Shown here: piece by piece, positions 1 to 64,000 of the stretch
How positions within the stretch are numbered: the first letter of the stretch is position 1
How the letters are laid out: the number at the start of each line of letters is the position of its first letter
NCBI RefSeq assembly: GCF_002855575.1
Contig: NZ_PKRQ01000005.1
Location: 62,001 to 126,000, forward strand
DNA length: 64,000 bases
Origin: Tabrizicola sp. TH137
GTDB lineage: Bacteria > Pseudomonadota > Alphaproteobacteria > Rhodobacterales > Rhodobacteraceae
Direction: 5' to 3'
Notes under the pieces: generated by a model
Told to the model about the DNA's origin: nothing
The model's database searches: none
Seen by the model: only the letters and a program-made list of their open reading frames with translations
Position numbers and translations under genes: made by a program

Positions 1-1
1 C

Positions 2-1819
2 GGCGAGACCGCGCGGATGGTGGACGGGGCTGCGGTGATCCGCTTTGGGGACCGCCATGTCGCGCTGGTGGCGGATCAGGCGCCGGTGCAGGTGACCGGG
101 CATGAGAGCCTGGACGCGCTTTGCGCGGAGTATGAGACGCATGGCTATTTCCACCGCGACAGCCGGGCGGAGGCAGCGCCGGTGCTGGCGCTGCGCTTCA
201 ATCTGGAGATGATGCGGAGCGGCGCCTATGCCGCCGCTGTGGCGGATGACGAGGCGCTGGCCATCGCGCAGGCGCGTGCGGCGCTGGCCCCACCTGCCCC
301 GGCTACGGCGCTGGACCCGGCCTGCGAGGCGATCCGCGACATCGTGGCCTGGAACACGGTCTGGGACGGGGCGAATGCCCGCCCCTATACCGCCGTGACG
401 CGCATCTGGAACCTGGGCGACTGGGCAGTCTGGCACAATGACCAGACCTATGCCGCGCTGCTGGCCGGGGTCTTCGACATGCAACTGGCGCGCGAGAACC
501 TGGCGGTGGCCCTGTCTCATGCCACGCCGCAGGGCAATTTCGCCTGCATCGCCACGTCGCGCGATACCTGGGTGGATCGCAGCCAGCCGCCGCTGGGCAG
601 CCTGATCGCCTGGACGCTGTATCAGCGCAGCGGCGAGCGGTCGGTGCTGGAGCAGGTCTTCGACACGATGGCGCGCAATCATCGCTGGTGGCGGCGGATG
701 CGCGATCCGGAAGGGACGGGGCTGGTCTCCTGCGGGACGTCGGATGTGGGCGAGGCGCTGTACAAGGGCACCGCCTTCGGGGCGCGGAACGAGACGGGGA
801 TGGACAATTCCGCGACGCATGACGAAGCCGTCTATGACCCCGAGACGCGGACCCTTTCGACCTGGGACCTTGGGCTGAACTGCGTGCTTGCACTGGATGC
901 CGAGATGCTGGCGCGCATGGCCGAGGTGCTGGGGCGGCGGGAGGAGGCGGCGGAATTCGCCGCCCTGGCCGAGCGGCACCGGGCGCTGATCCGCAGCGAA
1001 CTCTGGGATGACGGGCGGAAGATCTTTGCCAATCGCCAGCGGCGGGGCGGTTTCGTGCGGTCGGTGTCGCCGACGAGTTTCTACCCGTTGCTTTGCGGGG
1101 CGGCGGATGCGGCGCAGACCGCGCATCTGATGCGGCATCTGGCCGATCCGGCGACCTTTGCGGGCGACTGGGTGCTGCCTAATGCCACGCGGGACGATCC
1201 CGCCTTTGCCGAGAATGTCTATTGGCGCGGGCGCATCTGGCCGAATGTCAACTATCTGGTCTGGCTCGGGCTGCGCCGCGCCGGGCGGGCGGCGGAGGCG
1301 AAGGCGCTGGCCGACCGATCTGCCGCCCTGTTCCGCAAGAACTGGGAGGGGCGGCGCATCGCCGCCGAGAATTACAGCGCCGTCACCGGCGAGGCGATGG
1401 ATCAGGGGGATACCGATCCCTTCTACATCTGGGCGGCGCTGCTGCCTTTGATGGAGATGGGCGAGACGGCGGATTTCGATCCCTGGCGCGGGCTCGTCCT
1501 GCAACCGGGGGCGCAGCGGCGGATCGGGCCGATGGTTTCGCCCTGGGGGGCGATGACGGTCGCCTCTTCGGAACAGGGGCTGAGCGTGGCGCTGGACGGG
1601 CGCGAGCTTCTGTTGGTGGAGGGCGGCGGGATCGACAGCGTCATCCTGCGCGGCGATCACGTCTCGGCCCGCGCGGCCGCGCCCTGCCGGATCACCCTGC
1701 GGCGGGAGGCGCCGGTGCTGGCGCTGTGCGACGGCGCGGCGATTCGAGCGCAGGCCGTTGCGGGCGGACAGGCCTTTGACCTGACCGAGGGCCAAAGGCT
1801 TGACCTCTGGTTTCGTTGA
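2..1819 (+). CDS. GH63/MGH1-like glycoside hydrolase, 5'-truncated by the window edge
   Basis: The frame is open back to base 2 and reads sensibly through the first in-frame ATG at 17, so the true start lies upstream and this is the C-terminal ~600 residues. The centre looks like an (alpha/alpha)6 glycosidase of the GH63/mannosylglycerate-hydrolase-like group: a W..WHNDQ segment near residue 140, DTWVDRSQPPLGS near 185, and ENYSAVTGEAMDQGD near 450 followed by FYIWAALL. Such enzymes hydrolyse alpha-glucosides or glycosylglycerates in the cytoplasm. It lies 346 bases before the Pot-type importer genes on the same strand and may supply the same pathway. The exact substrate cannot be read from the sequence. 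Confidence 0.85.
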   Translation, partial: GETARMVDGAAVIRFGDRHVALVADQAPVQVTGHESLDALCAEYETHGYFHRDSRAEAAPVLALRFNLEMMRSGAYAAAVADDEALAIAQARAALAPPAPATALDPACEAIRDIVAWNTVWDGANARPYTAVTRIWNLGDWAVWHNDQTYAALLAGVFDMQLARENLAVALSHATPQGNFACIATSRDTWVDRSQPPLGSLIAWTLYQRSGERSVLEQVFDTMARNHRWWRRMRDPEGTGLVSCGTSDVGEALYKGTAFGARNETGMDNSATHDEAVYDPETRTLSTWDLGLNCVLALDAEMLARMAEVLGRREEAAEFAALAERHRALIRSELWDDGRKIFANRQRRGGFVRSVSPTSFYPLLCGAADAAQTAHLMRHLADPATFAGDWVLPNATRDDPAFAENVYWRGRIWPNVNYLVWLGLRRAGRAAEAKALADRSAALFRKNWEGRRIAAENYSAVTGEAMDQGDTDPFYIWAALLPLMEMGETADFDPWRGLVLQPGAQRRIGPMVSPWGAMTVASSEQGLSVALDGRELLLVEGGGIDSVILRGDHVSARAAAPCRITLRREAPVLALCDGAAIRAQAVAGGQAFDLTEGQRLDLWFR

Positions 1820-1855
1820 GTTTTTCTCCAGGAAAACAGTGCGGGAAAAAAGGAT

Positions 1856-1884
1856 TTGACAGGTCGGGACGGGAAAATAATAGT
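1856..1884 (+). promoter_or_regulatory. Probable sigma-70-type promoter of the Pot-type importer operon
   Basis: TTGACA at 1856-1861 is a perfect -35 box, followed after 17 bases by AATAGT at 1879-1884, a 4/6 match to the -10 consensus. Transcription would begin near 1891, leaving a leader of about 275 bases before the first gene at 2166. A perfect dyad overlaps the -10 box and predicted start. Confidence 0.6.
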
Positions 1885-1892
1885 ATGCATAC
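1883..1892. promoter_or_regulatory. Perfect GTATGCATAC dyad, probable GntR-type operator
   Basis: The ten bases GTATGCATAC are a perfect palindrome lying on the -10 box and predicted transcription start. Dyads of this GTAT..ATAC form are typical of GntR (FCD/FadR-like) repressor sites in Alphaproteobacteria. The position would let a bound repressor block RNA polymerase. No GntR gene is present in the window, so the regulator would be encoded elsewhere; this is inference from motif and position. Confidence 0.5.
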
Positions 1893-2165
1893 CAACAAAT
1901 TTGATCACCGGGGAAGGTGATCTGCGACAGGGAAACTGCGCCTTGGACCGACCGCGATGTGCGCGCGTCATCGTCAGGTCACGGGCTTTGCGCGACGAAG
2001 ATCGAAGGGCTTGGCCGGTTGCCGGGCGCGGATGGGCTGTGGCCCCTGCCGTGCGCGGACCGGACCGCAGGAAAAGCCTTTGCCCGGACCCTGGGCAGAG
2101 GCGCGGAATACCATCGCCGTCCGCAGGGATGGCCCATCACAAAACTCGTCCAACGGAGGTCTGAC
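1891..2165 (+). other. Untranslated leader of the importer operon with a 5' hairpin
   Basis: This 346-base gap (1820-2165) holds no convincing gene. After the predicted start comes a stem-loop, GATCACC (1903-1909) pairing with GGTGATC (1916-1922) around GGGGAA. The remainder is GC-rich without an obvious riboswitch. A good ribosome site (GGAGG near 2155) precedes the ATG at 2166. An in-frame extension from 1917 exists, but it would sit ahead of the Tat signal and is rejected. Confidence 0.4.
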
Positions 2166-3236
2166 ATGGCGAATTTCACAAGACGCGACACGATGCGGAT
2201 GCTGACGGCTGCGCTGGCCGCCGGTGCGGCGGGCAGCTTCCCGGCGCGGGCGCAGGGCGGCAAGATCACCGTCCTGAACTGGCAGGGCTATGGCACCGAC
2301 GAGGCCTGGGCGCTTGAGGCCTTCATGGCTGCGACGGGGATCGAGGTGGTGCATGACTATTTCTCGTCCGAGGCCGAGACGCTGACGAAGCTGCGCACCA
2401 ATCCGGGCGCCTATGACGTGGTGCTGCTGAATTCGGCCCGCGTCTCGACGGCGGCTTCGGAAGGGCTGATCGCACCTGCGGACCTGTCGAAGGTGCCGAA
2501 TGCGGCCAATATCTCGCCCGATCTGCTGGCCAATCCCAACTTCTCGATCGACGGGCAGGGCTATGCCGTGCCGTGGGTCTGGGGGATGACCTCCATCGCG
2601 GTGCGCGAAGGCATCGCCAAGCCGGCCTCCTACAAGGACCTGGCGAGCGAGGCCTATGCCGGGCGGTTCGCGATGAATGACGATGCGATGATCGCGGTGG
2701 CGCTGGGGGCGCTGACCACGGGGCAGGATCTGAACGACCCCGCCGATATGGAGGCGGTGAAAGAGGCGCTGAAGGCGCTGAAGCCCAATGTGAAGATGCT
2801 GTGGTCGTCCGAGGACCAGTGGAACAAGTCCTTCGCGGCGGGCGAGTTCGACGTGTCGATATTCTGGTCGGGCGGGTCTGTCCGGTCGCGGCGCAATGCC
2901 AATCTGCCGGTGGATTTCGTCGTCCCCGCCGAAGGGGCGGTGGTCTGGGTGGACGGGCTGGCGATGGCGGCGGGCGCGCCCAACCCGGATGGCGCGGCGG
3001 CCTTCATCAACTGGATGATCGACCCGGCCTTCTATGTGGAATGGGCGACGAAGGTCGGCGCGCCGGCTTCGGCCAATGCGCAGGCGCTGGCGGGGCTGCC
3101 GGCGGATGACCTTTCGGCGCAGGTTCACAAGGCGGAGTTCATGGTGTCGAAGAACGTCATGTCCGCCATGCCCGACGAACGGCGCGAGGCCTTCAACGCC
3201 GCCTGGCAAGAGGTGAAGGCCTTCTATGCCGAATGA
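2166..3236 (+). CDS. Polyamine-type ABC transporter substrate-binding protein (PotD/PotF-like)
   Basis: Periplasmic solute receptor of 356 residues. The N-terminus TRRDTMRMLTAALAAGAAG with cleavage near ARA is a twin-arginine-style export signal. The mature part begins ITVLNWQGY and continues with YDVVLLNSARV, the usual start of the spermidine/putrescine receptor family. ATG 2166 is chosen because GGAGG sits just upstream and the signal begins there. It heads a six-gene, tightly overlapping operon with two permeases and an ATPase. The family also carries other amines and small organic compounds, so polyamine specificity is not proven, and the glycosidase neighbours suggest a different ligand. 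Confidence 0.9.
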   Translation: MANFTRRDTMRMLTAALAAGAAGSFPARAQGGKITVLNWQGYGTDEAWALEAFMAATGIEVVHDYFSSEAETLTKLRTNPGAYDVVLLNSARVSTAASEGLIAPADLSKVPNAANISPDLLANPNFSIDGQGYAVPWVWGMTSIAVREGIAKPASYKDLASEAYAGRFAMNDDAMIAVALGALTTGQDLNDPADMEAVKEALKALKPNVKMLWSSEDQWNKSFAAGEFDVSIFWSGGSVRSRRNANLPVDFVVPAEGAVVWVDGLAMAAGAPNPDGAAAFINWMIDPAFYVEWATKVGAPASANAQALAGLPADDLSAQVHKAEFMVSKNVMSAMPDERREAFNAAWQEVKAFYAE

Positions 3237-3243
3237 GGCAGAC

Positions 3244-4125
3244 ATGGCATTGCGCGGGCCGGTCGGCCCGCGCAGATTGCCGGACTGGATGGCGACGACG
3301 GCCCTGCTGCTGCCCGCCTATGCCTGGCTGACGCTGGCGGTGTTCCTGCCGCTTCTGACGATGTTCGTCTTTTCCTTCCTGAACAAGACGCCGATGGGTC
3401 AGGCCCCGGTCGAGTTCACCCTGCGCCATTACCGGGCCTTCATCGACCAGCCCTATCTTCTGGGCGTGGCCTGGAACACGCTGATGATGGGGGTCTGGAC
3501 CACGCTGATCTGTGCCGTGCTGGGCTTTCTGGCGGCGCTGGCGCTGGTGCGGTGCAGTTTCGGCCGGTCGCGCGAGATGCTCTTGGTGCTGATCCTGCTG
3601 CCCTTCTGGACCAACGGCCTTGTCCGGGTGTTTTCCTGGACCATGGTGCTGCGCGAGAACGGGTTCCTTGACAGCCTGTGGCATCTGGTGGGCGACGGAT
3701 CGGTGGGCTTTCTCTATTCCCGGCCGGCGATCATCCTGGGCCTTGTGCATGGCTATCTGCCTTACATGATCCTGACCTGCTACATCGCGCTGGTGACCAT
3801 CGACGATGCGGTGATCGAGGCCGCGCAGAGCCTTGGCGCGCGGTGGTGGACGGTACTTGGCAGCATCCTGATCCCTCTGGCGCTGCCGGGGCTGATTTCG
3901 GGCGCCGTGCTGACTTTCGTGCCGGTGATCGGGTCCTTCATGGAGCCGCGCATCCTGGGCGGGCCGGTGGGCATGACGCTGGGCACGGTGATCGAGGACC
4001 AGTTCACACAGGCCTTCAACTGGCCCCTTGGCGCGTCGTTGTCCTTCACGCTGCTGGCGGTGGTGCTGGCGATCTTTGCCACCTTCTCGGGCGTCTTGCG
4101 GCGCGGAACGGCGGGGGCGTCATGA
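3244..4125 (+). CDS. Polyamine-type ABC transporter permease (PotB-like)
   Basis: Inner-membrane permease of about 293 residues, with six hydrophobic segments and the EAA-type loop (VIEAAQSLGARWWTVLGSI) that contacts the ATPase. It forms the channel with the next gene product. ATG 3244 has GAGG five bases upstream (3235-3238); an alternative ATG at 3226 overlaps the previous gene by 11 bases and would add six residues. The stop overlaps the next start as ATGA at 4122-4125, indicating translational coupling. Length and topology match PotB/PotH. Confidence 0.9.
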   Translation: MALRGPVGPRRLPDWMATTALLLPAYAWLTLAVFLPLLTMFVFSFLNKTPMGQAPVEFTLRHYRAFIDQPYLLGVAWNTLMMGVWTTLICAVLGFLAALALVRCSFGRSREMLLVLILLPFWTNGLVRVFSWTMVLRENGFLDSLWHLVGDGSVGFLYSRPAIILGLVHGYLPYMILTCYIALVTIDDAVIEAAQSLGARWWTVLGSILIPLALPGLISGAVLTFVPVIGSFMEPRILGGPVGMTLGTVIEDQFTQAFNWPLGASLSFTLLAVVLAIFATFSGVLRRGTAGAS

Positions 4126-4892
4126 CGCGGCTTGGTCTGGTCTTTCTGGGGATGGTGCTGCTGTTTCTTTACACGCCGATCCTCGTGCTGATGGCGATGG
4201 GGTTCAATGCCTCGCCGCTGTATGAGCTGCCCTTCGAATTCTCCACCCGCTGGTATTCCGACCTGATGGGGAATGAGAGCCTCCTGACGGCGGGGTTCAA
4301 TTCCATCGTGCTGGCGCTGATCACCTCGGTCCTGGCGACGGCCATCGGCACGCTGGCGGCCCTTGCCCTGTCGCGGCGACATTTCCGGGGGCGCAGCCTG
4401 CTGCAATTGCTGCTGCTGCCGCCCATCGCCATTCCGTGGCTGATCACGGGAACGGCGATGCTGATCTTCTTCTTCTGGACGGGGATCGGGCGCGGGATGC
4501 ATGCGCTGGTGATCGGGCATGTGGCGCTGGCGGTGCCCTATGTCGTGCTTGTGGTCGGCACCGGATTGCAGACGGTGCGGGCCGATCTGGAGGAGGCGGC
4601 GATGAGCCTTGGGTCCACCCCGATCCATGCCTTTTTCGCGATCACCCTGCCCCTGCTGTTTCCGTCGATCCTTGGCGCGGCGCTGTTCGCCTTTGCCGTG
4701 TCGCTGGATCAGTTCGTGGTGTCCTATTTCCTGTCCTCACCGGGCTATGTGACGCTGCCCGTGCAAATCTATTCCGCGATCCGCAAGGGCTTCACGCCCG
4801 AGATCAACGCGATCTCCACCCTGCTGTTGCTGGGGTCGATGACCGTAATCCTGATCTTCGCCCGTTTCGCCAGACCCGGAGCGCCCAAGTGA
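4122..4892 (+). CDS. Polyamine-type ABC transporter permease (PotC-like)
   Basis: Second membrane subunit, 256 residues, with the usual six transmembrane segments and the EAA loop (LEEAAMSLGSTPIHAFFAI) near residue 165. The start ATG overlaps the upstream stop, and its own TGA overlaps the GTG of the ATPase gene (GTGA at 4889-4892). The same frame stays open far upstream, but that part is out of phase with the real PotB-like gene and is not coding. Together with the neighbouring permease it builds the heterodimeric channel of the importer. Confidence 0.9.
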   Translation: MTRLGLVFLGMVLLFLYTPILVLMAMGFNASPLYELPFEFSTRWYSDLMGNESLLTAGFNSIVLALITSVLATAIGTLAALALSRRHFRGRSLLQLLLLPPIAIPWLITGTAMLIFFFWTGIGRGMHALVIGHVALAVPYVVLVVGTGLQTVRADLEEAAMSLGSTPIHAFFAITLPLLFPSILGAALFAFAVSLDQFVVSYFLSSPGYVTLPVQIYSAIRKGFTPEINAISTLLLLGSMTVILIFARFARPGAPK

Positions 4893-4910
4893 ATGCCCAA
4901 GTGAATGCCC
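4887..4910 (+). repeat. 12-bp perfect tandem duplication at the permease/ATPase junction
   Basis: AAGTGAATGCCC occurs twice in direct succession (4887-4898 and 4899-4910). It duplicates the GTGA stop/start overlap, giving the ATPase gene two in-frame GTG starts 12 bases apart and adding four codons at its N-terminus. Confidence 0.9.
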
Positions 4911-5968
4911 CAGCGACTGCCCCTGTGACCCATGTCGCCATCCAGTCCGTCGCCAAGCGCTTTGGCACGGTCCCTGTCCTGAGCGACATCACCACCAGCT
5001 TTGCGCCGGGCAGTTTCACCAGCCTGCTCGGGCCGTCGGGATCAGGGAAGACGACGCTCCTGCGGATTGTTGCGGGCTTTGTCACGCCGGATGAGGGGCG
5101 CGTGACCATTGGCGCGCGGGACGTGACGGACGTCCCCGTCTGGGGGCGCAATATCGGGATGATGTTCCAGTCCTATGCCCTGTTCCCGCATATGTCGGTG
5201 GCGCGCAATGTGGCCTTCGGCCTGGAACGGCGGGGAATCCGGGGGGCAGAGGCCGCCCGCGCCGTGGGTCAGGCGCTGGAGATGGTGCGCCTGACGGGGT
5301 TCGGCGACCGGATGCCGAAACAGCTTTCGGGCGGGCAGCAGCAGCGGGTGGCGCTGGCGCGGGCGCTGGTCATCAAGCCGTCGGTGCTGCTGCTGGATGA
5401 ACCGCTGTCGGCGCTGGACCGGCGCCTGCGGCAGGAGATGCAGGTGGAACTGCTGCGCATCCAGCGCGAGACGGGCCTGACCACGATCTTTGTCACCCAT
5501 GACCAGGAAGAGGCGCTGACCCTGTCGGACCGCATCGCCATTCTGGACAAGGGCCGCATCGTGCAGGCGGGCCGCCCGGCGGATATCTATGAACGCCCCG
5601 AAACCCGTTTCGCGGCCGAATTCCTGGGCGATTCCAACTTCCTGAGCGGAACCGTGTCGCAAGGCGCGGTGCGGCTTGGCGATGGGACGGTGGTGCAGAC
5701 GGCGCATCCCCTGCCCGCCGAGGGCAGCCCGGTGACCCTTGCCATCCGGCCCGAGAAGATGGCCGTGACGGAAAGCGCGGCCAACCTGCTTACGGCGCGG
5801 ATCGTGACGGTGATCTATGCCGGACCGGTGCTGTCCTATCTGCTGGAAACCCGCGACGGCACGAAGCTGAAGCTGTTCCTGGCGAACCGCGACGGGACGG
5901 TGCTGCCCGAGGGCGAGACGATCAGCCTTGGCTGGTCGCCCGACCATGCCATCCCGGTGGCCGACTGA
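4889..5968 (+). CDS. Polyamine-type ABC transporter ATP-binding protein (PotA-like)
   Basis: Cytoplasmic ATPase of 359 residues that energises the importer. Walker A is GPSGSGKTT (K54 from GTG 4889), the Q-loop is MMFQSYALFPHM, the signature LSGGQQQRVALARAL, Walker B LLLDEPLSALD and the H-loop THDQEEA. A C-terminal TOBE domain follows residue ~240. The start is GTG 4889, coupled to the upstream stop, or the duplicated GTG at 4901. The stop overlaps the next gene (TGATG). Family assignment is firm; substrate is not. Confidence 0.92.
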   Translation: MNAQVNAPATAPVTHVAIQSVAKRFGTVPVLSDITTSFAPGSFTSLLGPSGSGKTTLLRIVAGFVTPDEGRVTIGARDVTDVPVWGRNIGMMFQSYALFPHMSVARNVAFGLERRGIRGAEAARAVGQALEMVRLTGFGDRMPKQLSGGQQQRVALARALVIKPSVLLLDEPLSALDRRLRQEMQVELLRIQRETGLTTIFVTHDQEEALTLSDRIAILDKGRIVQAGRPADIYERPETRFAAEFLGDSNFLSGTVSQGAVRLGDGTVVQTAHPLPAEGSPVTLAIRPEKMAVTESAANLLTARIVTVIYAGPVLSYLLETRDGTKLKLFLANRDGTVLPEGETISLGWSPDHAIPVAD

Positions 5969-6534
5969 TGCAGGTTCTGTCCCATCGGACCCTGCATCTG
6001 GTCATCGACATGCAGCGGCTTTTCGCCGAGGATCACGGCTGGCAGGTGCCCTCCATCGCCGCGATCCTGCCCAATGTCCGCAGGCTCTGCGCGGCCCATC
6101 CCGAAGCGGCGATCTATTCGCGCTTTCTGACACCGCCCGTGCCCGAAGCCGCCAAGGGCCAGTGGCGCAGTCTTTACCGCGCCTATCCGCAGGTGACCGG
6201 GCTGGAACGCGGCATCCTGGACCTTGTGCCGGAGTTGCAGGCGCTGGCCGCGCATGGGCGCATCCTCGACAAGACGACCTATTCGGTCTTTCCGGCGCTG
6301 AAGCTGCCGCCGGGCACGGATACGGTGATCTTTTCGGGGGCGGAAACCGATGCCTGCGTCCTGGCCAGCCTTCTGGGCGCGGTGGACAAGGGGCTGCGCG
6401 TGATCCTGGCGCGGGATGCCGTCACCAGTTCCGACATGGCCGCGCACGAGGCGACGCTGGACATGATCGCCCGCCGCCTGCCCTGTCAGGTGGAACTGGC
6501 CGCGACGGATGACATCCTGCGGGCCTGGGCATGA
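5968..6534 (+). CDS. Isochorismatase-family cysteine hydrolase
   Basis: A 188-residue cytoplasmic hydrolase of the isochorismatase/nicotinamidase superfamily. The catalytic triad is visible: Asp in VIDMQ near residue 14, Lys in LDKTTYS near 100, and Cys in AETDACV near 129. Members cleave amides or isochorismate. Because it lies inside a transporter-glycosidase operon (TGATG and ATGA overlaps at both ends), an amidase acting on the imported compound is the likeliest role, but this is inference. No iron-siderophore genes that would suggest true isochorismatase are nearby. Confidence 0.85.
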   Translation: MQVLSHRTLHLVIDMQRLFAEDHGWQVPSIAAILPNVRRLCAAHPEAAIYSRFLTPPVPEAAKGQWRSLYRAYPQVTGLERGILDLVPELQALAAHGRILDKTTYSVFPALKLPPGTDTVIFSGAETDACVLASLLGAVDKGLRVILARDAVTSSDMAAHEATLDMIARRLPCQVELAATDDILRAWA

Positions 6535-8783
6535 CCTTGCCGCCCCTGACCCGCGACGAGAAGGTGGCCTTCCTGAACGGGCAGGGCCTGTGGCGCAGCC
6601 GTGCCGTCGCGGGAATCCCCGCGCTGGTGATGACGGACGGGACGCATGGGCTGCGCTATTCCACCTCGCAGATCGACGATGCGGCGCAGGGCCTTGCGGC
6701 CTTTCTTGCTGTGGCGCGGGGCGACACGGGAATGTTCGGCGACACCGCCCCGGCGACCTGCTTTCCCAATGCCTGCCTTTCGGCCTGTTCCTGGGATCTG
6801 GACCTGGCCTATCGCCTGGGCGCGGCGCTGGGGATCGAGGCGCGGGCGCTGGGGGTCAACATCCTGCTTGGCCCCGGCATCAACATCCGGCGCACGCCGC
6901 TGGCCGGGCGCGCCTTCGAGTATTTCAGCGAGGACCCGGTGCTGAGCGGCGATCTGGCGGCGGCGATGATCCGCGGCCTTCAGGATCAGGGCGTGGGCGC
7001 CAGCCTGAAGCATTTCGCCTGCAACAATTCCGAAATCGCCCGGACGACCACAAGTTCCGATGTGGACCTGCGCGCCTTGCGGGAAATCTATCTGGCGGGG
7101 TTCGAGCGGGCCATCGCCAAGGCCGACCCCTGGACGGTGATGGCCGCCTATAATCCCCTGAACGGGGTGGCCTGCGCCGAGAATGGATGGCTGCTGACCA
7201 CGGTGCTGCGCGAGGACTGGGGCTATCGCGGGCTGGTGCTGTCGGACTGGCACGCGATCCGGGATCGCCCGGCCTCGCTGCTGGCGGGGACGGATCTGGA
7301 CATGCCGGAAAGCGCCCCGCGCCGGGCGGCGCTGAGTGCGGCGGTGGCGGAGGGGCGGGTGCCGGAGGCCGCGCTTGACGCGGCCTGCGCGCGGATGGCG
7401 CGGCTGGTCGAACGGGCGCAGGCGGCGCCGCCCGCGCCGCCGAACGATCTGGCGGCACATCACGACCTGGCCCGGCAGATCGCCGCGCAGTCCATCGTCC
7501 TGCTGGCAAATGACGGGACGCTGCCTCTGGCGCCCTGCCGCCTTCTGGTGATCGGGGAAGGTGCCATCCATCCGGTGATCCAGGGGGCCGGGTCGGCGAC
7601 CACGCGGCCGACGCAGGTGGATCAGCCGCTGGAGGCGTTGCAGCGGCACTACCACTGCACCCATCTGCCCTTCGGCACGGCGGGCGAGATGCTGGAGGCG
7701 GCGGCCGGTCAGGACGCCGTCCTCGTCTTTGCAAGCCATCAAGGGAGCCGCGAAGGCGAAGGGGCGGACCGCGACACGCTGGCCCTTGCCCCCGGCCAGT
7801 CGGAGGTGATCACCGCCCTTGCCCGGGCGGGGCATCGGGTCATCGTCACCCTGACCTGCCCCGATGCGGTGGACCTGCCCTGGGCAGAGGAGGTTTCGGC
7901 CATCCTGTGCTGTTTCTATCCCGGTCAGGGCGGGGGCGCGGCACTGCGCGACATCCTGTCGGGCGCGGTGAACCCGTCGGGCAAGCTGACCACGACCTTC
8001 CCGCTGCGGATGGGAGATATTCCGGGTTTCCTGTCCTATCCCGGCGAGAACGGCCATCATTCCTATGGCGAAGGGGTGTTCGTGGGCTATCGCGGCTATG
8101 ACCAGCGCGAGATGCCGGTGCGCTATCCCTTTGGTCACGGGCTGAGCTATACGACCTTCCGCTATGAGGCGCTGCGCTTGTCCGGCGCGGCCATCGCGCG
8201 GGGGGGCGGGATCACGGCGGAGGTGACGCTGACGAATAGCGGGGCGCGCCGGGGGAAGGAGATCGTGCAACTCTACATCCGGCCCCTCGATCCGGCGCTG
8301 CGCCGCCCGCCGCGCGAGTTGAAGGCCTTTGCCAAGGTCGATCTTCAACCCGGGGAAAGCACCACCCTGACCTTCCCCCTGACCGACCGCGATTTCTGCC
8401 ATTTCGACCCGGCCGAGGGGCGCTTTGTGCTGCGGGCGAAGGGCTTTGTGATCGAGGCCGCCGCCTCGTCCCGCGACATCCGCCTTTCCGAACGGATCGA
8501 CTGCGTGGCAGAGCCCGCCGCAGCCCCGCCGCTGCGAACCGGGACGCCTGCCGATGTCCTGCTGGCGCATCCGCCTTCGGCCCGGATCGTGGCCGAGGCC
8601 CTGACGCGCTGTCTGCCCCTGTCGGAGCCCGAGGCGGATGCGCTGGTGGGGCGCTGCCGGGGGTCCTTCCTCGGGCTTTACGACACGCTGACCTGGTATG
8701 TCGGCCCCGAGCTTTCCGAAGCGGCCTTTCAGGCGGAACTGGATCGGGGACGAGACCTTCTGGACCTTGCGCGCAATCCGTGA
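6531..8783 (+). CDS. Glycoside hydrolase family 3 protein (beta-glucosidase-like)
   Basis: A 750-residue GH3 enzyme that would hydrolyse beta-glycosides. The N-terminal barrel contains TDGTHGLR, SLKHFACNN and the nucleophile region VLSDWHA (Asp). The second domain carries GSREGEGADR and the C-terminal fibronectin III-like domain begins near HGLSYTTF. There is no signal peptide, so it should be cytoplasmic and act after import. The start overlaps the amidase stop (ATGA at 6531-6534). A stretch of roughly 80 residues after the fibronectin-like domain has no obvious family match. Substrate unknown. Confidence 0.9.
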   Translation: MTLPPLTRDEKVAFLNGQGLWRSRAVAGIPALVMTDGTHGLRYSTSQIDDAAQGLAAFLAVARGDTGMFGDTAPATCFPNACLSACSWDLDLAYRLGAALGIEARALGVNILLGPGINIRRTPLAGRAFEYFSEDPVLSGDLAAAMIRGLQDQGVGASLKHFACNNSEIARTTTSSDVDLRALREIYLAGFERAIAKADPWTVMAAYNPLNGVACAENGWLLTTVLREDWGYRGLVLSDWHAIRDRPASLLAGTDLDMPESAPRRAALSAAVAEGRVPEAALDAACARMARLVERAQAAPPAPPNDLAAHHDLARQIAAQSIVLLANDGTLPLAPCRLLVIGEGAIHPVIQGAGSATTRPTQVDQPLEALQRHYHCTHLPFGTAGEMLEAAAGQDAVLVFASHQGSREGEGADRDTLALAPGQSEVITALARAGHRVIVTLTCPDAVDLPWAEEVSAILCCFYPGQGGGAALRDILSGAVNPSGKLTTTFPLRMGDIPGFLSYPGENGHHSYGEGVFVGYRGYDQREMPVRYPFGHGLSYTTFRYEALRLSGAAIARGGGITAEVTLTNSGARRGKEIVQLYIRPLDPALRRPPRELKAFAKVDLQPGESTTLTFPLTDRDFCHFDPAEGRFVLRAKGFVIEAAASSRDIRLSERIDCVAEPAAAPPLRTGTPADVLLAHPPSARIVAEALTRCLPLSEPEADALVGRCRGSFLGLYDTLTWYVGPELSEAAFQAELDRGRDLLDLARNP

Positions 8784-8813
8784 CAGGTATCCGAAAACAC
8801 CCGGAGTTGAGGA

Positions 8814-9245
8814 ATGTCGGACGCGGACGCCGCAAAAGCCTATGTGCTGGAAGACCAGATCGGCTTTCGCCTGCGCCTTGCGAACCAGCGCCATCTGGAA
8901 ATCTTCGCGGCCACCATTCCGGATGTGACGCCCACGCAATTCGCCACGCTGGTCAAGCTGAAGGAGTTGGGCGTGCTGTCGCAGAACCATCTGGGGCGGC
9001 TGGTGGCGATGGATGCGGCGACCACGAATGGCGTGGTCACCCGCCTGCGGAACAAGGGGCTGGTGCGGACGCAGGCATCGACCAATGACCTGCGGCGGCT
9101 GGAAGTGTCGCTGACCCCGGAGGGCGAGGCCTTCATCACCGAAAAGATGGCGGCGGCGCATGATGTTTCGGCCCTGACGATGAAGGGGCTTACGGCGCGG
9201 GAGCGCGAGCAGATCCTTGCCCTGCTGGCCAAGATGGCCGTCTGA
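8814..9245 (+). CDS. MarR-family transcriptional regulator
   Basis: A 143-residue winged-helix regulator. The recognition region HLGRLVAMDAATTNGVVTRLRNKGLV and the wing DLRRLEVSLTPEG are typical of MarR proteins, which bind DNA as dimers and release on ligand binding. It lies 30 bases after the GH3 gene in the same direction and may respond to the pathway substrate or product. GAGTTGAGGA just before the ATG serves as ribosome site. Confidence 0.88.
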   Translation: MSDADAAKAYVLEDQIGFRLRLANQRHLEIFAATIPDVTPTQFATLVKLKELGVLSQNHLGRLVAMDAATTNGVVTRLRNKGLVRTQASTNDLRRLEVSLTPEGEAFITEKMAAAHDVSALTMKGLTAREREQILALLAKMAV

Positions 9246-9380
9246 TCGGGCCTTTCGGCAGGGCCGCACAACCGGCACGGGCGCGGGGCGGCAGAGATTT
9301 TCCACTGTCCCCAAGACAGCTTGCAGGATCGGTGATCTTGCCTATCCTGCCGGGGAAAATCAGGCCAGACACGGTGTTTC

Positions 9381-10181
9381 ATGCGTCCCTTTGCCTTTGG
9401 AAAAGCCCTTCTCCTTGCCGCCCTGCTGCCGTCGGCCGCCGCGGCGGTGCAATGTTCCGATACCGGGGGGCAGTACGAGGACTGGAAACCCCTGATGGCC
9501 GCCGAGGCCGAGGCGGCGGGCGTGGGGCGCCGGGGGATCGAGGCGCTGATGAACACCAGCTATTCCAAGGCCACGATCGGCGCGGATCGCAACCAGAAGA
9601 GCTTTCGCTACAGTCTGGAAAAGTTCCTCGAAGTGCGGGGGGCCGATGCCATCGTGAACCTTGGCCGCAAGCGCAAGGCACAGAACCCGGAGTTCTACGC
9701 CGCGCTGGAGCGGCAATATGGCGTGCCGGCGGGCGTGCTGATCGCCATTCACGGGATGGAAACGGGGTTCGGCAATTTCATGGGCGATACCAATGTCGTC
9801 TCGGCCATCGCGACGCTGGCCTATGACTGCCGCCGCAGCGATTTCTTCACGCCGCATCTGATCGCGGCGCTGAAACTGGTGGATATGGGGGCGATTTCGC
9901 CCGCCACGGTGGGGGCGAAACATGGCGAGCTGGGCCATACGCAATTCCTGCCGGGCAATGCCCTGACCTATGGCGTGGATGGCAATGGCGATGGGCGCGT
10001 GGACCTGACGGATATCGTCGATGCCATGGCCTCGACCGCCAATTTCCTGCGGCAGAAGGGGTGGCGCCCCGGCGCGGGCTATCAGCAGGGCGAGCCGAAT
10101 TTCGCGGTGATCGAGGAATGGAATGCCGCGACCGTCTATCAGCAGGCGATTGCCCTGATGGCGGCGCGGATCGACGGCTGA
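9381..10181 (+). CDS. MltB-family lytic murein transglycosylase
   Basis: A 266-residue exported peptidoglycan-cleaving enzyme. An N-terminal signal (FGKALLLAALLPSAAAAVQC) is followed by the MltB-type catalytic core: the Glu in IHGMETGFGNFMGD near residue 134, then AIATLAYDCRR and GELGHTQFLP. It would cut the glycan strand to 1,6-anhydromuropeptides in the periplasm. The cysteine after the signal could support lipidation, but the context AVQC is a poor lipobox. The next gene follows within 17 bases. Confidence 0.88.
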   Translation: MRPFAFGKALLLAALLPSAAAAVQCSDTGGQYEDWKPLMAAEAEAAGVGRRGIEALMNTSYSKATIGADRNQKSFRYSLEKFLEVRGADAIVNLGRKRKAQNPEFYAALERQYGVPAGVLIAIHGMETGFGNFMGDTNVVSAIATLAYDCRRSDFFTPHLIAALKLVDMGAISPATVGAKHGELGHTQFLPGNALTYGVDGNGDGRVDLTDIVDAMASTANFLRQKGWRPGAGYQQGEPNFAVIEEWNAATVYQQAIALMAARIDG

Positions 10182-10197
10182 GCGGGACAGCCCCGGC

Positions 10198-11685
10198 GTG
10201 GATGCCGACATCCTCATCATCGGGTCCGGCATGGGGGGTGCGACGCTGGCCGCGGCGCTGGCCCCGACGGAACGGCGCATCCTGATCCTGGAGCGGGGCG
10301 AAAGGCTGGAGGACAGCGCCGAGGCGCGCGATCCGGCGGCGATCTTCCAGCGCGGCCATTTCCGGCCGAAGGAGACCTGGCTGGATGCGGCGGGCCAGCC
10401 GTTCAACCCCGGCAATTATGCCTGCGTGGGCGGCAATACCAAATTCTACGGGGCCGTGCTCTTGCGCTATCGCGAGGCGGATTTCCGGCCGCTGCGGCAT
10501 ATCGAGGGCATCACCCCCGGCTGGCCCTTCGCCTATGGGGAACTGGAGCCCTTCTACAGCGCGGCAGAGCGGCTGTATCGCGTGCGCGGCGATGCGGCGG
10601 GCGATCCGACGGAACCGCCCCGATCGGCCCCCTACCCTTTCCCGCCAGTGCCGGATGAGCCCGACATCGCCGCCCTGCGCCGGGCCTTTGCCGCGCAGGG
10701 GCTGCATCCGTCATCGCTGCCGCTGGGGGTTGATCTTCAGGCCTGGCTCGCCCGCGCGCCCACCACCTGGGACGCCTTTCCCGACACGACCGGGGCGAAG
10801 TCGGATGCCGAAAGCTGCGCGCTGGCCGAGGCGCTGCGCCATCCCAATGTGACGCTGCGGACGGGCCTGCGCGTGACGCGGATACGGGCGGAGGGGCGCA
10901 AGGTGACGGGGGTGGAGGTGGAGGGGCCGGGCGGCCCTGCCATCCTGACCGCCGGGCAGGTCTGCCTCTGTGCCGGAGCGGTGATGACGGCGGCGCTGCT
11001 GCTGGCCTCGGCATCCGAGGCGCATCCGCGTGGGTTGGCCAACGCGTCCGATCAGGTGGGGCGCAACTTCATGAACCACAACCTGACGGGGATGATCGCG
11101 CTGAACCCGTTCCGGCAGAACCGGACGGTCTATGAGAAGACCATCCAGTTCAACGACTGGTATCTGACCGGGGGGCCGGAGGGCGAACCTTTGGGGAATG
11201 TGCAGATGCTGGGCCGGATCACCGGGCCGATTCTGGCGGGCGAGGCGGGGCTGCCCCTGCCGCTGGCCCGCTGGATGGCGGATCGGTCGATCCATATCAT
11301 GGCGATGTCGGAGGACCTGCCCGATCCCGACAGCCGGGTGATGTGGCGGGGCGGTCAGGTGGTGCTGGACTGGCGGCGGACGAACACCCGCGCGCATGAC
11401 CTGCTTGTGGCGCGGCTGAAACGGGCGATGCGGCGCGCAGGCTGGCCCATCGTTCTGGCCAAGGGCTTTCCCAAGTCGAAGCCCAGCCATCAATGCGGCA
11501 CGGCACGGATGGGGCTGGACCCTGCGACCTCGGTCGTGACGCCCGATCTGCGGGCGCATGAGTTCGACAATCTCTACATCGCCGATGCCTCGGTCCTGCC
11601 CACCTCGGCCGCCGTGAACCCGTCGCTGACGGTGGCCGCGCTGGCCCTGCGACTGGGCGCGCATCTGGCGGCGCGGCCCCAGTAA
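10198..11685 (+). CDS. GMC-family FAD-dependent oxidoreductase
   Basis: A 495-residue flavoprotein of the glucose-methanol-choline group. The N-terminal dinucleotide fold ILIIGSGMGGATLAAAL starts immediately after a GTG codon at 10198. CVGGNTKFYGAVLLRYRE follows near residue 80, and the C-terminal HQCGTARMG and NPSLTVAALALRL segments belong to the FAD and active-site region. Such enzymes oxidise alcohols or sugars. It follows the transglycosylase gene but no shared pathway is evident, and a tRNA gene lies downstream on the opposite strand. Confidence 0.88.
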   Translation: MDADILIIGSGMGGATLAAALAPTERRILILERGERLEDSAEARDPAAIFQRGHFRPKETWLDAAGQPFNPGNYACVGGNTKFYGAVLLRYREADFRPLRHIEGITPGWPFAYGELEPFYSAAERLYRVRGDAAGDPTEPPRSAPYPFPPVPDEPDIAALRRAFAAQGLHPSSLPLGVDLQAWLARAPTTWDAFPDTTGAKSDAESCALAEALRHPNVTLRTGLRVTRIRAEGRKVTGVEVEGPGGPAILTAGQVCLCAGAVMTAALLLASASEAHPRGLANASDQVGRNFMNHNLTGMIALNPFRQNRTVYEKTIQFNDWYLTGGPEGEPLGNVQMLGRITGPILAGEAGLPLPLARWMADRSIHIMAMSEDLPDPDSRVMWRGGQVVLDWRRTNTRAHDLLVARLKRAMRRAGWPIVLAKGFPKSKPSHQCGTARMGLDPATSVVTPDLRAHEFDNLYIADASVLPTSAAVNPSLTVAALALRLGAHLAARPQ

Positions 11686-11716
11686 GGAGGCAGCATCTGG
11701 CATCTGCGGGAAAAGA

Positions 11717-11793
11717 TGGTACCGCCTCCCCGGCTCGAACGGGGGACCCCCAGATCCACAATCTGGTGCTCTAACCAACTGAGCTAAGGCGGC
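11717..11793 (-). tRNA. tRNA-His (GTG anticodon)
   Basis: Reading the minus strand from 11793 gives a complete cloverleaf of 77 bases including an encoded CCA. The anticodon loop TTGTGGA between CCAGA and TCTGG gives GUG (His), and the T-arm is GTTCGAGCC. The base at position -1 is U rather than G, the discriminator is A73, and the first pair is G1-U72. That absence of G-1:C73 is the known alphaproteobacterial tRNA-His form. Confidence 0.97.
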
Positions 11794-11934
11794 ACTCGCG
11801 GGCCGTTTACCCCCCTGCCCCGACGATTGCAAGAGGATGATTGCCCTGCCGCGCGCAGCCCGTGATGCGGCCCGTCTTGCCTCGCCCCCTTTGCCGCGCT
11901 AGGGCAGATCACATCGGAAACAGGATACGCAATC

Positions 11935-12153
11935 ATGGGCATCGACAAGCAGAGCGACATCGCCGCCAACATCCAGATCGGCCCCACCGATCAGGGCATG
12001 GTGCGGATCTATGTCGAGGCGGAGGGTGGCATCGAACTGCCGCTCGACTTCGATCCGGACGAGGCGGAAGAGATCGCCGAGGAACTGCGTGCCGCCGCCG
12101 AGGCAGCGCGCACCCTGGGCAGCCCGGCCCCGCGAAAGCCCGGCCGCCGATGA
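11935..12153 (+). CDS. Small conserved protein (DUF6324-like)
   Basis: A 72-residue acidic cytoplasmic protein, starting MGIDKQSDIAANIQIGPT and rich in Glu and Ala in its second half (DEAEEIAEELRAAAEAA, probably helical), ending in a basic tail. It resembles a family of short proteins that I recall as conserved in Rhodobacterales; function is unknown. It is separated from the convergent mmcB-like gene by only four bases. Confidence 0.7.
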   Translation: MGIDKQSDIAANIQIGPTDQGMVRIYVEAEGGIELPLDFDPDEAEEIAEELRAAAEAARTLGSPAPRKPGRR

Positions 12154-12157
12154 CCGG

Positions 12158-12637
12158 CTACCAGCCCGCGATCAGGGCGCCGGGATCGCGGACGGCCTGA
12201 AGCCGCAGCGCCGCATGGCGGGCGAATTTCTGCACCATGACCTTGCGCCGTGCCGGGGCGAGGGCCGTTTCCGGCCCCATCCGCAGGATTTCGGCGTCAT
12301 AGGCATCGGCGAGGATCAGCCCCGTCTGGTCCGGCAGCATATCGACCGGAAACTCGGCATCCACCGCCCAGAAGAACCGGTCGCACCAGTCGAGATAGCC
12401 CTGCCATTTGCGATCCGCCGCGAAATCCGCGCGGCCGGATTTGCATTCGATCACCCAGAGTTCGCCCTTCGGACCCAGCGCCATCACATCCACCCGCAGC
12501 CCCGGCGCAGGGATCATCTCTTCCACCGTGACGAAATCCAGCGCCCGCAAGGCGCGGCAGACCCCGCGCGCGAGGCGCTGGCCGGGCATCTGGGGAAGGG
12601 GATCAACGGGCTGGCCCATGCCGGAAACATGAACCAA
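12158..12637 (-). CDS. MmcB-family DNA repair protein (PD-(D/E)xK-like)
   Basis: Up to 159 residues. The core LRVDVMALGPKGELWVIECKSG has the D...ExK arrangement of restriction-like nucleases, followed by ADRKWQGYLDWCDRFFWAVD, characteristic of the MmcB family, described in Caulobacter as part of the SOS response to DNA damage. A cytoplasmic DNA-processing role is likely. The start could be the first ATG or the internal one encoding MGQPVDPL (about six residues later). No LexA box was identified upstream. Confidence 0.83.
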   Translation of the reverse strand: MVHVSGMGQPVDPLPQMPGQRLARGVCRALRALDFVTVEEMIPAPGLRVDVMALGPKGELWVIECKSGRADFAADRKWQGYLDWCDRFFWAVDAEFPVDMLPDQTGLILADAYDAEILRMGPETALAPARRKVMVQKFARHAALRLQAVRDPGALIAGW

Positions 12638-12696
12638 TCGTGAACATCCTGCAAGCCCCCGCTCCCTGCCCTGCCGGACCCCGCCGCAGATCAGCC

Positions 12697-12725
12697 TTGC
12701 GCCCCGGGACGCCGCGCCCTATCTC
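12697..12725 (+). promoter_or_regulatory. Predicted promoter of the 6S RNA gene
   Basis: TTGCGC at 12697-12702 and TATCTC at 12720-12725 are separated by exactly 17 bases. The predicted start, about seven bases downstream, coincides with the 5' end of the 6S RNA closing stem. Confidence 0.55.
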
Positions 12726-12732
12726 GGGAGGC

Positions 12733-12898
12733 GGCGGGTGCTGCTCTTCGCGTGCGAGGCTCTTTTCCAGTGGCCGATAAGCAAACGAATGGGGGCTGGC
12801 TCTGGCAGGATCCTGGTCCTGCTACCTGGCGCCCACCTGAGACCTCTGGCTCTCGGGAAACCATGCCATCCACGGTCGCTGCGGGCCCGCCACCTGCC
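12733..12898 (+). ncRNA. ssrS: 6S RNA (regulator of RNA polymerase)
   Basis: The gap 12638-12965 has no protein gene but holds a structured RNA. The ends pair as GGCGGGTG (12733-12740) with CACCTGCC (12891-12898), and an apical hairpin CAGGA/TCCTG surrounds 12810. Conserved-looking pieces (CCAGTGGCCGATAAG, GAATGGGGGCTGGC and GGTCGCTGCGGG) resemble the 6S core that mimics an open promoter and sequesters housekeeping RNA polymerase. In Rhodobacter sphaeroides ssrS is followed, on the opposite strand, by a salt-stress membrane protein gene; the same arrangement is seen here with the DUF481 gene. Ends are approximate. Confidence 0.8.
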
Positions 12899-12917
12899 TG
12901 ACACGGAACGATGCAAA

Positions 12918-12942
12918 GGGGGCGCGCCGTGGCACGCCCCCC
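12918..12942 (-). terminator. Strong hairpin between ssrS and the DUF481 gene
   Basis: GGGGGCGCGCC (12918-12928) pairs with GGCACGCCCCC (12931-12941), one G-T pair, with a minimal loop. On the minus strand it is followed by TTT, so it should end the DUF481 transcript; it may also help end 6S RNA synthesis. Confidence 0.7.
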
Positions 12943-12965
12943 GGTTCACTGGCAAGCGGTGACGG

Positions 12966-13796
12966 TCAGAAACCGAAGACCAGCGACACGCCCAGCTTGT
13001 TGTCGCTGCGGATGGCGCGGCTGTCATTGTATTCGGTGACATAGCTGATCCGGGTGGAGACGGCATCCGTCACCCGGAAATTCACGCCAAGGTCGTTGTT
13101 CACCCGCAGCGCGGCATCCGATGACAGGATATCGGTGTCATTGGTCAGGAAGATGCCGTCATTGATCCGGTAGTAGAAGCGCGAGGCGGCGAGATAGCCC
13201 GTCTCGGTCACCGAATTGCGCAGGCCGTCTTCCAGATAGCTGACCCCGATACCGGCCTGAAGGCGCCAGGTCATGTCGGGCGTGTTGATGACCCGATAGC
13301 CCGGACCGAAGCCCAGAAACGCGTCACGTCGCACGTCACCTGCCGTGTTTGCCAGCCCATCCGCCTCGATCCGCGCCAGAACGAAGCCGTAAAGGCTTTG
13401 GTCGAAATAGAGGTTGGCGTCATAGACGGCGAGGATGTCTTCCTTCGTCTTGCGGTCCTGATCTTCGGCAAAGTCGAGGGCCGCGCCGAGCGTCTGGACG
13501 AAATTGCCCTGCGTGTAGGACAGGCGCACCCCGGCCGAAAGCTCCTGGCTTTCGTTGTTCCCGGTCTTGCCGGAATAGCCAATCGAGGCGCTGCCGGTCA
13601 GACCCGGCCGCGTTTCGGGATTGCCGAAGCGCGCGGCGTCTTCGGAGCGGGCGAAATCCTCGTCCACCACCTCGTTGATATCGTCGATGCGGTCATTCAC
13701 GTCGCGCACCCCGGTGATCGTGGTCTGCGCCATCACGGGGGCCGCCAGCATCATCGCCAGCAGGGAAGCCGCCGTCGTTCTGGTCATGGTCGTCAT
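12966..13796 (-). CDS. DUF481-family salt-stress-induced outer membrane protein
   Basis: A 276-residue exported protein. The signal ends VMAQ near residue 24, followed by a short acidic helix (DVNDRIDDINEVVDED) and then alternating beta strands ending LGVSLVFGF with a terminal Phe, as in outer-membrane barrels. It matches the DUF481/YdiY family, one member of which lies antisense-downstream of ssrS in Rhodobacter and is derepressed in high salt when 6S RNA is lost. The promoter region 13797-14007 contains an AT-rich stretch with short GAGAA/TTCTC arms around 13872-13892. Confidence 0.85.
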   Translation of the reverse strand: MTTMTRTTAASLLAMMLAAPVMAQTTITGVRDVNDRIDDINEVVDEDFARSEDAARFGNPETRPGLTGSASIGYSGKTGNNESQELSAGVRLSYTQGNFVQTLGAALDFAEDQDRKTKEDILAVYDANLYFDQSLYGFVLARIEADGLANTAGDVRRDAFLGFGPGYRVINTPDMTWRLQAGIGVSYLEDGLRNSVTETGYLAASRFYYRINDGIFLTNDTDILSSDAALRVNNDLGVNFRVTDAVSTRISYVTEYNDSRAIRSDNKLGVSLVFGF

Positions 13797-14007
13797 GTCA
13801 TGTCCTTTCCTGAAAGGCGGCCACCGGGCCGCCCGCTTTCCACGGGACTGGACATAAGCGATTGAATTTCTGAGAAAATTTTAAAGATTCTCAAGGCGGA
13901 CCCAAGAATTACTCGTATCCCCTGCCCCTTGACGGACACCGCCACCAAGCCTAGCCGAAGCCAGCGGAGGAAGTAAAATCCATTGATTTCATTGGCTTGA
14001 CCGGGGA

Positions 14008-14895
14008 TCAGAGATCCCCGATCAGCTCTGCCACATCGGCCTGGGCCTGGGCTACGGTCGCCTCAAGCGCCATCTGCGCGGTCTGCCGCAGGGCCGGGTC
14101 GATGTCATTGCGCCACACTGCCCAGATCTCTTGCGCGAAACTCGGCGCGTCCGTCACCGGGAAAAGCTGGCCCGCCGCCACATAGCTGTGCACCGCGCGG
14201 GCCGGAACATAGGCCGCAAGCGGCCGCGCCGCGATATAGCGCAGGATCAGCGTGCCGACGGCCATCTGCACATCGGGGACGGGCAGGTCCGGCAGGGCGC
14301 TTTCGTGGAAGCGCAGGAAATCCTGCCCCCAGTCAGCCAGCACATAGCGCCCCTTCAGATCGGCGATCTGGGCGTCTTCCCAGGGGGAGACGAGGATCAG
14401 GTCATCCTCCATCAGCACCGCGCAATCCAGCCCGCCCCGCACCGCCGGGGCATAGGTCAGCGCCACCTGCAACGTTCCTTCGGCCACCCGCCGCATCAGG
14501 GCCTCGGGCCCGTCCACTTCGCTGCGGAGCGCGATGCGCGGCTCGGACGTTGCCAGCGCGTCCAGCCAGCGGAACCCCAGACGCGACCAGAGCGACACTT
14601 CCGCCCCGATGGAAAGCGCGGCGGAGGGCACCTCGGCCCCGCCGACCTGCATCCGCGCCTGATCCCAACTGCGCAGGATGGCCGCCGCGTGACGCCGGAA
14701 CTCGCGCCCTGCCGGGGTGGGCGTCACGCCCGTCTTGCCGCGCTGGAACAACGGTCGGCCCAACTGTCCTTCCAGCCGGCTGATCCGCAGGGACACGGCC
14801 GATTGCGTGACATGCAGCCGGTCCGCCGCCGCCGCAAAGGAGCCCGTGTCGATCACATCCAGAAAAGTCCGCAAAAGCTGCAAATCCATCATCAT
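14008..14895 (-). CDS. LysR-family transcriptional regulator
   Basis: A 295-residue regulator. The N-terminal helix-turn-helix is clear (LLRTFLDVIDTGSFAAAADRLHVTQSAVS...), and a periplasmic-binding-like effector domain follows from residue ~90. The frame is open to 14940, but the terminator hairpin of the next gene occupies 14936-14968, so the start is placed at one of three consecutive ATG codons near 14895 (MMMDLQLL). Target genes and ligand are unknown; no divergent partner gene is adjacent. Confidence 0.88.
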   Translation of the reverse strand: MMMDLQLLRTFLDVIDTGSFAAAADRLHVTQSAVSLRISRLEGQLGRPLFQRGKTGVTPTPAGREFRRHAAAILRSWDQARMQVGGAEVPSAALSIGAEVSLWSRLGFRWLDALATSEPRIALRSEVDGPEALMRRVAEGTLQVALTYAPAVRGGLDCAVLMEDDLILVSPWEDAQIADLKGRYVLADWGQDFLRFHESALPDLPVPDVQMAVGTLILRYIAARPLAAYVPARAVHSYVAAGQLFPVTDAPSFAQEIWAVWRNDIDPALRQTAQMALEATVAQAQADVAELIGDL

Positions 14896-14935
14896 CACCT
14901 GTGCAACAAGATTGCGGGCGCCTTGCGCGCCGCCA

Positions 14936-14968
14936 AGCAAAAGGCCCCCCGCATCGCGGAAGGGCCTT
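14936..14968 (-). terminator. Rho-independent terminator after the small membrane protein gene
   Basis: On the minus strand AAGGCCC pairs with GGGCCTT (14962-14968 with 14941-14947), and the inner arms CCGC/GCGG pair around ATC; TTTT follows directly. A second 7-bp hairpin, CGCCCCG-AAG-CGGGGCG, lies just upstream at 14978-14994. Confidence 0.75.
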
Positions 14969-15024
14969 GCACCGGGTCGCCCCGAAGCGGGGCGGTGTCA
15001 AATCAAGGAAATGTGGTCAGGCCG

Positions 15025-15354
15025 TCAGCGCCGAGTGCGGCGCAGATGGATCTGGCTTTTCGGCGCGGGCGCCGTTTCGCGCAGGCGGATCGGTTCAAGC
15101 CGCATCATGCGCCCGCCGCGCGGGCCATCCTCGGGATCGGCCATCCGCATGATCACATAGGCGAATTGCGCGCCCGAAAATATCACCCCGTTGAAGACGA
15201 TCAGCATGGCGGCCGCCACGTAGCCCGTCGAAGAGCCGAGGATCAACCCGCCCAGCCCGCCGATATCGAGCGCGATCAGCGCGACAAGGAAGATGACAGA
15301 GAGCGCGAGGCCGACCGCGATGCTCTGGATGTAAAGACGCACGAGTTTCGGCAT
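15025..15354 (-). CDS. Small inner-membrane protein of unknown function
   Basis: A 109-residue protein with two long hydrophobic segments (about residues 9-38, AVGLALSVIFLVALIALDIG, and 43-70) and a basic C-terminus (RLRETAPAPKSQIHLRRTRR) probably facing the cytoplasm. I do not recognise a named domain; similar short proteins accompany nusB in related genomes as far as I recall. It lies 118 bases downstream of nusB on the same strand and has its own terminator, so it is probably the last gene of the riboflavin-nusB transcript. Confidence 0.75.
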   Translation of the reverse strand: MPKLVRLYIQSIAVGLALSVIFLVALIALDIGGLGGLILGSSTGYVAAAMLIVFNGVIFSGAQFAYVIMRMADPEDGPRGGRMMRLEPIRLRETAPAPKSQIHLRRTRR

Positions 15355-15472
15355 GACGCGACTCCTCTTTCCCTGACACGGAGCCTAGCCCCGGATCGCG
15401 CCACTTCCAGCCCCAAAATGCCGCAGGGGGCCGACCGGCCCCCCGCTGCGCGCCTTTCTGCCGGAACAGGCG

Positions 15473-15934
15473 TCAGAAGGCCGCAGGTTTGGCCTCGCGT
15501 GCCATGTGGTCCAGCACGGCATTGACGAATTTCGCTTCCTTGCCCTCGGGGAAGAAGGCCTTGGCGACATCGACATATTCGGTGATCGCCACTTTGGGGG
15601 GCGTGTCCATCCCCACGATCTCGCCCCCTGCGGCGCGGAACAGGGCGCGCAGCACCGGGTCGATCCGGTCGATCGGCCATTTCGCCACCAGGGCGCGGTC
15701 GGTCATCTGGTCGATCTTCGCCTGCCAGTTCACGGCGGCATCCACGACCTTGCGGAAATGGGAGGGGTCGCCCTCTTCCATCTCGACATCGTCGAAGACC
15801 TCGCCAAAGCGGTGCGTCTCGAACTCGCGCACCACGGCTTCGACAGTCTGGCCGCTGCTCTCCATCTGGAACAGGGCCTGCACGGCATAGAGCCGCGCCG
15901 CCGATCTCATTCTCTTTGCGTCAGGCGCGGTCAT
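15473..15934 (-). CDS. nusB: Transcription antitermination factor NusB
   Basis: A 153-residue all-helical RNA-binding protein that joins NusE and boxA RNA to keep polymerase processive in rRNA operons. Recognisable parts are RSAARLYAVQALFQME near the N-terminus, DRIDPVLRALFRAA, and VAITEYVDVAKAFFPEGKEAKFVNAVLDHMA near the C-terminus. The start overlaps the stop of ribH (ATGA at 15931-15934), the common ribH-nusB pairing in Alphaproteobacteria. Confidence 0.96.
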   Translation of the reverse strand: MTAPDAKRMRSAARLYAVQALFQMESSGQTVEAVVREFETHRFGEVFDDVEMEEGDPSHFRKVVDAAVNWQAKIDQMTDRALVAKWPIDRIDPVLRALFRAAGGEIVGMDTPPKVAITEYVDVAKAFFPEGKEAKFVNAVLDHMAREAKPAAF

Positions 15935-16431
15935 GCCCGGAATCCGATCCCCTTGGTCTGGCCGGCCCAGTTGCGCGAAAGCGCGATCAGATGCAAGGCC
16001 GCCGCCGCGGCACCGCCGCCCTTGTCCTGCCCTGCCGGATCGGCGCGCACTTCGGCCTGGGCCTTGTTCTCCACCGTCAGGATGCCGTTGCCGATGCAGG
16101 CCCCCTGAAGGCCAAGCAGCGTGATGGCGCGGCTGGAATCGTTGCAGACCGTGTCGTAATGTGTCGTCTCGCCCCGGATCACGCAGCCCAGCGCGACGTA
16201 GCCGTCATATTTCGCCATCCGTTCGGCCATGGCGATGGCGGTCGGCACTTCCAGCGCGCCCGGCACCTCGACCAGATCGACCTCGGCCCCGCATCGCGCC
16301 GCCATCGCCCGCGCCCCGGCGATCAGGTTGTCGGCGATGGTGCGGTAATAGGGCGCGACCACGATCAGGAGTTTCACCGGCTTGTCGAAGACCGGAAGCG
16401 GCAGGGTGTAGTGACCTTCAGTCGCGGCCAT
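15931..16431 (-). CDS. ribH: 6,7-dimethyl-8-ribityllumazine synthase
   Basis: A 166-residue enzyme joining the dihydroxybutanone phosphate made by RibB with the ribitylamino pyrimidine to form lumazine, the penultimate riboflavin step. Diagnostic segments are VPGALEVPTAIAMAER, YVALGCVIRGETTHYDTV (with the catalytic His) and NGILTVENKAQA. It lies three bases downstream of ribB and overlaps nusB, so the three are cotranscribed. Confidence 0.96.
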   Translation of the reverse strand: MAATEGHYTLPLPVFDKPVKLLIVVAPYYRTIADNLIAGARAMAARCGAEVDLVEVPGALEVPTAIAMAERMAKYDGYVALGCVIRGETTHYDTVCNDSSRAITLLGLQGACIGNGILTVENKAQAEVRADPAGQDKGGGAAAAALHLIALSRNWAGQTKGIGFRA

Positions 16432-16434
16432 GGA

Positions 16435-17532
16435 TCATGCCTCCCGGATCGGGCGGGTGCCCGCGATGGACAGGCCATAGGCCTCCAGCCCGACCACGCG
16501 GGGGGCTGCCGAATTGGTGACCAGCGTGATCCTGGACAGGCCAAGCGCCGACAGGATCTGCGCGCCAAGCCCGTATTGGCGCAGGGTCTGGGGCGAATGT
16601 TCGCCGCCTTCGACCATCTTCATCGTGGTGTCGCGCAGCAGGACCACGACCCCCCGCCCTTCTGCCGCGATCAGGCGCATGGCCGCGGGCAGGTCGCCGC
16701 CGCCGCCGATGCCCAGCACATCTTCCAGCGGGTTCAGCGCATGGACGCGCACCAGCACCGGTTCGGCCCCGGTCAGATCGCCCTTGGTCAGGACGACATG
16801 TTCCGCCCCCTGCGTTTCATCGGAATAGACGCGCATCAGCCAATCGCCGCCATGGCTGGAGGTGACGGCCTTCACCGCCTTTTCGTTGACCAGATTGTCA
16901 TGCCGCCGCCGATAGGCGATCAGGTCCGAGATGGTGCCGATCTTCAGCCCGTGCTTCTGCGCGAAGGTGATGAGGTCGGGCAGCCGCGCCATGGTGCCGT
17001 CATCGTTCATGATCTCGCAGATCACGCCGGACGGGTTCAGCCCCGCCAGCCGTGCCACATCCACCGCCGCCTCGGTATGGCCGGCGCGCACCAGCACGCC
17101 GCCATCGCGGGCGCGGAGCGGGAAGATATGGCCCGGCGAGGCGATGTCCGCCGCGCCCTTCGTGGGGTCGATGGCGACCGACACGGTCCGGGCGCGGTCG
17201 GCGGCGGAGATGCCGGTGGCGATGCCCTCCACCGCCTCGATCGACAGGGTGAAGGCCGAGGAGTGGCGCGAGGAATTCTTGCGGTCCATCAGTTCCAGAC
17301 CGAGCTGATCCACCCGCGCGGCGGTCAGCGCAAGGCAGATGAGCCCGCGCCCATGCGTCGCCATGAAGTTGATCGCATTCGGCGTGCACATCTGCGCCGG
17401 GATCACAAGATCACCCTCATTCTCGCGATCCTCGTGATCGACAAGAATGAACATCCGCCCGTTGCGGGCATCCTCGATGATCTCCTCGACGGAGGAAATC
17501 GCATCCGAATAATCGGTCTTCGTCTCGCTCAT
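16435..17532 (-). CDS. ribB: 3,4-dihydroxy-2-butanone 4-phosphate synthase with degenerate GTP cyclohydrolase II-like domain
   Basis: A 365-residue two-domain protein. Residues 1-~205 are a complete DHBP synthase, with DHEDRENEGDL at 33-42, FMATHGRGLICLA and LVRAGHTEAAVD, making the four-carbon unit of riboflavin from ribulose 5-phosphate. The C-terminal part resembles GTP cyclohydrolase II but reads VHALNPLEDVLGIGGGGDL where the three zinc cysteines should be, so it cannot bind zinc normally. Another RibA is therefore expected in the genome. It precedes ribH by three bases. Confidence 0.93.
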   Translation of the reverse strand: MSETKTDYSDAISSVEEIIEDARNGRMFILVDHEDRENEGDLVIPAQMCTPNAINFMATHGRGLICLALTAARVDQLGLELMDRKNSSRHSSAFTLSIEAVEGIATGISAADRARTVSVAIDPTKGAADIASPGHIFPLRARDGGVLVRAGHTEAAVDVARLAGLNPSGVICEIMNDDGTMARLPDLITFAQKHGLKIGTISDLIAYRRRHDNLVNEKAVKAVTSSHGGDWLMRVYSDETQGAEHVVLTKGDLTGAEPVLVRVHALNPLEDVLGIGGGGDLPAAMRLIAAEGRGVVVLLRDTTMKMVEGGEHSPQTLRQYGLGAQILSALGLSRITLVTNSAAPRVVGLEAYGLSIAGTRPIREA

Positions 17533-17637
17533 GGTCAGGCGCTCCGGCAGCTCTTGCCAGCGGTCCTAGCGCGGCTTGCGCGCGAAGGCCAGAGCGGACC
17601 CGACGCACAGCCCCTGTGCGCCGACATGCGGGGGCTG

Positions 17638-18210
17638 TCAGGCGCCGAAATAGCGGTCGGCGGCGATCCAGCCCGCCAGACGCCCTGCCGCGCACCAGTC
17701 CCGCTCCAGCGCCGTCTCGCCCACGAGGATGACCCGGTCCCCCGGCACCTGCCCCAGGGCGGAGCGCAGCGCCAGGCCCGCCTCGCGCCAGCGACCCAGC
17801 AGATCGGGCGCCGGATGCACCGCCTCCAGCAGCGGGCCGCCCGCCCGGGCTGTGGCGGCCCGCGCCACATCTGCAACGGTCAGCGGGCGGATGGCCAGGG
17901 CCACCCGGCCGCAATCGGCAAGCGAGGCGAGTTTCGCGGCCCGGTCCGCAGGCAGGACAGACGCGGGCGCCAGCAGGCGCAGCGCATTGGAGGAAAAGAG
18001 AAAGGCCACCACGTCATGCCCCGTCGCCGCGCGGACCGAGGCATAGGTCCGGTAGTCAAGGCCCAGTTCCGCCGCCCGCTTCACCCGCAGCCGCACCACT
18101 TCCACCGGCAGCGTGGGCAGGAGCCGCTCGCGCGCCTGCTGCCAGCAATGCCGGCGCCATGTCTGGCCCGGTTCCGGTGACGGCCCGCCGTTATGGCCGA
18201 TCCACGTCAT
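17638..18210 (-). CDS. Conserved hypothetical protein with IGHNGGP motif
   Basis: About 190 residues from the internal ATG at 18210, giving MTWIGHNGGPSPEPG; a longer frame to 18267 would overlap ribE. The IGHNGGP motif recurs in short alphaproteobacterial and phage proteins of unknown role. The rest is Ala/Leu-rich with WQQARERLLPTLPVEVV and a helix-rich C-terminus; no catalytic motif is evident. It sits between ribE and ribB on the same strand and is likely cotranscribed, but a link to riboflavin is only positional. Confidence 0.7.
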   Translation of the reverse strand: MTWIGHNGGPSPEPGQTWRRHCWQQARERLLPTLPVEVVRLRVKRAAELGLDYRTYASVRAATGHDVVAFLFSSNALRLLAPASVLPADRAAKLASLADCGRVALAIRPLTVADVARAATARAGGPLLEAVHPAPDLLGRWREAGLALRSALGQVPGDRVILVGETALERDWCAAGRLAGWIAADRYFGA

Positions 18211-18235
18211 CCGGTCCGCCCCGTCACTAGTCCCG

Positions 18236-18835
18236 TCATTGGCCCCATTCCCGCAGCCGCGCGACATAGCGCGCCATCGTATCCACTTCGAGATTGACGC
18301 GATCCCCCAGCTTCACCTCGCCCCAGGTCGTCGCCTTCTGGGTGTGGGGGATGAAGTTGATGCCGAACTCCACCCCCTCCACCTCGTTCACCGTCAGCGA
18401 GGTGCCGTTCAGCGCGACCGATCCCTTCGGCGCGATGAAGCCGGCCAGCGCATGGGGCGTGCGGAAGGTCACGCGCAGCGAATCCCCCTCGGGGCGCAGA
18501 CCCACCACCTCGGCCAGCCCGTCCACATGGCCCGAAACGATATGCCCGCCCAGTTCATCGCCCACCTTCAGCGCGCGTTCCAGGTTGATCCGCTTGCCCG
18601 GCGCCCAGCCGTCGAGATTGGTCTTCGACAGGCTTTCGGCGCTGATTTCCACGTCGAACCAGTTGCGCGGGCTGGTTCCCAGCGCGATCACCGTCAGGCA
18701 GACGCCATCGCAGGCGATGGAGGCGCCGATGTCGATGCCGCCCACGTCATAGCCTGTGCCGATGCGGGCGCGCAGATCGCCGCGCCGTTCCGTCTCCAGC
18801 ACCTCGCCGATATCCGTGACGATCCCGGTGAACAT
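18236..18835 (-). CDS. ribE: Riboflavin synthase, alpha chain
   Basis: A 199-residue enzyme built of two similar halves, dismutating two lumazines into riboflavin. The start MFTGIVTDIGEV is diagnostic, the first-half active site contains CDGVCLTV, and the second half begins GGHIVSGHVDG and includes LNGTSLTVN. It is the first gene of the minus-strand riboflavin block and is divergent from the capsule gene kpsS across 171 bases. No FMN riboswitch was seen in that gap. Confidence 0.96.
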   Translation of the reverse strand: MFTGIVTDIGEVLETERRGDLRARIGTGYDVGGIDIGASIACDGVCLTVIALGTSPRNWFDVEISAESLSKTNLDGWAPGKRINLERALKVGDELGGHIVSGHVDGLAEVVGLRPEGDSLRVTFRTPHALAGFIAPKGSVALNGTSLTVNEVEGVEFGINFIPHTQKATTWGEVKLGDRVNLEVDTMARYVARLREWGQ

Positions 18836-19006
18836 CCCGCCTCTCCTTCATCCGCTTCCGCCCAAGACCTAGCCCCGCGGGCCGCCTTCGGCAATGCATC
18901 GCGCGTCGCCCTAATTCTGCCCTTCTCCATCGTCATGCTGGCCCTTGTAACAAGTAACCCCTATCTTTCCCCAACCCCGTCAGGGGCAGGAAAGGAGGCC
19001 CGTCCC

Positions 19007-20308
19007 GTGGGGCGCCAGATGCGAGTATCCGGCCAAGGCCGCAGCTTCCTTTTTCTTCAGGGTCCGCATGGGCCGTTCTTTCATCGGCTGGGGCAGATGC
19101 TCCGGGCGGCGGGGGCGCAGGTGCATCGCGTGGGCTTCAACCGCGGGGATCAGGCCTTCTGGCCGGACCGCGCCAGTTTCATCGCCTTCCGCGACCCGCT
19201 GGAGGGCTGGCCCGCCCGGCTGGACGCCCTAATCAACGGTCTGGGCATCACCGACATCGTGCTTTACGGCGACACCCGTCCCGTCCATGCCGCCGCCGTG
19301 GCCGCCGCACATAGCCATGGCCTGACGCTGCATGTCTTCGAGGAAGGCTATCTCCGTCCCTATTGGGTGACCTATGAACGCGGCGGATCGAACGGCAATT
19401 CGCGCCTGATGCGGCTGTCGATCGACGACATGCGCGCCGCCCTGGTGCGTTCGCCCTCTGACCAGCCAGAGGCCCCCACCTCCTGGGGCGACATGCGCCA
19501 GCATATCTTCTGGGGCGCGCTCTATCACTGGTTCGTCTTCATCGGCGCGCGGGCCTATCCGGGCTATCGCCCGCACCGCGCCCTGAGCGTCTGGCAGGAG
19601 GCCAAGCTGCACCTGCGCCGCCTTGTGCTGCAACCGCTGCACCGCTGGGAGCGGATGCTGCGCACCCTGCTGATCCGCCAGTCCGGCCATCCGCTGCATC
19701 TGGTGCTGCTGCAACTGGAACATGATGCCAGCTTCCGGACCCATTCCCCGTTCCAGTCGATGACCGAATTCCTTGCCATCGTGATGGAAGGTTTCGCCAC
19801 CGGGGCGCCGCAGCATCACCATCTGGTGTTCAAGGCGCATCCACTTGAGGATGGGCGCGTGCCGCTGCGCCGCGAAATCCGCCGCCTGGCCCGGCAGCAT
19901 GGCGTGCAGGACCGCGTGCATTACATTCCGGGTGGCAAGCTGGGCCAGCTTCTGAACCTTGCCCGCTCGGCCGTCACGGTGAATTCCACGGCGGGCCAGC
20001 AGGTGCTGTGGCGCGGCCTGCCGCTGCGCACCTTTGGTGCCGCCGTCTTTGCCAAGCCGGAATTCGTCTCATCCCAGCCCCTGGCCGATTTCTTCGCCGC
20101 CCCCACCCGGCCGGACCTGCGGGCCTATCGCGATTACCGCCGCTATCTGCTGGAAACCTCGCAGGTTCCGGGCGGTTTCTATTCGGCGCGCGGGCGGCGG
20201 GAACTGCTGCGGCAGGTGACCGACATGATGCTTTCGCCCGACGATCCCTATGATGCCCTGCGTCTGGGAAACGCGGCGCATCGGCAACAGTTGCACCCTG
20301 TGGGATGA
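19007..20308 (+). CDS. kpsS: Capsule polysaccharide Kdo transferase KpsS
   Basis: A 433-residue cytoplasmic glycosyltransferase of the KpsS/LipB group, which begins the poly-Kdo linker on phosphatidylglycerol for group 2 capsules. Characteristic pieces are FLFLQGPHGPFFHRLG, DIVLYGDTRPVH, FEEGYLRPYWVT, FKAHPLEDGR and VNSTAGQQVL. The GTG at 19007 is chosen because AGGAGG (18993-18998) lies eight bases upstream; ATG 19019 is the alternative. The open frame continues far upstream but that part is antisense to ribE. An OPX gene and kpsC follow. Confidence 0.9.
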   Translation: MGRQMRVSGQGRSFLFLQGPHGPFFHRLGQMLRAAGAQVHRVGFNRGDQAFWPDRASFIAFRDPLEGWPARLDALINGLGITDIVLYGDTRPVHAAAVAAAHSHGLTLHVFEEGYLRPYWVTYERGGSNGNSRLMRLSIDDMRAALVRSPSDQPEAPTSWGDMRQHIFWGALYHWFVFIGARAYPGYRPHRALSVWQEAKLHLRRLVLQPLHRWERMLRTLLIRQSGHPLHLVLLQLEHDASFRTHSPFQSMTEFLAIVMEGFATGAPQHHHLVFKAHPLEDGRVPLRREIRRLARQHGVQDRVHYIPGGKLGQLLNLARSAVTVNSTAGQQVLWRGLPLRTFGAAVFAKPEFVSSQPLADFFAAPTRPDLRAYRDYRRYLLETSQVPGGFYSARGRRELLRQVTDMMLSPDDPYDALRLGNAAHRQQLHPVG

Positions 20309-20398
20309 CGCGCGCAGAAGGTGTTTGGCAAATCGGCCTGTCTTCCTGTAGGGTTACCGTCAAAACTTGAGGCAAACTCCACTTAAGGAGCCCGAGCA

Positions 20399-21538
20399 GT
20401 GAAAATGACGGTTTATGACGGGGCCCGCGCCGCGGCCCTTTGTGTTCTTGTTGCCGCAGTTGCGGGCTGCGGTCTGCCGCGCAGCGGCCCGAACAAGAGC
20501 GAGATTTTCGCAGGCTCTGTCCTGCGGGAAGGCGATGCCTTTGTCGTGACGGTCAACAGCCGTGTCGCGCAGGCCACCGCCGTCACCCCGGCGCTGGGCT
20601 TCTCGTCCAGTTTCCTGAGCGCGGGGCGCGTCGGATCGGATACCATCGCCGCAGGCGACAGGCTTTCCGTCACGGTCTATGAAAACGTGAAGGATGACCC
20701 GCTTCTGGGCAATACGGGGCAGCGTCTTTCGCAGCTCAATGAATTGCAGGTGGATGGCGACGGCTTCATCTTCATCCCCTATGCGGGCCGCATCCGCGCC
20801 GCCGGGGCCTCGCCCGAGGAATTGCGCAACGAGATCGCGACCAAGCTGGACCCGCAGACGCCGGACCCGCAGGTCATCGTGCAGCGCGTTGCTGGTGACG
20901 GTTCTACCGTCACCATCTCGGGCGCGGCAGGGTCGCAGGGGGTCTATCCGATCGAACGGCCCACGCGCACGCTTTCGGCCATGGTGGCGCGGGCGGGCGG
21001 TGTGTCCATCGACCCGGAAACCGCCATCGTGCGGGTGACCCGCAACGGCCATACCGGCAAGGTCTGGCTGCTCGACCTTTACGAGGACCCGCGCCTCGAC
21101 ATCGCCTTGCGGGCGGGCGATCATATCGTGATCGAAGAGGACACCCGCGCCTTCGTCGCCATGGGCGCGACCGGGGCGCAGAGCCGCGTGCCCTTCGAGA
21201 CGCAGAACCTGTCTGCCATCGAGGCCCTGGCGATTGTCGGCGGGCTGAACACCAACCTTGCCGATCCGACCGGCGTCTTCGTGCTGCGCAACGAGGCGGC
21301 GGAGGTGGCCAATGTCGTGCTGGGCCGCGAGGATCTGGTCGGGGCGCAGCGGATGATCTACGTGCTCGACCTCACCCAGCCCACGGGCATGTTCGAGGCG
21401 CGCGATTTCCTGATCCGCGACGGCGACACCGTCTATGTGACCGAAGCGCCCTATGTGCAGTGGCAGAAGACCATCGGCGCCCTCACCGGGGCCGCGGGGG
21501 CCGCGGATTCGCTTGCCAGCGCGACCGGGGCGAACTGA
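20399..21538 (+). CDS. Capsule polysaccharide export (OPX/Wza-KpsD-type) lipoprotein
   Basis: A 379-residue protein spanning periplasm and outer membrane for polysaccharide export. The N-terminus carries a lipoprotein signal ending VAAVAGC (Cys ~24), followed by a Poly_export domain (DTIAAGDRLSVTVYENVKDDPLLG, GRIRAAGASPEELRNEI) and SLBB-like repeats (ISGAAGSQGVYPI..., MGATGAQSRVPF...). GTG 20399 has AAGGAG at 20385-20390 upstream; ATG 20405 is second choice. It sits between kpsS and kpsC, as in BexD/CtrA-type capsule loci. Confidence 0.9.
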   Translation: MKMTVYDGARAAALCVLVAAVAGCGLPRSGPNKSEIFAGSVLREGDAFVVTVNSRVAQATAVTPALGFSSSFLSAGRVGSDTIAAGDRLSVTVYENVKDDPLLGNTGQRLSQLNELQVDGDGFIFIPYAGRIRAAGASPEELRNEIATKLDPQTPDPQVIVQRVAGDGSTVTISGAAGSQGVYPIERPTRTLSAMVARAGGVSIDPETAIVRVTRNGHTGKVWLLDLYEDPRLDIALRAGDHIVIEEDTRAFVAMGATGAQSRVPFETQNLSAIEALAIVGGLNTNLADPTGVFVLRNEAAEVANVVLGREDLVGAQRMIYVLDLTQPTGMFEARDFLIRDGDTVYVTEAPYVQWQKTIGALTGAAGAADSLASATGAN

Positions 21539-21545
21539 CGCGGCC

Positions 21546-23603
21546 ATGCCGGATCAGACCGACAGCACCGCCGGGGCCATTCCCCGGCGGTTGCGTTTCC
21601 TGAATGGCGGTTTTCTGAACCGCGATCTGCGGCGCATCCTGGCCGCCGCAGGTCACGAACTGCGCCCCGGTTTGCCCCGTCCCGGCGAAGGGGTGGTCGT
21701 CTGGGGCCGGTCCCCCGTAGCGTGGCGCGGCGAAAGGGCGGCGGCCCGTGCGGGCGCGCCGCTGATCCGGGTGGAGGACGCCTTTCTCCGCTCGCTCCGT
21801 CCCGGGCGTCAGGGCGGGCGCGGGAATGGCCCGCTGGGCCTGCTGGTCGATCCGGTCGGGGTGCATTTCGACGGCAGTTGCCCGTCGCTGATCGAGCGGA
21901 TCATCGCCACCGATGGCTTGGACGATTCGAACCTGTTGATGCGGGCAAGGGACGGAATTGCCCGTCTGATCGCCAGTGACTTGTCAAAATACAATATTCA
22001 CGATCCAGACCTGCCTGCGCCCGCCGCAGGCTATGTGCTGCTGGTGGACCAGACTCGCGGCGATGCGTCGATCCGGTATTCCGGGGCCTCGGAGGCCAGC
22101 TTTCCGGCGATGCTTGCCATGGCGCGCGAGGAACATCCGACCGCGCGCATCCTGATCAAGACCCATCCCGAAACGCAGGCAGGCCTGCGCCCCGGGCATT
22201 TCGACCCCGCCAGCCTTCCGCCCGGCGTGACGCTGTTCTTTGATCCCGTCTCGCCCTGGAAGCTGCTGGACGGGGCCATCGCCGTCTATACCGTGTCGTC
22301 GCAGATGGGGTTCGAGGCGATCCTTGCGGGTCATCGCCCCCGCGTCTTCGGCCAGCCCTTCTATGCGGGCTGGGGGCTGAGCAGCGATGAACAGGCGCTC
22401 CCGCGGCGCAGGCGCAGCCTGACCAAGGCGCAGCTCTTCGCCGCCGCGATGATCCTTGCGCCGACATGGCATGATCCCTGCCGGGATCGCCTGTGCAGTT
22501 TCGAGGAGGCCGTCGATCAGCTTGAGGCAGATGTGCGGGCATGGCGGGCCGACCGTCACGGGCATGTCGCGCTGAACATGCGGCTGTGGAAGCGCCGCCC
22601 CCTACAGCAGGTCTTCGGGCGGGAGCGCCCGGTGATCTTTGCGACATCAGCCGAAGAGGCGCAGACCATAGCCGAACGCAGCGGCCGCCGCCTGATCGCC
22701 TGGGGGGCCGCGCCGCCCGATCTGCCCGGGCTGATCCGGGTCGAGGATGGCTTTCTGCGGTCGCGCGGGCTGGGGGCCGATCTGATCCCCCCCCTGTCGC
22801 TGGTGACCGATGACCTGGGGCTCTATTTCGATCCGACCCGCGACAGCCGACTCGAGCGGATGATCCTCGCGCCCCTGCCCCCCGGCGGCGCAGCGCGGGC
22901 GGAGCGGCTGATTGCCCGCCTCACGGCGCTGAACCTGTCGAAATACAATCTGCCCGCCGCGCCGCTGCCCGATCTGCCGCAAGGCCGCCGCCTGCTTGTG
23001 CCGGGCCAGGTGGAGGATGACGCCTCGATCCGCCTCGGTGCCGGAGAGACCCGCACGAACCGCGCCCTGCTGGAGGCCGTCCGCAGGGCCAATCCGGATG
23101 CGGTGATCCTTTACAAGCCGCACCCGGACGTGGAGGCAGGGCTGCGCCCCGGGGCGATCCCTGCCGATGAACTGGCCGGTCTGGCCGATATGACCCTCCT
23201 CCACGCCGATCCCATCGCCCTGATTGCCGCCTGTGATGAGGTCTGGACGATCACCTCGACCCTTGGCTTCGAGGCGCTCTTGCGGGGCAAGCCCGTCACC
23301 ACGCTGGGCGCGCCCTTCTATGCCGGTTGGGGGCTGACCCGCGACCTTGGCCCGGTTCCACCGCGCCGCCTGCGCCGCCCGGATGGCAGCCTGCAACCGC
23401 GCCCGACGCTGGCGGCGCTGGTCCATGCGGCGCTGATCGCCTATCCGCGCTATTTCGACCCGGTCACCCGTCGCCCCTGCCCGCCCGAAGTGGCGCTGGA
23501 CCGGCTCGCCCATGGCCCGATCCCGCATCCCGGCCGCGCCAACCGCCTGCTGGCCAAGCTGCAAGGTGCCCTTGCCGGCCATGCCCATCTGTGGCGGCGC
23601 TGA
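21546..23603 (+). CDS. kpsC: Capsule polysaccharide Kdo transferase KpsC (two-domain)
   Basis: A 685-residue protein with two tandem copies of related glycosyltransferase modules, visible as repeated motifs: LIRVEDAFLRSLRPGR and LIRVEDGFLRSRGLGA, SDLSKYNI and LNLSKYNL, LIKTHPETQAGLRPG and LYKPHPDVEAGLRPG, FGQPFYAGWGLS and LGAPFYAGWGLT. KpsC extends the poly-Kdo linker after KpsS. ATG 21546 starts eight bases after the OPX gene. The ABC transporter (KpsMT) and repeat-unit enzymes are not in this window. Confidence 0.93.
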   Translation: MPDQTDSTAGAIPRRLRFLNGGFLNRDLRRILAAAGHELRPGLPRPGEGVVVWGRSPVAWRGERAAARAGAPLIRVEDAFLRSLRPGRQGGRGNGPLGLLVDPVGVHFDGSCPSLIERIIATDGLDDSNLLMRARDGIARLIASDLSKYNIHDPDLPAPAAGYVLLVDQTRGDASIRYSGASEASFPAMLAMAREEHPTARILIKTHPETQAGLRPGHFDPASLPPGVTLFFDPVSPWKLLDGAIAVYTVSSQMGFEAILAGHRPRVFGQPFYAGWGLSSDEQALPRRRRSLTKAQLFAAAMILAPTWHDPCRDRLCSFEEAVDQLEADVRAWRADRHGHVALNMRLWKRRPLQQVFGRERPVIFATSAEEAQTIAERSGRRLIAWGAAPPDLPGLIRVEDGFLRSRGLGADLIPPLSLVTDDLGLYFDPTRDSRLERMILAPLPPGGAARAERLIARLTALNLSKYNLPAAPLPDLPQGRRLLVPGQVEDDASIRLGAGETRTNRALLEAVRRANPDAVILYKPHPDVEAGLRPGAIPADELAGLADMTLLHADPIALIAACDEVWTITSTLGFEALLRGKPVTTLGAPFYAGWGLTRDLGPVPPRRLRRPDGSLQPRPTLAALVHAALIAYPRYFDPVTRRPCPPEVALDRLAHGPIPHPGRANRLLAKLQGALAGHAHLWRR

Positions 23604-23612
23604 AGACCAGCC

Positions 23613-24110
23613 TCAGTAGATGTAGCGGATCTGATCCATCCACAGCCGTTCCGTGCGCCGCAGGCCCTGCCCGATCTGATCCATGCCCGACAGATCCAGC
23701 ACCCCGCGCCGCTGCATCAGCGCGGCATGGCGGGCGAAGAGATCCGCAATCGTCGCGCGCAGCCGCCGCCCCTTGTCCGTCAGCTTGACCCGCACGGATC
23801 GCCGATCCACCTCGGACCGCTGATGGTGCATATAGCCCGCCTCGACCAGTTTCTTCAGATTGTAGCTGACATTCGACCCCTGATAGAAGCCGCGCGACTT
23901 CAATTCCCCCGCGCTCACCTCATTCTCGCCGATATTGAACAGCAACAGGCCCTGCACCGGGTTTACCTCGGCAATGCCAAGCCGTTCGAACTCATCCTTG
24001 ATCACGTCGAGCAGCAGGCGATGCAGCCGCTCCACCAGCCCGAGCATGTCAAGATAGCCAACAAGGAAGGCCCGATCCGACCCGTCCAGCACCGTTTCCT
24101 GCACCGTCAT
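23613..24110 (-). CDS. ldtR: MarR/LdtR-like winged-helix regulator
   Basis: A 165-residue winged-helix protein. The segment VNPVQGLLLFNIGENEVSAGELKSRGFYQGSNVSYNLKKL... with a DRRSVRVKLTDKGR wing matches the LdtR group of MarR regulators, known in Rhizobiales to control an L,D-transpeptidase and cell-wall stress response. The start at 24110 is favoured by GGAGGG seven bases upstream over a GTG at 24134. It is convergent with kpsC (nine bases apart). The LdtR name is by resemblance. Confidence 0.8.
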   Translation of the reverse strand: MTVQETVLDGSDRAFLVGYLDMLGLVERLHRLLLDVIKDEFERLGIAEVNPVQGLLLFNIGENEVSAGELKSRGFYQGSNVSYNLKKLVEAGYMHHQRSEVDRRSVRVKLTDKGRRLRATIADLFARHAALMQRRGVLDLSGMDQIGQGLRRTERLWMDQIRYIY

Positions 24111-24179
24111 CGCAACCCTCCGCAACGCTGTCACGGAAGGGAGATTCGCGCGAAAATCCCAATATCCGGTAAAGCGGCC

Positions 24180-24455
24180 TCAGCCCTGCGCCGTCAGCCG
24201 CGCCCGCGCATAGGCCGCGATCTCATCCAGCAGGGCCGCGATCCGCGCGGGCGGGCGGGCCTGCCCGAAGATCCAGGCCATCAGGTCCTGATCATTCTCG
24301 GCGAGGAGAAGCTCATAGGTCGCAAGCCGCCCCTCATCCAGCGTTGCCAGATGCGCATCGGCCCAGGGGCCGAGGATGAGGTCCATCTCCTTGGTCCCCC
24401 GCCGCCAGCTCCGCATCGCCATCCGTTTCAGGCGTGCCTCCGCCGTCTCTGTCAT
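24180..24455 (-). CDS. sdhE: FAD assembly factor SdhE
   Basis: A 91-residue helical protein that promotes covalent FAD attachment to SdhA of succinate dehydrogenase. The signature RMAMRSWRRGTKEMDLILG, with RR and ExD, is clear, and WIFGQARPP follows. The internal ATG at 24455 (MTETAEARLKR) is preferred; the frame extends to 24494. It is divergent from the aminotransferase gene at 24539. Confidence 0.92.
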   Translation of the reverse strand: MTETAEARLKRMAMRSWRRGTKEMDLILGPWADAHLATLDEGRLATYELLLAENDQDLMAWIFGQARPPARIAALLDEIAAYARARLTAQG

Positions 24456-24499
24456 CTGCCGCCTCGATCCAGCTTGAACCGCCATCCCCCGCACCCTAA

Positions 24500-25741
<1,242 letters not shown>

Positions 25742-25753
25742 GGAAGGCACGGG

Positions 25754-26170
25754 ATGCCGGGCGATCTGCCGGATTACTATTTCCGCATCCGCGACAACGG
25801 CGCCGTGCTGTTCAAGGTGGATACCGAGAACCGCCAGCGCCGCATCGAACTTGACGAGATCGCGACGATCAACCTGAAGAACGGCAATGTCCGGCCGCAT
25901 GGTGACCATGTGCTGACGGCTGAGGAGCGCGCGCTGATCAAGGACTGGATCGCCGCGCGGAGTGCCGAACTTGCCCGCCGCGACATCGACGACATCCGCC
26001 GCGCCGTGGATCACCTGAACCTGACGGCGCATTGGGCGCAGTCGCGGGCGACGGAAGAGCAGCTGGAAGAGGTGACCGACGATCTGCTTCTGGCCATGCA
26101 TGACCTGCGCACCGTGCTGATCCGGCGCAAGGCCGACCGTCTGGCGAAAGGCGCGAAGGCGGCCGAGTGA
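25754..26170 (+). CDS. Conserved hypothetical protein downstream of the aminotransferase
   Basis: A 138-residue soluble protein. It opens MPGDLPDYYFRIRDNGAVLFKVDTENRQRR, then ATINLKNGNVRPHG and ALIKDWIAARSAELARRDIDDIRRAVDHLNL; the second half is predicted helical and charged. I recognise no domain, though it has the look of a family conserved among Rhodobacterales. It follows the aminotransferase gene in the same direction with 12 bases between and is probably cotranscribed. A TAGG-type tandem repeat begins eight bases after its stop. Confidence 0.75.
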   Translation: MPGDLPDYYFRIRDNGAVLFKVDTENRQRRIELDEIATINLKNGNVRPHGDHVLTAEERALIKDWIAARSAELARRDIDDIRRAVDHLNLTAHWAQSRATEEQLEEVTDDLLLAMHDLRTVLIRRKADRLAKGAKAAE

Positions 26171-26177
26171 CGGCAGG

Positions 26178-26271
26178 TAGGGCGGGGGTCTCCCCGCCTC
26201 TGGCCACAAAACGTTGGGCGGGGTTCACCCCGCCTCTGGCCCGCAAAACGTAGGGCGGAGTTCACCCCGCC
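26178..26271 (+). repeat. Tandem TAGGGCGGGG hairpin repeat (2.6 copies)
   Basis: Units at 26178-26213 (36 bases), 26214-26250 (37) and a partial one at 26251-26271 share TAGGGCGGGGTTCACCCCGCC followed in full copies by CTCTGGCC..CAAAACG. Each forms a GGCGGGG/CCCCGCC hairpin. The last copy contains the stop codon of the MATE gene (TCA at 26262-26264). Confidence 0.9.
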
Positions 26272-27644
26272 ACGGCTGCCCCCACCGCCCCTGCCCGCCG
26301 ACGATACCCCGCCCAGAACCGCCACATCAGGCTTGCCGCGGCACAAGTCAGCCCCACCACAAGCCCCAGCCACAGCCCCACCGCCCCCAAGCCGAGCGGG
26401 AAGGCCAGCACATAGCTGGAGGGAATGCCGATGCCCCAATAGCTGATCGCGGCCAGCCACATCGGCACTTTCGTATCCTGCACCCCGCGCAACAGGCCCA
26501 GCGCGATGACCTGCATCGCATCGGCAAGCTGGAACAGCGCCGCCAAGGCCAGCAGCACCGTGCCGAAGGCCACGATCTCCGCGCTTTCGGGTTTCGCCAT
26601 GTCGAGGAAGACCGCGATGATCGGTTCGGGCAGCGCGAGGAACAGCACCACCATCGCCACGCCAAAGGCAAAGGACAGCGCGATCCCCATCAGCGCGCCA
26701 TCCCGCATGGCGCGCGGATCCCCTGCCCCATCGGCATGGGCGGTGCGGATCGTCACTGCGTTCGACAGGCCCAGATGCACCATGAAGGCCAGCGCTGCCA
26801 CCTCCATCGCGATGCCATGGGCGGCCAGTTCGACCGTACCTATCCAGCCCATCATCAGAGCGCTGGCCTGGAACATCCCGCTCTCGGCCAGCCCGGTCAG
26901 CCCGATGGGCCAGCCCAGCCGGAAGACGCGGCCAAAGGCCACCCAATCGGCCCGCCAGAACCGCTGCCATAGGCGGAAGCGCCGCAATTCGGGCAACCAG
27001 CCCGCGTAGAGACCCAGCGCCAGCACACTGGCCAGTTGCACCGCCAGTGTCGCCAGCGCCGCCCCGACCACGCCCAATTCCGGCGCGCCCCAATTGCCGA
27101 AGATGAAGACCCAGTTCATCGCCACGTTCAGCGCGACCGAACCGAGCGTGACCCAGAGCACCACCTGCGTCCGCCCCAACGCGGCGAGATAGCTTTTCAG
27201 CGCCATGACCATCAGCGCGGGGATCATGCCCAGCCCCGCCACCCGCAGATAGGCCTGCGACAGCGCCGCCACCTCGGGTTTCTGCCCGAGCGCCAGAAGG
27301 ATCGGCCCCGACCACCAGAACAGGGGATAGCAGGCCGTTCCAAACAGGATCGACAGCCACAGCCCCATCCGGGCGTCGCGGCGGACCTGCGTCTCATCCC
27401 CTTCCGCCAGCGCGGCGGCCACCATCGGCATCACCGCCTGGGCGAAGCCTGAACCGAGGATGAAGATGACGAAGAAACTCGATGCGCCCAGCACGGTGGC
27501 GGCCAATTCGGTGACGCCATACCAGCCCATCATCACCGTATCGGCAACATGCAGGGCCATCTGCGCGAGGTGGCTGCCGACGAGCGGCAGGCCCAGCACG
27601 AGGATCGCCCGCGCATGGCCGGTAAGGGTCAGGCTCTGTGTCAT
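26262..27644 (-). CDS. MATE-family multidrug efflux transporter (NorM-like)
   Basis: A 460-residue inner-membrane antiporter with twelve hydrophobic segments in two bundles, exporting cationic drugs in exchange for Na+ or H+. Typical pieces are LVGSHLAQMALHVADTVMMGWYG near the N-terminus, LGSGFAQAVMPMVA, and in the second half GWPIGLTGLAESGMFQASALMMGWIG, followed by LLRGVQDTKVPMW. Its last codons and stop lie inside a repeated hairpin element, so the C-terminal tail may have been altered by repeat insertion. Confidence 0.93.
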   Translation of the reverse strand: MTQSLTLTGHARAILVLGLPLVGSHLAQMALHVADTVMMGWYGVTELAATVLGASSFFVIFILGSGFAQAVMPMVAAALAEGDETQVRRDARMGLWLSILFGTACYPLFWWSGPILLALGQKPEVAALSQAYLRVAGLGMIPALMVMALKSYLAALGRTQVVLWVTLGSVALNVAMNWVFIFGNWGAPELGVVGAALATLAVQLASVLALGLYAGWLPELRRFRLWQRFWRADWVAFGRVFRLGWPIGLTGLAESGMFQASALMMGWIGTVELAAHGIAMEVAALAFMVHLGLSNAVTIRTAHADGAGDPRAMRDGALMGIALSFAFGVAMVVLFLALPEPIIAVFLDMAKPESAEIVAFGTVLLALAALFQLADAMQVIALGLLRGVQDTKVPMWLAAISYWGIGIPSSYVLAFPLGLGAVGLWLGLVVGLTCAAASLMWRFWAGYRRRAGAVGAAVAG

Positions 27645-27731
27645 CTGCTCCGATTATCCCCGCGCCACGACGGGAACAAGAGATGACCCTCGCCGCGCTG
27701 CGGCGTCATCTGCGCCGGAGTTCAGCCGGCG

Positions 27732-27755
27732 GGATGGGCAATAATGCCCATCCTA
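27732..27755 (-). repeat. TAGGATGGGC hairpin supplying the nicO stop codon
   Basis: On the minus strand the nicO stop TAG (27755-27753) runs into GGATGGGCA, loop TTAT, TGCCCATCC. The 9-bp stem therefore starts with the last base of the stop codon. A near-identical hairpin occurs at 31166-31193. Confidence 0.85.
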
Positions 27756-28706
27756 CGCCCCGATCAGCATTCCCAAAGCCAGCGCCGCGATCATTGCTCC
27801 CGCGGCGATCTCGATCACCGGCAGCGCCCGCCAGACACGCGCCTCGCCCAGGCCCGCCAGCACCCCTTCGCGCGACCAGATGGCCAGACCCGCCACCCCA
27901 AGCGTGACGACCGCCACACCCAGACCCATGGCGAAGGCCCCGGCCACACCAGCCGCGCCGATGCCCATCTGGAAGGTCAGGATCAACAGGAAAAGCGCCC
28001 CGGAACAGGGCCGTATCGCCACGCTGCCGATCAGCGCCAGAGTATCGCGCCAGCCGGTCAGACCGGCCACCTCCTCCACGCTCGGCCCGTGGGCATGGCC
28101 GCAGCCGCAATCGGGACCGTGGTCATGGCCATGGTCGTGGCCATGGTCGTGGGCATGGTGATGGTGGTGATGGTGCCCTGCCGGTTCCAGGGCCCCGGCC
28201 CTCGCCTCCCGGCTCTGCTGCAGCGCCCCGCGCGCGCCGCGCCAGACCAGCCACAGACCCAAGAGCGCGATCGCCCCCCAGCTTGCCGCCGCCAGCATCC
28301 CCTCGGCCAGCCCCACCATCCGCTCCCGCGTCCAGCCCAGCGCCAGCACCCCGGCATAGACCAGCGCCACCGCCACGCCCGCCTGCGCCAGCGCAGCCGC
28401 GAGCGCCACCGCCGCCAGCCGCGCCAGCGGCACCCGCCGCGCCAGGCCATAGCCGCCGATCACGAACTTGCCATGGCCCGGCCCCGCCGCATGGACGACG
28501 CCATAGCCGAAACAGACCGCCAGAAGGCCCGCCCAGGCCAGAGGCTGCCCCGCCTGCACCGCGCGCACCGCCCCGGCCAGCGGGGCCTGCAAGGCGCGCT
28601 GCGCCTCGGCCGCGATCCGGGCCAGGGCATCGAAGCCACCAAGGCCCCAGAGCAGGACCAGAAGCAGCGCCACGCCGATCCCCGCAAGCGTCAGGCCCCG
28701 CCGCAT
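27753..28706 (-). CDS. Nickel/cobalt transporter, NicO/RcnA-like, with His-rich loop
   Basis: A 317-residue membrane protein with six or more transmembrane segments. GYGVVHAAGPGHGKFVIGGYG near residue 67 and VAIRPCSGALFLLI near 230 are conserved family motifs. Between them is a metal-binding loop of repeated His/Asp/Gly (GHHHHHHHAHDHGHDHG...). Members export Ni/Co or, paired with a DUF1007 protein as here, act in metal (often zinc) handling. It overlaps the DUF1007 gene by 16 bases. Metal specificity cannot be decided. Confidence 0.88.
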   Translation of the reverse strand: MRRGLTLAGIGVALLLVLLWGLGGFDALARIAAEAQRALQAPLAGAVRAVQAGQPLAWAGLLAVCFGYGVVHAAGPGHGKFVIGGYGLARRVPLARLAAVALAAALAQAGVAVALVYAGVLALGWTRERMVGLAEGMLAAASWGAIALLGLWLVWRGARGALQQSREARAGALEPAGHHHHHHHAHDHGHDHGHDHGPDCGCGHAHGPSVEEVAGLTGWRDTLALIGSVAIRPCSGALFLLILTFQMGIGAAGVAGAFAMGLGVAVVTLGVAGLAIWSREGVLAGLGEARVWRALPVIEIAAGAMIAALALGMLIGA

Positions 28707-29332
28707 GTCACCCGCACCTCCTGCGCGAAGACAGCGCCCACCTCCGGAAAGCCCATCTCAACATCCACATCCGCCGGGATTTCGGCCAGCGCCGCCTGCA
28801 ATTCCCGCTCGGCCGCCGTCAGGTCCGGCGCGATGATCTCGGTCCCGCACCCCTCGGCCCGCACGGCGCGGATCGTGTATTCGGTGTAATAGGTCGGGTC
28901 GTAATTCTTCACCACCAGAAGGCCCGCCACCGGCTCTGCCAGATCGCGCAGATGGGACGAGATGATGCGCCCCCCCTCATAGCGCGCCACCCCGTCGCGC
29001 GGCCCGGACAGCGCCACCTCCTGCGCCCCGGCGAAGGCATAGGTATCGCCCGGAAAGCCCGGCTCCCAATTCATGTCAAACCCCTGAAGCGCCGCCGTCT
29101 CTTCCGGCGTCAGGCTGCCATCCCCGTCCGGGTCCAGCCCCCGTTCGGTGATCAGGACGAGAGAGAAGAACGGGTCATAGGTCCAGGTCACGCGCAACGA
29201 GACCGCGCGCCCGTCGGCATCGCGCAGAACCTCCAACTCGGTGTCCATGAAGACATGGGGATGCGCGCCCGCAGGCCCTGCCAGCGCCATCACCCCCGCC
29301 ATCGCCCCAGCCATCGCCACCGCCAGATGCAT
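28691..29332 (-). CDS. DUF1007-family periplasmic protein
   Basis: About 213 residues from ATG 29332, which is preceded by a GGAGGGGG ribosome site; an open extension to 29428 is unlikely. A signal peptide (AMAGAMAGVMALAGPAGAHPHVFMD) exposes an N-terminal HPH after cleavage, a typical metal ligand of this family. An EF-hand-like DPDGDGSLTPEE lies near residue 70. It would feed or regulate the adjacent NicO transporter, with which its gene overlaps. Confidence 0.88.
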   Translation of the reverse strand: MHLAVAMAGAMAGVMALAGPAGAHPHVFMDTELEVLRDADGRAVSLRVTWTYDPFFSLVLITERGLDPDGDGSLTPEETAALQGFDMNWEPGFPGDTYAFAGAQEVALSGPRDGVARYEGGRIISSHLRDLAEPVAGLLVVKNYDPTYYTEYTIRAVRAEGCGTEIIAPDLTAAERELQAALAEIPADVDVEMGFPEVGAVFAQEVRVTCGGA

Positions 29333-29396
29333 GCCCCCTCCGGCCGACCTTAACGCCGCCAGAGTTAGGCCCCCGCCCGCCCCGCCGCAACCACCC

Positions 29397-30353
29397 TCAG
29401 CGGCGAACCGCCGGGTGGGTCGCGGCATCCAGGATATGCCCTGCCCCGTTGATCACCTGACTGGCCCGCCCCACGATCAGCGGATCGGGGATGCCGATCA
29501 CGTCCCAGTTCTTTTCGGGATAGTCCACCGTCGTCAGGAAATGCCGCATCGCGTTCAGCCGCGCGCGCTTCTTGTCGTCGGACTTGACGATGACCCAGGG
29601 CGCATCGGCGGTGTCGGTGTAGAAGAACATCGCCTCCTTCGCCTCGGTATAGTCCTCCCATTTGTCGAGCGACGCCTTGTCGATGGGCGACAGCTTCCAC
29701 CGCTTCAGCGGGTCCGTCTCGCGCGCCTGAAAGCGTTTGCGCTGCTCTTCCCGCGTGACGGAAAACCAGTATTTGTAAAGCCTTATCCCCGACCGGACGA
29801 GCATCCGTTCCAGTTCCGGCACCTGCCGCATGAATTCCAGATATTCGGACGGGGAGCAGAAGCCCATCACCCGCTCCACCCCGGCGCGGTTGTACCAGCT
29901 GCGGTCGTAGAAGACCATTTCCCCCGCCGTCGGCAGATGCGCGATGTAGCGCTGAAAGAACCACTGCCCCTTTTCCACATCGCTGGGCTTGGTCAGGGCA
30001 CAGACGCGGGCATAGCGGGGGTTCAGATGTTCCATGAAGCGCTTGATCGTGCCGCCCTTGCCCGCGGCATCGCGCCCCTCCATCAGGATGACGAATTTCT
30101 GCCCCGTCTCCTGCGCCCAGATCTGCACTTTCAGAAGTTCGGCCTGAAGCGCGGCCTTCTCGGCCTCATAGGCCTTGCGGCCAAGCGGGCGGTGATAGGG
30201 ATAGACCCCGCCTTCAAAGGTCGCGCGGATGCGGTCGGCATCGACCGAGGGGTAATGCTGCGGGCCTTGCGGGCGGTCATCCTCCGCCTCATTGGCCTCC
30301 ATCGGCCGCAGGGCCGTTGCCGTCTCGACCGAGGTGATGCTGTCGCCGTCCAT
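29397..30353 (-). CDS. ppk2: Polyphosphate kinase 2 family protein
   Basis: A 318-residue P-loop kinase moving phosphate between polyphosphate and nucleotides (usually NDP or NMP phosphorylation). Walker A is GRDAAGKGG at 93-101, the lid and Walker B-like regions are FFQRYIAHLPTAGEMVFYDRSWYNRAGVERVMGF..., and SDDKKRARLNAMRHFL lies near the end. Length suits the single-domain class I type. A separate ppk1-ppx pair lies 15 kb away. The divergent GST gene starts 152 bases off. Confidence 0.95.
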   Translation of the reverse strand: MDGDSITSVETATALRPMEANEAEDDRPQGPQHYPSVDADRIRATFEGGVYPYHRPLGRKAYEAEKAALQAELLKVQIWAQETGQKFVILMEGRDAAGKGGTIKRFMEHLNPRYARVCALTKPSDVEKGQWFFQRYIAHLPTAGEMVFYDRSWYNRAGVERVMGFCSPSEYLEFMRQVPELERMLVRSGIRLYKYWFSVTREEQRKRFQARETDPLKRWKLSPIDKASLDKWEDYTEAKEAMFFYTDTADAPWVIVKSDDKKRARLNAMRHFLTTVDYPEKNWDVIGIPDPLIVGRASQVINGAGHILDAATHPAVRR

Positions 30354-30505
30354 GCCGAACCTCCCATGCCGGTAAAGCCCGATCCGGCCCGATCCGCCGG
30401 CATCGCGCCTTGATCCCCGTCAAGAACGGCAAAACTTCCGCTTTGTGTTGCCCGCAGTCCCGGTCTAGCGTCCGGCAACAGACCAAGGACTCCGAAGGAC
30501 CGACC

Positions 30506-31150
30506 ATGATCACGCTTTATGGTGTTTACCGCTCGCGGGCGACACGCCCGCTCTGGCTGCTGCACGAAACCGGGACGCCCTTCACCCATGTCCCCGTCAT
30601 TCAGGCCTATCGCCTGCCCGATCCGGGGGCCGCCGATGCACCGCTGCACACCGCCGCGCCGGATTTCCTGAAGATCAACCCGCAGGGCCAGATCCCCGTG
30701 ATGCAGGAGGGCGCGCTGATCCTGACCGAAAGCCTTGCCATCTCGCTCTATCTTGCGCGCCGCCATGGCGGGGACTTCGGCCCGCAGGACGATGCGGAAA
30801 CCGCGCAGATGGAGCAATGGGCGCTCTTTGCCGCGACCTCCGTCGAAGGCCCGGCGCTGGAAATCCTTCAGGCCCCGGCGGGCACGATGGGCGAAGGGAT
30901 CGTCACAGTCGCTGCGGAAAAGCTGCGCCGTCCCCTGGGCCGACTGAACGCCCATCTGGCGGGACGCGACTGGCTGGTCGGCAACCGCTTCACCGTGGCC
31001 GATATCAACACCGCCGAATGCCTGCGCTATGCGCAGGGCCATGCGGCCCTGATCGCCGAATTCCCCGAGGTGGACCGCTGGCTGAAGGCCGCGCAGGCCC
31101 GCCCCGCCTTCCAGAAGATGTGGGCAGGCCGCATGGCGGAACCGGAATAG
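30506..31150 (+). CDS. Glutathione S-transferase family protein
   Basis: A 214-residue two-domain protein: thioredoxin-like N-terminus (MITLYGVYRSRATRPLWLLHE, with NPQGQIPVMQEGALILTESLAI as the glutathione-contacting cis-Pro and ES region) and an all-helical C-terminus ending VDRWLKAAQARPAF. ATG 30506 is chosen as the first residue of the thioredoxin fold; the frame runs 32 codons further up without good signals. Substrate unknown; it lies alone, convergent with the epimerase gene. Confidence 0.92.
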   Translation: MITLYGVYRSRATRPLWLLHETGTPFTHVPVIQAYRLPDPGAADAPLHTAAPDFLKINPQGQIPVMQEGALILTESLAISLYLARRHGGDFGPQDDAETAQMEQWALFAATSVEGPALEILQAPAGTMGEGIVTVAAEKLRRPLGRLNAHLAGRDWLVGNRFTVADINTAECLRYAQGHAALIAEFPEVDRWLKAAQARPAFQKMWAGRMAEPE

Positions 31151-31165
31151 CGCAGCCGAGGCCGG

Positions 31166-31193
31166 GTAGGATGGGCAATACTGCCCATCCTAC
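31166..31193. repeat. 28-base perfect palindromic hairpin (GTAGGATGGGCA family)
   Basis: GTAGGATGGGCA, loop ATAC, TGCCCATCCTAC: a perfect 12-bp stem between the convergent GST and epimerase genes, probably acting as a bidirectional terminator. The motif is shared with the element at 27732-27755. Confidence 0.9.
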
Positions 31194-31196
31194 GCC

Positions 31197-32084
31197 CTAG
31201 CCTTTCACATAATGGCGCCAGTTGTGCTGTTCCTTGAAGCCCAGCACTTCGCGGATCTTGCGGTTCGACAGCAGGCTTTCCTGCGGGCCGACGGGACGTG
31301 ACAGCGGCACCTTCGGGAAGAACCGCGCCAGCAGCTCCGCATTCTCCTGCGGCACCGAATTCGTGTCATTCACCGCGTTGAAGACCTGATAGCCGAGCCC
31401 ATCCTTCTTCAGGCAGAGATCCACGATCTGCCCCAGATCGCGCGCGTCGATATAGGAAAAGGTGATCCGCCGCCGCAGACCCGGATCATCCTTCAAGGGC
31501 GGAAAGACCGTCGCATATTCGTGCGGTTCGATCACGTTCCCGATCCGCAGCGCATAGATGTCGAATCCCGACCGGCGCTGGAAACTGCGGGCCGTGACCT
31601 CGTTCACCTTCTTGGACATGCCATAGCTGTCCATCGGGTCGATATCGTAATCCTCTTCCAGCGGCAGGACCTTGGGGTCCACCACCCCTTCGGAGAAGCA
31701 CACCCCATAGGTCGTCTCGCTCGACGCGATGATGATCTTGCGGATGCCCAGCTTCACCGCTGCCTCGATCACATTATAGGTGCCGATGACATTGACGCGG
31801 TAGGTTTCGGTATCTGCGCACATCATCAGCCGCGGGATGGCTGCGAAATGCACCACGGCGTCGAAGGGCTTGGCCGGGCCCTGATCCAGCTCGTCATAGC
31901 CCGCATGGCCGGACATGACCGAGAACATCTGCCCTGCATCGGTGATGTCCGCGATGAAATCATGCACGCCGGGATGGTTCAGGGCCACGCGGTCCAGATT
32001 CACCACCCGATGCCCCGCCGCGGCGAGATAGGCCACCACATGCTTGCCCGCCTTCCCCGACCCGCCCGTGAACAGAACCCGCAT
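31197..32084 (-). CDS. NAD(P)-dependent sugar epimerase/dehydrogenase family protein
   Basis: A 295-residue extended short-chain dehydrogenase. The Rossmann motif is VLFTGGSGKAGKHV (residues 3-16), and the catalytic Tyr and Lys are in YGMSKKVNE near residue 148, with ASSETTYG upstream. It probably acts on a nucleotide sugar, uronate or sugar acid. ATG 32084 (MRVLFTGG) is preferred over an upstream start at 32129. It is divergent from the Phd-Doc pair across 71 bases. Confidence 0.87.
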   Translation of the reverse strand: MRVLFTGGSGKAGKHVVAYLAAAGHRVVNLDRVALNHPGVHDFIADITDAGQMFSVMSGHAGYDELDQGPAKPFDAVVHFAAIPRLMMCADTETYRVNVIGTYNVIEAAVKLGIRKIIIASSETTYGVCFSEGVVDPKVLPLEEDYDIDPMDSYGMSKKVNEVTARSFQRRSGFDIYALRIGNVIEPHEYATVFPPLKDDPGLRRRITFSYIDARDLGQIVDLCLKKDGLGYQVFNAVNDTNSVPQENAELLARFFPKVPLSRPVGPQESLLSNRKIREVLGFKEQHNWRHYVKG

Positions 32085-32155
32085 GATCCGCCTCCCTTGG
32101 AAATTTGTATGATGCAGTGTATATTCCATTCCACATTCTTCAAGGGAGACGCCCC

Positions 32156-32404
32156 ATGACCCGCCTCGCCACGCCGAACATCTGCACCATGACCGAGTTG
32201 CGGGAACCGCAAAAGGTTTTCGACCGCGCCAATGGCCAGCCGGTGGCGATCCTCAAGAACTCTGCCCTTGTCGGCTATCTCGTCCCGGTCGAGGCGGTGG
32301 ATCAGACCGAACACCGCGTGGCGACGCTGGAAGAGGTGATGGAGGTTCTCGAACGTTCCCGCGAGCGTGTCCAGCCCATCCTCGATTATCTGCGTGGCAA
32401 ATGA
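32156..32404 (+). CDS. Phd/YefM-family antitoxin
   Basis: An 82-residue protein whose N-terminus (ICTMTELREPQKVFDRANGQPVAILKNSALVGYLVP) is the Phd/YefM dimerisation and DNA-binding fold; the C-terminal helix (LEEVMEVLERSRERV) would wrap the toxin. It neutralises Doc and represses the operon. AAGGGAG precedes the ATG. The stop overlaps the toxin start (ATGA at 32401-32404), the classical arrangement. Confidence 0.88.
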   Translation: MTRLATPNICTMTELREPQKVFDRANGQPVAILKNSALVGYLVPVEAVDQTEHRVATLEEVMEVLERSRERVQPILDYLRGK

Positions 32405-32784
32405 CCTTCATCCTTCTGAGTGCCGAGTTGGTCGAGCGTATTCACGACCATGTCCTGAACCCTGGCGAGATCCCCGGTCGGGCGCGCGACAAATCCCTTG
32501 AAGGCGCGCTTGGCCGGGTGGACAATCGCCTGACCTATGGGATGATCGAAGATGCCTTCGATCTTGCTGCCGCCTATGCCATCGCCATCGCCCAAGGCCA
32601 CTGCTTCAACGATGCGAACAAGCGAACGGCGTTCCGAGCGATGCATGCAGTCCTTGCCCTGAACGGCATACAGATGGTGTTCGAAACCGAGGAGACCGGC
32701 CAGGCCATCATCCGCGCCGCGCAGCGCCTGATGGATGAGGGGGAGCTTGCCGTTTGGCTCCGCCAACGCGCGGCCAGGGGGTAA
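32401..32784 (+). CDS. doc: Doc-family (death on curing) toxin
   Basis: A 127-residue Fic-fold kinase. The motif HCFNDANKRTA (His67-Arg75) matches the canonical Doc HxFxDANKR active site; P1 Doc phosphorylates elongation factor Tu and halts translation. SLEGALGRVDNRLTYG near the N-terminus is the usual Doc preamble. All active-site residues are present, so the toxin looks functional. It sits directly upstream of parE, 81 bases from it. Confidence 0.92.
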   Translation: MTFILLSAELVERIHDHVLNPGEIPGRARDKSLEGALGRVDNRLTYGMIEDAFDLAAAYAIAIAQGHCFNDANKRTAFRAMHAVLALNGIQMVFETEETGQAIIRAAQRLMDEGELAVWLRQRAARG

Positions 32785-32865
32785 GACCCCACATCTTGCG
32801 CCCGCCCCCCCTGCGATGCTCTAATCCCGCGCTACATCGCATCCATAAAGAATCGAGCATCGCGC

Positions 32866-34821
32866 ATGGCCAATGACCTCCTCTCCTCCGGGGACCAGAG
32901 CTACAACGCCTCTTCCATCGAGGTGCTCGAAGGGCTGGAACCCGTTCGCAAACGCCCCGGCATGTATATCGGCGGCACGGATGAACGCGCGCTTCACCAT
33001 CTTGTGGCGGAAATCCTCGACAACGCCATGGATGAGGCGGTGGCCGGCCATGCCACGCGGATCGAGGTGGAACTTCACGCCGATTACGCCGTCACCATCC
33101 GCGACAACGGGCGCGGCATCCCGATCGACCCTCACCCCAAATTCCCCGGCAAATCCGCGCTGGAGGTGATCCTCTGCACGCTCCATGCAGGCGGCAAGTT
33201 CGGCGGCGATGCCTATGCCACCTCGGGCGGTCTGCACGGGGTCGGCGCGTCCGTCGTCAACGCCCTGTCCGATCACATGCGGGTGGAGGTGGCGCGCAAC
33301 CGCGAGCTTTTTGCCCAGGAATTCTCGCGCGGCATCCCCAAGGGGCCGGTGGAAAAGGTGGGGCCAGCCCCCAACCGGCGCGGCACATCCGTCACCTTCC
33401 ATGCGGACCACGAAATCTTCGGCAGCCAGACCTTCAAGCCCGCGCGGCTGCTCAAGATGGTCCGCTCCAAGGCCTATCTCTTCTCGGGCGTGGAAATCCG
33501 CTGGAAATCCGCCATTTCCGACGGCGAAACCCCGCAAGAGGCGGTGTTCCATTTCCCCGGCGGTCTGGCCGATTACCTGTCCGACTCGCTGGCCAAGACA
33601 TCCACCTATGCCGACCGCCCCTTCGCCGGAAAGGTCAGCTTTACCGCGAAATACAATGTCCCCGGTTCCGTCGAATGGGCCATCAACTGGACGCCCGCGC
33701 GGGACGGGTTCATCCAGTCCTATTGCAACACCGTGCCCACGCCCGAAGGCGGCACGCATGAGGGCGGCTTCTGGGCCGCGATCCTGAAAGGCATCCGCGC
33801 CTATGGCGATCTGGTCAAGAACCGCAAGGCCGAACTGATCACCCGCGACGACCTGCTGGCGGGGGGCTGCGCGCTGGTCTCCTGCTTCATCCGCGAACCG
33901 CAATTCGTGGGGCAGACGAAGGACCGTCTGGCGACAGAAGAGGCCGCCAAATGGGTCGAAGGCGCGGTGCGCGACCATTTCGACAACTGGCTGGCCAATG
34001 ACACCAAATCGGCAGGCGCGATCCTCGATTTCCTCGTCCTGCGGGCCGAGGAACGGCTGCGGCGGCGGATGGAAAAGGAAACCGCCCGCAAATCCGCGAC
34101 CAAGAAACTGCGCCTTCCCGGCAAGCTGACCGATTGCACCGCGAAATCGCGCGAGGGGACGGAGTTGTTCATTGTGGAGGGCGACTCGGCCGGCGGTTCC
34201 GCCAAGGGCGCGCGGGATCGGGAAACGCAGGCGCTCCTCCCGCTCAAGGGCAAGATCCTGAACGTCCTCGGCGCGGCCTCGGCCAAGCTGCACGACAACA
34301 GCGAGATTCGCGACATCTGCGAGGCGCTGGGGGTGGGCATGGGCACGAAGTTCAAGGTCGACGATCTGCGCTATGACAAGATCATCATCATGACCGATGC
34401 CGATGTGGACGGGGCGCATATCGCCTCGCTCCTGATGACCTTCTTCTTCACCCAGATGCGGCCGCTGATCGACAAGGGCCACCTCTACCTCGCCTGCCCG
34501 CCCTTGTATCGGCTGACCCAAGGGGCGAAGCGCATCTATGTGGCCTCGGATGCCGAAAAGGAGGAATGGCTCGCCAAGGGCCTGGGCGGCAAGGGCAAGA
34601 TCGACGTGCAGCGCTTCAAGGGTCTGGGCGAGATGGATGCCAAGGACCTGAAGGACACGACGATGGACCCGAAGTCGCGCAAGCTGATCCGGGTGAGCAT
34701 CGACGAGGACGCGCCGGGCGAGACGGGCGATCTGGTGGAACGCCTGATGGGCAAGAAGCCGGAACTGCGGTTCCAGTATATCCAGGAGAACGCGCGGTTT
34801 GTGGAGGAGTTGGATGTGTGA
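32866..34821 (+). CDS. parE: DNA topoisomerase IV subunit B
   Basis: A 651-residue ATPase subunit of the enzyme that decatenates daughter chromosomes. GHKL ATPase motifs are AEILDNAMDEA and DNGRGIP, followed by KFGGDAYATSGGLHGVGASVVNALS. The TOPRIM domain begins ELFIVEGDSAGGSAKGARDRETQALLP and contains IIMTDADVDGAHI. The C-terminus ends FQYIQENARFVEELDV, the normal family end. Its stop TGA overlaps the start of an unrelated AT-rich gene (TGATG at 34819-34823). Confidence 0.97.
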   Translation: MANDLLSSGDQSYNASSIEVLEGLEPVRKRPGMYIGGTDERALHHLVAEILDNAMDEAVAGHATRIEVELHADYAVTIRDNGRGIPIDPHPKFPGKSALEVILCTLHAGGKFGGDAYATSGGLHGVGASVVNALSDHMRVEVARNRELFAQEFSRGIPKGPVEKVGPAPNRRGTSVTFHADHEIFGSQTFKPARLLKMVRSKAYLFSGVEIRWKSAISDGETPQEAVFHFPGGLADYLSDSLAKTSTYADRPFAGKVSFTAKYNVPGSVEWAINWTPARDGFIQSYCNTVPTPEGGTHEGGFWAAILKGIRAYGDLVKNRKAELITRDDLLAGGCALVSCFIREPQFVGQTKDRLATEEAAKWVEGAVRDHFDNWLANDTKSAGAILDFLVLRAEERLRRRMEKETARKSATKKLRLPGKLTDCTAKSREGTELFIVEGDSAGGSAKGARDRETQALLPLKGKILNVLGAASAKLHDNSEIRDICEALGVGMGTKFKVDDLRYDKIIIMTDADVDGAHIASLLMTFFFTQMRPLIDKGHLYLACPPLYRLTQGAKRIYVASDAEKEEWLAKGLGGKGKIDVQRFKGLGEMDAKDLKDTTMDPKSRKLIRVSIDEDAPGETGDLVERLMGKKPELRFQYIQENARFVEELDV

Positions 34822-35666
34822 TGCTGGAAAAGAATTACTTGGCTAGTGCTGAGGACTTTCTCTCGGAAGCCATAGAAAACATTATTCAAGCACAGGCAAA
34901 CCAATCGCGCTGGAAGTTTGCTGCGGTGAACCTCGTGGCAGCACTTGAGCTTTCCTTAAAGGCAAAGCTAATTTCGGTGCACCCAGTGCTTGTCAGGGAG
35001 ACACTTGACTCGAAAAGGCGATCAATCAGCTTAGTTCAAGCGCTAGCGAGACTGAAGGACCCGGAGATTTATGGACTTCGGATACCCCAACAAGCAGAAC
35101 ACAGTATCGCAAGCGCCGTCGACCTGAGGAATGGAGTTTCTCATGGAGTGCTGTTTGAGAATGAAAAATCAATTGCATCAAAGTGCTTTGAGGTGTTTGC
35201 GTTTGTTCGCTTTTTTCTTCAAAGCGAATTTAATGTAGATCTCTCCAGCTTTGTAAACAAGAACTCACTTAAGAAGATCCTCGAAATTGCTCGACGGCGC
35301 GAAGAGTTCCTAAATCACGCAAAGAATCAACTCATCGAGAACGAAAATGTCTATTGCTGCCCAGACTGCGTTGAAGACTTTCTTGTGATACGCAAGGGAA
35401 GGTTCATTTGTCTTCATTGTATGTATAGTGAGGATCCGCAGTCCTGCGCAGATTGCGGCACAGAGCTCCCAAGCACAAAAATCTACCCTCTATCTGAGTA
35501 CTTCGAATATGCATTTGAAGACGGGCACACACGATTGCTAAAGGACTTCGGCATGCCCGACATAGAGGTGTGCTTGGAGTGCCTTAGAAAGAGACGTGAT
35601 GAGATTGAAACGCAACGCTTCCAAGATATGGTCGAGGACTTCTACTTCCAAATTGCCACCAGTTAG
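34821..35666 (+). CDS. AT-rich accessory protein with HEPN-like Rx4H motif and zinc-ribbon cysteines
   Basis: A 281-residue protein I do not recognise as a named family. Residues 1-135 are helical and DUF4145/HEPN-like, with RNGVSH at 103-108 matching the Rx4-6H active site of HEPN ribonucleases. Residues 178-254 hold cysteine pairs: C180/C183, C197/C200, C209/C212 and C251/C254, suggesting one or two zinc ribbons. Base composition differs sharply from neighbours: 34861-34920 is about 45% G+C, and rare-type codons (AGA, TTA, CTA, ATA) are frequent. The ATG overlaps the parE stop, so it may be translated by coupling. Likely horizontally acquired; a defence or toxin role is inference. Confidence 0.75.
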   Translation: MLEKNYLASAEDFLSEAIENIIQAQANQSRWKFAAVNLVAALELSLKAKLISVHPVLVRETLDSKRRSISLVQALARLKDPEIYGLRIPQQAEHSIASAVDLRNGVSHGVLFENEKSIASKCFEVFAFVRFFLQSEFNVDLSSFVNKNSLKKILEIARRREEFLNHAKNQLIENENVYCCPDCVEDFLVIRKGRFICLHCMYSEDPQSCADCGTELPSTKIYPLSEYFEYAFEDGHTRLLKDFGMPDIEVCLECLRKRRDEIETQRFQDMVEDFYFQIATS

Positions 35667-35764
35667 TGAATGCGCATAATTCAGGCAGATAGGCTACAGT
35701 CAAGACGATTGAAATCGCCCCAAACACCGCCCAAAGCACTCGCGTAAGTTAAATTGGCAACCCT

Positions 35765-36055
35765 ATGTCCCAAACCTTCGAAAGCATCATGCGCGGCCTG
35801 ACCGAGGTCGAAGCCTATCTCAAAGGCAACACCTCCGGCGCCATCACCCATCATATCGAAGTCCCCACCCCCGACGTGCGCGCGATCCGCGCCAGCACCG
35901 GCCTCAGTCAGGCCGACTTCGCCCGCTCCATCGGGGTCAGCAAGGGGACGCTGGTGAATTGGGAACAGGCCCGCCGCCGCCCCGAAGGCCCGGCGCGCGT
36001 CCTGCTGGCGCTGATCGCCAAGGACCCGACCATCGTGCAAAGGATGCTGGCGTAG
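35765..36055 (+). CDS. Orphan HTH antitoxin-like regulator (HigA/NadS-type)
   Basis: A 96-residue DNA-binding protein with a lambda-type helix-turn-helix, VRAIRASTGLSQADFARSIGVSKGTLVNWEQARRRP, near residues 38-72 and an N-terminal extension (MSQTFESIMRGLTEVEAYLKG) typical of antitoxins usually preceded by a RelE/HigB toxin gene. No such toxin is upstream; the preceding gene is the AT-rich HEPN-like one, 98 bases away. Its stop TAG is the first part of a TAGGGTGCGTG hairpin. Confidence 0.85.
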   Translation: MSQTFESIMRGLTEVEAYLKGNTSGAITHHIEVPTPDVRAIRASTGLSQADFARSIGVSKGTLVNWEQARRRPEGPARVLLALIAKDPTIVQRMLA

Positions 36056-36075
36056 GGTGCGTGCTCGCACGCACC
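36053..36075 (+). repeat. TAGGGTGCGTG hairpin supplying a stop codon
   Basis: The TAG stop of the HTH gene (36053-36055) is followed at once by GGTGCGTG, loop CTCG, CACGCACC (36056-36075), an 8-bp perfect stem. Same architecture as the 27732 element. Confidence 0.85.
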
Positions 36076-36090
36076 GCCCCAAACCCGCCC

Positions 36091-36756
36091 CTACCCCCCC
36101 ATCACCTCTGCCGCCAGGGCCCGCGTGATCGGCCGCCCTTCGGCCAGCGCCCTTGCGTCCAACGCGGCCACCAGATCGCGGGCGGCGTCGATGGATCGCT
36201 CCATCCGCGCCACCATATAGGGGATCACGGCAGGCGGGACGGCGATCTGGCGGTCGGAAAACAGCTTGATCAGCACCGCCGACAGAAGCGCGTCATCCGG
36301 CGCCTCGATCCGCGCCAGCCCCGCCGCCTGCAAACGGCTGGCAAGATCGGGCAGCGCAAGGGGCCAGTCGCGCGGTGGGGTCGCGGCCGTCACCAAAAGG
36401 TGCCCGGCTTGCGTGACAAGGTTGTGCAGATGGAAGAAGGCCGCCTCCCCCGCGCCATCGCCTGCGACGGCCTCTGCATCCTCCACCGCCACGGCGCCAT
36501 GGGCCGAGAGCGCCGGAAGGTCTGCCCCGGCCAGCGCCGTGGCGGGCAGCACCGCCGCCCCCGTCTCGGCCGCCCAGAGCTTTGCCAGATGCGTCTTGCC
36601 GCTGCCCTTCGGCCCCGTCAGCACCATCTTGCCGCCGGGCCAGTGGCGCCAGTCGTCCAGCGCGGCCAGCGCCGCCGCATTGGCGGGCGAGACGAAGAAA
36701 TCCTCCCGCCGCCAGGCCGTGCGGGCGGGCAGGTCGAAGGTCAGTTGCCGGATCAC
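36091..36756 (-). CDS. hda: DnaA-like replication regulator HdaA
   Basis: A 221-residue AAA+ protein related to DnaA domain III, which with the sliding clamp stimulates DnaA-ATP hydrolysis to prevent over-initiation. An N-terminal clamp-binding QLTFDL (residues 4-9) is clearly present, Walker A is TGPKGSGKTH, and the sensor region LASRLQAAGLARIEAPDDALLSAVLIK follows. Its ATG overlaps the stop of the upstream permease gene (36753-36756). Confidence 0.92.
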   Translation of the reverse strand: MIRQLTFDLPARTAWRREDFFVSPANAAALAALDDWRHWPGGKMVLTGPKGSGKTHLAKLWAAETGAAVLPATALAGADLPALSAHGAVAVEDAEAVAGDGAGEAAFFHLHNLVTQAGHLLVTAATPPRDWPLALPDLASRLQAAGLARIEAPDDALLSAVLIKLFSDRQIAVPPAVIPYMVARMERSIDAARDLVAALDARALAEGRPITRALAAEVMGG

Positions 36757-37844
36757 TCCGCCGCCTCGTCCCTTGCCTCTGGCGGCTCACGCCCCGCATA
36801 GCCGCGATAAAGAAGGCTCGCCTGATATTGCTGGATGCCGAACCGCGTCAGCACCCCGATGGCCGCCGCCACCGGCACCGCGACCAGCATCCCCACAAAG
36901 CCGAAGAGCGACCCGAAGGCCGACAGCGCAAAGAGCAGCCAGACCGGGTGCAGGCCGACCGAATTCCCCACCAGCTTGGGCGTCAGGATATTGCCTTCGA
37001 TGAATTGCCCCGCCGCGAAGATGCCCGCGATGATGGCAATCGACATCCAGTCGCCCCAGAACTGGAACAGCGCAAGGCCGATGGCCAGCGCGCCCCCCAC
37101 CAGCGACCCGACATAGGGGATGAAGGTGATCGCCCCGGCGATGGCCCCCACCACCAGACCGAATTGCAGCCCCGCGATCATCAGGGCGATGGCGTAGAAA
37201 CTGCCCAGCAGCAGGCAGACCGAGAGTTGCCCGCGCACAAAGCCCGCCAGCACGGCGTTGATCTCGTTCCCCAGTCGCCGCACCGTCGGCGCATGGTCGC
37301 GCGGCAGCAGGCTGTCGATCTTGGCGACCATATGATCCCAGTCCAGCAGCAGGTAGAAGGCCACCACCGGCACCACGACGATGAAAACGATGGCCGAGAC
37401 AAGGCCCATGGCGGAAGAGAGCAGCGTCTCGGCCAATTGCCCGCCCTTGGCCTGGATCGTCGTCGCGATCTGCGCCAGCGTCTGACGGATGGTCGAGGTG
37501 CTGTCCGACAGTTCCGGGAAGCGTTCCACGAGGAAAGCTTGCAGCCGCTGCGAAATCTCGGGCGCGGCGTTGATGAGGCCGGTCAATTGCTGGATCAGCG
37601 TCGGGATGATCGCCAGCACCAGAAGCACCGCCAGCAAAAGCGCGACGAGCGAGATCGTCACCGTCGCCCCCACCCGCGACAGGCCCAGCCGTTCCAGCCG
37701 GTCGGCGACGGGGTCGAGGAAATAGGCGATGGCGCCGCCCACGAGGAAGGGCAGCATCACATTGCCCAGCGCCCAGAGCAGGAAGAGGAAGACCGCCATC
37801 GCGATCCCCCAGTAGAAAAGCTGTTGCCTGACAGGCAGGGCCAT
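36753..37844 (-). CDS. AI-2E/PerM-family membrane protein
   Basis: A 363-residue inner-membrane protein with about eight transmembrane segments. Family marks are FYWGIAMAVFLFLLWALGNVMLPFLVGGAIAYFLDPV at the N-terminus and IEGNILTPKLVGNSVGLHPVWLLFAL toward the C-terminus. Relatives export autoinducer-2 or other solutes, or act as Na+/H+ antiporters; the role here is open. ATG 37844 (MALPVRQQ) is preferred over 37910. It is cotranscribed with hda, a recurrent pairing. Confidence 0.9.
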   Translation of the reverse strand: MALPVRQQLFYWGIAMAVFLFLLWALGNVMLPFLVGGAIAYFLDPVADRLERLGLSRVGATVTISLVALLLAVLLVLAIIPTLIQQLTGLINAAPEISQRLQAFLVERFPELSDSTSTIRQTLAQIATTIQAKGGQLAETLLSSAMGLVSAIVFIVVVPVVAFYLLLDWDHMVAKIDSLLPRDHAPTVRRLGNEINAVLAGFVRGQLSVCLLLGSFYAIALMIAGLQFGLVVGAIAGAITFIPYVGSLVGGALAIGLALFQFWGDWMSIAIIAGIFAAGQFIEGNILTPKLVGNSVGLHPVWLLFALSAFGSLFGFVGMLVAVPVAAAIGVLTRFGIQQYQASLLYRGYAGREPPEARDEAAE

Positions 37845-37965
37845 ACGCGCCTCCGGGTTGCGGATGCATGATATCATGCCTTGCGGCCAAAGGTGCAAGG
37901 GCGGGCGCATGTCCCTGCGCCCGCCCTTGCCTTGTCGTGCCGATAATGCGGCCCGCCCTGCCCGA

Positions 37966-38469
37966 TCAGTGGCAGGCGGGGCGGGTGCCGGGCAGCAGGA
38001 CCTTGTCGATCACATGGATCACGCCATTGTCGGCCTTGATGTCGGCGATGATGACATTGGCCACCTCGCCCGTGCCATCGGCGATGGTCACGCCACCCGA
38101 CCCTGCCGTGATGCAGAGCCGCTGCGAGGTCAGGAGCGGCTTGAAATAGTTTGACCCTGCCGGGATGGCGGCGGCGGGCAAGTTCCGGTCATCGACGTGA
38201 TAGAGCAGGACATCGGTCAACTGGCCCTTGTTTTCCGGCTTCAGCAGGGTCTCCACCGTGCCTTCGGGCAGGGCGGCGAAGGCCTCGTTCACCGGGGCAT
38301 AGACGGTGAAGGGGCCGGGTCCGGCCAGCGTCTCGGCCAGACCGGCCGCCGTGACGGCGGCGACGAGCGTGGTAAAGCGCTCATCCCCCGCCGCGATATC
38401 GACGATGCTTTGGGCCGAAGCGGTGGTGGCGGAAAGGGCCAGTGCGGCCAGTGCAAGCTTGAATTTCAT
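37966..38469 (-). CDS. Secreted fasciclin-domain protein
   Basis: A 167-residue exported protein: signal MKFKLALAALALSATTASAQ, then one fasciclin (FAS1) domain with FTTLVAAVTAAGLAETLAGPGPFTVYAPVNEAFAALP and LLYHVDDRNLPAA, ending IHVIDKVLLP as expected. FAS1 domains mediate adhesion at the cell surface or in the periplasm. ATG 38469 begins the signal peptide; the frame upstream to 38547 is not needed. It stands alone. Confidence 0.92.
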   Translation of the reverse strand: MKFKLALAALALSATTASAQSIVDIAAGDERFTTLVAAVTAAGLAETLAGPGPFTVYAPVNEAFAALPEGTVETLLKPENKGQLTDVLLYHVDDRNLPAAAIPAGSNYFKPLLTSQRLCITAGSGGVTIADGTGEVANVIIADIKADNGVIHVIDKVLLPGTRPACH

Positions 38470-38629
38470 GATACGTCCCCGTGGATGCGACAGGGCGGAA
38501 CTGCCATGTCGCAAGGGGCTACGCGCCGCCCCCCTCGGCCCGATCACCGCATTTCAACGCTCTGGCAAAGGCGTTATCCGGCGTGATCGCCGGGCGCGGA
38601 TTGTTTCAACCCCGCCGCGGAGACGCGGA

Positions 38630-39283
38630 TCACAGACCCATTTCCTTCAGCAAGGACAGCGCCGCCTCGCGCGTATCCTCGCGGTCGGCCAGCCGCAGCC
38701 ATTGCCGGGACATCTCGATCATCTCTTCCCGCGCCGCCTCGCCTTTCCTGGAATGCAGCGGCAGAAGCTGGTTCTTGAGGCTGCCAAGGTCCTGGTGACC
38801 GATGTTCTCATCCGTCCGGTCGGCGGTCTGTTCGAACCGCATCTGGTCATCATGGATGACGGCATGTTCATATCGTTGAAAGTCCTTCACCATTTCCGAC
38901 AGGGCCTTGCTGTCTTGCGGCGTTTCGGGCGGGCGGTTTCCCTCTCGCATCGAAAGGAAGGTCCCGATCATCCGTTGTGCCGTCCGGATCGACAGCGGTT
39001 TGCCGCTGTTCTCCCCCGTGCAGAATTCCTTGAGCGACTTTCCCGCCCCGCTATTGCCCGAAATGCCGAACTCCTTGATCAGGGCTTTTGCGAAATCCTC
39101 GCGCGCCTGACGGTTGGCCGTCTGGGTTTCCGGGTCGAAATGCGCCTTGATCTTCGCTAGGCCCGCGAAAAGGGCGCTTTTCTTCAGGCCCCTCTGGTCA
39201 TCCGACTGGACCGTGCCGAAAGAGGCGCTTTTCATCAGGCTGACAAGGCTTTTGTTGGTCAGGCTCGAAAGGTCACGTCCCAT
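38630..39283 (-). CDS. Unknown protein paired with a secretion chaperone-like gene; candidate type III effector
   Basis: A 217-residue hydrophilic protein with no recognised domain and no membrane segment or signal peptide. The N-terminus MGRDLSSLTNKSLVSLMKSA is rich in Ser, Thr and Leu, as type III secretion signals often are. The middle (FDPETQTANRQAREDFAKALIKEF) and C-terminus (EEMIEMSRQWLRLADREDTREAAL) are helical and charged. GGAG precedes the ATG. It lies 21 bases after a CesT-like chaperone gene on the same strand. The effector role is inference from this pairing. Confidence 0.65.
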   Translation of the reverse strand: MGRDLSSLTNKSLVSLMKSASFGTVQSDDQRGLKKSALFAGLAKIKAHFDPETQTANRQAREDFAKALIKEFGISGNSGAGKSLKEFCTGENSGKPLSIRTAQRMIGTFLSMREGNRPPETPQDSKALSEMVKDFQRYEHAVIHDDQMRFEQTADRTDENIGHQDLGSLKNQLLPLHSRKGEAAREEMIEMSRQWLRLADREDTREAALSLLKEMGL

Positions 39284-39304
39284 GATGGCGCTCCGGGTCT
39301 ATGG

Positions 39305-39790
39305 TCAAAGGCGGAAGAGAAGGTCGGTGCCCGGCGGGTCGGGCGCGGCCTCCGGCGCGGTAGGGGCCGCGCTGCCGGACAGCAGATGCGGAAGGCGCGC
39401 CGCGCAGTCGCGGGCCGCCATGGCCCCTGCTTCCAGCCGCGCGCGCAGGTGAGGCAGGGTGAGTTGCGCGCGGTCTATCCTGTCGGTCCAGACCCAGCAG
39501 CCGAATTCAAGGTCGAGCGTGACGAAGCCGCGCCCCGACTGGAAGGTCGAAAGATTGGCCTCGTGCAGCAGGAAGAGGGCGTTCTGCGGCAAGGGCTGCG
39601 GCAGGGACAGGGCCGACTTCAGCACGATGCCGCCCGCCTCGCCCGCATCGAAGACGGCGATCTCGGTTCCGTCGAAGGACAGCTCGAACAGCCCCGCGTC
39701 GCCAAAGCCCAGATCGTCCAGCCCGATCTCGGCCCCCAGTTCGGCAATCATGTCGTCAAGCCATTTCGGGCGGTGCTGTGCCTCGGTCAT
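39305..39790 (-). CDS. Type III secretion chaperone-like (CesT-type) protein
   Basis: A 161-residue small acidic protein. The order WLDDMIAELGAEIGLDDLGFGDAGLFELSFDGTEIAVF..., then LPQPLPQNALFLLHEANL and GFVTLDLEFGCWVWTDRI, follows the alpha-beta pattern of CesT/Tir-chaperone proteins, which hold effectors for type III export. A Pro/Ala-rich tail follows residue ~140. ATG 39790 with AAGGGGG upstream is preferred over a TTG at 39808. No secretion apparatus genes are in the window. Confidence 0.6.
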   Translation of the reverse strand: MTEAQHRPKWLDDMIAELGAEIGLDDLGFGDAGLFELSFDGTEIAVFDAGEAGGIVLKSALSLPQPLPQNALFLLHEANLSTFQSGRGFVTLDLEFGCWVWTDRIDRAQLTLPHLRARLEAGAMAARDCAARLPHLLSGSAAPTAPEAAPDPPGTDLLFRL

Positions 39791-40007
39791 CTCGGCCCCC
39801 TTCTGCAAGGCTGTTCCGGCAGCCTAGCCGTTGAACCCGAGGGCGGGCGTGCCGTTCGGCACAGCGGGCGCGCCGATAGGGCGGCGGCATCCGCCCCGTC
39901 CCCCGCCCGATGGCGCAGCCAGGAAAGGCCAGCCCCGGCGGCAGGGGCGTTGCCTCACCCCCGGCTTCCCGCTAGGAACGGGGCCGAACCGTTCTCACGA
40001 GGCCATC

Positions 40008-41345
40008 ATGCGCTTGACCCGCTACTTCCTGCCCGTCCTGAAGGAAAACCCCGCCGAGGCGCAGATCGTGTCGCATCGCTACATGCTCCGCGCGGGCATG
40101 ATCAAGCAGCAGGCGGCGGGCATCTATTCCTGGCTGCCGCTGGGCTATCGGGTGCTGAAGCGGATCGAGGAGATCGTCCATCAGGAACAGATCCGCGCCG
40201 GTCATATCCCGCTTCTGATGCCGACGCTGCAACCGGCGGACCTGTGGCGCGAATCCGGGCGCTATGACGATTACGGGCAGGAAATGCTGCGCATCACCGA
40301 CCGGCAGAAGCGCGAGATGCTCTATGGCCCGACGAATGAGGAGATGATCACCGACATCTTCCGCGCCCATGTGAACAGCTACAAGGACCTGCCGCTGACG
40401 CTTTACCACATCCAGTGGAAGTTCCGCGACGAGATGCGCCCGCGTTTCGGCGTGATGCGGGGGCGCGAATTCCTGATGAAGGACGGCTACAATTTCGACA
40501 TCGACCGCGATGCCGCGATCCACGCCTATAACCGCCACATGGTCAGCTATCTGCGGACCTATGAGCGCATGGGCCTGACCGCCATTCCGATGCGCGCGGC
40601 CTCCGGCCCCATCGGCGGGGACAACACGCATGAATTCCTCGTGCTGGCGCAGACGGGGGAATCCGAGGTCTTCTATGACGACCGGGTGACCGGCCTGAAA
40701 CTTGGCGCGCGCGACATCGACTATGACGACCGCGCGCAGGTGGCGAAGGTCTGCGAGGAGTTCACCACCCTCTATGCCCGCACGGATGAAACGCATGACG
40801 AGGCCGTGTTCAACGCCGTGCCCGAAGCGCATCGCAAGGTGGGTCGCGGGATCGAGGTGGGGCAGATCTTCTATTTCGGCACCAAATATTCCGAAGCGAT
40901 GGGCGCGACCGTCGTCACCCCCGATGGCAGCCGCGTGCCGGTGGAGATGGGGTCGCACGGTATCGGCGTGAGCCGCCTTTTGGGCGCGATCATCGAGGCC
41001 AGCCATGACGACAAGGGCATCATCTGGCCGGAAGGCGTGACGCCCTTCCCGGTGGGGATCGTCAACCTGAAACAGGGCGACGGCGCTGCGGATGCGGCCT
41101 GCGAGGGGATCTACAAGGCGCTGGCGGCCAAGGGGCTTGAGGCGCTTTATGACGACCGCGACGAACGTGCCGGGGCGAAATTCGCCACGATGGACCTGAT
41201 CGGCCTGCCCTGGCGGATCACGGTCGGGCCGCGCGGCCTTGCCAATGGCGTGGTGGAACTGACCTCGCGCCGCACGGGCGAAAGCGAAGAGATGTCGCCC
41301 GAGGCGGCGGTAGACCGCATCGCCCAGATCTACGCCGGGCGCTGA
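40008..41345 (+). CDS. proS: Prolyl-tRNA synthetase
   Basis: A 445-residue class II synthetase attaching proline to tRNA-Pro. Motif regions are [50 protein letters not shown] and [26 protein letters not shown], then [14 protein letters not shown]. The large editing insertion of the E. coli enzyme is missing, which is normal for Alphaproteobacteria and not a truncation. ATG 40008 fits the family start [13 protein letters not shown]. Palindromic elements follow the stop. Confidence 0.97.
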
Positions 41346-41346
41346 T

Positions 41347-41389
41347 CCCGCCTTCGGGCGGGGGAAAAATTTTCATACGAAAATTTTTC
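41347..41389 (+). terminator. Hairpin pair after proS
   Basis: CCCGCC-TTCG-GGCGGG (41347-41362) is a UUCG-capped stem, followed by the 26-base perfect palindrome GAAAAATTTTC/ATAC/GAAAATTTTTC (41364-41389). Together they probably end the proS transcript. Confidence 0.7.
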
Positions 41390-41458
41390 GGGGGGCCTGC
41401 CCCCCACGGCCCCTGCGGGGCCGTTCCCCCCGGAGTATTTCAGGCCAAGATGAAGGGC
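41390..41458 (+). repeat. Composite G6C/GC6 hairpin element with GAGTATTT motif, copy 1
   Basis: GGGGGGC-CT-GCCCCCC (41390-41405) and ACGGCCCC-TGC-GGGGCCGT (41406-41424) precede a motif reading GAGTATTT then CAGGCCAAGATGAAG (41433-41455). The same motif type recurs near 56885 and, more diverged, near 54870. Confidence 0.75.
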
Positions 41459-41544
41459 ATGACGTAGCGTCAGGGGACGGGCTGTCGCGTTGACTTCACA
41501 AGGGCCGGGCGCATCCTGTCGCCGCCTGCAACGGAGCGCCGCGC

Positions 41545-42210
41545 ATGTCCCTTCCTGCCAATCATCCCCGTCTGACAAAGCGGCCCTTCACCACGGGCGA
41601 GCTTCTGGCCGATGGCATCGTGCATGCCGTGGCGCTGCTGGCGGGCGTGATCGCCTTTGCCGTGCTGCTTGGCCATGTTCTGACGCTGGGAGAGATCGGC
41701 ATCTTCGCGGCGCTGGCTGTCTATGCGGCGGGCTATTTCGCGATGTTCGGCTTTTCGCTGGCCTATAACATGGTGCCGAATTCGGCGCTGAAATGGGTGC
41801 TGCGGCGGTTCGACCATTCCGCCATCTATGTGATGATCGCGGGCACCTATACCGCTGTGGTGGTGCATTTCGAGGACGGGCTTTTCGCGGCGGTTCTGGC
41901 CGGGGTGGTCTGGGCGGGGGCCGTGCTGGGGGTCGTGGTCAAGGTCGCGCTGCCGGGGCGGTTCGACCGGCTGTCGGTGCTGGCCTATATCGCGCTGGGT
42001 GTGGTGGGCGTCGCCGCCATCGGCCCGGCACGGGAGGCGCTGCCGCTTGCCTCGCTCTGGCTTCTGGTGCTGGGCGGGATCACCTATGTCGCCGGGGTGG
42101 GGTTTTACCGCTGGCACGGGCTGAAGTTCCACAATGCCATCTGGCATCTTTTCGTGGCCGTGGCGGCCGGGCTGCATTTCGCCGCTGTCGCGCTGGCCGT
42201 GGCGGGGTGA
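41545..42210 (+). CDS. trhA: Hemolysin III/PAQR-family membrane protein (TrhA-like)
   Basis: A 221-residue inner-membrane protein with seven hydrophobic segments. PFTTGELLADGIVHAVALLAG near the N-terminus, SALKWVLRRFDHSAIYVMIAGTYT in the middle and FHNAIWHLFVAVAAGLHFAAV at the end carry the conserved His/Asp residues of the PAQR/hemolysin III family; bacterial members affect membrane energetics. Not a true secreted hemolysin. It lies 104 bases before the lol genes. Confidence 0.92.
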   Translation: MSLPANHPRLTKRPFTTGELLADGIVHAVALLAGVIAFAVLLGHVLTLGEIGIFAALAVYAAGYFAMFGFSLAYNMVPNSALKWVLRRFDHSAIYVMIAGTYTAVVVHFEDGLFAAVLAGVVWAGAVLGVVVKVALPGRFDRLSVLAYIALGVVGVAAIGPAREALPLASLWLLVLGGITYVAGVGFYRWHGLKFHNAIWHLFVAVAAGLHFAAVALAVAG

Positions 42211-42314
42211 AGCCGCCCGCCGCCGCCCTTTCACGGGCGCGTGGCTTGACCTTCGCAAGGCTTGCCGACACTGTCCGCCCGCACAGCCCCGCGGGGCGTT
42301 TTCTCAGGCAGGAC

Positions 42315-43598
42315 ATGGCGACGACAGCCCCCTTCTCGCGCTTCGAATGGATGATTGCCTGGCGCTATCTGCGCGCCCGCCGCGCCGAGGGCGGGGTCAG
42401 CGTGATGACCTGGATCAGCCTGGCGGGCATCACGCTGGCCGTCTTTGCGCTGATCGCCACGCTGTCGGTGCGCGCCGGGTTCCGGGCGGAATTTGTGGAC
42501 ACGATCCTGGGTGCCAATGCCCATGTGACCGTCTATTCGGCGGGCCGCGTGACCGAAAATGGCCAACTGATCCGGGGGTTTGACGACTATGACGCGCTGG
42601 CCGCCCGGCTGGCCGAGGTGCCGGGCGTCACCCGCGCCGCGCCGCTGATCAAGGGGCAGGTCATGGTGACGGCGGGCGAAGGCACCACGGGGGCCGAGGT
42701 CTTCGGCATCCGCCCCGCCGATCTGGAGGCGATCCCCCGCGTCGGCATCGGCGCCAATGCCGAGGGCGACATCGCCCGCTTTGCCGAAGGCATCGCCATC
42801 GGGTCGGGCATTGCGCGCGAATTGGGCGTCGGTCTGGGCGACCGCGTCCGCGTCATCGCGCCCTCGGGCGTCAAGACGGCCTTCGGCACCAGCCCGCGCG
42901 TCAATGCCTATGAGGTGGTCTATATCTTCACCGCCGGGCGCTATGACATTGATCGCACACGGCTTTACATGCCGTTTGACGAGGCGCAGGCCTATTTCAA
43001 CAAGGAAGGCCGCGCCGACGAGATCGAGGTGATGGTGGCAGAGCCCGAACGGGTGGATGACCTGTCGGGCGCGCTGCTGGCCGCCTCTGGCCCCGACGGG
43101 ATGCTCTGGACATGGCGCGACTCTGCCGGGGCCTTCCTGCGGGCGCTGGATGTGGAGGACAACATCATGTTCGTGATCCTGTCCATCCTGGTGCTGATCG
43201 CCTCGATGAACATCATCTCGGGCCTGATCATGCTGGTGAAGAACAAGGGCCGCGACATCGGCATCCTGCGCACCATGGGCCTGACGGAGGGCGCGGTGCT
43301 GCGGGTCTTCTTCCTCTGCGGCGCGTCCACGGGCCTTGTCGGCACGGCACTAGGGGTGGTGTTGGGTTGCCTCTTCGCAATCTATATCGACCCGATCTTT
43401 TCCTTCGTGAACTACATGGCGGGGGGCGGGGTCTGGGATCCGTCGATCCGGGGCATCTATGCGTTGCCTGCAAAACTGCAGTTGGGCGATGTGCTGTCGG
43501 CGGTGGGGCTTTCGCTGTTCCTGTCCTTTGTCGTCACGCTGTTTCCGGCCCGCCGCGCGGCGCGGATGAACCCGGTGGAGGCGCTGCGCTATGAATGA
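42315..43598 (+). CDS. Lipoprotein-releasing ABC transporter permease (LolC/LolE)
   Basis: A 427-residue inner-membrane protein: one transmembrane helix after [24 protein letters not shown], a large periplasmic domain (about residues 50-275), then three helices from [36 protein letters not shown]... to the C-terminal [18 protein letters not shown]. With LolD it extracts outer-membrane lipoproteins from the inner membrane. A single LolC/E-type permease (probably a homodimer) is common in Alphaproteobacteria. It overlaps lolD by eight bases. Confidence 0.93.
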
Positions 43599-44274
43599 CG
43601 CCGCGCTGGTTCTGGACGGGATCGAAAAGGGCTATAACCGGGGAAAACCCAGCGAAGTCATCGTCTTGCGGGGCGCCACGCTGACCGTTGCGCGGGGCGA
43701 GGTGGTGGCGCTGGTGGCCCCTTCCGGCGCGGGGAAGTCCACGCTTCTGCATATTGCGGGGCTTCTGGACACGGCGGATGCGGGCCGCGTGTTGCATGGC
43801 GGGCGCGAGATGGGCGGCCTCTCGGACCGCGCACGAACCGAGGCGCGGCGGGCCGAAGTGGGCTTCATCTACCAGTTCCACCACCTGCTACCCGAGTTTT
43901 CTGCCTTGGAAAACATCGTGTTACCGCAACTTGCCAATGGCGTCGCGCAGCGTGTGGCAGAGGCCCATGCGCTGGATCTGCTGGGGCGGGTGGGGGTTGC
44001 GGGGCGGGCGGGGCATCGGCCTGCGGCGCTGTCGGGGGGGGAGCAGCAGCGGGTGGCCTTCTGCCGGGCGCTGGCCAACCGGCCCAAGCTTCTGCTGGCG
44101 GATGAACCGACGGGGAACCTTGATCCCGCAACCTCGGATCAGGTCTTTGCCGCGCTGATGGATCTGGTGCGCGAGACCGGGCTTTCGGCGCTGATCGCGA
44201 CCCATAACCTTGACCTTGCGGCGCGGATGGATCGCATCGTCCGGCTGGATCAGGGGCGCGTGACGGGCGGCTGA
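43591..44274 (+). CDS. lolD: Lipoprotein-releasing system ATPase LolD
   Basis: A 227-residue ABC ATPase. Walker A is [12 protein letters not shown] near residue 45, the Q-loop is [11 protein letters not shown] (the LolD form), the signature [16 protein letters not shown], Walker [13 protein letters not shown] and the switch His in IATHNLDLA. It powers the neighbouring permease, with which it overlaps. In-line start and length match the family. Confidence 0.95.
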
Positions 44275-44325
44275 TGGCCGTCCCCAGGGCGCGGCGAAGG
44301 CACAGGCGTTGATCGGCGGGCGGGG

Positions 44326-44351
44326 TTGTGATTGACTGCACCCAATCACAA
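44326..44351. promoter_or_regulatory. 9-bp dyad upstream of the cytochrome gene
   Basis: TTGTGATTG (44326-44334) and CAATCACAA (44343-44351) form a perfect inverted repeat around ACTGCACC, ending 14 bases before the GTG start. It lacks a T-run on the plus strand, so an operator or leader hairpin fits better than a terminator. Confidence 0.45.
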
Positions 44352-44365
44352 AAACGGAGGCGACA

Positions 44366-44788
44366 GTGCAACGTGTATTCCTATATCCCATTGGCATGAT
44401 TGCGCTTTTCGGCCTTGCGGCCTGCGTCCTTCCGGGGGCGGAGCGGGCCGAACAGACCACGGGCGCGGCGGATTACGCAGCCTTCTGCGCGGGCTGCCAT
44501 GGAGCCGGAGGCAAGGGCGATGGCGAGATGGCGGCGGGCCTGTCGCAGAAGCCTGCGGACCTGACGGCGCTGGCAAAGGGCAATGGCGGCACCTTCCCCA
44601 CAACGCGGGTGATGGCGCAGATCTGGGGCTATACGGGCGGGCAGGATGGCGGGCGGGTGATGCCGCAATTCGCGGCGTTGCTGGATGGGGAACTGGTGCC
44701 CTATGACGGCGGCGACGGTATCATGACACCGACGCCAATCCGCCTTGTGGAACTGGCCGAGCATCTGAAGACCCTGCAAAAGCCGTAA
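44366..44788 (+). CDS. Class I c-type cytochrome lipoprotein
   Basis: A 140-residue exported protein with a lipoprotein signal (IGMIALFGLAAC, Cys ~20) and a single haem site CAGCH near residue 45 in YAAFCAGCHGAGGKGDG; the axial Met is probably in RVMPQF. It would be a membrane-anchored periplasmic electron carrier. The start is GTG 44366 with CGGAGG six bases upstream. The redox partner is not encoded nearby. Confidence 0.9.
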   Translation: MQRVFLYPIGMIALFGLAACVLPGAERAEQTTGAADYAAFCAGCHGAGGKGDGEMAAGLSQKPADLTALAKGNGGTFPTTRVMAQIWGYTGGQDGGRVMPQFAALLDGELVPYDGGDGIMTPTPIRLVELAEHLKTLQKP

Positions 44789-44796
44789 CGCAAAGC

Positions 44797-44820
44797 GTGC
44801 CGCAAACTGTGCCGCAAACT
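44797..44820 (+). repeat. Two tandem 12-bp copies after the cytochrome gene
   Basis: GTGCCGCAAACT occurs twice back to back (44797-44808, 44809-44820), followed by a third GTG. It lies between the convergent cytochrome and DUF1194 genes. Confidence 0.85.
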
Positions 44821-44877
44821 GTGGCCACGCAGCGCGCGCTGCCACAGGCCCTTGGTTAACGCGCTGTAAACCCTGTT

Positions 44878-45579
44878 TCAGGGCGCGGAGGTCGGCACGG
44901 TTTCGGGCAGCATCCCCGCGATTTCGAGGATCAGCTTCCGCCGCACCGCCTCGGTGAAGCGCGCGCCGGTATCGGCGGCCACCAGAAAGGCGCCGGGGCC
45001 GCCGATGATGCGTTCCTCGTAGATCTGCACCAGCGGGCTTTCCCAGCCATCTGCCGGATCGCGGATCAGGGGCAGCGCATTGATCGTGATGCCCGCCGCC
45101 AGCACCTCGTCCCGCGCCTCCTCGATCGAGGGGCCGGACCAGTTGTTCGCGCTGTCGCCGGAAAAGTCGATCACCCGGCGCAGACCGGTGATCTCATTCG
45201 CCTCGATCAGCCGCTTGCCCTCCAGAAGCGCCGCGCCGATGGCGTTGCGCCCCGAGGCCAGCCGGGGCGGGCCAAGCAGCGCGGCGGCGAAGGCCTCGGC
45301 ATCCTCGGGCGTGGCGATGATCGCCCAATCGGCCACCACGGCCTGATTGGCGGCCCATTCCACATAGGTCACCGCGATGGACCCGGTCAGGGTGGAGGAA
45401 ATGGCATAAAGCACATCGGGATGGGTGATCGCCGCCGCATAGCCTTGCCGTTGCAGGTCGATCTCGGCCTGGTCGATGGAGCCGGAGGCATCGGCCAGCA
45501 GCACCAGTTCCAGATCCACCTCCTGCGCATGGAGGGGCGTGGACAGGAGGGCAAGGAGCAAGGGCCATATCCGCATCAC
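44878..45579 (-). CDS. DUF1194-family periplasmic von Willebrand-type protein
   Basis: A 233-residue exported protein: signal ending LHAQ, then [28 protein letters not shown], a vWA fold with the DxSxS metal-binding site (DASGS), and [13 protein letters not shown] as the second site region. The family is widespread in Rhodobacterales with unknown function; vWA domains usually mediate protein contacts through a bound divalent cation. Divergent from ppk1 across 140 bases. Confidence 0.88.
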
Positions 45580-45719
45580 GGGATGGTAGGACAGAAGCGG
45601 CGACAGGAAAGATCACGAAATGGTGCGGCCCCCGCCCGCCCGCGCGGCGCTGGACAGTTCCGCGCGCCGGTGATCATCTGTCATCACAGCGTTGCTTTTC
45701 CCCCTTACCCCCGCGTGTC

Positions 45720-47909
45720 ATGACCCAGTCCGATTTCCTCAAGGCCCCCTTCCCCGCCCCCATCCCCCTTCCCGAAGCGGAGCGCATGGGGCCGCAGCGG
45801 TTCTTCAACCGCGAACTTTCCTGGCTCGCCTTCAACTGGCGGGTGCTGGACGAAGCCTCGAACCCCGCCGTTCCCCTGCTGGAACGGCTGCGGTTCCTGT
45901 CGATCTCGGCCACCAATCTGGACGAATTCTATACTGTCCGGGTGGCCGGCCTGCGGGCGCTGGTCCGCAACGGCAATGCCGCCCATTCCGAGGATGGCCG
46001 CAGCCCGGCGGAACAGCTTGCCCTGATCCATGACGATGCGCGCAAGCTGATGCAGACGCAGCAGACGGTGTTCAACAAGCTGAAGAAAGAGATGGAAACG
46101 CAGGGCATTTCCATCCTGACGCGGTCCAAGCTGACGGCGCGCGACCTGAAGCATCTGGAAGAGCATTTCCTGAACAAGGTGTTCCCGGTCCTGTCGCCCC
46201 TGGCCATCGACCCGGCGCATCCCTTCCCCTTCATCCCCAATACCGGCTTTTCGCTGGCGCTGGAGCTGGAGCGGGAAAGCGATCACCGCAGCCTTCAGGC
46301 CCTGCTGCCCATCCCGCAGCAGATTTCGCGCTTCGTGGCCCTGCCCGGCAAGCCGGGCGAACATCGCTTCCTGCCGCTGGAGGAATTGCTTCTCCTGCAT
46401 CTGAACATGCTGTTTCCGGGCTATACCGACCGGGGCCATTGCATCTTCCGCGTGCTGCGCGACAGCGATCTGGAGGTCGAGGACGAGGCCGAAGACCTTG
46501 TCCGCGAATTCGAGACGGCGCTGAAGCGGCGGCGGCGGGGTGAGGTGATCCGGCTGAAGCTGTCGGCCGGCGCGCCGCCCGAATTGCGCGCGCTGATCAT
46601 GGATGAACTGGCCGTCACCGAGGATATGGTGGTGGAAATCCGCGGCCTTCTGGGCATCGCGGACCTGAAGGAGCTGGTGCTGTCCTCGCGGGCCGATCTT
46701 CTGTGGCCGACCTTCACCTCGCGCATCCCGGAACGGGTGCAGGATCATGATGGCGACCTTTTCGCCGCGATCAGGCAGAAGGACATCCTGCTGCACCACC
46801 CTTATGAGTCCTTCGACCTTGTCATCCGCTTCCTCGAACAGGCGGCGCGCGATCCCAACGTGCTGGCGATCAAGCAGACGCTTTACCGAACCTCATGGGA
46901 CAGCCCGATCGTTTCGGCGCTCTGCGAGGCGGCAGAGGCGGGGAAATCCGTCACCGCGCTGGTGGAACTCAAGGCGCGGTTCGACGAGGCCGCCAATATC
47001 CGCCAGTCGCGCCGTCTGGAACGGGCGGGGGCGCATGTCGTCTATGGCTTCATCCATTACAAGACCCATGCCAAGATCAGCACTGTCGTCCGGCGCGAGG
47101 GCGAGAACCTTGTGACCTATACCCATTACGGGACCGGGAACTATCACCCGATCACGGCGCGCATCTATACCGACCTCAGCTTCTTCACCTGCGATGCGGC
47201 GCTGGGGCGGGACGCGACCAAGGTCTTCAACTATCTGTCGGGCTATGTGCAGCCCGAGGGGCTTGAAAACCTTGCCATTTCGCCGATCAGCCTGAAGCCG
47301 CGGCTGCTGTCGCTGATCGCGGCAGAGGCGGATCATGCGCGGGCCGGGCGGCCTGCGGAAATCTGGGCCAAGATGAACAGCCTGATCGACCCCGAGGTGA
47401 TCGACGCGCTTTATGCGGCGTCGCAGGCCGGGGTGAAGATCAGCCTTGTCGTGCGCGGCATCTGCGGGGTGCGTCCGGGGGTGAAGGACCTGTCGGAGAA
47501 TATCCGCGTGAAATCCATCGTCGGGCGGTTTCTGGAACATTCGCGCATCGTCTGTTTCGGGTCGGGCCATGGCCTGCCGTCGCAGAAGGCGCGGGTCTTC
47601 CTGTCTTCGGCCGACTGGATGGGGCGCAACCTGAACCGCCGGGTGGAAACGCTGGTCGAGGTGATGAACCCCACCGTGAAGGCCCAGATCGAAGGGCAGA
47701 TCATGGCGGCCAATCTGGCGGACGAGGCGCAAAGCTGGGTCCTGCGGCCCGATGGCAGCTATCACCGCGAACTCGCCCCCGCCGATGGCGTGCTGTTCAA
47801 TTGCCACCGCTTCTTCATGGAGAACCCCTCGCTTTCGGGCCGGGGGACGGCGGGGGCCAAGGATGTGCAGCGGCTGGCACAGTTGCGCGACGATCCGGGG
47901 GGGATGTGA
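45720..47909 (+). CDS. ppk1: Polyphosphate kinase 1
   Basis: A 729-residue enzyme polymerising the gamma-phosphate of ATP into polyphosphate. The N-terminal [19 protein letters not shown], the [11 protein letters not shown] region, the phosphorylated-His segment [20 protein letters not shown] and [17 protein letters not shown] are all present, as is the C-terminal PLD-like [14 protein letters not shown]. Full length. The exopolyphosphatase gene follows after 96 bases, giving a synthesis-degradation pair. Confidence 0.97.
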
Positions 47910-48005
47910 CGCGGGGGCAGCCGCCCCGTATTCACGATCCCGAATCCTTGACCACGCCCCCCGTTCCGCGCCACCTTGCGGCCCGGAAGACGAAGGACCG
48001 CGCCC

Positions 48006-49559
48006 ATGACCGATACCGCCACAGCCCCCGAGACAGGCAGTGACGAGGATTGGGGGCCCTTCGGCCGCCCCCTGTTCGATGACCCGTCGGTGCGGGCGCT
48101 GTCGCGCGTCGGCGTGGTGGATGTGGGGTCGAATTCCGTCCGGATGGTGGTCTTTGACGGGGCGGCGCGCAGCCCGGCCTATTTCTTCAACGAAAAGATC
48201 ATGTGCGGCCTTGGCAAGGGGCTGCACGAAACGGGCCGCCTGAATCCGCAGGGCCGGGTCCGGGCGCTGGCCGCGCTGAAGCGCTTTGCCTATCTGGCCG
48301 AAGGCATGGGGATCGGCCCCCTGACCGTGGTCGCCACCGCCGCCACGCGCGAGGCCGAGGATGGGCCGGAGTTTCAGGCCGAGGTGCTGCGCGAGACGGG
48401 GCTGAAGCTCTGGGTCATCGACGGCGATGAAGAGGCGCGGCTCTCGGCACAGGGCGTGCTTCTGGGCTGGCCCGAGGCGAAGGGCGTGGTCTGCGACATC
48501 GGCGGCAATTCGATGGAACTGGCGCGGATCGGCGATGGCAAGGTGGGGCGGCGCATCTCTACCCCCCTCGGCCCGTTCCGGCTGCAACAGGTGAAGGGCG
48601 ATGCCTCCAAGCGGCGCAAGCTGATCGACCGGGTGATCACCACCGCGCAGGCGCAGATCCGGTCCACCGGCGAACGCATCTATCTGGTGGGCGGGTCATG
48701 GCGCGTCATCGCGCGGCTGGACATGGAACGGCGGAACTATCCGCTGACCGTGCTGCACGAATACCGGATGACGCCCGACAGCCTGATCGACACGCTGGAC
48801 TGGATCGCCGCCAGCGACAGCGCCATCCTGCGCGCCAAGACCGGCACCTCGTCCGAGCGGATGGAACTTGTGCCGCTGGCCTGCGAGGTGCTGCGCGAGC
48901 TGATCCGCATCCTGAAACCGTCCGAGATCGACGTGTCGGCCTATGGCATCCGCGAAGGGCTCTTGTACGAACAGATGCCCCCCCGCCTGCGTGCCCGCGA
49001 CCCGCTGATCGAGGCGGCGCGGATGGCCGAACTCACCTCGGCCCGCATCCCCGGCTTTGGCAAGAAGCTCTATGATTTCCTGCTGCCTCTGTTCAAGGAG
49101 GCCGACAAGGAACGGCTCCGGCTCATCAAGGCCGCCTGCCTGCTGCATGACACGACCTGGCGCGCCCATCCCGATTACCGGGCCGAGGTCTGTTTCGACA
49201 ATGCCACCCGTGCGAACCTTGGCGGGCTTGACCATCCGGGGCGCGTCTTCCTTGGCCTGTCGCTGCTGCACCGCTACAAGAATTCCCGCTCCGGGTCGCG
49301 GCTGGAACCGCTGTTCCGCCTGCTGACCGACCAGCAGATCCAGGAGGCCGAGGTGCTGGGCAAGGCGATGCGCTTTGGGGCCATGTTCTCCATCGCCGAT
49401 CCGGCCGAGGCGGGTTCCCTGCGCTGGCAGCCCAAGAAGAAGGTGCTGGAACTGGCGCTGACAGAGCGGGGCCATGCGCTGTTCGGCGAGGTGGCGCAGG
49501 CGCGGTTCACCGCGCTCGCCCTGTCGATGAAGGCCACGACCCGCGTCATCTCGGCCTGA
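48006..49559 (+). CDS. ppx: Exopolyphosphatase / pppGpp phosphohydrolase (Ppx/GppA)
   Basis: A 517-residue ASKHA-fold phosphatase. VGVVDVGSNSVRMVVFDGA is phosphate-binding motif 1, VATAATREAEDG and VVCDIGGNSMELARIGDG complete the ATPase-like core, and the C-terminal HD-like helical part contains AACLLHDTTWRAHPDYR. It removes phosphate from polyphosphate ends made by Ppk1. The ATG at 48006 is preferred; no strong ribosome site is visible. Confidence 0.95.
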   Translation: MTDTATAPETGSDEDWGPFGRPLFDDPSVRALSRVGVVDVGSNSVRMVVFDGAARSPAYFFNEKIMCGLGKGLHETGRLNPQGRVRALAALKRFAYLAEGMGIGPLTVVATAATREAEDGPEFQAEVLRETGLKLWVIDGDEEARLSAQGVLLGWPEAKGVVCDIGGNSMELARIGDGKVGRRISTPLGPFRLQQVKGDASKRRKLIDRVITTAQAQIRSTGERIYLVGGSWRVIARLDMERRNYPLTVLHEYRMTPDSLIDTLDWIAASDSAILRAKTGTSSERMELVPLACEVLRELIRILKPSEIDVSAYGIREGLLYEQMPPRLRARDPLIEAARMAELTSARIPGFGKKLYDFLLPLFKEADKERLRLIKAACLLHDTTWRAHPDYRAEVCFDNATRANLGGLDHPGRVFLGLSLLHRYKNSRSGSRLEPLFRLLTDQQIQEAEVLGKAMRFGAMFSIADPAEAGSLRWQPKKKVLELALTERGHALFGEVAQARFTALALSMKATTRVISA

Positions 49560-49562
49560 TCC

Positions 49563-50174
49563 ATGCTGCGGCTGGATCATCTGGCGATCTCCTGCCGCGC
49601 GCTGGACGAGGGCGTGGCGGCGGTGGAGGCGGCACTGGGCCTGCCGCTTGCCCCCGGCGGGCAACATCCGCATATGGCGACGCATAACCGGCTGCTCTCG
49701 CTCGGCCCCGATCTCTATCTCGAAGTGATCGCCGCCGATCCCGGCCAGCCCCGCCCGGCCTGGCCACGCTGGTTCGATCTGGACCGCTTCGACGGCCCGC
49801 CGCGCCTGACCAACTGGATCTGCGCCTGCGACGATCTTGACGCCGAACTGGCCCATGCGCCGCCGGGCAGCGGGACCCCGGTTGCGCTGCAACGGGGCGA
49901 TTTCCGCTGGCGGATGGCGGTGCCGGAGACCGGCATCCTGCCCTTTGACAACCATTTCCCCGCGCTGATCCAGTGGGAGGGGGCCGCCCATCCCGCGCCG
50001 CGCCTGCCCGATCACGGCGCAAGGCTCGCGCGGCTGGAGATCACCCATCCCGACGCCGCCGCCTTGCGGTCGGCCCTGTCGCGGCTGGACGATCCGCGTA
50101 TCCTTCTGCGGCAGGGGCCTGCGTCCCTGCGCGCCACCATCGCCACGCCGCAGGGGGAGCGGGTGCTGACATGA
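49563..50174 (+). CDS. Glyoxalase-like/VOC-superfamily protein
   Basis: A 203-residue protein of the Glyoxalase_3 type: LRLDHLAISCRALDEGVAAVEAALGLPLAPGGQHPHMATHNRLLSLG..., then YLEVIAADP and a second half-module (LARLEITHPDAAALRSALSRL). Metal-binding His and Glu occur at expected places, but substrate is unknown. It starts three bases after ppx and overlaps the next gene as ATGA, so the run is one transcript. Confidence 0.87.
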   Translation: MLRLDHLAISCRALDEGVAAVEAALGLPLAPGGQHPHMATHNRLLSLGPDLYLEVIAADPGQPRPAWPRWFDLDRFDGPPRLTNWICACDDLDAELAHAPPGSGTPVALQRGDFRWRMAVPETGILPFDNHFPALIQWEGAAHPAPRLPDHGARLARLEITHPDAAALRSALSRLDDPRILLRQGPASLRATIATPQGERVLT

Positions 50175-50659
50175 TCCGCGACGCAACCGCCAGGGATGCG
50201 GCAGGCATCGCCGCGATCTGGAACCCGGTGATCCGCGACACGTCCATCACCTTCAACAGCGCCGAGAAGACCGAGGCCGATATTGCCGGCCTGATCGCCG
50301 ACAGGCAGGCCGCGGGTCATGCCTTCCTTTTGGCCGAAGAGGCGGGGCGGATTGCGGGCTTTGCCAGCTATGCGCAGTTCCGCGCCGGCACCGGCTATGG
50401 CCGCACGATGGAACACACGATTCTCCTGGACCCTGTCGCCCAGGGCCGGGGGCTGGGCCGGGCGCTGATGCGCGCGCTGGAAGACCATGCCCGCGCGGCA
50501 GGAATGACCGCGCTGATCGGCGGCGTTTCTGCCGAAAACAGCGCCGGACGGGCCTTTCATGCCCGCATGGGCTTTGCCGAGGTGGCGATCCTGCAACGGG
50601 TGGGGTTCAAATTCGGGCGGACGATGGATTTGGTCCTGATGCAGAAGTTCCTCGCCTGA
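50171..50659 (+). CDS. GNAT N-acetyltransferase (phosphinothricin acetyltransferase-like)
   Basis: A 162-residue acetyl-CoA-dependent transferase. The opening IRDATARDAAGIAAIWNPVIRDTSITFNS and HTILLDPVAQGRGLGRALMRALEDHA, with the Q/RGxGxA acetyl-CoA loop, are those of the PAT/Bar-like branch that acetylates methionine sulfoximine or related amines. ATG 50171 overlaps the VOC gene stop. Substrate not determined. Confidence 0.9.
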   Translation: MIRDATARDAAGIAAIWNPVIRDTSITFNSAEKTEADIAGLIADRQAAGHAFLLAEEAGRIAGFASYAQFRAGTGYGRTMEHTILLDPVAQGRGLGRALMRALEDHARAAGMTALIGGVSAENSAGRAFHARMGFAEVAILQRVGFKFGRTMDLVLMQKFLA

Positions 50660-50690
50660 CTTCTGTCGCGAACCGCACTATCATATCCGA

Positions 50691-51389
50691 ATGTCGATCT
50701 GGACCCGCATCGCCGAAGCGCTGTCAGCCCTCGCGCAAGGCGAGCCGTTGTCGGTTGTCTTCGACAAGTTGCAGGGCCATGTCGATCACCAGCCCGAACT
50801 TTCGGTCGGCTTCACCATCGCGGTCATCGCGCTGGGGGCCAAGATCGCCAAGGCCGACGGGCAGGTGACGAAGGACGAGGTCACCGCCTTCCGCCGCGTC
50901 TTCACGCTGGACGAGGCGGAGGCAGCCAATGCCGCCCGCGTCTATAACCTCGCCCGGCAGGATGTGGCGGGCTTCGATGCCTATGCCCGCAAGATCGCCC
51001 GCATGTTCGGCCCCGAACACCGGGACGTGCTGGAAGACCTGATGGAAGGGCTGTTCCTGATCGCGCTGGCCGACGGGTCCTATCACCCGCGCGAGGATGA
51101 GTTTCTGCGCGACGTGGCCGATATCTTCGGCCTGTCGGATGCCTGTTTCCGCGCCCTGCGCGCCAGTTTCGTGGAAGGCGCGCCGCGCGACCCCTATGAG
51201 GTGCTGGGCATCCCCCCCGGCAGCTCGCTGGAAGAGGCGCGCGAGGCCTGGAAGCGCGCGGTGAAGGAAAGCCATCCCGACCGGATGCTGGCACGCGGCG
51301 TGCCGGAAGAGGCAATCAAGCTGGCCGAACGCCGCCTGATCGCGCTGAACGCCGCCTGGGAAGAGATTTCCGCCCGGCGGGCCGCCTGA
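50691..51389 (+). CDS. DjlA-like TerB/DnaJ-domain protein
   Basis: A 232-residue protein with a TerB-like helical domain (about residues 25-150, including VIALGAKIAKADGQVTKDEVTAFRRVF and ALADGSYHPREDEFLRDVADIFG) and a C-terminal J domain (DPYEVLGIPPGSSLEEAREAWKRAV) with the essential HPD in ESHPDRM. It would recruit and stimulate DnaK. Unlike E. coli DjlA it has no obvious N-terminal membrane anchor. Confidence 0.92.
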   Translation: MSIWTRIAEALSALAQGEPLSVVFDKLQGHVDHQPELSVGFTIAVIALGAKIAKADGQVTKDEVTAFRRVFTLDEAEAANAARVYNLARQDVAGFDAYARKIARMFGPEHRDVLEDLMEGLFLIALADGSYHPREDEFLRDVADIFGLSDACFRALRASFVEGAPRDPYEVLGIPPGSSLEEAREAWKRAVKESHPDRMLARGVPEEAIKLAERRLIALNAAWEEISARRAA

Positions 51390-51391
51390 CC

Positions 51392-52465
51392 ATGGCGGTG
51401 GGCGCGGCCCGGCCCTGGCTGCGGCTGGCCACCTATAATGTCGAATGGTTCAACGCGCTGTTCGATGACCGGGGGCATCTTCTGGCGGATGGAGCGCCTT
51501 CCGCGCGCTATGGCGTGACGCGGGCCGCGCAGGTCGACGCCCTGACGGCGGTGTTCCGGGCGCTGGATGCGGATGGGATATTGGTGATCGAGGCACCCGA
51601 TACCGGCAGCAGACGCTCCACCACCCGCGCGCTGGACCATTTCGCGGCGCAGGCGGGGCTCCGGGCACGCAAGGCGATCATCGGCTATCCTTCGGAGACC
51701 GAGCAGGAAATCGCCTTCCTCTACGATCCTGACCGCCTGACGGTCCGCCACGATCCGCAGGGCGACCCCGCGCCGCGGCAGGGCGGGCATGACGCGCCGC
51801 GCTTCGACACTGCCTTCCGCTATGACCTTGATGCCGACGGCATCAGCGAGGTGATCCGCTTTTCCAAGCCGCCGCTTGAACTGGCCGTGACCTGCGACGG
51901 GATGGCGCTGCGGCTGATCGGGGTGCATGCCAAGTCAAAGGCCAATCACGGCGCCCGCGACGGGGCCGAGGCGACGCGCCTTGCCATCGACAACCGCAGA
52001 AAGCAACTGGCGCAATGCCTCTGGCTGCGGCAGCGGGTGGCGGGGCATCTGGCGGCGGGCGATGCGCTGATCGTGCTGGGCGATCTGAATGACGGCCCCG
52101 GTCTGGACGAATATGAACGCCTTTTCGGCCGGTCGGGGGTGGAGGTGGTCCTGGGCAGCGACGCCCCGCCCGAGGCGCGGCTTTACGATCCCCATGCCGT
52201 GATGGCGATCACCCAGCGGGTGGGGGTGGCCCCCTCTTCCGCGCGCTTCTTCATCGCGCCGCAGGGGCGGTGGTTCGATGCGCTGCTCGATTTCATCATG
52301 GTCTCGCCCGATCTCCGCGCCGCCGGCCCGCGCTGGCGCATCTGGCACCCGCAGGATGACGCGGCGCTTGCCGCCGATCCGGTGTTGAGCGCCGCCCTTC
52401 TGGCCGCCTCCGACCATTTCCCCGTCACGCTGGATTTCGCCGCCCCTCTTGTGCCTGCCCCCTGA
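51392..52465 (+). CDS. Endonuclease/exonuclease/phosphatase-family protein
   Basis: A 357-residue EEP-fold metal-dependent hydrolase. LATYNVEWFNALFDD, VLVIEAPDTGS-type loop, LIGVHAKSKANHGARD, DALIVLGDLNDGPG (with the catalytic Asp-Asn) and ASDHFPVTLDF (catalytic Asp-His) are the six-motif signature. Substrate may be nucleic acid or a phosphoester. No signal peptide is evident. It starts two bases after the J-domain gene. Confidence 0.9.
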   Translation: MAVGAARPWLRLATYNVEWFNALFDDRGHLLADGAPSARYGVTRAAQVDALTAVFRALDADGILVIEAPDTGSRRSTTRALDHFAAQAGLRARKAIIGYPSETEQEIAFLYDPDRLTVRHDPQGDPAPRQGGHDAPRFDTAFRYDLDADGISEVIRFSKPPLELAVTCDGMALRLIGVHAKSKANHGARDGAEATRLAIDNRRKQLAQCLWLRQRVAGHLAAGDALIVLGDLNDGPGLDEYERLFGRSGVEVVLGSDAPPEARLYDPHAVMAITQRVGVAPSSARFFIAPQGRWFDALLDFIMVSPDLRAAGPRWRIWHPQDDAALAADPVLSAALLAASDHFPVTLDFAAPLVPAP

Positions 52466-52482
52466 ACCCCCATCTTGGGGCC

Positions 52483-52845
52483 ATGATGACCCGCAGCACG
52501 CTTCTCGCCCCCGCCCTTCTGTCGCTGGCCCTGCTGGCCCCCCTGCCCCTTGCCGCGCAGGAGGCCGCCCCTGCCGAACCCGAGGAGGGGCCAAGCCTGA
52601 TGGAACGGGGGCTTTCCCTGTTCTTCGAAGGCTTCCGCCAGGAGATGGAACCTGCGCTGGAAGGCATGGGTCAGGCGCTGGGCGAAATGCAGCCCGCGAT
52701 CGACGAATTGATGGGCATGATCGACAGCATGACCAATTACCAGATGCCGGAAATGCTGGAAAACGGCGACATCATCATCCGCCGCAAGCCCGATGCGCCG
52801 CCCGTGGCCCCGCCAGAGGCCGAGGCGCCGGGGGTCGATCTCTGA
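52483..52845 (+). CDS. Small periplasmic protein of unknown function
   Basis: A 120-residue exported protein: signal ending LAAQ, then an acidic Ala/Pro/Glu linker, a helix LMERGLSLFFEGFRQEMEPALEGMGQALGEMQPAIDEL... and NYQMPEMLENGDIIIRRK before a Pro-rich tail. No named domain is recognised, although proteins of this shape seem common in Rhodobacterales. It follows the EEP gene by 17 bases and converges on the EcsC gene. Confidence 0.78.
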   Translation: MMTRSTLLAPALLSLALLAPLPLAAQEAAPAEPEEGPSLMERGLSLFFEGFRQEMEPALEGMGQALGEMQPAIDELMGMIDSMTNYQMPEMLENGDIIIRRKPDAPPVAPPEAEAPGVDL

Positions 52846-52848
52846 CGC

Positions 52849-53607
52849 TTACGCCTTGGCGATCTTCGGCGGGGTGACGGCCTCGGCAAAGGCGGTGAGG
52901 ATCGGCTCTGCCCCGTGCTGTTCGGCAAGGCGCAGCAGGGCGAAGCGGATCTCCGCCATTTCGCGGTAATAGCGCAGGAAGGCCGCGTTCAGCGCCGCCC
53001 CCGCCACCGCGCCAAGGACGGGCACGGCCTGCGTGGCGAGCTTCTGCCCCATCGCCGTGGCAAGGCGCGGCGCGACCGCGCCGATCACCTGCGCCAGCGC
53101 CGGACCCGTCACCGTCAGCCGGGCCGACAGGAACGAGGTATTCACCCCGTCATCCATCGCCAAGGGGCTGCCCGCCGAAAAGACGCGCAGACATTCCGCC
53201 CGGATCGCGGGATCGTCGGGGTCATAGCCCGCCTCGCGCGCGGCGCGGCGGATCGCGTGCAGGATCACCGTGATCGTGACGGGCAGTTCGGCAACCGAGG
53301 TGGCAATCCCCCCCGCCCCGCCGATGGCCCCCGTCACCATGGCCGCCGCCAGCGGCCCCTGCCGCCCGAGATCGGGCGCCAGATCACCCTTCGCCGCCAG
53401 CCCATGCGCCGCCAGCAGCGCGCGTTCCGTCACCGCACCGATCTGCGCCTTCACGCCGTCGGGGATGGCGGCCATCTTCTCCTCCAGCCCGCCGCCGATG
53501 CGGTTCACCAGCGTCATGACAGGACCATTCGCCCGGCGATAGCGGCGGGCCAGCGCCTTGATCTCGGCGCTGCGGTCGGGGGCGGCGATGGCGGGCAGGG
53601 TTTCCAT
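52849..53607 (-). CDS. EcsC-family protein
   Basis: A 252-residue Ala-rich helical protein. AAMVTGAIGGAGGIATSVAELPVTITVILHAIRRAAREAGYDPDDP... and AVPVLGAVAGAALNAAFLRYYREMAE are the glycine-rich amphipathic segments of the EcsC family, peripheral membrane proteins of unclear function. The Bacillus name-giver sits with an ABC transporter; no such genes are here. Confidence 0.87.
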   Translation of the reverse strand: METLPAIAAPDRSAEIKALARRYRRANGPVMTLVNRIGGGLEEKMAAIPDGVKAQIGAVTERALLAAHGLAAKGDLAPDLGRQGPLAAAMVTGAIGGAGGIATSVAELPVTITVILHAIRRAAREAGYDPDDPAIRAECLRVFSAGSPLAMDDGVNTSFLSARLTVTGPALAQVIGAVAPRLATAMGQKLATQAVPVLGAVAGAALNAAFLRYYREMAEIRFALLRLAEQHGAEPILTAFAEAVTPPKIAKA

Positions 53608-53650
53608 GTCCCGAATGTGGGCACATCGCGGCCCGCCCGCAAGGGGCGGC

Positions 53651-54175
53651 TCAGGTCGCCTTGGTCACCGCGCCCGCCACGCCATCCCAGGCCCCGGCCT
53701 TCAGGGCCAGCCCCAGCACGCGGTCGGGGTTGGTGGGGGGCGGCATCTCCACCGCCATCAGCTTGCGGAAACCGAAGCGCGAATAATAGGGGGCATCCCC
53801 CACCAGCATCACCCGCTCCCAGCCCAGACGCCGCGCCTCGGCCAGGCTTTCGTTGATCAGAAGGCCCCCCAGCCCCTCGCCCTGCCGCGTCGGGTGCACC
53901 GCGACAGGCCCCAGAAGCAGCGTATCGCGCCCGCCCACCCGCACCGGCCAATAGCGGATCGCCGCGGCCAGCGTGCCGTCACCATCCCGCAGCGTCAGGC
54001 AGAGCGCCGCCACCGTCGGCACCCCGTCCCGCAACCGGTAGGAGGACAGCGCCGTGCGCCCCGGCGCGAAGCAGAGGTCGTAAAGCGCCTCCACCTCCCA
54101 CCAATCCTCTTCGGTTTCCTCGTCCAGACGGTACAAGCGGGCGGCCTCCGAATCCTCTGGAACCGCCCGTAACAT
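53651..54175 (-). CDS. GNAT-family N-acetyltransferase (YhbS-like)
   Basis: A 174-residue acetyltransferase. EALYDLCFAPGRTALSSYRLRDG, LLLGPVAVHPTRQGEGLGGLLINESLAEARRLG (acetyl-CoA loop QGEGLG) and VGDAPYYSRFGFRKL place it with the YhbS-like predicted acetyltransferases. Substrate unknown. It is divergent from the flavin reductase gene with 57 bases between. Confidence 0.9.
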   Translation of the reverse strand: MLRAVPEDSEAARLYRLDEETEEDWWEVEALYDLCFAPGRTALSSYRLRDGVPTVAALCLTLRDGDGTLAAAIRYWPVRVGGRDTLLLGPVAVHPTRQGEGLGGLLINESLAEARRLGWERVMLVGDAPYYSRFGFRKLMAVEMPPPTNPDRVLGLALKAGAWDGVAGAVTKAT

Positions 54176-54232
54176 GCGAATACGACAGGTTCAAATCGAC
54201 CAGCCGCCATCCCGGAAGGAAGCCGCGCCCCG

Positions 54233-54817
54233 ATGTTCTACCGCCCCGCCGATGGCCATGGCCTGCCGCATAATCCCTTCAACGCCATCGTCACGCCCCG
54301 GCCCATCGGCTGGATCGCGACGCGCGGGCCGCAGGGCGACAACCTCGCCCCCTATTCCTTCTTCAACGCCGCCGCCTACAGCCCGCCGCAGGTGACCTTC
54401 GCCTCGACCGGCCTGAAGGACAGCGTGACCAATATCCGCGCGACCGGGGTCTTTTCCGTCAACATCGTCGCGGCAGAGATGCTGCATCCGATGTCCGAAA
54501 CCTCCGCCGCCCTGCCGCCCGAGATCGACGAATTCGCCCATGCCGGGGTGGACAAGGCCGAATGCCGCGAAATCCCCTGCCCCCGGGTCGCAGAGGCCCC
54601 GGCCACGCTGGAATGCGCGCTGGTCGATATCCTCACCCTGCGCGGGCGGGACAATTTCCTCGTGATCGGCGAGGTGGTGGGCATCCATCTGCGCGACGAT
54701 TGCCTGACGGAGGGGCGGTTCGACGTGACGCGGTTCCGGCCGCTGGCCCGCATGGGCTATCGCGATTACAGCGTGGTGACGGAGGTGTTCGAGTTGCGGC
54801 GTCCCGGCGAAGGCTGA
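54233..54817 (+). CDS. Flavin reductase-like (DIM6/NTAB) domain protein
   Basis: A 194-residue FMN-binding split-barrel protein. NPFNAIVTPRPIGWIATRGPQGDNLAPYSFFNAAAYSPPQV... and SVNIVAAEMLHPMSETSAALPPEIDEFAHAG are the flavin-binding region of this family, which reduces FMN for monooxygenases or acts alone. Partner monooxygenase not seen nearby. It overlaps no neighbour. Confidence 0.9.
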   Translation: MFYRPADGHGLPHNPFNAIVTPRPIGWIATRGPQGDNLAPYSFFNAAAYSPPQVTFASTGLKDSVTNIRATGVFSVNIVAAEMLHPMSETSAALPPEIDEFAHAGVDKAECREIPCPRVAEAPATLECALVDILTLRGRDNFLVIGEVVGIHLRDDCLTEGRFDVTRFRPLARMGYRDYSVVTEVFELRRPGEG

Positions 54818-54862
54818 CCCGCCTCAGCCCGCCGTCGCGCCAGAGCCGCCATCCCCCCTATC

Positions 54863-54940
54863 CACTTTCTGTCGAAAAATATCCTCGGGGGGTGAGGAGC
54901 GAAGCGACGAGGGGGGCAGACAGCCCCCCTGCACCGGTGC
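54863..54940 (+). repeat. Composite hairpin element, copy 2 (diverged)
   Basis: A motif GTCGAAAAATATCCTCGGGG (54871-54890), resembling the inverted GAGTATTT motif, is followed by GGGGGGC-AGACA-GCCCCCC (54911-54929) and the palindrome GCACCGGTGC. It lies between the flavin reductase and mtnP genes. Confidence 0.6.
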
Positions 54941-54955
54941 CCATCCCGCGCCACG

Positions 54956-55011
54956 CCCGTCCCGACAGCCCCGTCCCGATACCCCCGTCCCGATGCCCCC
55001 TTCCCGCGCCC
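54956..55011 (+). repeat. 14-bp tandem repeat upstream of mtnP
   Basis: CCCGTCCCGACAGC, CCCGTCCCGATACC, CCCGTCCCGATGCC and a degenerate fourth unit (CCCTTCCCG...) run head to tail, ending 48 bases before the mtnP start. Confidence 0.85.
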
Positions 55012-55058
55012 TGCCCCGCCGCCTAATCTGCCCCCGGTCACAGAAGGCGGGACGACAG

Positions 55059-55931
55059 ATGAAAACGATGATCGGCGTGATCGGCGGCTCCGGGGTCTAT
55101 CAGATCGACGGGCTGGAAGGTGCAAGCTGGGTGAAGGTGAAAACCCCCTGGGGCAAACCCTCGGACGAGGTGCTGCTGGGCCGTCTGGACGGCATCCCCA
55201 TGGCCTTCCTGCCCCGGCACGGGCGCGGCCATGTCCATGCCCCTTCCGACATCCCCTTCCGCGCCAATATCGACGCGCTGAAACGGCTGGGCTGCACCGA
55301 TGTCGTGGCCGTCTCTGCCGTGGGCAGCCTGCGCGAGGATTTCCGCCCCGGCGATTTCGTCATCGTCGATCAGTATATCGACCGCACCTTCGCCCGCCCG
55401 AAATCCTTCTTCGGGGCGGGCTGCGTGGCGCATGTGGGCTTTGCCCATCCCACCTGCCCGCGCCTGTCCGCCGCCTGCGCAGAGGCCGCGCGGGGCGCCG
55501 GCGTCACGGTGCATGAGGGGGCAACCTATGTCGCGATGGAGGGTCCGCAATTCTCCACCCTCGCCGAATCGCGGCTCTACCGGTCCTGGGGCGCGGATGT
55601 GATCGGCATGACCGGGATGCCCGAGGCAAAACTCGCCCGCGAGGCCGAGCTTTGCTATGCCTCCGTCGCCATGGTGACGGATTACGACTGCTGGCATCCG
55701 GGCCATGACGCGGTGGATGTGGCCGCCGTGATCGCCACGCTGACGGCCAACGCGGGCCATGCGCGGGCGCTGGTGGCGGGTCTGCCCGCGCGGCTCGGCC
55801 CCGACCGCGCGCCCTGCCCGCATGGCTGCGACCGCGCCCTCGACATGGCCTTGATGACCGCGCCCGACAAGCGCGACCCCGATCTTCTGGCACGGCTCGA
55901 TGCCGTGGCGGGCCGGGTGCTGGGGGCCTGA
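55059..55931 (+). CDS. mtnP: S-methyl-5'-thioadenosine phosphorylase
   Basis: A 290-residue purine-nucleoside-phosphorylase-fold enzyme splitting methylthioadenosine into adenine and methylthioribose 1-phosphate. GVIGGSGVYQ at the N-terminus, FLPRHGRGHVHAPSDIPFRAN, VSAVGSLREDFRPGDFV, MEGPQFSTLAESRLYRSWGADVIGMT and VTDYDCWHP are diagnostic. ATG 55059 is preferred to an upstream frame start at 54993, which lies in the tandem repeats. Released adenine can be recycled by Apt, 1.2 kb on. Confidence 0.95.
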   Translation: MKTMIGVIGGSGVYQIDGLEGASWVKVKTPWGKPSDEVLLGRLDGIPMAFLPRHGRGHVHAPSDIPFRANIDALKRLGCTDVVAVSAVGSLREDFRPGDFVIVDQYIDRTFARPKSFFGAGCVAHVGFAHPTCPRLSAACAEAARGAGVTVHEGATYVAMEGPQFSTLAESRLYRSWGADVIGMTGMPEAKLAREAELCYASVAMVTDYDCWHPGHDAVDVAAVIATLTANAGHARALVAGLPARLGPDRAPCPHGCDRALDMALMTAPDKRDPDLLARLDAVAGRVLGA

Positions 55932-55934
55932 GGC

Positions 55935-55975
55935 GCACGCGGCATTTACCCCGCGTAAAGCATCCTGCCGCGTGC
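55935..55975 (+). terminator. Long interrupted stem-loop after mtnP
   Basis: GCACGCGGCA (55935-55944) pairs with TGCCGCGTGC (55966-55975), and inner arms TTTAC/GTAAA (945-949, 955-959) extend it around CCCGC with a GCATCC bulge. It starts four bases after the stop and probably stabilises or ends the transcript. Confidence 0.55.
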
Positions 55976-56027
55976 TACTCTCCTCCCGGGGGCGTGTTCT
56001 GCCCCCTTTCACCAGTGGAGCCTTGTC

Positions 56028-56858
56028 ATGCTCACCTCCCATATCCGCCTGCTGCAATCCCGCCTTGCCGCCCTCGGTCACTATGCCGGGTCCATCGACG
56101 GCCTGCGCGGCCCTGCCACGGATGCCGCCATCCGGAAGGCGCTGCCCGGCTTCGGCGCCCCGCTGCCCGGCGACTGGACAAGCTGGACGGCGAAGCGGCA
56201 GGCGGTCGCCTGTCTTCAGCTTCTGGCGCGCGACGCCGGCCTCGACCCCGGCCCGATCGACGGCTGGTGGGGGCCACAGACCGATTACGCTGCGAATGCC
56301 CTCCTGCATCTTGCCGCCACCGGGCAGAAGCCCGACTGGCGCGACATCGCCCCCGGCCGCGCCAACCCGAATGGCTGGCCCGGCGAAAGCGGCGTGACGG
56401 CTTTCTACGGCCCGCATGGCACGCCCGAAGGACACCGCCCCCCGCTCGTCAAGGTCCCCTCGCCCTGGACCTTCCGCATCGCCTGGAACCTTGCCCAGAC
56501 GCGCAGCTTTCTCTGGGCCCATGAAAAGACCGCCGACTCCGTCGCCCGCATCCTGTCGCGCATCCACCTGCATTATGGCGAAAGCCGCCTGCGCGAATTG
56601 CGGCTCGACATCTTTTCGGGCGATTACGATCCCCGCCTGATGCGCGGCAGCACGACCAGATGGTCGATGCATGCCTGGGGCATCGCCTATGATTTCGACG
56701 ACACCCAGAACCGCCTGCACTGGGGGGCAGACCGGGCGCGGCTGGCGCGGCCCGAATACCGCCCCTTCTGGGACATCTGGGAAGCCGAAGGCTGGGTCTC
56801 GCTCGGTCGCAGCCGCAACTATGACTGGATGCATGTCCAGGCGGCCCGGCTGGACTGA
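56028..56858 (+). CDS. Peptidoglycan-binding M15-family peptidase (D-Ala-D-Ala carboxypeptidase-like)
   Basis: A 276-residue protein: an N-terminal peptidoglycan-binding part (HIRLLQSRLAALGHYAGSIDGLRGPATDAAIRKAL and a second copy near DAGLDPGPIDGWWGPQTDYAANALL) and a C-terminal M15 zinc peptidase (TTRWSMHAWGIAYDFDDTQN, then YDWMHVQ, giving SxHxxGxAxD and the second His). No signal peptide is evident, as in phage endolysins, so it may be a lysis-type or gene-transfer-agent-related enzyme. No phage genes flank it. Confidence 0.87.
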   Translation: MLTSHIRLLQSRLAALGHYAGSIDGLRGPATDAAIRKALPGFGAPLPGDWTSWTAKRQAVACLQLLARDAGLDPGPIDGWWGPQTDYAANALLHLAATGQKPDWRDIAPGRANPNGWPGESGVTAFYGPHGTPEGHRPPLVKVPSPWTFRIAWNLAQTRSFLWAHEKTADSVARILSRIHLHYGESRLRELRLDIFSGDYDPRLMRGSTTRWSMHAWGIAYDFDDTQNRLHWGADRARLARPEYRPFWDIWEAEGWVSLGRSRNYDWMHVQAARLD

Positions 56859-56884
56859 TCCATCCCGGGAACAGACCGCCGCAT

Positions 56885-56999
56885 GGGCTTCATCTTGGCC
56901 CAAATACTCACAGCCCCCCTCTCCCCCCGCCCTGCCGCCGGGCCTTGGGGCGCCGACAGCCGGGGGGCAGACGGACCGCAGGTCCGACGCTGCCCCCCC
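56885..56999 (+). repeat. Composite hairpin element, copy 3
   Basis: GGGCTTCATCTTGGCCCAAA then TACTC (56885-56909) is the reverse complement of the GAGTATTT..GGCCAAGATGAAG motif at 41433. It is followed at 56962-56998 by GGGGGGCA pairing with TGCCCCCC, with an inner CGGACC-GCA-GGTCCG hairpin. Confidence 0.7.
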
Positions 57000-57089
57000 C
57001 GCGACGCAGATGCCCCAGGATGCCCCCCGTCGCCCCTCGACGCCCCCGCAACCTCCCGCTAAACCAAGGGGAAAAGCAAAGGGGGCGTC

Positions 57090-57623
57090 ATGGCCAAGAG
57101 CGTCAAGGACTACATCCGCACCATCGTGGACTTCCCGCATGAAGGCATCCTCTTCCGCGATGTGACCACCCTCTTCGCCGATCCGCGCGGGTTCCGGATG
57201 TGCGTGGACCAGTTGCTCGCCCCCTATGCCGGGATGCGGATCGACAAGGTCGCGGGGCTGGAGGCGCGGGGCTTCATCCTCGGCGGTGCCGTGGCGCATC
57301 AACTTTCCACCGGCTTCATCCCGATCCGCAAGAAGGGCAAGCTGCCGGGGGCGACCATCGCCGAAAGCTACACGCTCGAATATGGCGAGGCGACGGTCGA
57401 GGTGCATGACGACGCCATCCAGCCCGGCGAGAAGGTGCTCTTGGTCGATGACCTGCTCGCCACCGGCGGCACCGCCGAGGCGGGCATCCGGCTGATCGAA
57501 CGGCTGGGCGCGCAGGTGATCGGCTGCGCCTTCGTGGTGGACCTGCCCGATCTGGGCGGGCGCCGGAAACTGGAATCGCTGGGGATGGAGGTCCATGCCC
57601 TCTGCGCCTTCGAAGGGCTCTGA
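57090..57623 (+). CDS. apt: Adenine phosphoribosyltransferase
   Basis: A 177-residue type I phosphoribosyltransferase making AMP from adenine and [24 protein letters not shown] opens the protein, [14 protein letters not shown] follows, and the PRPP loop [14 protein letters not shown] is perfect. AGGGGG precedes the ATG. With MtnP it closes the adenine branch of methylthioadenosine salvage. Confidence 0.97.
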
Positions 57624-57646
57624 CCGCGGCGCGCGGATCGCCCGCG

Positions 57647-57662
57647 CTAACCCTTCCTTAAC
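57647..57662 (+). promoter_or_regulatory. CtrA-like half-matched site before the putative sRNA
   Basis: CTAA-CCCTTCC-TTAAC fits the CtrA consensus TTAA-N7-TTAAC with one mismatch in the first half. It lies about 30 bases before the structured region at 57676. Weak evidence by itself. Confidence 0.3.
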
Positions 57663-57675
57663 CCCTGCCGCGCTA

Positions 57676-57766
57676 AGGTGAGTCGTGTCGGGGCTACCCA
57701 CCCCGGCGCTGCTTGCAGGGACCACAACCCCACCCCCCGCCGGTTCAGCCCGGCGGGGTTTTCTCT
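57676..57766 (+). ncRNA. Candidate structured small RNA or long apt 3' end
   Basis: This gap between apt and chrA contains two hairpins: CGGGG/CCCCG (57689-57693, 57701-57705) and a strong terminator. Between them runs GCGCTGCTTGCAGGGACCAC. The spacing, about 90 bases of structure ending in a perfect intrinsic terminator and starting more than 50 bases after apt, fits an independent sRNA, but a long apt trailer is equally possible. No Rfam family is recognised. Confidence 0.35.
57735..57762 (+). terminator. Strong intrinsic terminator
   Basis: CCCCGCCGG (57735-57743) pairs with CCGGCGGGG (57750-57758) around TTCAGC and is followed directly by TTTT: a textbook Rho-independent terminator for apt or the candidate sRNA. 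Confidence 0.88.
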
Positions 57767-57832
57767 ACAGGCCCGTCCCTCCCCCGGCGCATCGTCATTG
57801 TCCCGTCATGCAGGGCGGGCTATGTCGCCCCC

Positions 57833-59104
57833 ATGACTTCCTATAGCGACCTCATCCGCAGCTTCGGCAAGATCGGCCTTCTGTCCTTCGGCGGCCCGGC
57901 CGCGCAGATCGCGCTGATGCACCGGGTTCTCGTGGAAGACCGGAAATGGCTGACCGAGAAGGATTATCTCTCGGCCCTCTCCTTCTGCATGCTCCTGCCG
58001 GGGCCCGAGGCGATGCAGCTTGCCACCTGGTCGGGCTGGCGGCTGAAAGGCACGCTGGGCGGGCTGATCGCGGGGCTGCTCTTCGTGCTGCCGGGGGCAG
58101 CCGTGGTGCTGGCGCTGGCCATGATCTATGCCGCCTACGGGAACGTGCCGCTGGTGCAGGGGCTTTTCGCCGGGGTGCAGGCCGCCGTGGCCGTCATCGT
58201 GATCGAGGCGCTGCTGCGCGTGGGCAAGCGGGCGCTGAAGGGCCGCGCGGCGCTGGTGCTGGCCATCCTCGCCTTCCTTGCCCTCTTCCTCTTTGCCGCG
58301 CCCTTCCCGCTGGTGATCCTTGCCGCAGGGCTCTGGGGCTATGCCTCGGCCCGCGGCACGCCCGGCCCGATGCCCGAGGCGGGGCCCTCGCTGGCCCGCA
58401 GTTTCGGCACGGTCGCCCTCTGGTCCGCGATCTGGCTGGCCCCCCTCGCCCTGCTCTGGGTCGTCGAAGGCGGCATCCTGACGGAAATCGGCGCCTTCTT
58501 CGCCAAGCTCGCCATCCTCACCTTCGGCGGGGCCTATGCGGTTCTGGCCTGGATGGCGCAGGCCGTGGTGGAAGAGAAGGGCTGGCTTACCCTGACGCAG
58601 ATGATGGACGGGCTGGGGCTGGCGGAAACCACGCCCGGCCCGCTGATCCTCGTCACCGAATTCGTGGGCTATATGGCCGCCCATCGCGAAGGCGGCTGGA
58701 GGCTGGGCATCGCAGGGGCGGCGGTCACGCTCTGGGTGACCTTCGTGCCGTCCTTCCTGATGATCTTCGCAGGCGCCCCGTGGATCGCCCGGATCACCGC
58801 CGATCCGCGCCTTGCCGGCGCGCTGGCCGCCATCATGGCCGCCGTGGTGGGGGTGATCGCCAATCTCGCCCTCTGGTTCGCCGCCCATGTCTTCTTCGCC
58901 CGCATCGGCCGCGCCGCCTTTGGCCCCTTCGACATGATCACCCCCGACATGGCCAGCTTCCGCCCCGGCCTGGCCGCGCTGGCGCTGATCGCGGGCTGGC
59001 TGCTGCTTCGCCGCCATATGCCCCTGCCCCTCGTGCTGGCCCTCGCCGCGCTGGGCGGGCTCGGGCTGACGGCGGCCGGGCTGTCGCATCCCCTCCTTCC
59101 CTGA
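57833..59104 (+). CDS. chrA: Chromate efflux transporter ChrA
   Basis: A 423-residue inner-membrane protein of two homologous halves, as in long-chain CHR transporters. The first half opens FGKIGLLSFGGPAAQIALMHR with MLLPGPEAMQLATW; the second repeats the pattern as FFAKLAILTFGGAYAVLAWMAQ and LAETTPGPLILVTEFVGY. It exports chromate, possibly sulfate-linked. ATG 57833 begins the family-typical MTSYSDLIRSFGKIG; the frame upstream lies in the sRNA/terminator region. Confidence 0.93.
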   Translation: MTSYSDLIRSFGKIGLLSFGGPAAQIALMHRVLVEDRKWLTEKDYLSALSFCMLLPGPEAMQLATWSGWRLKGTLGGLIAGLLFVLPGAAVVLALAMIYAAYGNVPLVQGLFAGVQAAVAVIVIEALLRVGKRALKGRAALVLAILAFLALFLFAAPFPLVILAAGLWGYASARGTPGPMPEAGPSLARSFGTVALWSAIWLAPLALLWVVEGGILTEIGAFFAKLAILTFGGAYAVLAWMAQAVVEEKGWLTLTQMMDGLGLAETTPGPLILVTEFVGYMAAHREGGWRLGIAGAAVTLWVTFVPSFLMIFAGAPWIARITADPRLAGALAAIMAAVVGVIANLALWFAAHVFFARIGRAAFGPFDMITPDMASFRPGLAALALIAGWLLLRRHMPLPLVLALAALGGLGLTAAGLSHPLLP

Positions 59105-59200
59105 CCGCAGGACTGGCGAAAGCGACAACTTCCCGAACCGCCCCCTTTCCTTCCCACCCGAATTCCCCTTAATTGGCATGAGCAGCGGAAAGGACAGCGC

Positions 59201-59662
59201 ATGGCCCGATCCATCGACTACGGCAACCTGATGCACCGGGCGATGCGCGGCCTGATCCAGACTGTCCTGCGCGACGTGGCCCGCGACGGGCTGCCGGGCG
59301 CGCATCACTTCTTCATCACCTTCGACACCACCCATCCCGGCGTCGCCATCGCCGATTGGCTGAAGGACCGCTACCCGTCCGAAATGACCGTCGTGCTGCA
59401 ACACTGGTACGAAAACCTGACGGTAACCGAGGACCATTTCACCGTGACGCTCAATTTCGGAAACCAGCCGGAACCGCTCGTCATCCCCTTCGATGCGGTG
59501 CGCACCTTCGTCGATCCTTCCGTGGAATTCGGCCTGCGCTTCGAGACGCATGACGACAGCGACGACGAAGAGGAGGACGATGGCGACGATGACGGCGACG
59601 ACGATCCGCCGCCCCATCAGGATGCCGAGATCGTCAGCCTCGACAAGTTCCGCAAGCAGTGA
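59201..59662 (+). CDS. sspB: ClpXP adaptor protein SspB
   Basis: A 153-residue adaptor that hands ssrA-tagged and other proteins to ClpXP. The core (DYGNLMHRAMRGLIQTVLRDV, HHFFITFDTTHPGVAIADWLKDRYPSEMTVVLQHWYENL...) is the alphaproteobacterial SspB fold. A very acidic linker of Asp and Glu (about residues 120-140) joins it to the ClpX-binding tail AEIVSLDKFRKQ. Two AT-rich palindromes follow the gene. Confidence 0.95.
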   Translation: MARSIDYGNLMHRAMRGLIQTVLRDVARDGLPGAHHFFITFDTTHPGVAIADWLKDRYPSEMTVVLQHWYENLTVTEDHFTVTLNFGNQPEPLVIPFDAVRTFVDPSVEFGLRFETHDDSDDEEEDDGDDDGDDDPPPHQDAEIVSLDKFRKQ

Positions 59663-59672
59663 TGCCCCGCAG

Positions 59673-59740
59673 GGGCCGAAAAATCTTCGTCCGAAGATTT
59701 TTCGAAAGCGAAGAATTTTCGGACGAAAATTCTTCGGCCC
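59673..59740. terminator. Two inverted 26-base palindromes between sspB and fumC
   Basis: CGAAAAATCTTCG-TC-CGAAGATTTTTCG (59677-59704) and CGAAGAATTTTCG-GA-CGAAAATTCTTCG (59709-59736) are each perfect 13-bp stems. The two halves are also near-reverse complements of each other, so the whole 68 bases can fold as one long hairpin. Probably a strong terminator. Confidence 0.8.
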
Positions 59741-59821
59741 TCACGGTATGCGACGGTATGCCAATTGATTTCGCGCGCGCCCCCGGCTAAGGCGGGCAGA
59801 GCGAAAACAGGAGGCTTGCCC

Positions 59822-61216
59822 ATGTCCGCCACCCGCACAGAGACCGACAGCTTTGGCCCGCTCGAGGTTCCCGCCGACAAGTACTGGGGCGCGCAGACCC
59901 AGCGGTCGATCATCAATTTCCCCATCGGCTGGGAACGCCAGCCCGTCGCCATCATCCGCGCGCTGGGGGTCATCAAGAAGGCCTGCGCGCTGGTCAATAT
60001 CGACCAGGGCGATATCGCGCCCGAACTGGGGAACGCCATCGCCGCGGCGGCGCAGGAGGTGATCGACGGCAAGTTCGACGACAACTTCCCCCTTGTCGTC
60101 TGGCAGACAGGATCGGGCACCCAGTCCAACATGAACGCCAATGAGGTGATCTCGAACCGCGCGATCGAAATGCTCGGCGGTGTGATGGGGTCGAAGAAGC
60201 CGGTCCATCCGAATGATCACGTGAACATGGGGCAATCCTCCAACGACACTTTCCCCACCGCCATGCATGTGGCCATCGGCATGATGGCCCGCGACGTGCT
60301 GCTGCCGGGGCTGGAAAAGCTGTCGGCGGCGCTCTGGGCGAAGTCCAACGAATTCAAGGACATCATCAAGATCGGCCGCACCCATACGCAGGATGCCACG
60401 CCCCTGACCCTGGGCCAGGAATTCAGCGGCTATGCGACGCAGGTGGACAAGGGCATCGCGCGGGTGAAGGCCTGCCTGCCCGACATCTATGAACTGGCCC
60501 AGGGCGGCACTGCCGTCGGCACGGGGCTCAACACCCGTGTCGGCTGGGATACCCGTGTTGCGGCAAGGATCGCCGAGATCACCGGCCTGCCCTTCGTCAC
60601 CGCGCCGAACAAGTTCGAGGCGCTGGCCGCCCATGACGCGATGGTGATGTTTTCGGGTGCCCTCAAGACCGTGGCGGCGGCGCTGTTCAAGATCGCCAAT
60701 GACCTGCGGCTTTTGGGCTCCGGCCCCCGTTCCGGTCTGGGCGAGCTGATCCTGCCGGAGAATGAACCCGGATCGTCGATCATGCCGGGCAAGGTGAACC
60801 CGACCCAGGCCGAGGCGCTGACCATGGTCTGCGCCCATGTCATGGGCAATGACGCGGCGGTGGGCTTTGCCGGCAGCCAGGGGCATTTCGAGTTGAACGT
60901 CTATAACCCGATGATGTCCTACAACGTCCTGCAATCCATGCAGCTTCTGGGCGATGCGGCGGGGTCCTTCACCGACAATATGGTGGTGGGCACGCAGGCC
61001 AATGTGGCGCGGATCGACAAGCTGATGAAGGAATCGCTGATGCTGGTGACGGCGCTGGCGCCCACCATCGGCTATGACAACGCGACCAAGGTCGCCAAGA
61101 CCGCCCACAAGAACGGCACAACCCTGAAGGAAGAGGCGATTGCCCTCGGCTTCGTCGATGCCGAGACCTTCGACCGCGTGGTGCGGCCGGAGGACATGAT
61201 CGGGCCGAAAGGCTGA
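59822..61216 (+). CDS. fumC: Class II fumarate hydratase
   Basis: A 464-residue, iron-independent, homotetrameric fumarase converting fumarate to malate in the TCA cycle. [23 protein letters not shown] opens it, [15 protein letters not shown], the [18 protein letters not shown] region with catalytic His, [16 protein letters not shown] and the signature [15 protein letters not shown] are all present. ATG 59822 has AGGAGG nine bases upstream. Three small genes follow closely on the same strand. Confidence 0.97.
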
Positions 61217-61219
61217 CCC

Positions 61220-61396
61220 ATGGCCGAAATCGTCAACCTGCGCGCGAAACGGAAGGAGGCGGCCCGCAAGGCCGCCCGCGCCAAGGGGGACGAGAATGCC
61301 GCGAAGTTCGGCCGGACAAGGGCCGAGCGGGAGCTTGAGCAGGCGCGGGCGGAAAAGGCCGCCCGCGACCTCGACGCCCACAAGAGGGATGAATGA
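61220..61396 (+). CDS. DUF4169-like small basic protein
   Basis: A 58-residue protein, too short to stand out by length, starting three bases after fumC: MAEIVNLRAKRKEAARKAAR and continuing with Ala, Lys, Arg and Glu in a likely single charged helix. This matches the DUF4169 family, commonly beside fumC in Rhodobacterales. Its stop overlaps the next start (ATGA at 61393-61396). Function unknown. Confidence 0.85.
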   Translation: MAEIVNLRAKRKEAARKAARAKGDENAAKFGRTRAERELEQARAEKAARDLDAHKRDE

Positions 61397-61608
61397 CCGC
61401 GCGGCCCGCCAAGCATTCGCTCACCCTGCGCGGGCATCGCACCAGCGTCAGCCTTGAAGAGGAATTCTGGCAGGCCTTCCGCGCCATCGCCACCGAGCGG
61501 GGCCTTACGCTGAACCAGCTTGCGGTGGAGGTGGACGAGGCGCGCGAGGGCGATGTGGGCCTCGCCTCGGCGATCCGCGTCTTCGTGCTGCGGCGCTATC
61601 GCGGTTAA
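61393..61608 (+). CDS. Ribbon-helix-helix domain protein
   Basis: A 71-residue protein. TLRGHRTSVSLEEEFWQAFRAIATERGLTLNQLAVEVD... has the strand-helix-helix pattern of the alphaproteobacterial RHH_4/ribbon-helix-helix family, which may bind DNA as dimers. It overlaps the DUF4169 gene and thus belongs to the fumC transcript. Target unknown. Confidence 0.85.
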   Translation: MTARPAKHSLTLRGHRTSVSLEEEFWQAFRAIATERGLTLNQLAVEVDEAREGDVGLASAIRVFVLRRYRG

Positions 61609-61642
61609 CCGGGTGTTTACCTGTCTGCGGCAGGCTGCAAGC

Positions 61643-61873
61643 ATGAACCGCACTCTTCTGCCCTATACGACCGAGGGATGGATCGCCCATCTCTTCAACT
61701 CGCAAGCCGCGCGGGATGGCGGGGTCATCCGGCGGCAGGTCCGCGACGTGGAGCGCTATGTGGGCCGCGAGGTGTTCCTGGCCGAGATGCGGCGGCGCGG
61801 TTTTCCTGTGCTGGAGAATTCGGGCCAGTTCATCATCATCTGCAATCAGGAACCGATCCGCCGCGTCGTATAG
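61643..61873 (+). CDS. Conserved small protein of unknown function
   Basis: A 76-residue soluble protein: MNRTLLPYTTEGWIAHLFNS, RDVERYVGREVFLAEMRRRGFPVLENSGQFIIICNQEPIRR. ATG 61643 is the first in a plausible context, 35 bases after the previous gene. Proteins like this are sometimes labelled phosphoribosylanthranilate isomerase, but it is far too short and has no such motif. The four-hairpin cluster starts at its last stop base. Confidence 0.75.
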   Translation: MNRTLLPYTTEGWIAHLFNSQAARDGGVIRRQVRDVERYVGREVFLAEMRRRGFPVLENSGQFIIICNQEPIRRVV

Positions 61874-61989
61874 CGATTTCTGACGCAGAAATCGCAGCGG
61901 AATTTGACGCAAATTCCGCCAACAAGCGCCGCGCCTGCCACCCGATTTCTGCGTGCAGAAATCGTCGCGAAATCTGCGTCAGATTTCGC
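61873..61989. terminator. Cluster of four perfect palindromic hairpins between convergent genes
   Basis: GCGATTTCTG-ACG-CAGAAATCGC (61873-61895), GCGGAATTTG-ACG-CAAATTCCGC (61897-61919), CGATTTCTGC-GT-GCAGAAATCG (61943-61964) and GCGAAATCTG-CGT-CAGATTTCGC (61967-61989) each have perfect 10-bp stems. The second pair resembles the reverse complement of the first pair. The last overlaps the P450 stop codon. Confidence 0.85.
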
Positions 61990-63328
61990 CCCCCCGCCGC
62001 GTCACCCGCAGCCAGATCCCGTCCTTCGCCCGCACCGTCAGATGCGCCACCGGCACCGGCACCCGCCCCTCCACCACCTCGAAGCGGAAGGCCCGGGCCA
62101 GCATCGCCAGCAGGAGCACCCCCTCTGCCATGGCGAACCCCGCCCCCGTGCAGACCCGCGGCCCCGCCGAAAACGGCAGCCAGCCGTCCCGCGCCGCCGC
62201 CTTCGTCTCTTCCCGCCCCCAGCGGGCGGGATCAAAGCCATCGGGATCTGACCAGATCCGCTCATGCCGCCCCAGATGCCAGGAGGACAGCACCACCTGC
62301 GCCCCCGGCTTCACCGCCCGCCCGCGGAAGTCCTCGGGGCAGGTCGTCTCGCGCACCATCATCGGCACGGGCGGGAACAGGCGCAGCGTCTCGCGGAACA
62401 CATCGCGGGTGAGTTTCAGCCGCGACAGGGCCGAAAACTCCGGCACCATCCCCGCCGCCTCGGCCGCCACCGCCTCCTGCACCTCCGGATGCGCCGCCAG
62501 CAGCCAGAGCGCCCATCCCAGGGCGCTTGCACTCGTCTCATGCCCCGCAAGGAAGAAGATGGCGACCTGATCCACCATCTCTTCGGTTTCGAACCGTTCC
62601 CCCGTCACAGGGTCCGCCGTCACCATGATCTTCGTGGCCAGATCGTCGGGCGCCGTCCCCGCCGCGATCTCTGCCGCCCGCCGGGCCGTCATCGCGGTGA
62701 TCAGACGGCGGATCTCGGCCGCCGCCGCGCGCGTGCCGCGCCGGAACCCGCGCGGCAGCCAGCGCGGCAGGGGGACAAAGGCCGCGAGGTTCAGGATCGG
62801 CTGCGTCCGCTGATAGGCGCGAAAGGCATGAAAGACGGCCGTCGCATCCCGATCCTCGATGGGGATGGAAAACAGCGTCCGAAAGATCACATCCGCCGCC
62901 GCATGGCTGGCAAACTCCTCCACCTCCACCAGGCCCGTGCCCATCCGCGCCACCGCCGCCTCGCCCGCCGCCCACATCGCCGGAAAGGTATCGCGCAGCC
63001 GCCCGCCTTCGAAGGCCGGGTCGATGATCCGGCGCTGGCGTTTCCACATCTCCCCGTTGGTGACAAAGACCGACTGGCCCAGCAGCGGCGCCAGCCCCTC
63101 GCGCACCCGGTCGGATTTCGGGAAATCGTCGGGGCGCTCCTGCAAGACCCGCCGCACCAGCGCCGGGTCATTGCACATGTAGCTGCGGAAGAAGGGCGTG
63201 CGAAACTCCGCCATCCAGGCGCGATAGAGCCGCGCGGGCTGGGCCGAAAGGATGTCTTCCCGGAACAGCCGCAGATAGCGCCAGAGCGACACGCGGTCGG
63301 GGCGTGGTGCAGGCTTCGGCACCCTCAT
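61979..63328 (-). CDS. Cytochrome P450
   Basis: A 449-residue haem monooxygenase. The I-helix FFLAGHETSASALGW, ExxR as ETLRLFPPVP and the haem-ligand loop FSAGPRVCTG with the axial Cys near residue 400 are intact. It resembles bacterial CYPs acting on fatty acids or terpenoids. ATG 63328 overlaps the stop of the upstream hydrolase gene (63325-63328), so the pair is cotranscribed. Redox partner genes are not in view. Confidence 0.93.
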   Translation of the reverse strand: MRVPKPAPRPDRVSLWRYLRLFREDILSAQPARLYRAWMAEFRTPFFRSYMCNDPALVRRVLQERPDDFPKSDRVREGLAPLLGQSVFVTNGEMWKRQRRIIDPAFEGGRLRDTFPAMWAAGEAAVARMGTGLVEVEEFASHAAADVIFRTLFSIPIEDRDATAVFHAFRAYQRTQPILNLAAFVPLPRWLPRGFRRGTRAAAAEIRRLITAMTARRAAEIAAGTAPDDLATKIMVTADPVTGERFETEEMVDQVAIFFLAGHETSASALGWALWLLAAHPEVQEAVAAEAAGMVPEFSALSRLKLTRDVFRETLRLFPPVPMMVRETTCPEDFRGRAVKPGAQVVLSSWHLGRHERIWSDPDGFDPARWGREETKAAARDGWLPFSAGPRVCTGAGFAMAEGVLLLAMLARAFRFEVVEGRVPVPVAHLTVRAKDGIWLRVTRRGGEI

Positions 63329-64000
63329 GCCAGGCTCCGATGGCCCGAAAGCGGCCGCTCGATCCGGCTTTTCGACGGTGCCCTGCCGCGATAGCGCGCG
63401 CCCAGCGTCAGGGGCCCTGCGGTGATGCGGAAATAGTCGTAATCGCCGGGCCGGTCGAAGGCGCACATGTATTGGAAATGCAGCCGGAACCAGCGAAAGC
63501 GCATCTTGCGCCAGCGCTCGGGGCTGAAGGTCCGGGTGAAGGCGCAAGACATCACCAGCGGCCAGCGCTTGCCCGCAGGCGCCACCCCCGTCACCGCCAC
63601 CGGATCGCAAAGCGCAAAGGCACAGCCATCCCCCGGCGCGGTGACATCGACCCAGGTCACCTCGTCCTGCGCCGAGAGATAGGCCAGATCCGCGCGCAGC
63701 CGCTTCGCCTCGGGCAGGAAGGACACCATCGGCACCACCTGCCCCAGGGTCAGGAAGGACAGCACCGCCCCCCGCCCCGGCAGACCGGCGCGCAGCAGAT
63801 CGGCAAGGATCGTCACCCCGAGGATGGCCCCGGAAGAATGGCCCACGACCAGAACCTCATCCACCTCGCCCTCCAGCGCGGCGCGGATGCGGGCGCCGAA
63901 TTCCGCCATCCGCGCGTCAAGCTGGGGCGGATAGGCCCCCCAATGCCCGGCCGAAAAGGCATAGTCATGCATCAGGTAATAGGCGAGGAAGCGGCGATCC
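63325..64000 (-). CDS. Alpha/beta hydrolase-like protein, 5'-truncated by the window edge
   Basis: At least 224 residues; the frame continues past the internal ATG at 63972 to the window end (RRFLAYYL before MHDYAFSAG), so the true start is outside. VLVVGHSSGAILGV holds the GxSxG nucleophile elbow. Later parts (YFRITAGPLTLGARYRGR) do not suggest a known subfamily. It is directly upstream of, and overlaps, the P450 gene; a shared lipid-modifying pathway is plausible but unproven. Confidence 0.75.
   Translation of the reverse strand, partial: DRRFLAYYLMHDYAFSAGHWGAYPPQLDARMAEFGARIRAALEGEVDEVLVVGHSSGAILGVTILADLLRAGLPGRGAVLSFLTLGQVVPMVSFLPEAKRLRADLAYLSAQDEVTWVDVTAPGDGCAFALCDPVAVTGVAPAGKRWPLVMSCAFTRTFSPERWRKMRFRWFRLHFQYMCAFDRPGDYDYFRITAGPLTLGARYRGRAPSKSRIERPLSGHRSLA

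Follow-up and report, generated by a model that had tools for sequence, protein, structure and literature searches.

A slot directly behind parE is recurrent in Rhodobacteraceae: about half of the family genomes examined have it filled with AT-rich, mostly single genes that differ from one genome to another. In the window, the whole stretch of 64,000 nucleotides analysed here, the slot is occupied by P0001, which probably encodes a single-gene HEPN RNase of the abortive-infection type, carried in a family-wide slot for defence cassettes. The recurrent slot is a larger result than the gene itself.

Features of the window
32866..34821, + strand: core gene that we take from its sequence to be parE (topoisomerase IV subunit B), left edge of the slot
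34792..34821, + strand: last ten parE codons, GCGCGGTTTGTGGAGGAGTTGGATGTGTGA, the cargo-associated tail (sequence)
34821..35666, + strand: HEPN / zinc-ribbon-like gene P0001, 281 aa, slot occupant
34821..35240, + strand: predicted N-terminal HEPN-fold domain, residues 1-140 (structure model and structural matches)
35127..35144, + strand: RNGVSH, residues 103-108, Rx4H RNase motif with a polar residue after R (motif and conservation)
35358..35582, + strand: four CxxC pairs, residues 180-254 (sequence), predicted to bind two zinc ions
35667..35764, no strand: right junction of the slot; homology to locus L029 at the nucleotide level resumes at 35761
35765..36055, + strand: HigA-2-like antitoxin gene at the right edge (matches to HigA-2 antitoxins)

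A gene of foreign-looking composition at the parE stop

P0001 is confirmed as a real gene with a foreign-looking composition. Its ATG shares one base with the TGA of parE, and its G+C content is 46% (0.461), with neighbours at 62-72%. GC3 is 0.51, against 0.84-0.87 for parE and the three downstream genes and 0.74 for Doc. In a 600-bp profile of the whole window, G+C falls below 0.55 only at 34801-35400 and 35101-35700. The first-pass annotation had given the coordinates, the length and the overlap with parE, all borne out by the ORF and sequence check; its figures of about 45% G+C at 34861-34920 (measured, 0.45) and of codons unlike those of the neighbours agree with our measurements.

The ORF listing lengthens the frame to a start at 34566, within parE. 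We favour the start at 34821, because residue 1 of the protein pairs with position 1 of the PDC-S64 model described below, and because the frame of the homologue in genome G307 likewise opens at the parE stop, by TTG.

A predicted HEPN domain joined to four CxxC pairs

RNases of the HEPN superfamily have metal-independent activity. Their motif is given in the available part of PMC3710099 as Rx4-6H, with a polar residue after R. RNGVSH at residues 103-108 and the CxxC pairs at 180/183, 197/200, 209/212 and 251/254 had been pointed out before, and both are found in the sequence at these positions. The motif alone is weak evidence, since R[NDH]x3-5H occurs in 259 of 2,000 shuffles of the protein; four CxxC pairs occur in none of 2,000 and are thus beyond chance. 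What carries the HEPN assignment is the predicted fold together with conservation: R103, N104 and H108 are invariant across five aligned members, P0001 and four homologues, and structural matches to the predicted model cover residues 1-140, with HEPN entries at the top of the list. The N-terminal HEPN-like domain proposed in the first-pass annotation is in keeping with this model, and we infer that the N-terminal half adopts the HEPN fold. Modelling residues 1-170 from the single sequence brought no improvement (pLDDT 59). Model confidence is mostly below 50 in the CxxC region, all four pairs of which are retained in the nearest homologue. The protein would combine a putative RNase with a part that may bind zinc.

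PADLOC matches P0001 to the candidate family PDC-S64 (E = 2e-14), with residues 1-162 aligned over positions 1-168 of the 339-position model; half of the model is covered, and the C-terminal half of the protein lies outside the best stretch. P0001 is a new member of this family. Literature searches that included the family name listed no functional description. The gene had been put forward as an undescribed system; for the gene itself this does not hold in full, since a related candidate family is already in PADLOC.

Relatives are sporadic. They were found in one of 61 related genomes (P0001 itself), in two of 394 family genomes (itself and G307, whose homologue lies at the parE stop with its frame interrupted by a TAA) and in one of 367 class genomes (again itself). 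No vertically inherited housekeeping set was seen in these three samples, consistent with the earlier view of a defence-type rather than a housekeeping gene. Searches of viral contigs and phages, and a pattern search of genome contigs, returned no relative; matches in plasmids are genes of Streptomyces and allies, 22-29% identical. The PDC-S64 profile matches five of 289 class genomes, the window's own among them. That genome has a second PDC-S64-like HEPN/Cys-rich gene near a contig end (G000:C16, 413-1375), which begins, at the ATG taken, 2 nt past the stop of hsdR (match to EcoR124 HsdR, E 6e-34). As judged by eye, this paralogue and the homologues in G570 and G542 also join a HEPN-like half to Cys-rich repeats. 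The neighbours of the G570 homologue presumably resemble other defence genes; an AbiEii label for one of them was dropped, having no PDB match.

About half of the genomes examined have cargo in the parE slot

AT-rich DNA stands directly behind parE in nine of 13 other genomes of the genus (parE ends 84-95% identical to the window's), with a different gene in each; the slot partner differs even where the parE ends are 94-95% identical. By the same rule, 31 of 62 slots from other genera of the family hold an AT-rich stretch, mostly one gene; these 62, each of at least 800 bp, were read out of 112 genomes with a parE match and are mostly those with the more similar parE. Among the named genomes, 37 of 76 slots (80 loci minus four with less than 800 bp) are AT-rich. 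The two surveys overlap (L276 and L277 repeat L031 and L038), so their counts are not summed.

With a threshold chosen after the first slots and thereafter kept the same for controls, AT-rich DNA follows none of 29, 30 and 30 ends of genes that we take from their sequences to be aspC, fumC and proS (0/89), and 14 of 29 parE ends in a like-for-like sample (Fisher 1.5e-10). Of 253 random gene ends taken from 400 kb of a genome in the same genus, four are AT-rich. A purely relative cut of 0.08 flags 0/29 slots behind aspC, 1/30 behind fumC, 6/29 behind proS and 14/29 behind parE; a cut of 0.12 flags 0, 0, 1 and 12, respectively. Outside the family, none of 23 slots with a parE G+C of at least 0.48 is AT-rich, and three are flagged behind parE genes of 0.36-0.39. 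The parE slot therefore pairs a fixed flanking core gene with variable content above background, in counts that pass over filled slots of higher G+C (L086, which holds an Mrr gene; L280, whose gene is related to that of L118), take in slots lacking a frame of 120 aa (L096, L312, L319, L338, L345) and include L040, whose parE frame ends early in the assembly and which is outside the parE-tail set below.

Slot cargo is enriched in defence families

Cargo proteins of at least 120 aa number 80, the window's included, and fall into 63 clusters; the main cargo frame has a median of 231 aa (72 slots). Of the eleven clusters with several members, two are the same genome fetched twice, which leaves nine families that recur across slots of different genomes. 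Slot cargo had no match in 748 kb of family DNA from outside the slots, of which one genome contributed 400 kb. Searched for genome-wide, one RiboL-PSP cargo turned up in two of 179 genomes, the one it came from and one more, each time directly at parE. Together with the pair formed by P0001 and the G307 homologue, this hints, on few cases, at a cargo pool private to the slot.

Same-genus cargo includes an RNase T-BRCT protein, a weak HEPN and a weak DUF5677 match, DUF5343 with Hypoth_Ymh, Abi_alpha and HEPN_RiboL-PSP; three of nine have no significant match. Pfam searches covered 40 of 43 unnamed cargo proteins, and further searches 31 of the 36 from named genomes, leaving out duplicates and second frames. 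The 40 yielded Abi_alpha, AbiTii, HEPN_AbiU2, Hypoth_Ymh, DUF4145, Mrr_cat, DUF2726, weaker HEPN and DUF5677 matches and three HEPN_RiboL-PSP, one slightly below the cut-off; 15 gave nothing at E<=0.1. The 31 yielded AbiU2 three times, HNH_5 twice and, once each, Mrr, GmrSD, SieB, Abi_C, AbiJ_NTD3, RelA_SpoT and others.

Slot content is enriched in defence families: at E<=1e-10, PADLOC gives 11 names in 41 cargo proteins (P0001 included) and eight in 31 others, against two in a random set of 41 proteins from a single genome of the genus, a comparison that counts names rather than members and draws its control from all genes, not from accessory ones alone. Matches include PycC (1e-82, Pycsar cyclase), NsnA (6e-90), TIR-TM, AbiTii, PD-T7-4 and Mrr-type enzymes, as well as the single components PD-Lambda-3_B and PD-T4-2_A. 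A defence role for P0001, proposed earlier, is supported by what this slot contains elsewhere, and for the gene itself we regard it as a likely role by association.

Single slots offer further detail. By eye, the cargo of L292 (7409-8134) is nucleotide cyclase-like, the PycC match belonging to one of the 31 named proteins, and that of L317 (7099-8109) is a RelA/SpoT-type protein. L118, L132 and L280 carry in their parE slots a minus-strand gene of 207-212 aa, without a Pfam match and 57-74% identical; a 74-aa frame follows it in L118 and L132, and the L280 copy is not AT-rich.

The last codons of parE are recoded with cargo

In 147 distinct parE ends of known slot state (74 with cargo, 73 without), codon choice in the parE tail follows cargo. 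The aspartate at -3 is GAT in 73 of 74 ends with cargo against 29 of 73 without, the valine at -2 is GTT in 52 against 15, and the leucine at -4 is TTG in 51 against 17; upstream in parE, use of these codons is 24%, 3% and 8%, respectively. The association peaks at -2, -3 and -5, can still be seen at -6 and -9 and is weak to about -15; above this, there are isolated small differences, for instance at -21 and -33, in the opposite direction. It is also seen in GC-matched genomes (GAT in 49/50 with cargo against 14/37). A four-codon score of at least 3 is reached by 63 of 74 ends with cargo and 17 of 73 others (Fisher 1.4e-14, ignoring relatedness), regardless of cargo strand (14/16 minus, 48/56 plus, p=1.0). 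The window's own tail has three of the four scored codons (GAG, TTG, GAT), with GTG in place of GTT.

A parE tree of the 76 named genomes requires a minimum of 19 changes in cargo. Among 15 independent pairs, a mean of 8.0 have GAT on the side with cargo and 0.0 have it on the other (median p 0.008); for the four-codon score, the means are 8.2 with cargo and 1.2 in the opposite direction (median p 0.04, range 0.02-0.18). The link between tail and cargo thus holds, in weaker form, in phylogenetically independent pairs.

Two genera show the slot empty and filled. In L085, parE ends in ...GTCGAGGAACTCGACGTCTGA and the next gene follows; in L088, it ends in ...GTGGAGGAGTTGGATGTTTGA, and about 800 nt of cargo precede the same next gene. 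By this comparison of the two states, the host tail has been replaced, not displaced to the right end. The tail motif is exact in 13 of 61 genomes, as a single copy at parE only. The idea of a mobile carrier for the motif was dropped: it is absent from viral contigs (0) and matches phages only partially; of three plasmid matches, with 84-89% identity, two lie in 1.2-Mb Tritonibacter replicons.

Search for traces of mobility

Neither an integrase nor an att repeat was found at the parE slots. A motif scan of the fetched slots up to 5 kb, for the tyrosine type of recombinase only, gave one doubtful match in a long minus-strand frame. Neither a flanking direct repeat nor a displaced host gene end, as expected of a genomic island, came to light: the longest direct repeat of the parE end is 10, against 11 in one swapped control, and repeats of at least 9 occur in 25 against 17 of 77 slots. 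An 11-base word common to the right ends of the window and L088 is in no other slot.

Two candidate signatures were discarded. A displaced parE tail at the right end gave one chance-level match in 74 cargo slots, one in 73 others and one in shuffles. GTTGGAT in the parE tail fits the integron core, GTTRRRY, without being decisive; compared by shared words, right ends show no attC-like word and only GC-rich ones, and 19 of 74 cargo genomes carry CTG for TTG.

Proposed mechanism and alternatives

P0001 is probably a horizontally acquired, stand-alone defence gene. Its N-terminal half would act as a HEPN endoribonuclease with R103 and H108 as the active site, and its C-terminal half as a Cys4-type zinc module, probably sensing an infection cue or restraining the RNase. 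Once triggered, the protein would cut cellular or phage RNA and stop growth, in the manner of abortive infection. The overlap of stop and start by one base suggests that it is probably co-translated with parE. HEPN fold, RNase activity, zinc binding, defence role, trigger, coupling to parE and mode of exchange are all put forward here as parts of a model, whereas gene, composition, slot, cargo diversity, defence-family matches and recoded parE tail are observed.

This reading has two competitors. The downstream XRE gene (35765-36055) is adjacent to P0001 on the same strand and matches HigA-2 antitoxins, as it would if the two formed a toxin-antitoxin pair. In L030 and L033, however, the antitoxin stands behind a toxin gene that we take to be HigB/RelE-like and that is absent from the window, and in L029 it is kept while the slot is occupied by an exonuclease-BRCT gene. 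We therefore consider it a gene of the right flank, and such a pair with P0001 very improbable. If P0001 were instead a HEPN/zinc protein that binds RNA or nucleotides, non-catalytic or of housekeeping type, regulated together with parE and without a part in defence, the tight overlap would suit it, and RNase activity is absent from some HEPN families (PMC3710099, in the part available). Yet P0001 is present in two of 394 family genomes, has a low GC3 and keeps its active-site residues, and the slot partner varies within the genus at 94-95% parE-end identity; a protein of this non-defence kind is hardly to be expected.

For the slot as a whole, a more tentative model appears possible, though short of probable: the parE 3' end in Rhodobacteraceae may be the landing pad of an undescribed cassette exchange, in which single AT-rich defence genes, belonging to a pool that moves chiefly from one parE slot to another, are exchanged along with the final ~27 nt of parE and with no recombinase in cis, P0001 being one such cassette. 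Tail and cargo are replaced together, neither an integrase nor a repeat was recognised, and the motif is present once per genome in the 13 of 61 that have it; the swap might use a recombinase acting in trans or short-homology recombination at the tail. Gene transfer agents carry small DNA fragments and could be a natural vehicle for the cassettes. They are reported in the family in the part of PMC8224337 available.

An ordinary attachment site of genomic islands, where integrase-borne elements enter the parE 3' end and only decayed remnants are seen, would leave recoding in about the last nine codons with cargo in any orientation, as observed. It is nonetheless unlikely, given the single doubtful match in the scan for tyrosine recombinases, the lack of a displaced tail at the right, the absence of a clear direct-repeat excess over the swapped control, and a motif restricted to one copy at parE in the 13 of 61 genomes that have it exactly and missing from viral contigs. 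The recoding may instead leave no record of recombination and have been selected for expression, by way of a GGAGGAG-like ribosome site within the tail and of coupled translation. The tail often has GGAGGAG, and 23 of 56 plus-strand cargo frames start within 25 nt of the parE stop, distances that are lower bounds because frames were taken at the first possible start. But minus-strand cargo has the tail as often, and GAT, GTT and TTG should contribute nothing to a ribosome site; selection for expression is thus quite unlikely as the cause.

Comparison with known systems

P0001 resembles PDC-S64 in the alignment of its N-terminal residues and, by eye, in the joining of a HEPN-like half to Cys-rich repeats in the members read; it differs in length (281 against 339 positions), in the uncovered C-terminal half and in its place behind parE. 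With HEPN RNases of the Abi type and Csm6/HepT (PMC3710099, in part) it shares the Rx4H motif with a polar residue and, as predicted by model comparison, probably the fold. Unlike them, it has no nucleotidyltransferase gene adjacent, as in HEPN/MNT pairs (its neighbours are parE and the HigA-like gene), no recognised CARF sensor, and a fusion to a Cys4 zinc-like part.

Core defence hotspots of P. aeruginosa and islands of E. coli reportedly form defence hotspots between core genes. The parE slot is like them in its fixed locus, rapid turnover and richness in defence genes, and unlike them in that each genome has, for the most part, a single small gene there, placed at the stop of an essential gene, across a whole family and with the last codons recoded. 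Tn7-like elements behind glmS (PMC8649781 and PMC10293859, in part) and cassettes of integrons are comparable in the targeting of a conserved gene end and in defence cargo; unlike them, the parE slot has no recognised transposase or integrase and no common right-end repeat, and holds single genes without mobility functions. Many hotspots of gene transfer lack recognisable mobile elements, according to the available part of PMC5635113. No report of this slot was found in the literature covered, which includes parts of PMC13386836, PMC5635113, PMC8649781, PMC10293859, PMC6699656 and PMC8224337 and has most subscription papers and preprints outside it. Hotspots without visible mobile elements and defence hotspots are thus already known; the parE slot, with its mostly one-gene habit, family-wide reach and recoded tail, adds a new form to these, and possibly more besides.

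As a fixed address that is easy to find (147 distinct ends of known slot state, 74 filled), the slot could serve to discover anti-phage genes across a large family of sea and soil, and as a clean setting in which to study the movement of defence genes without a visible mobile element. The co-recoded end of an essential gene would be a direct molecular trace of cassette movement.

Further observations concern the surroundings. Upstream of parE, at 32105-32784, lies a Phd/Doc-type pair; the Doc-like protein matches structures of Death on curing (E 1e-16). In L039, repeated GTAGGGTGCGCACTCGCTGCGCACC palindromes fill a GC-rich slot at ~105-600 nt past the parE stop, and similar palindromes occur near the slot edges in L029 and L038.
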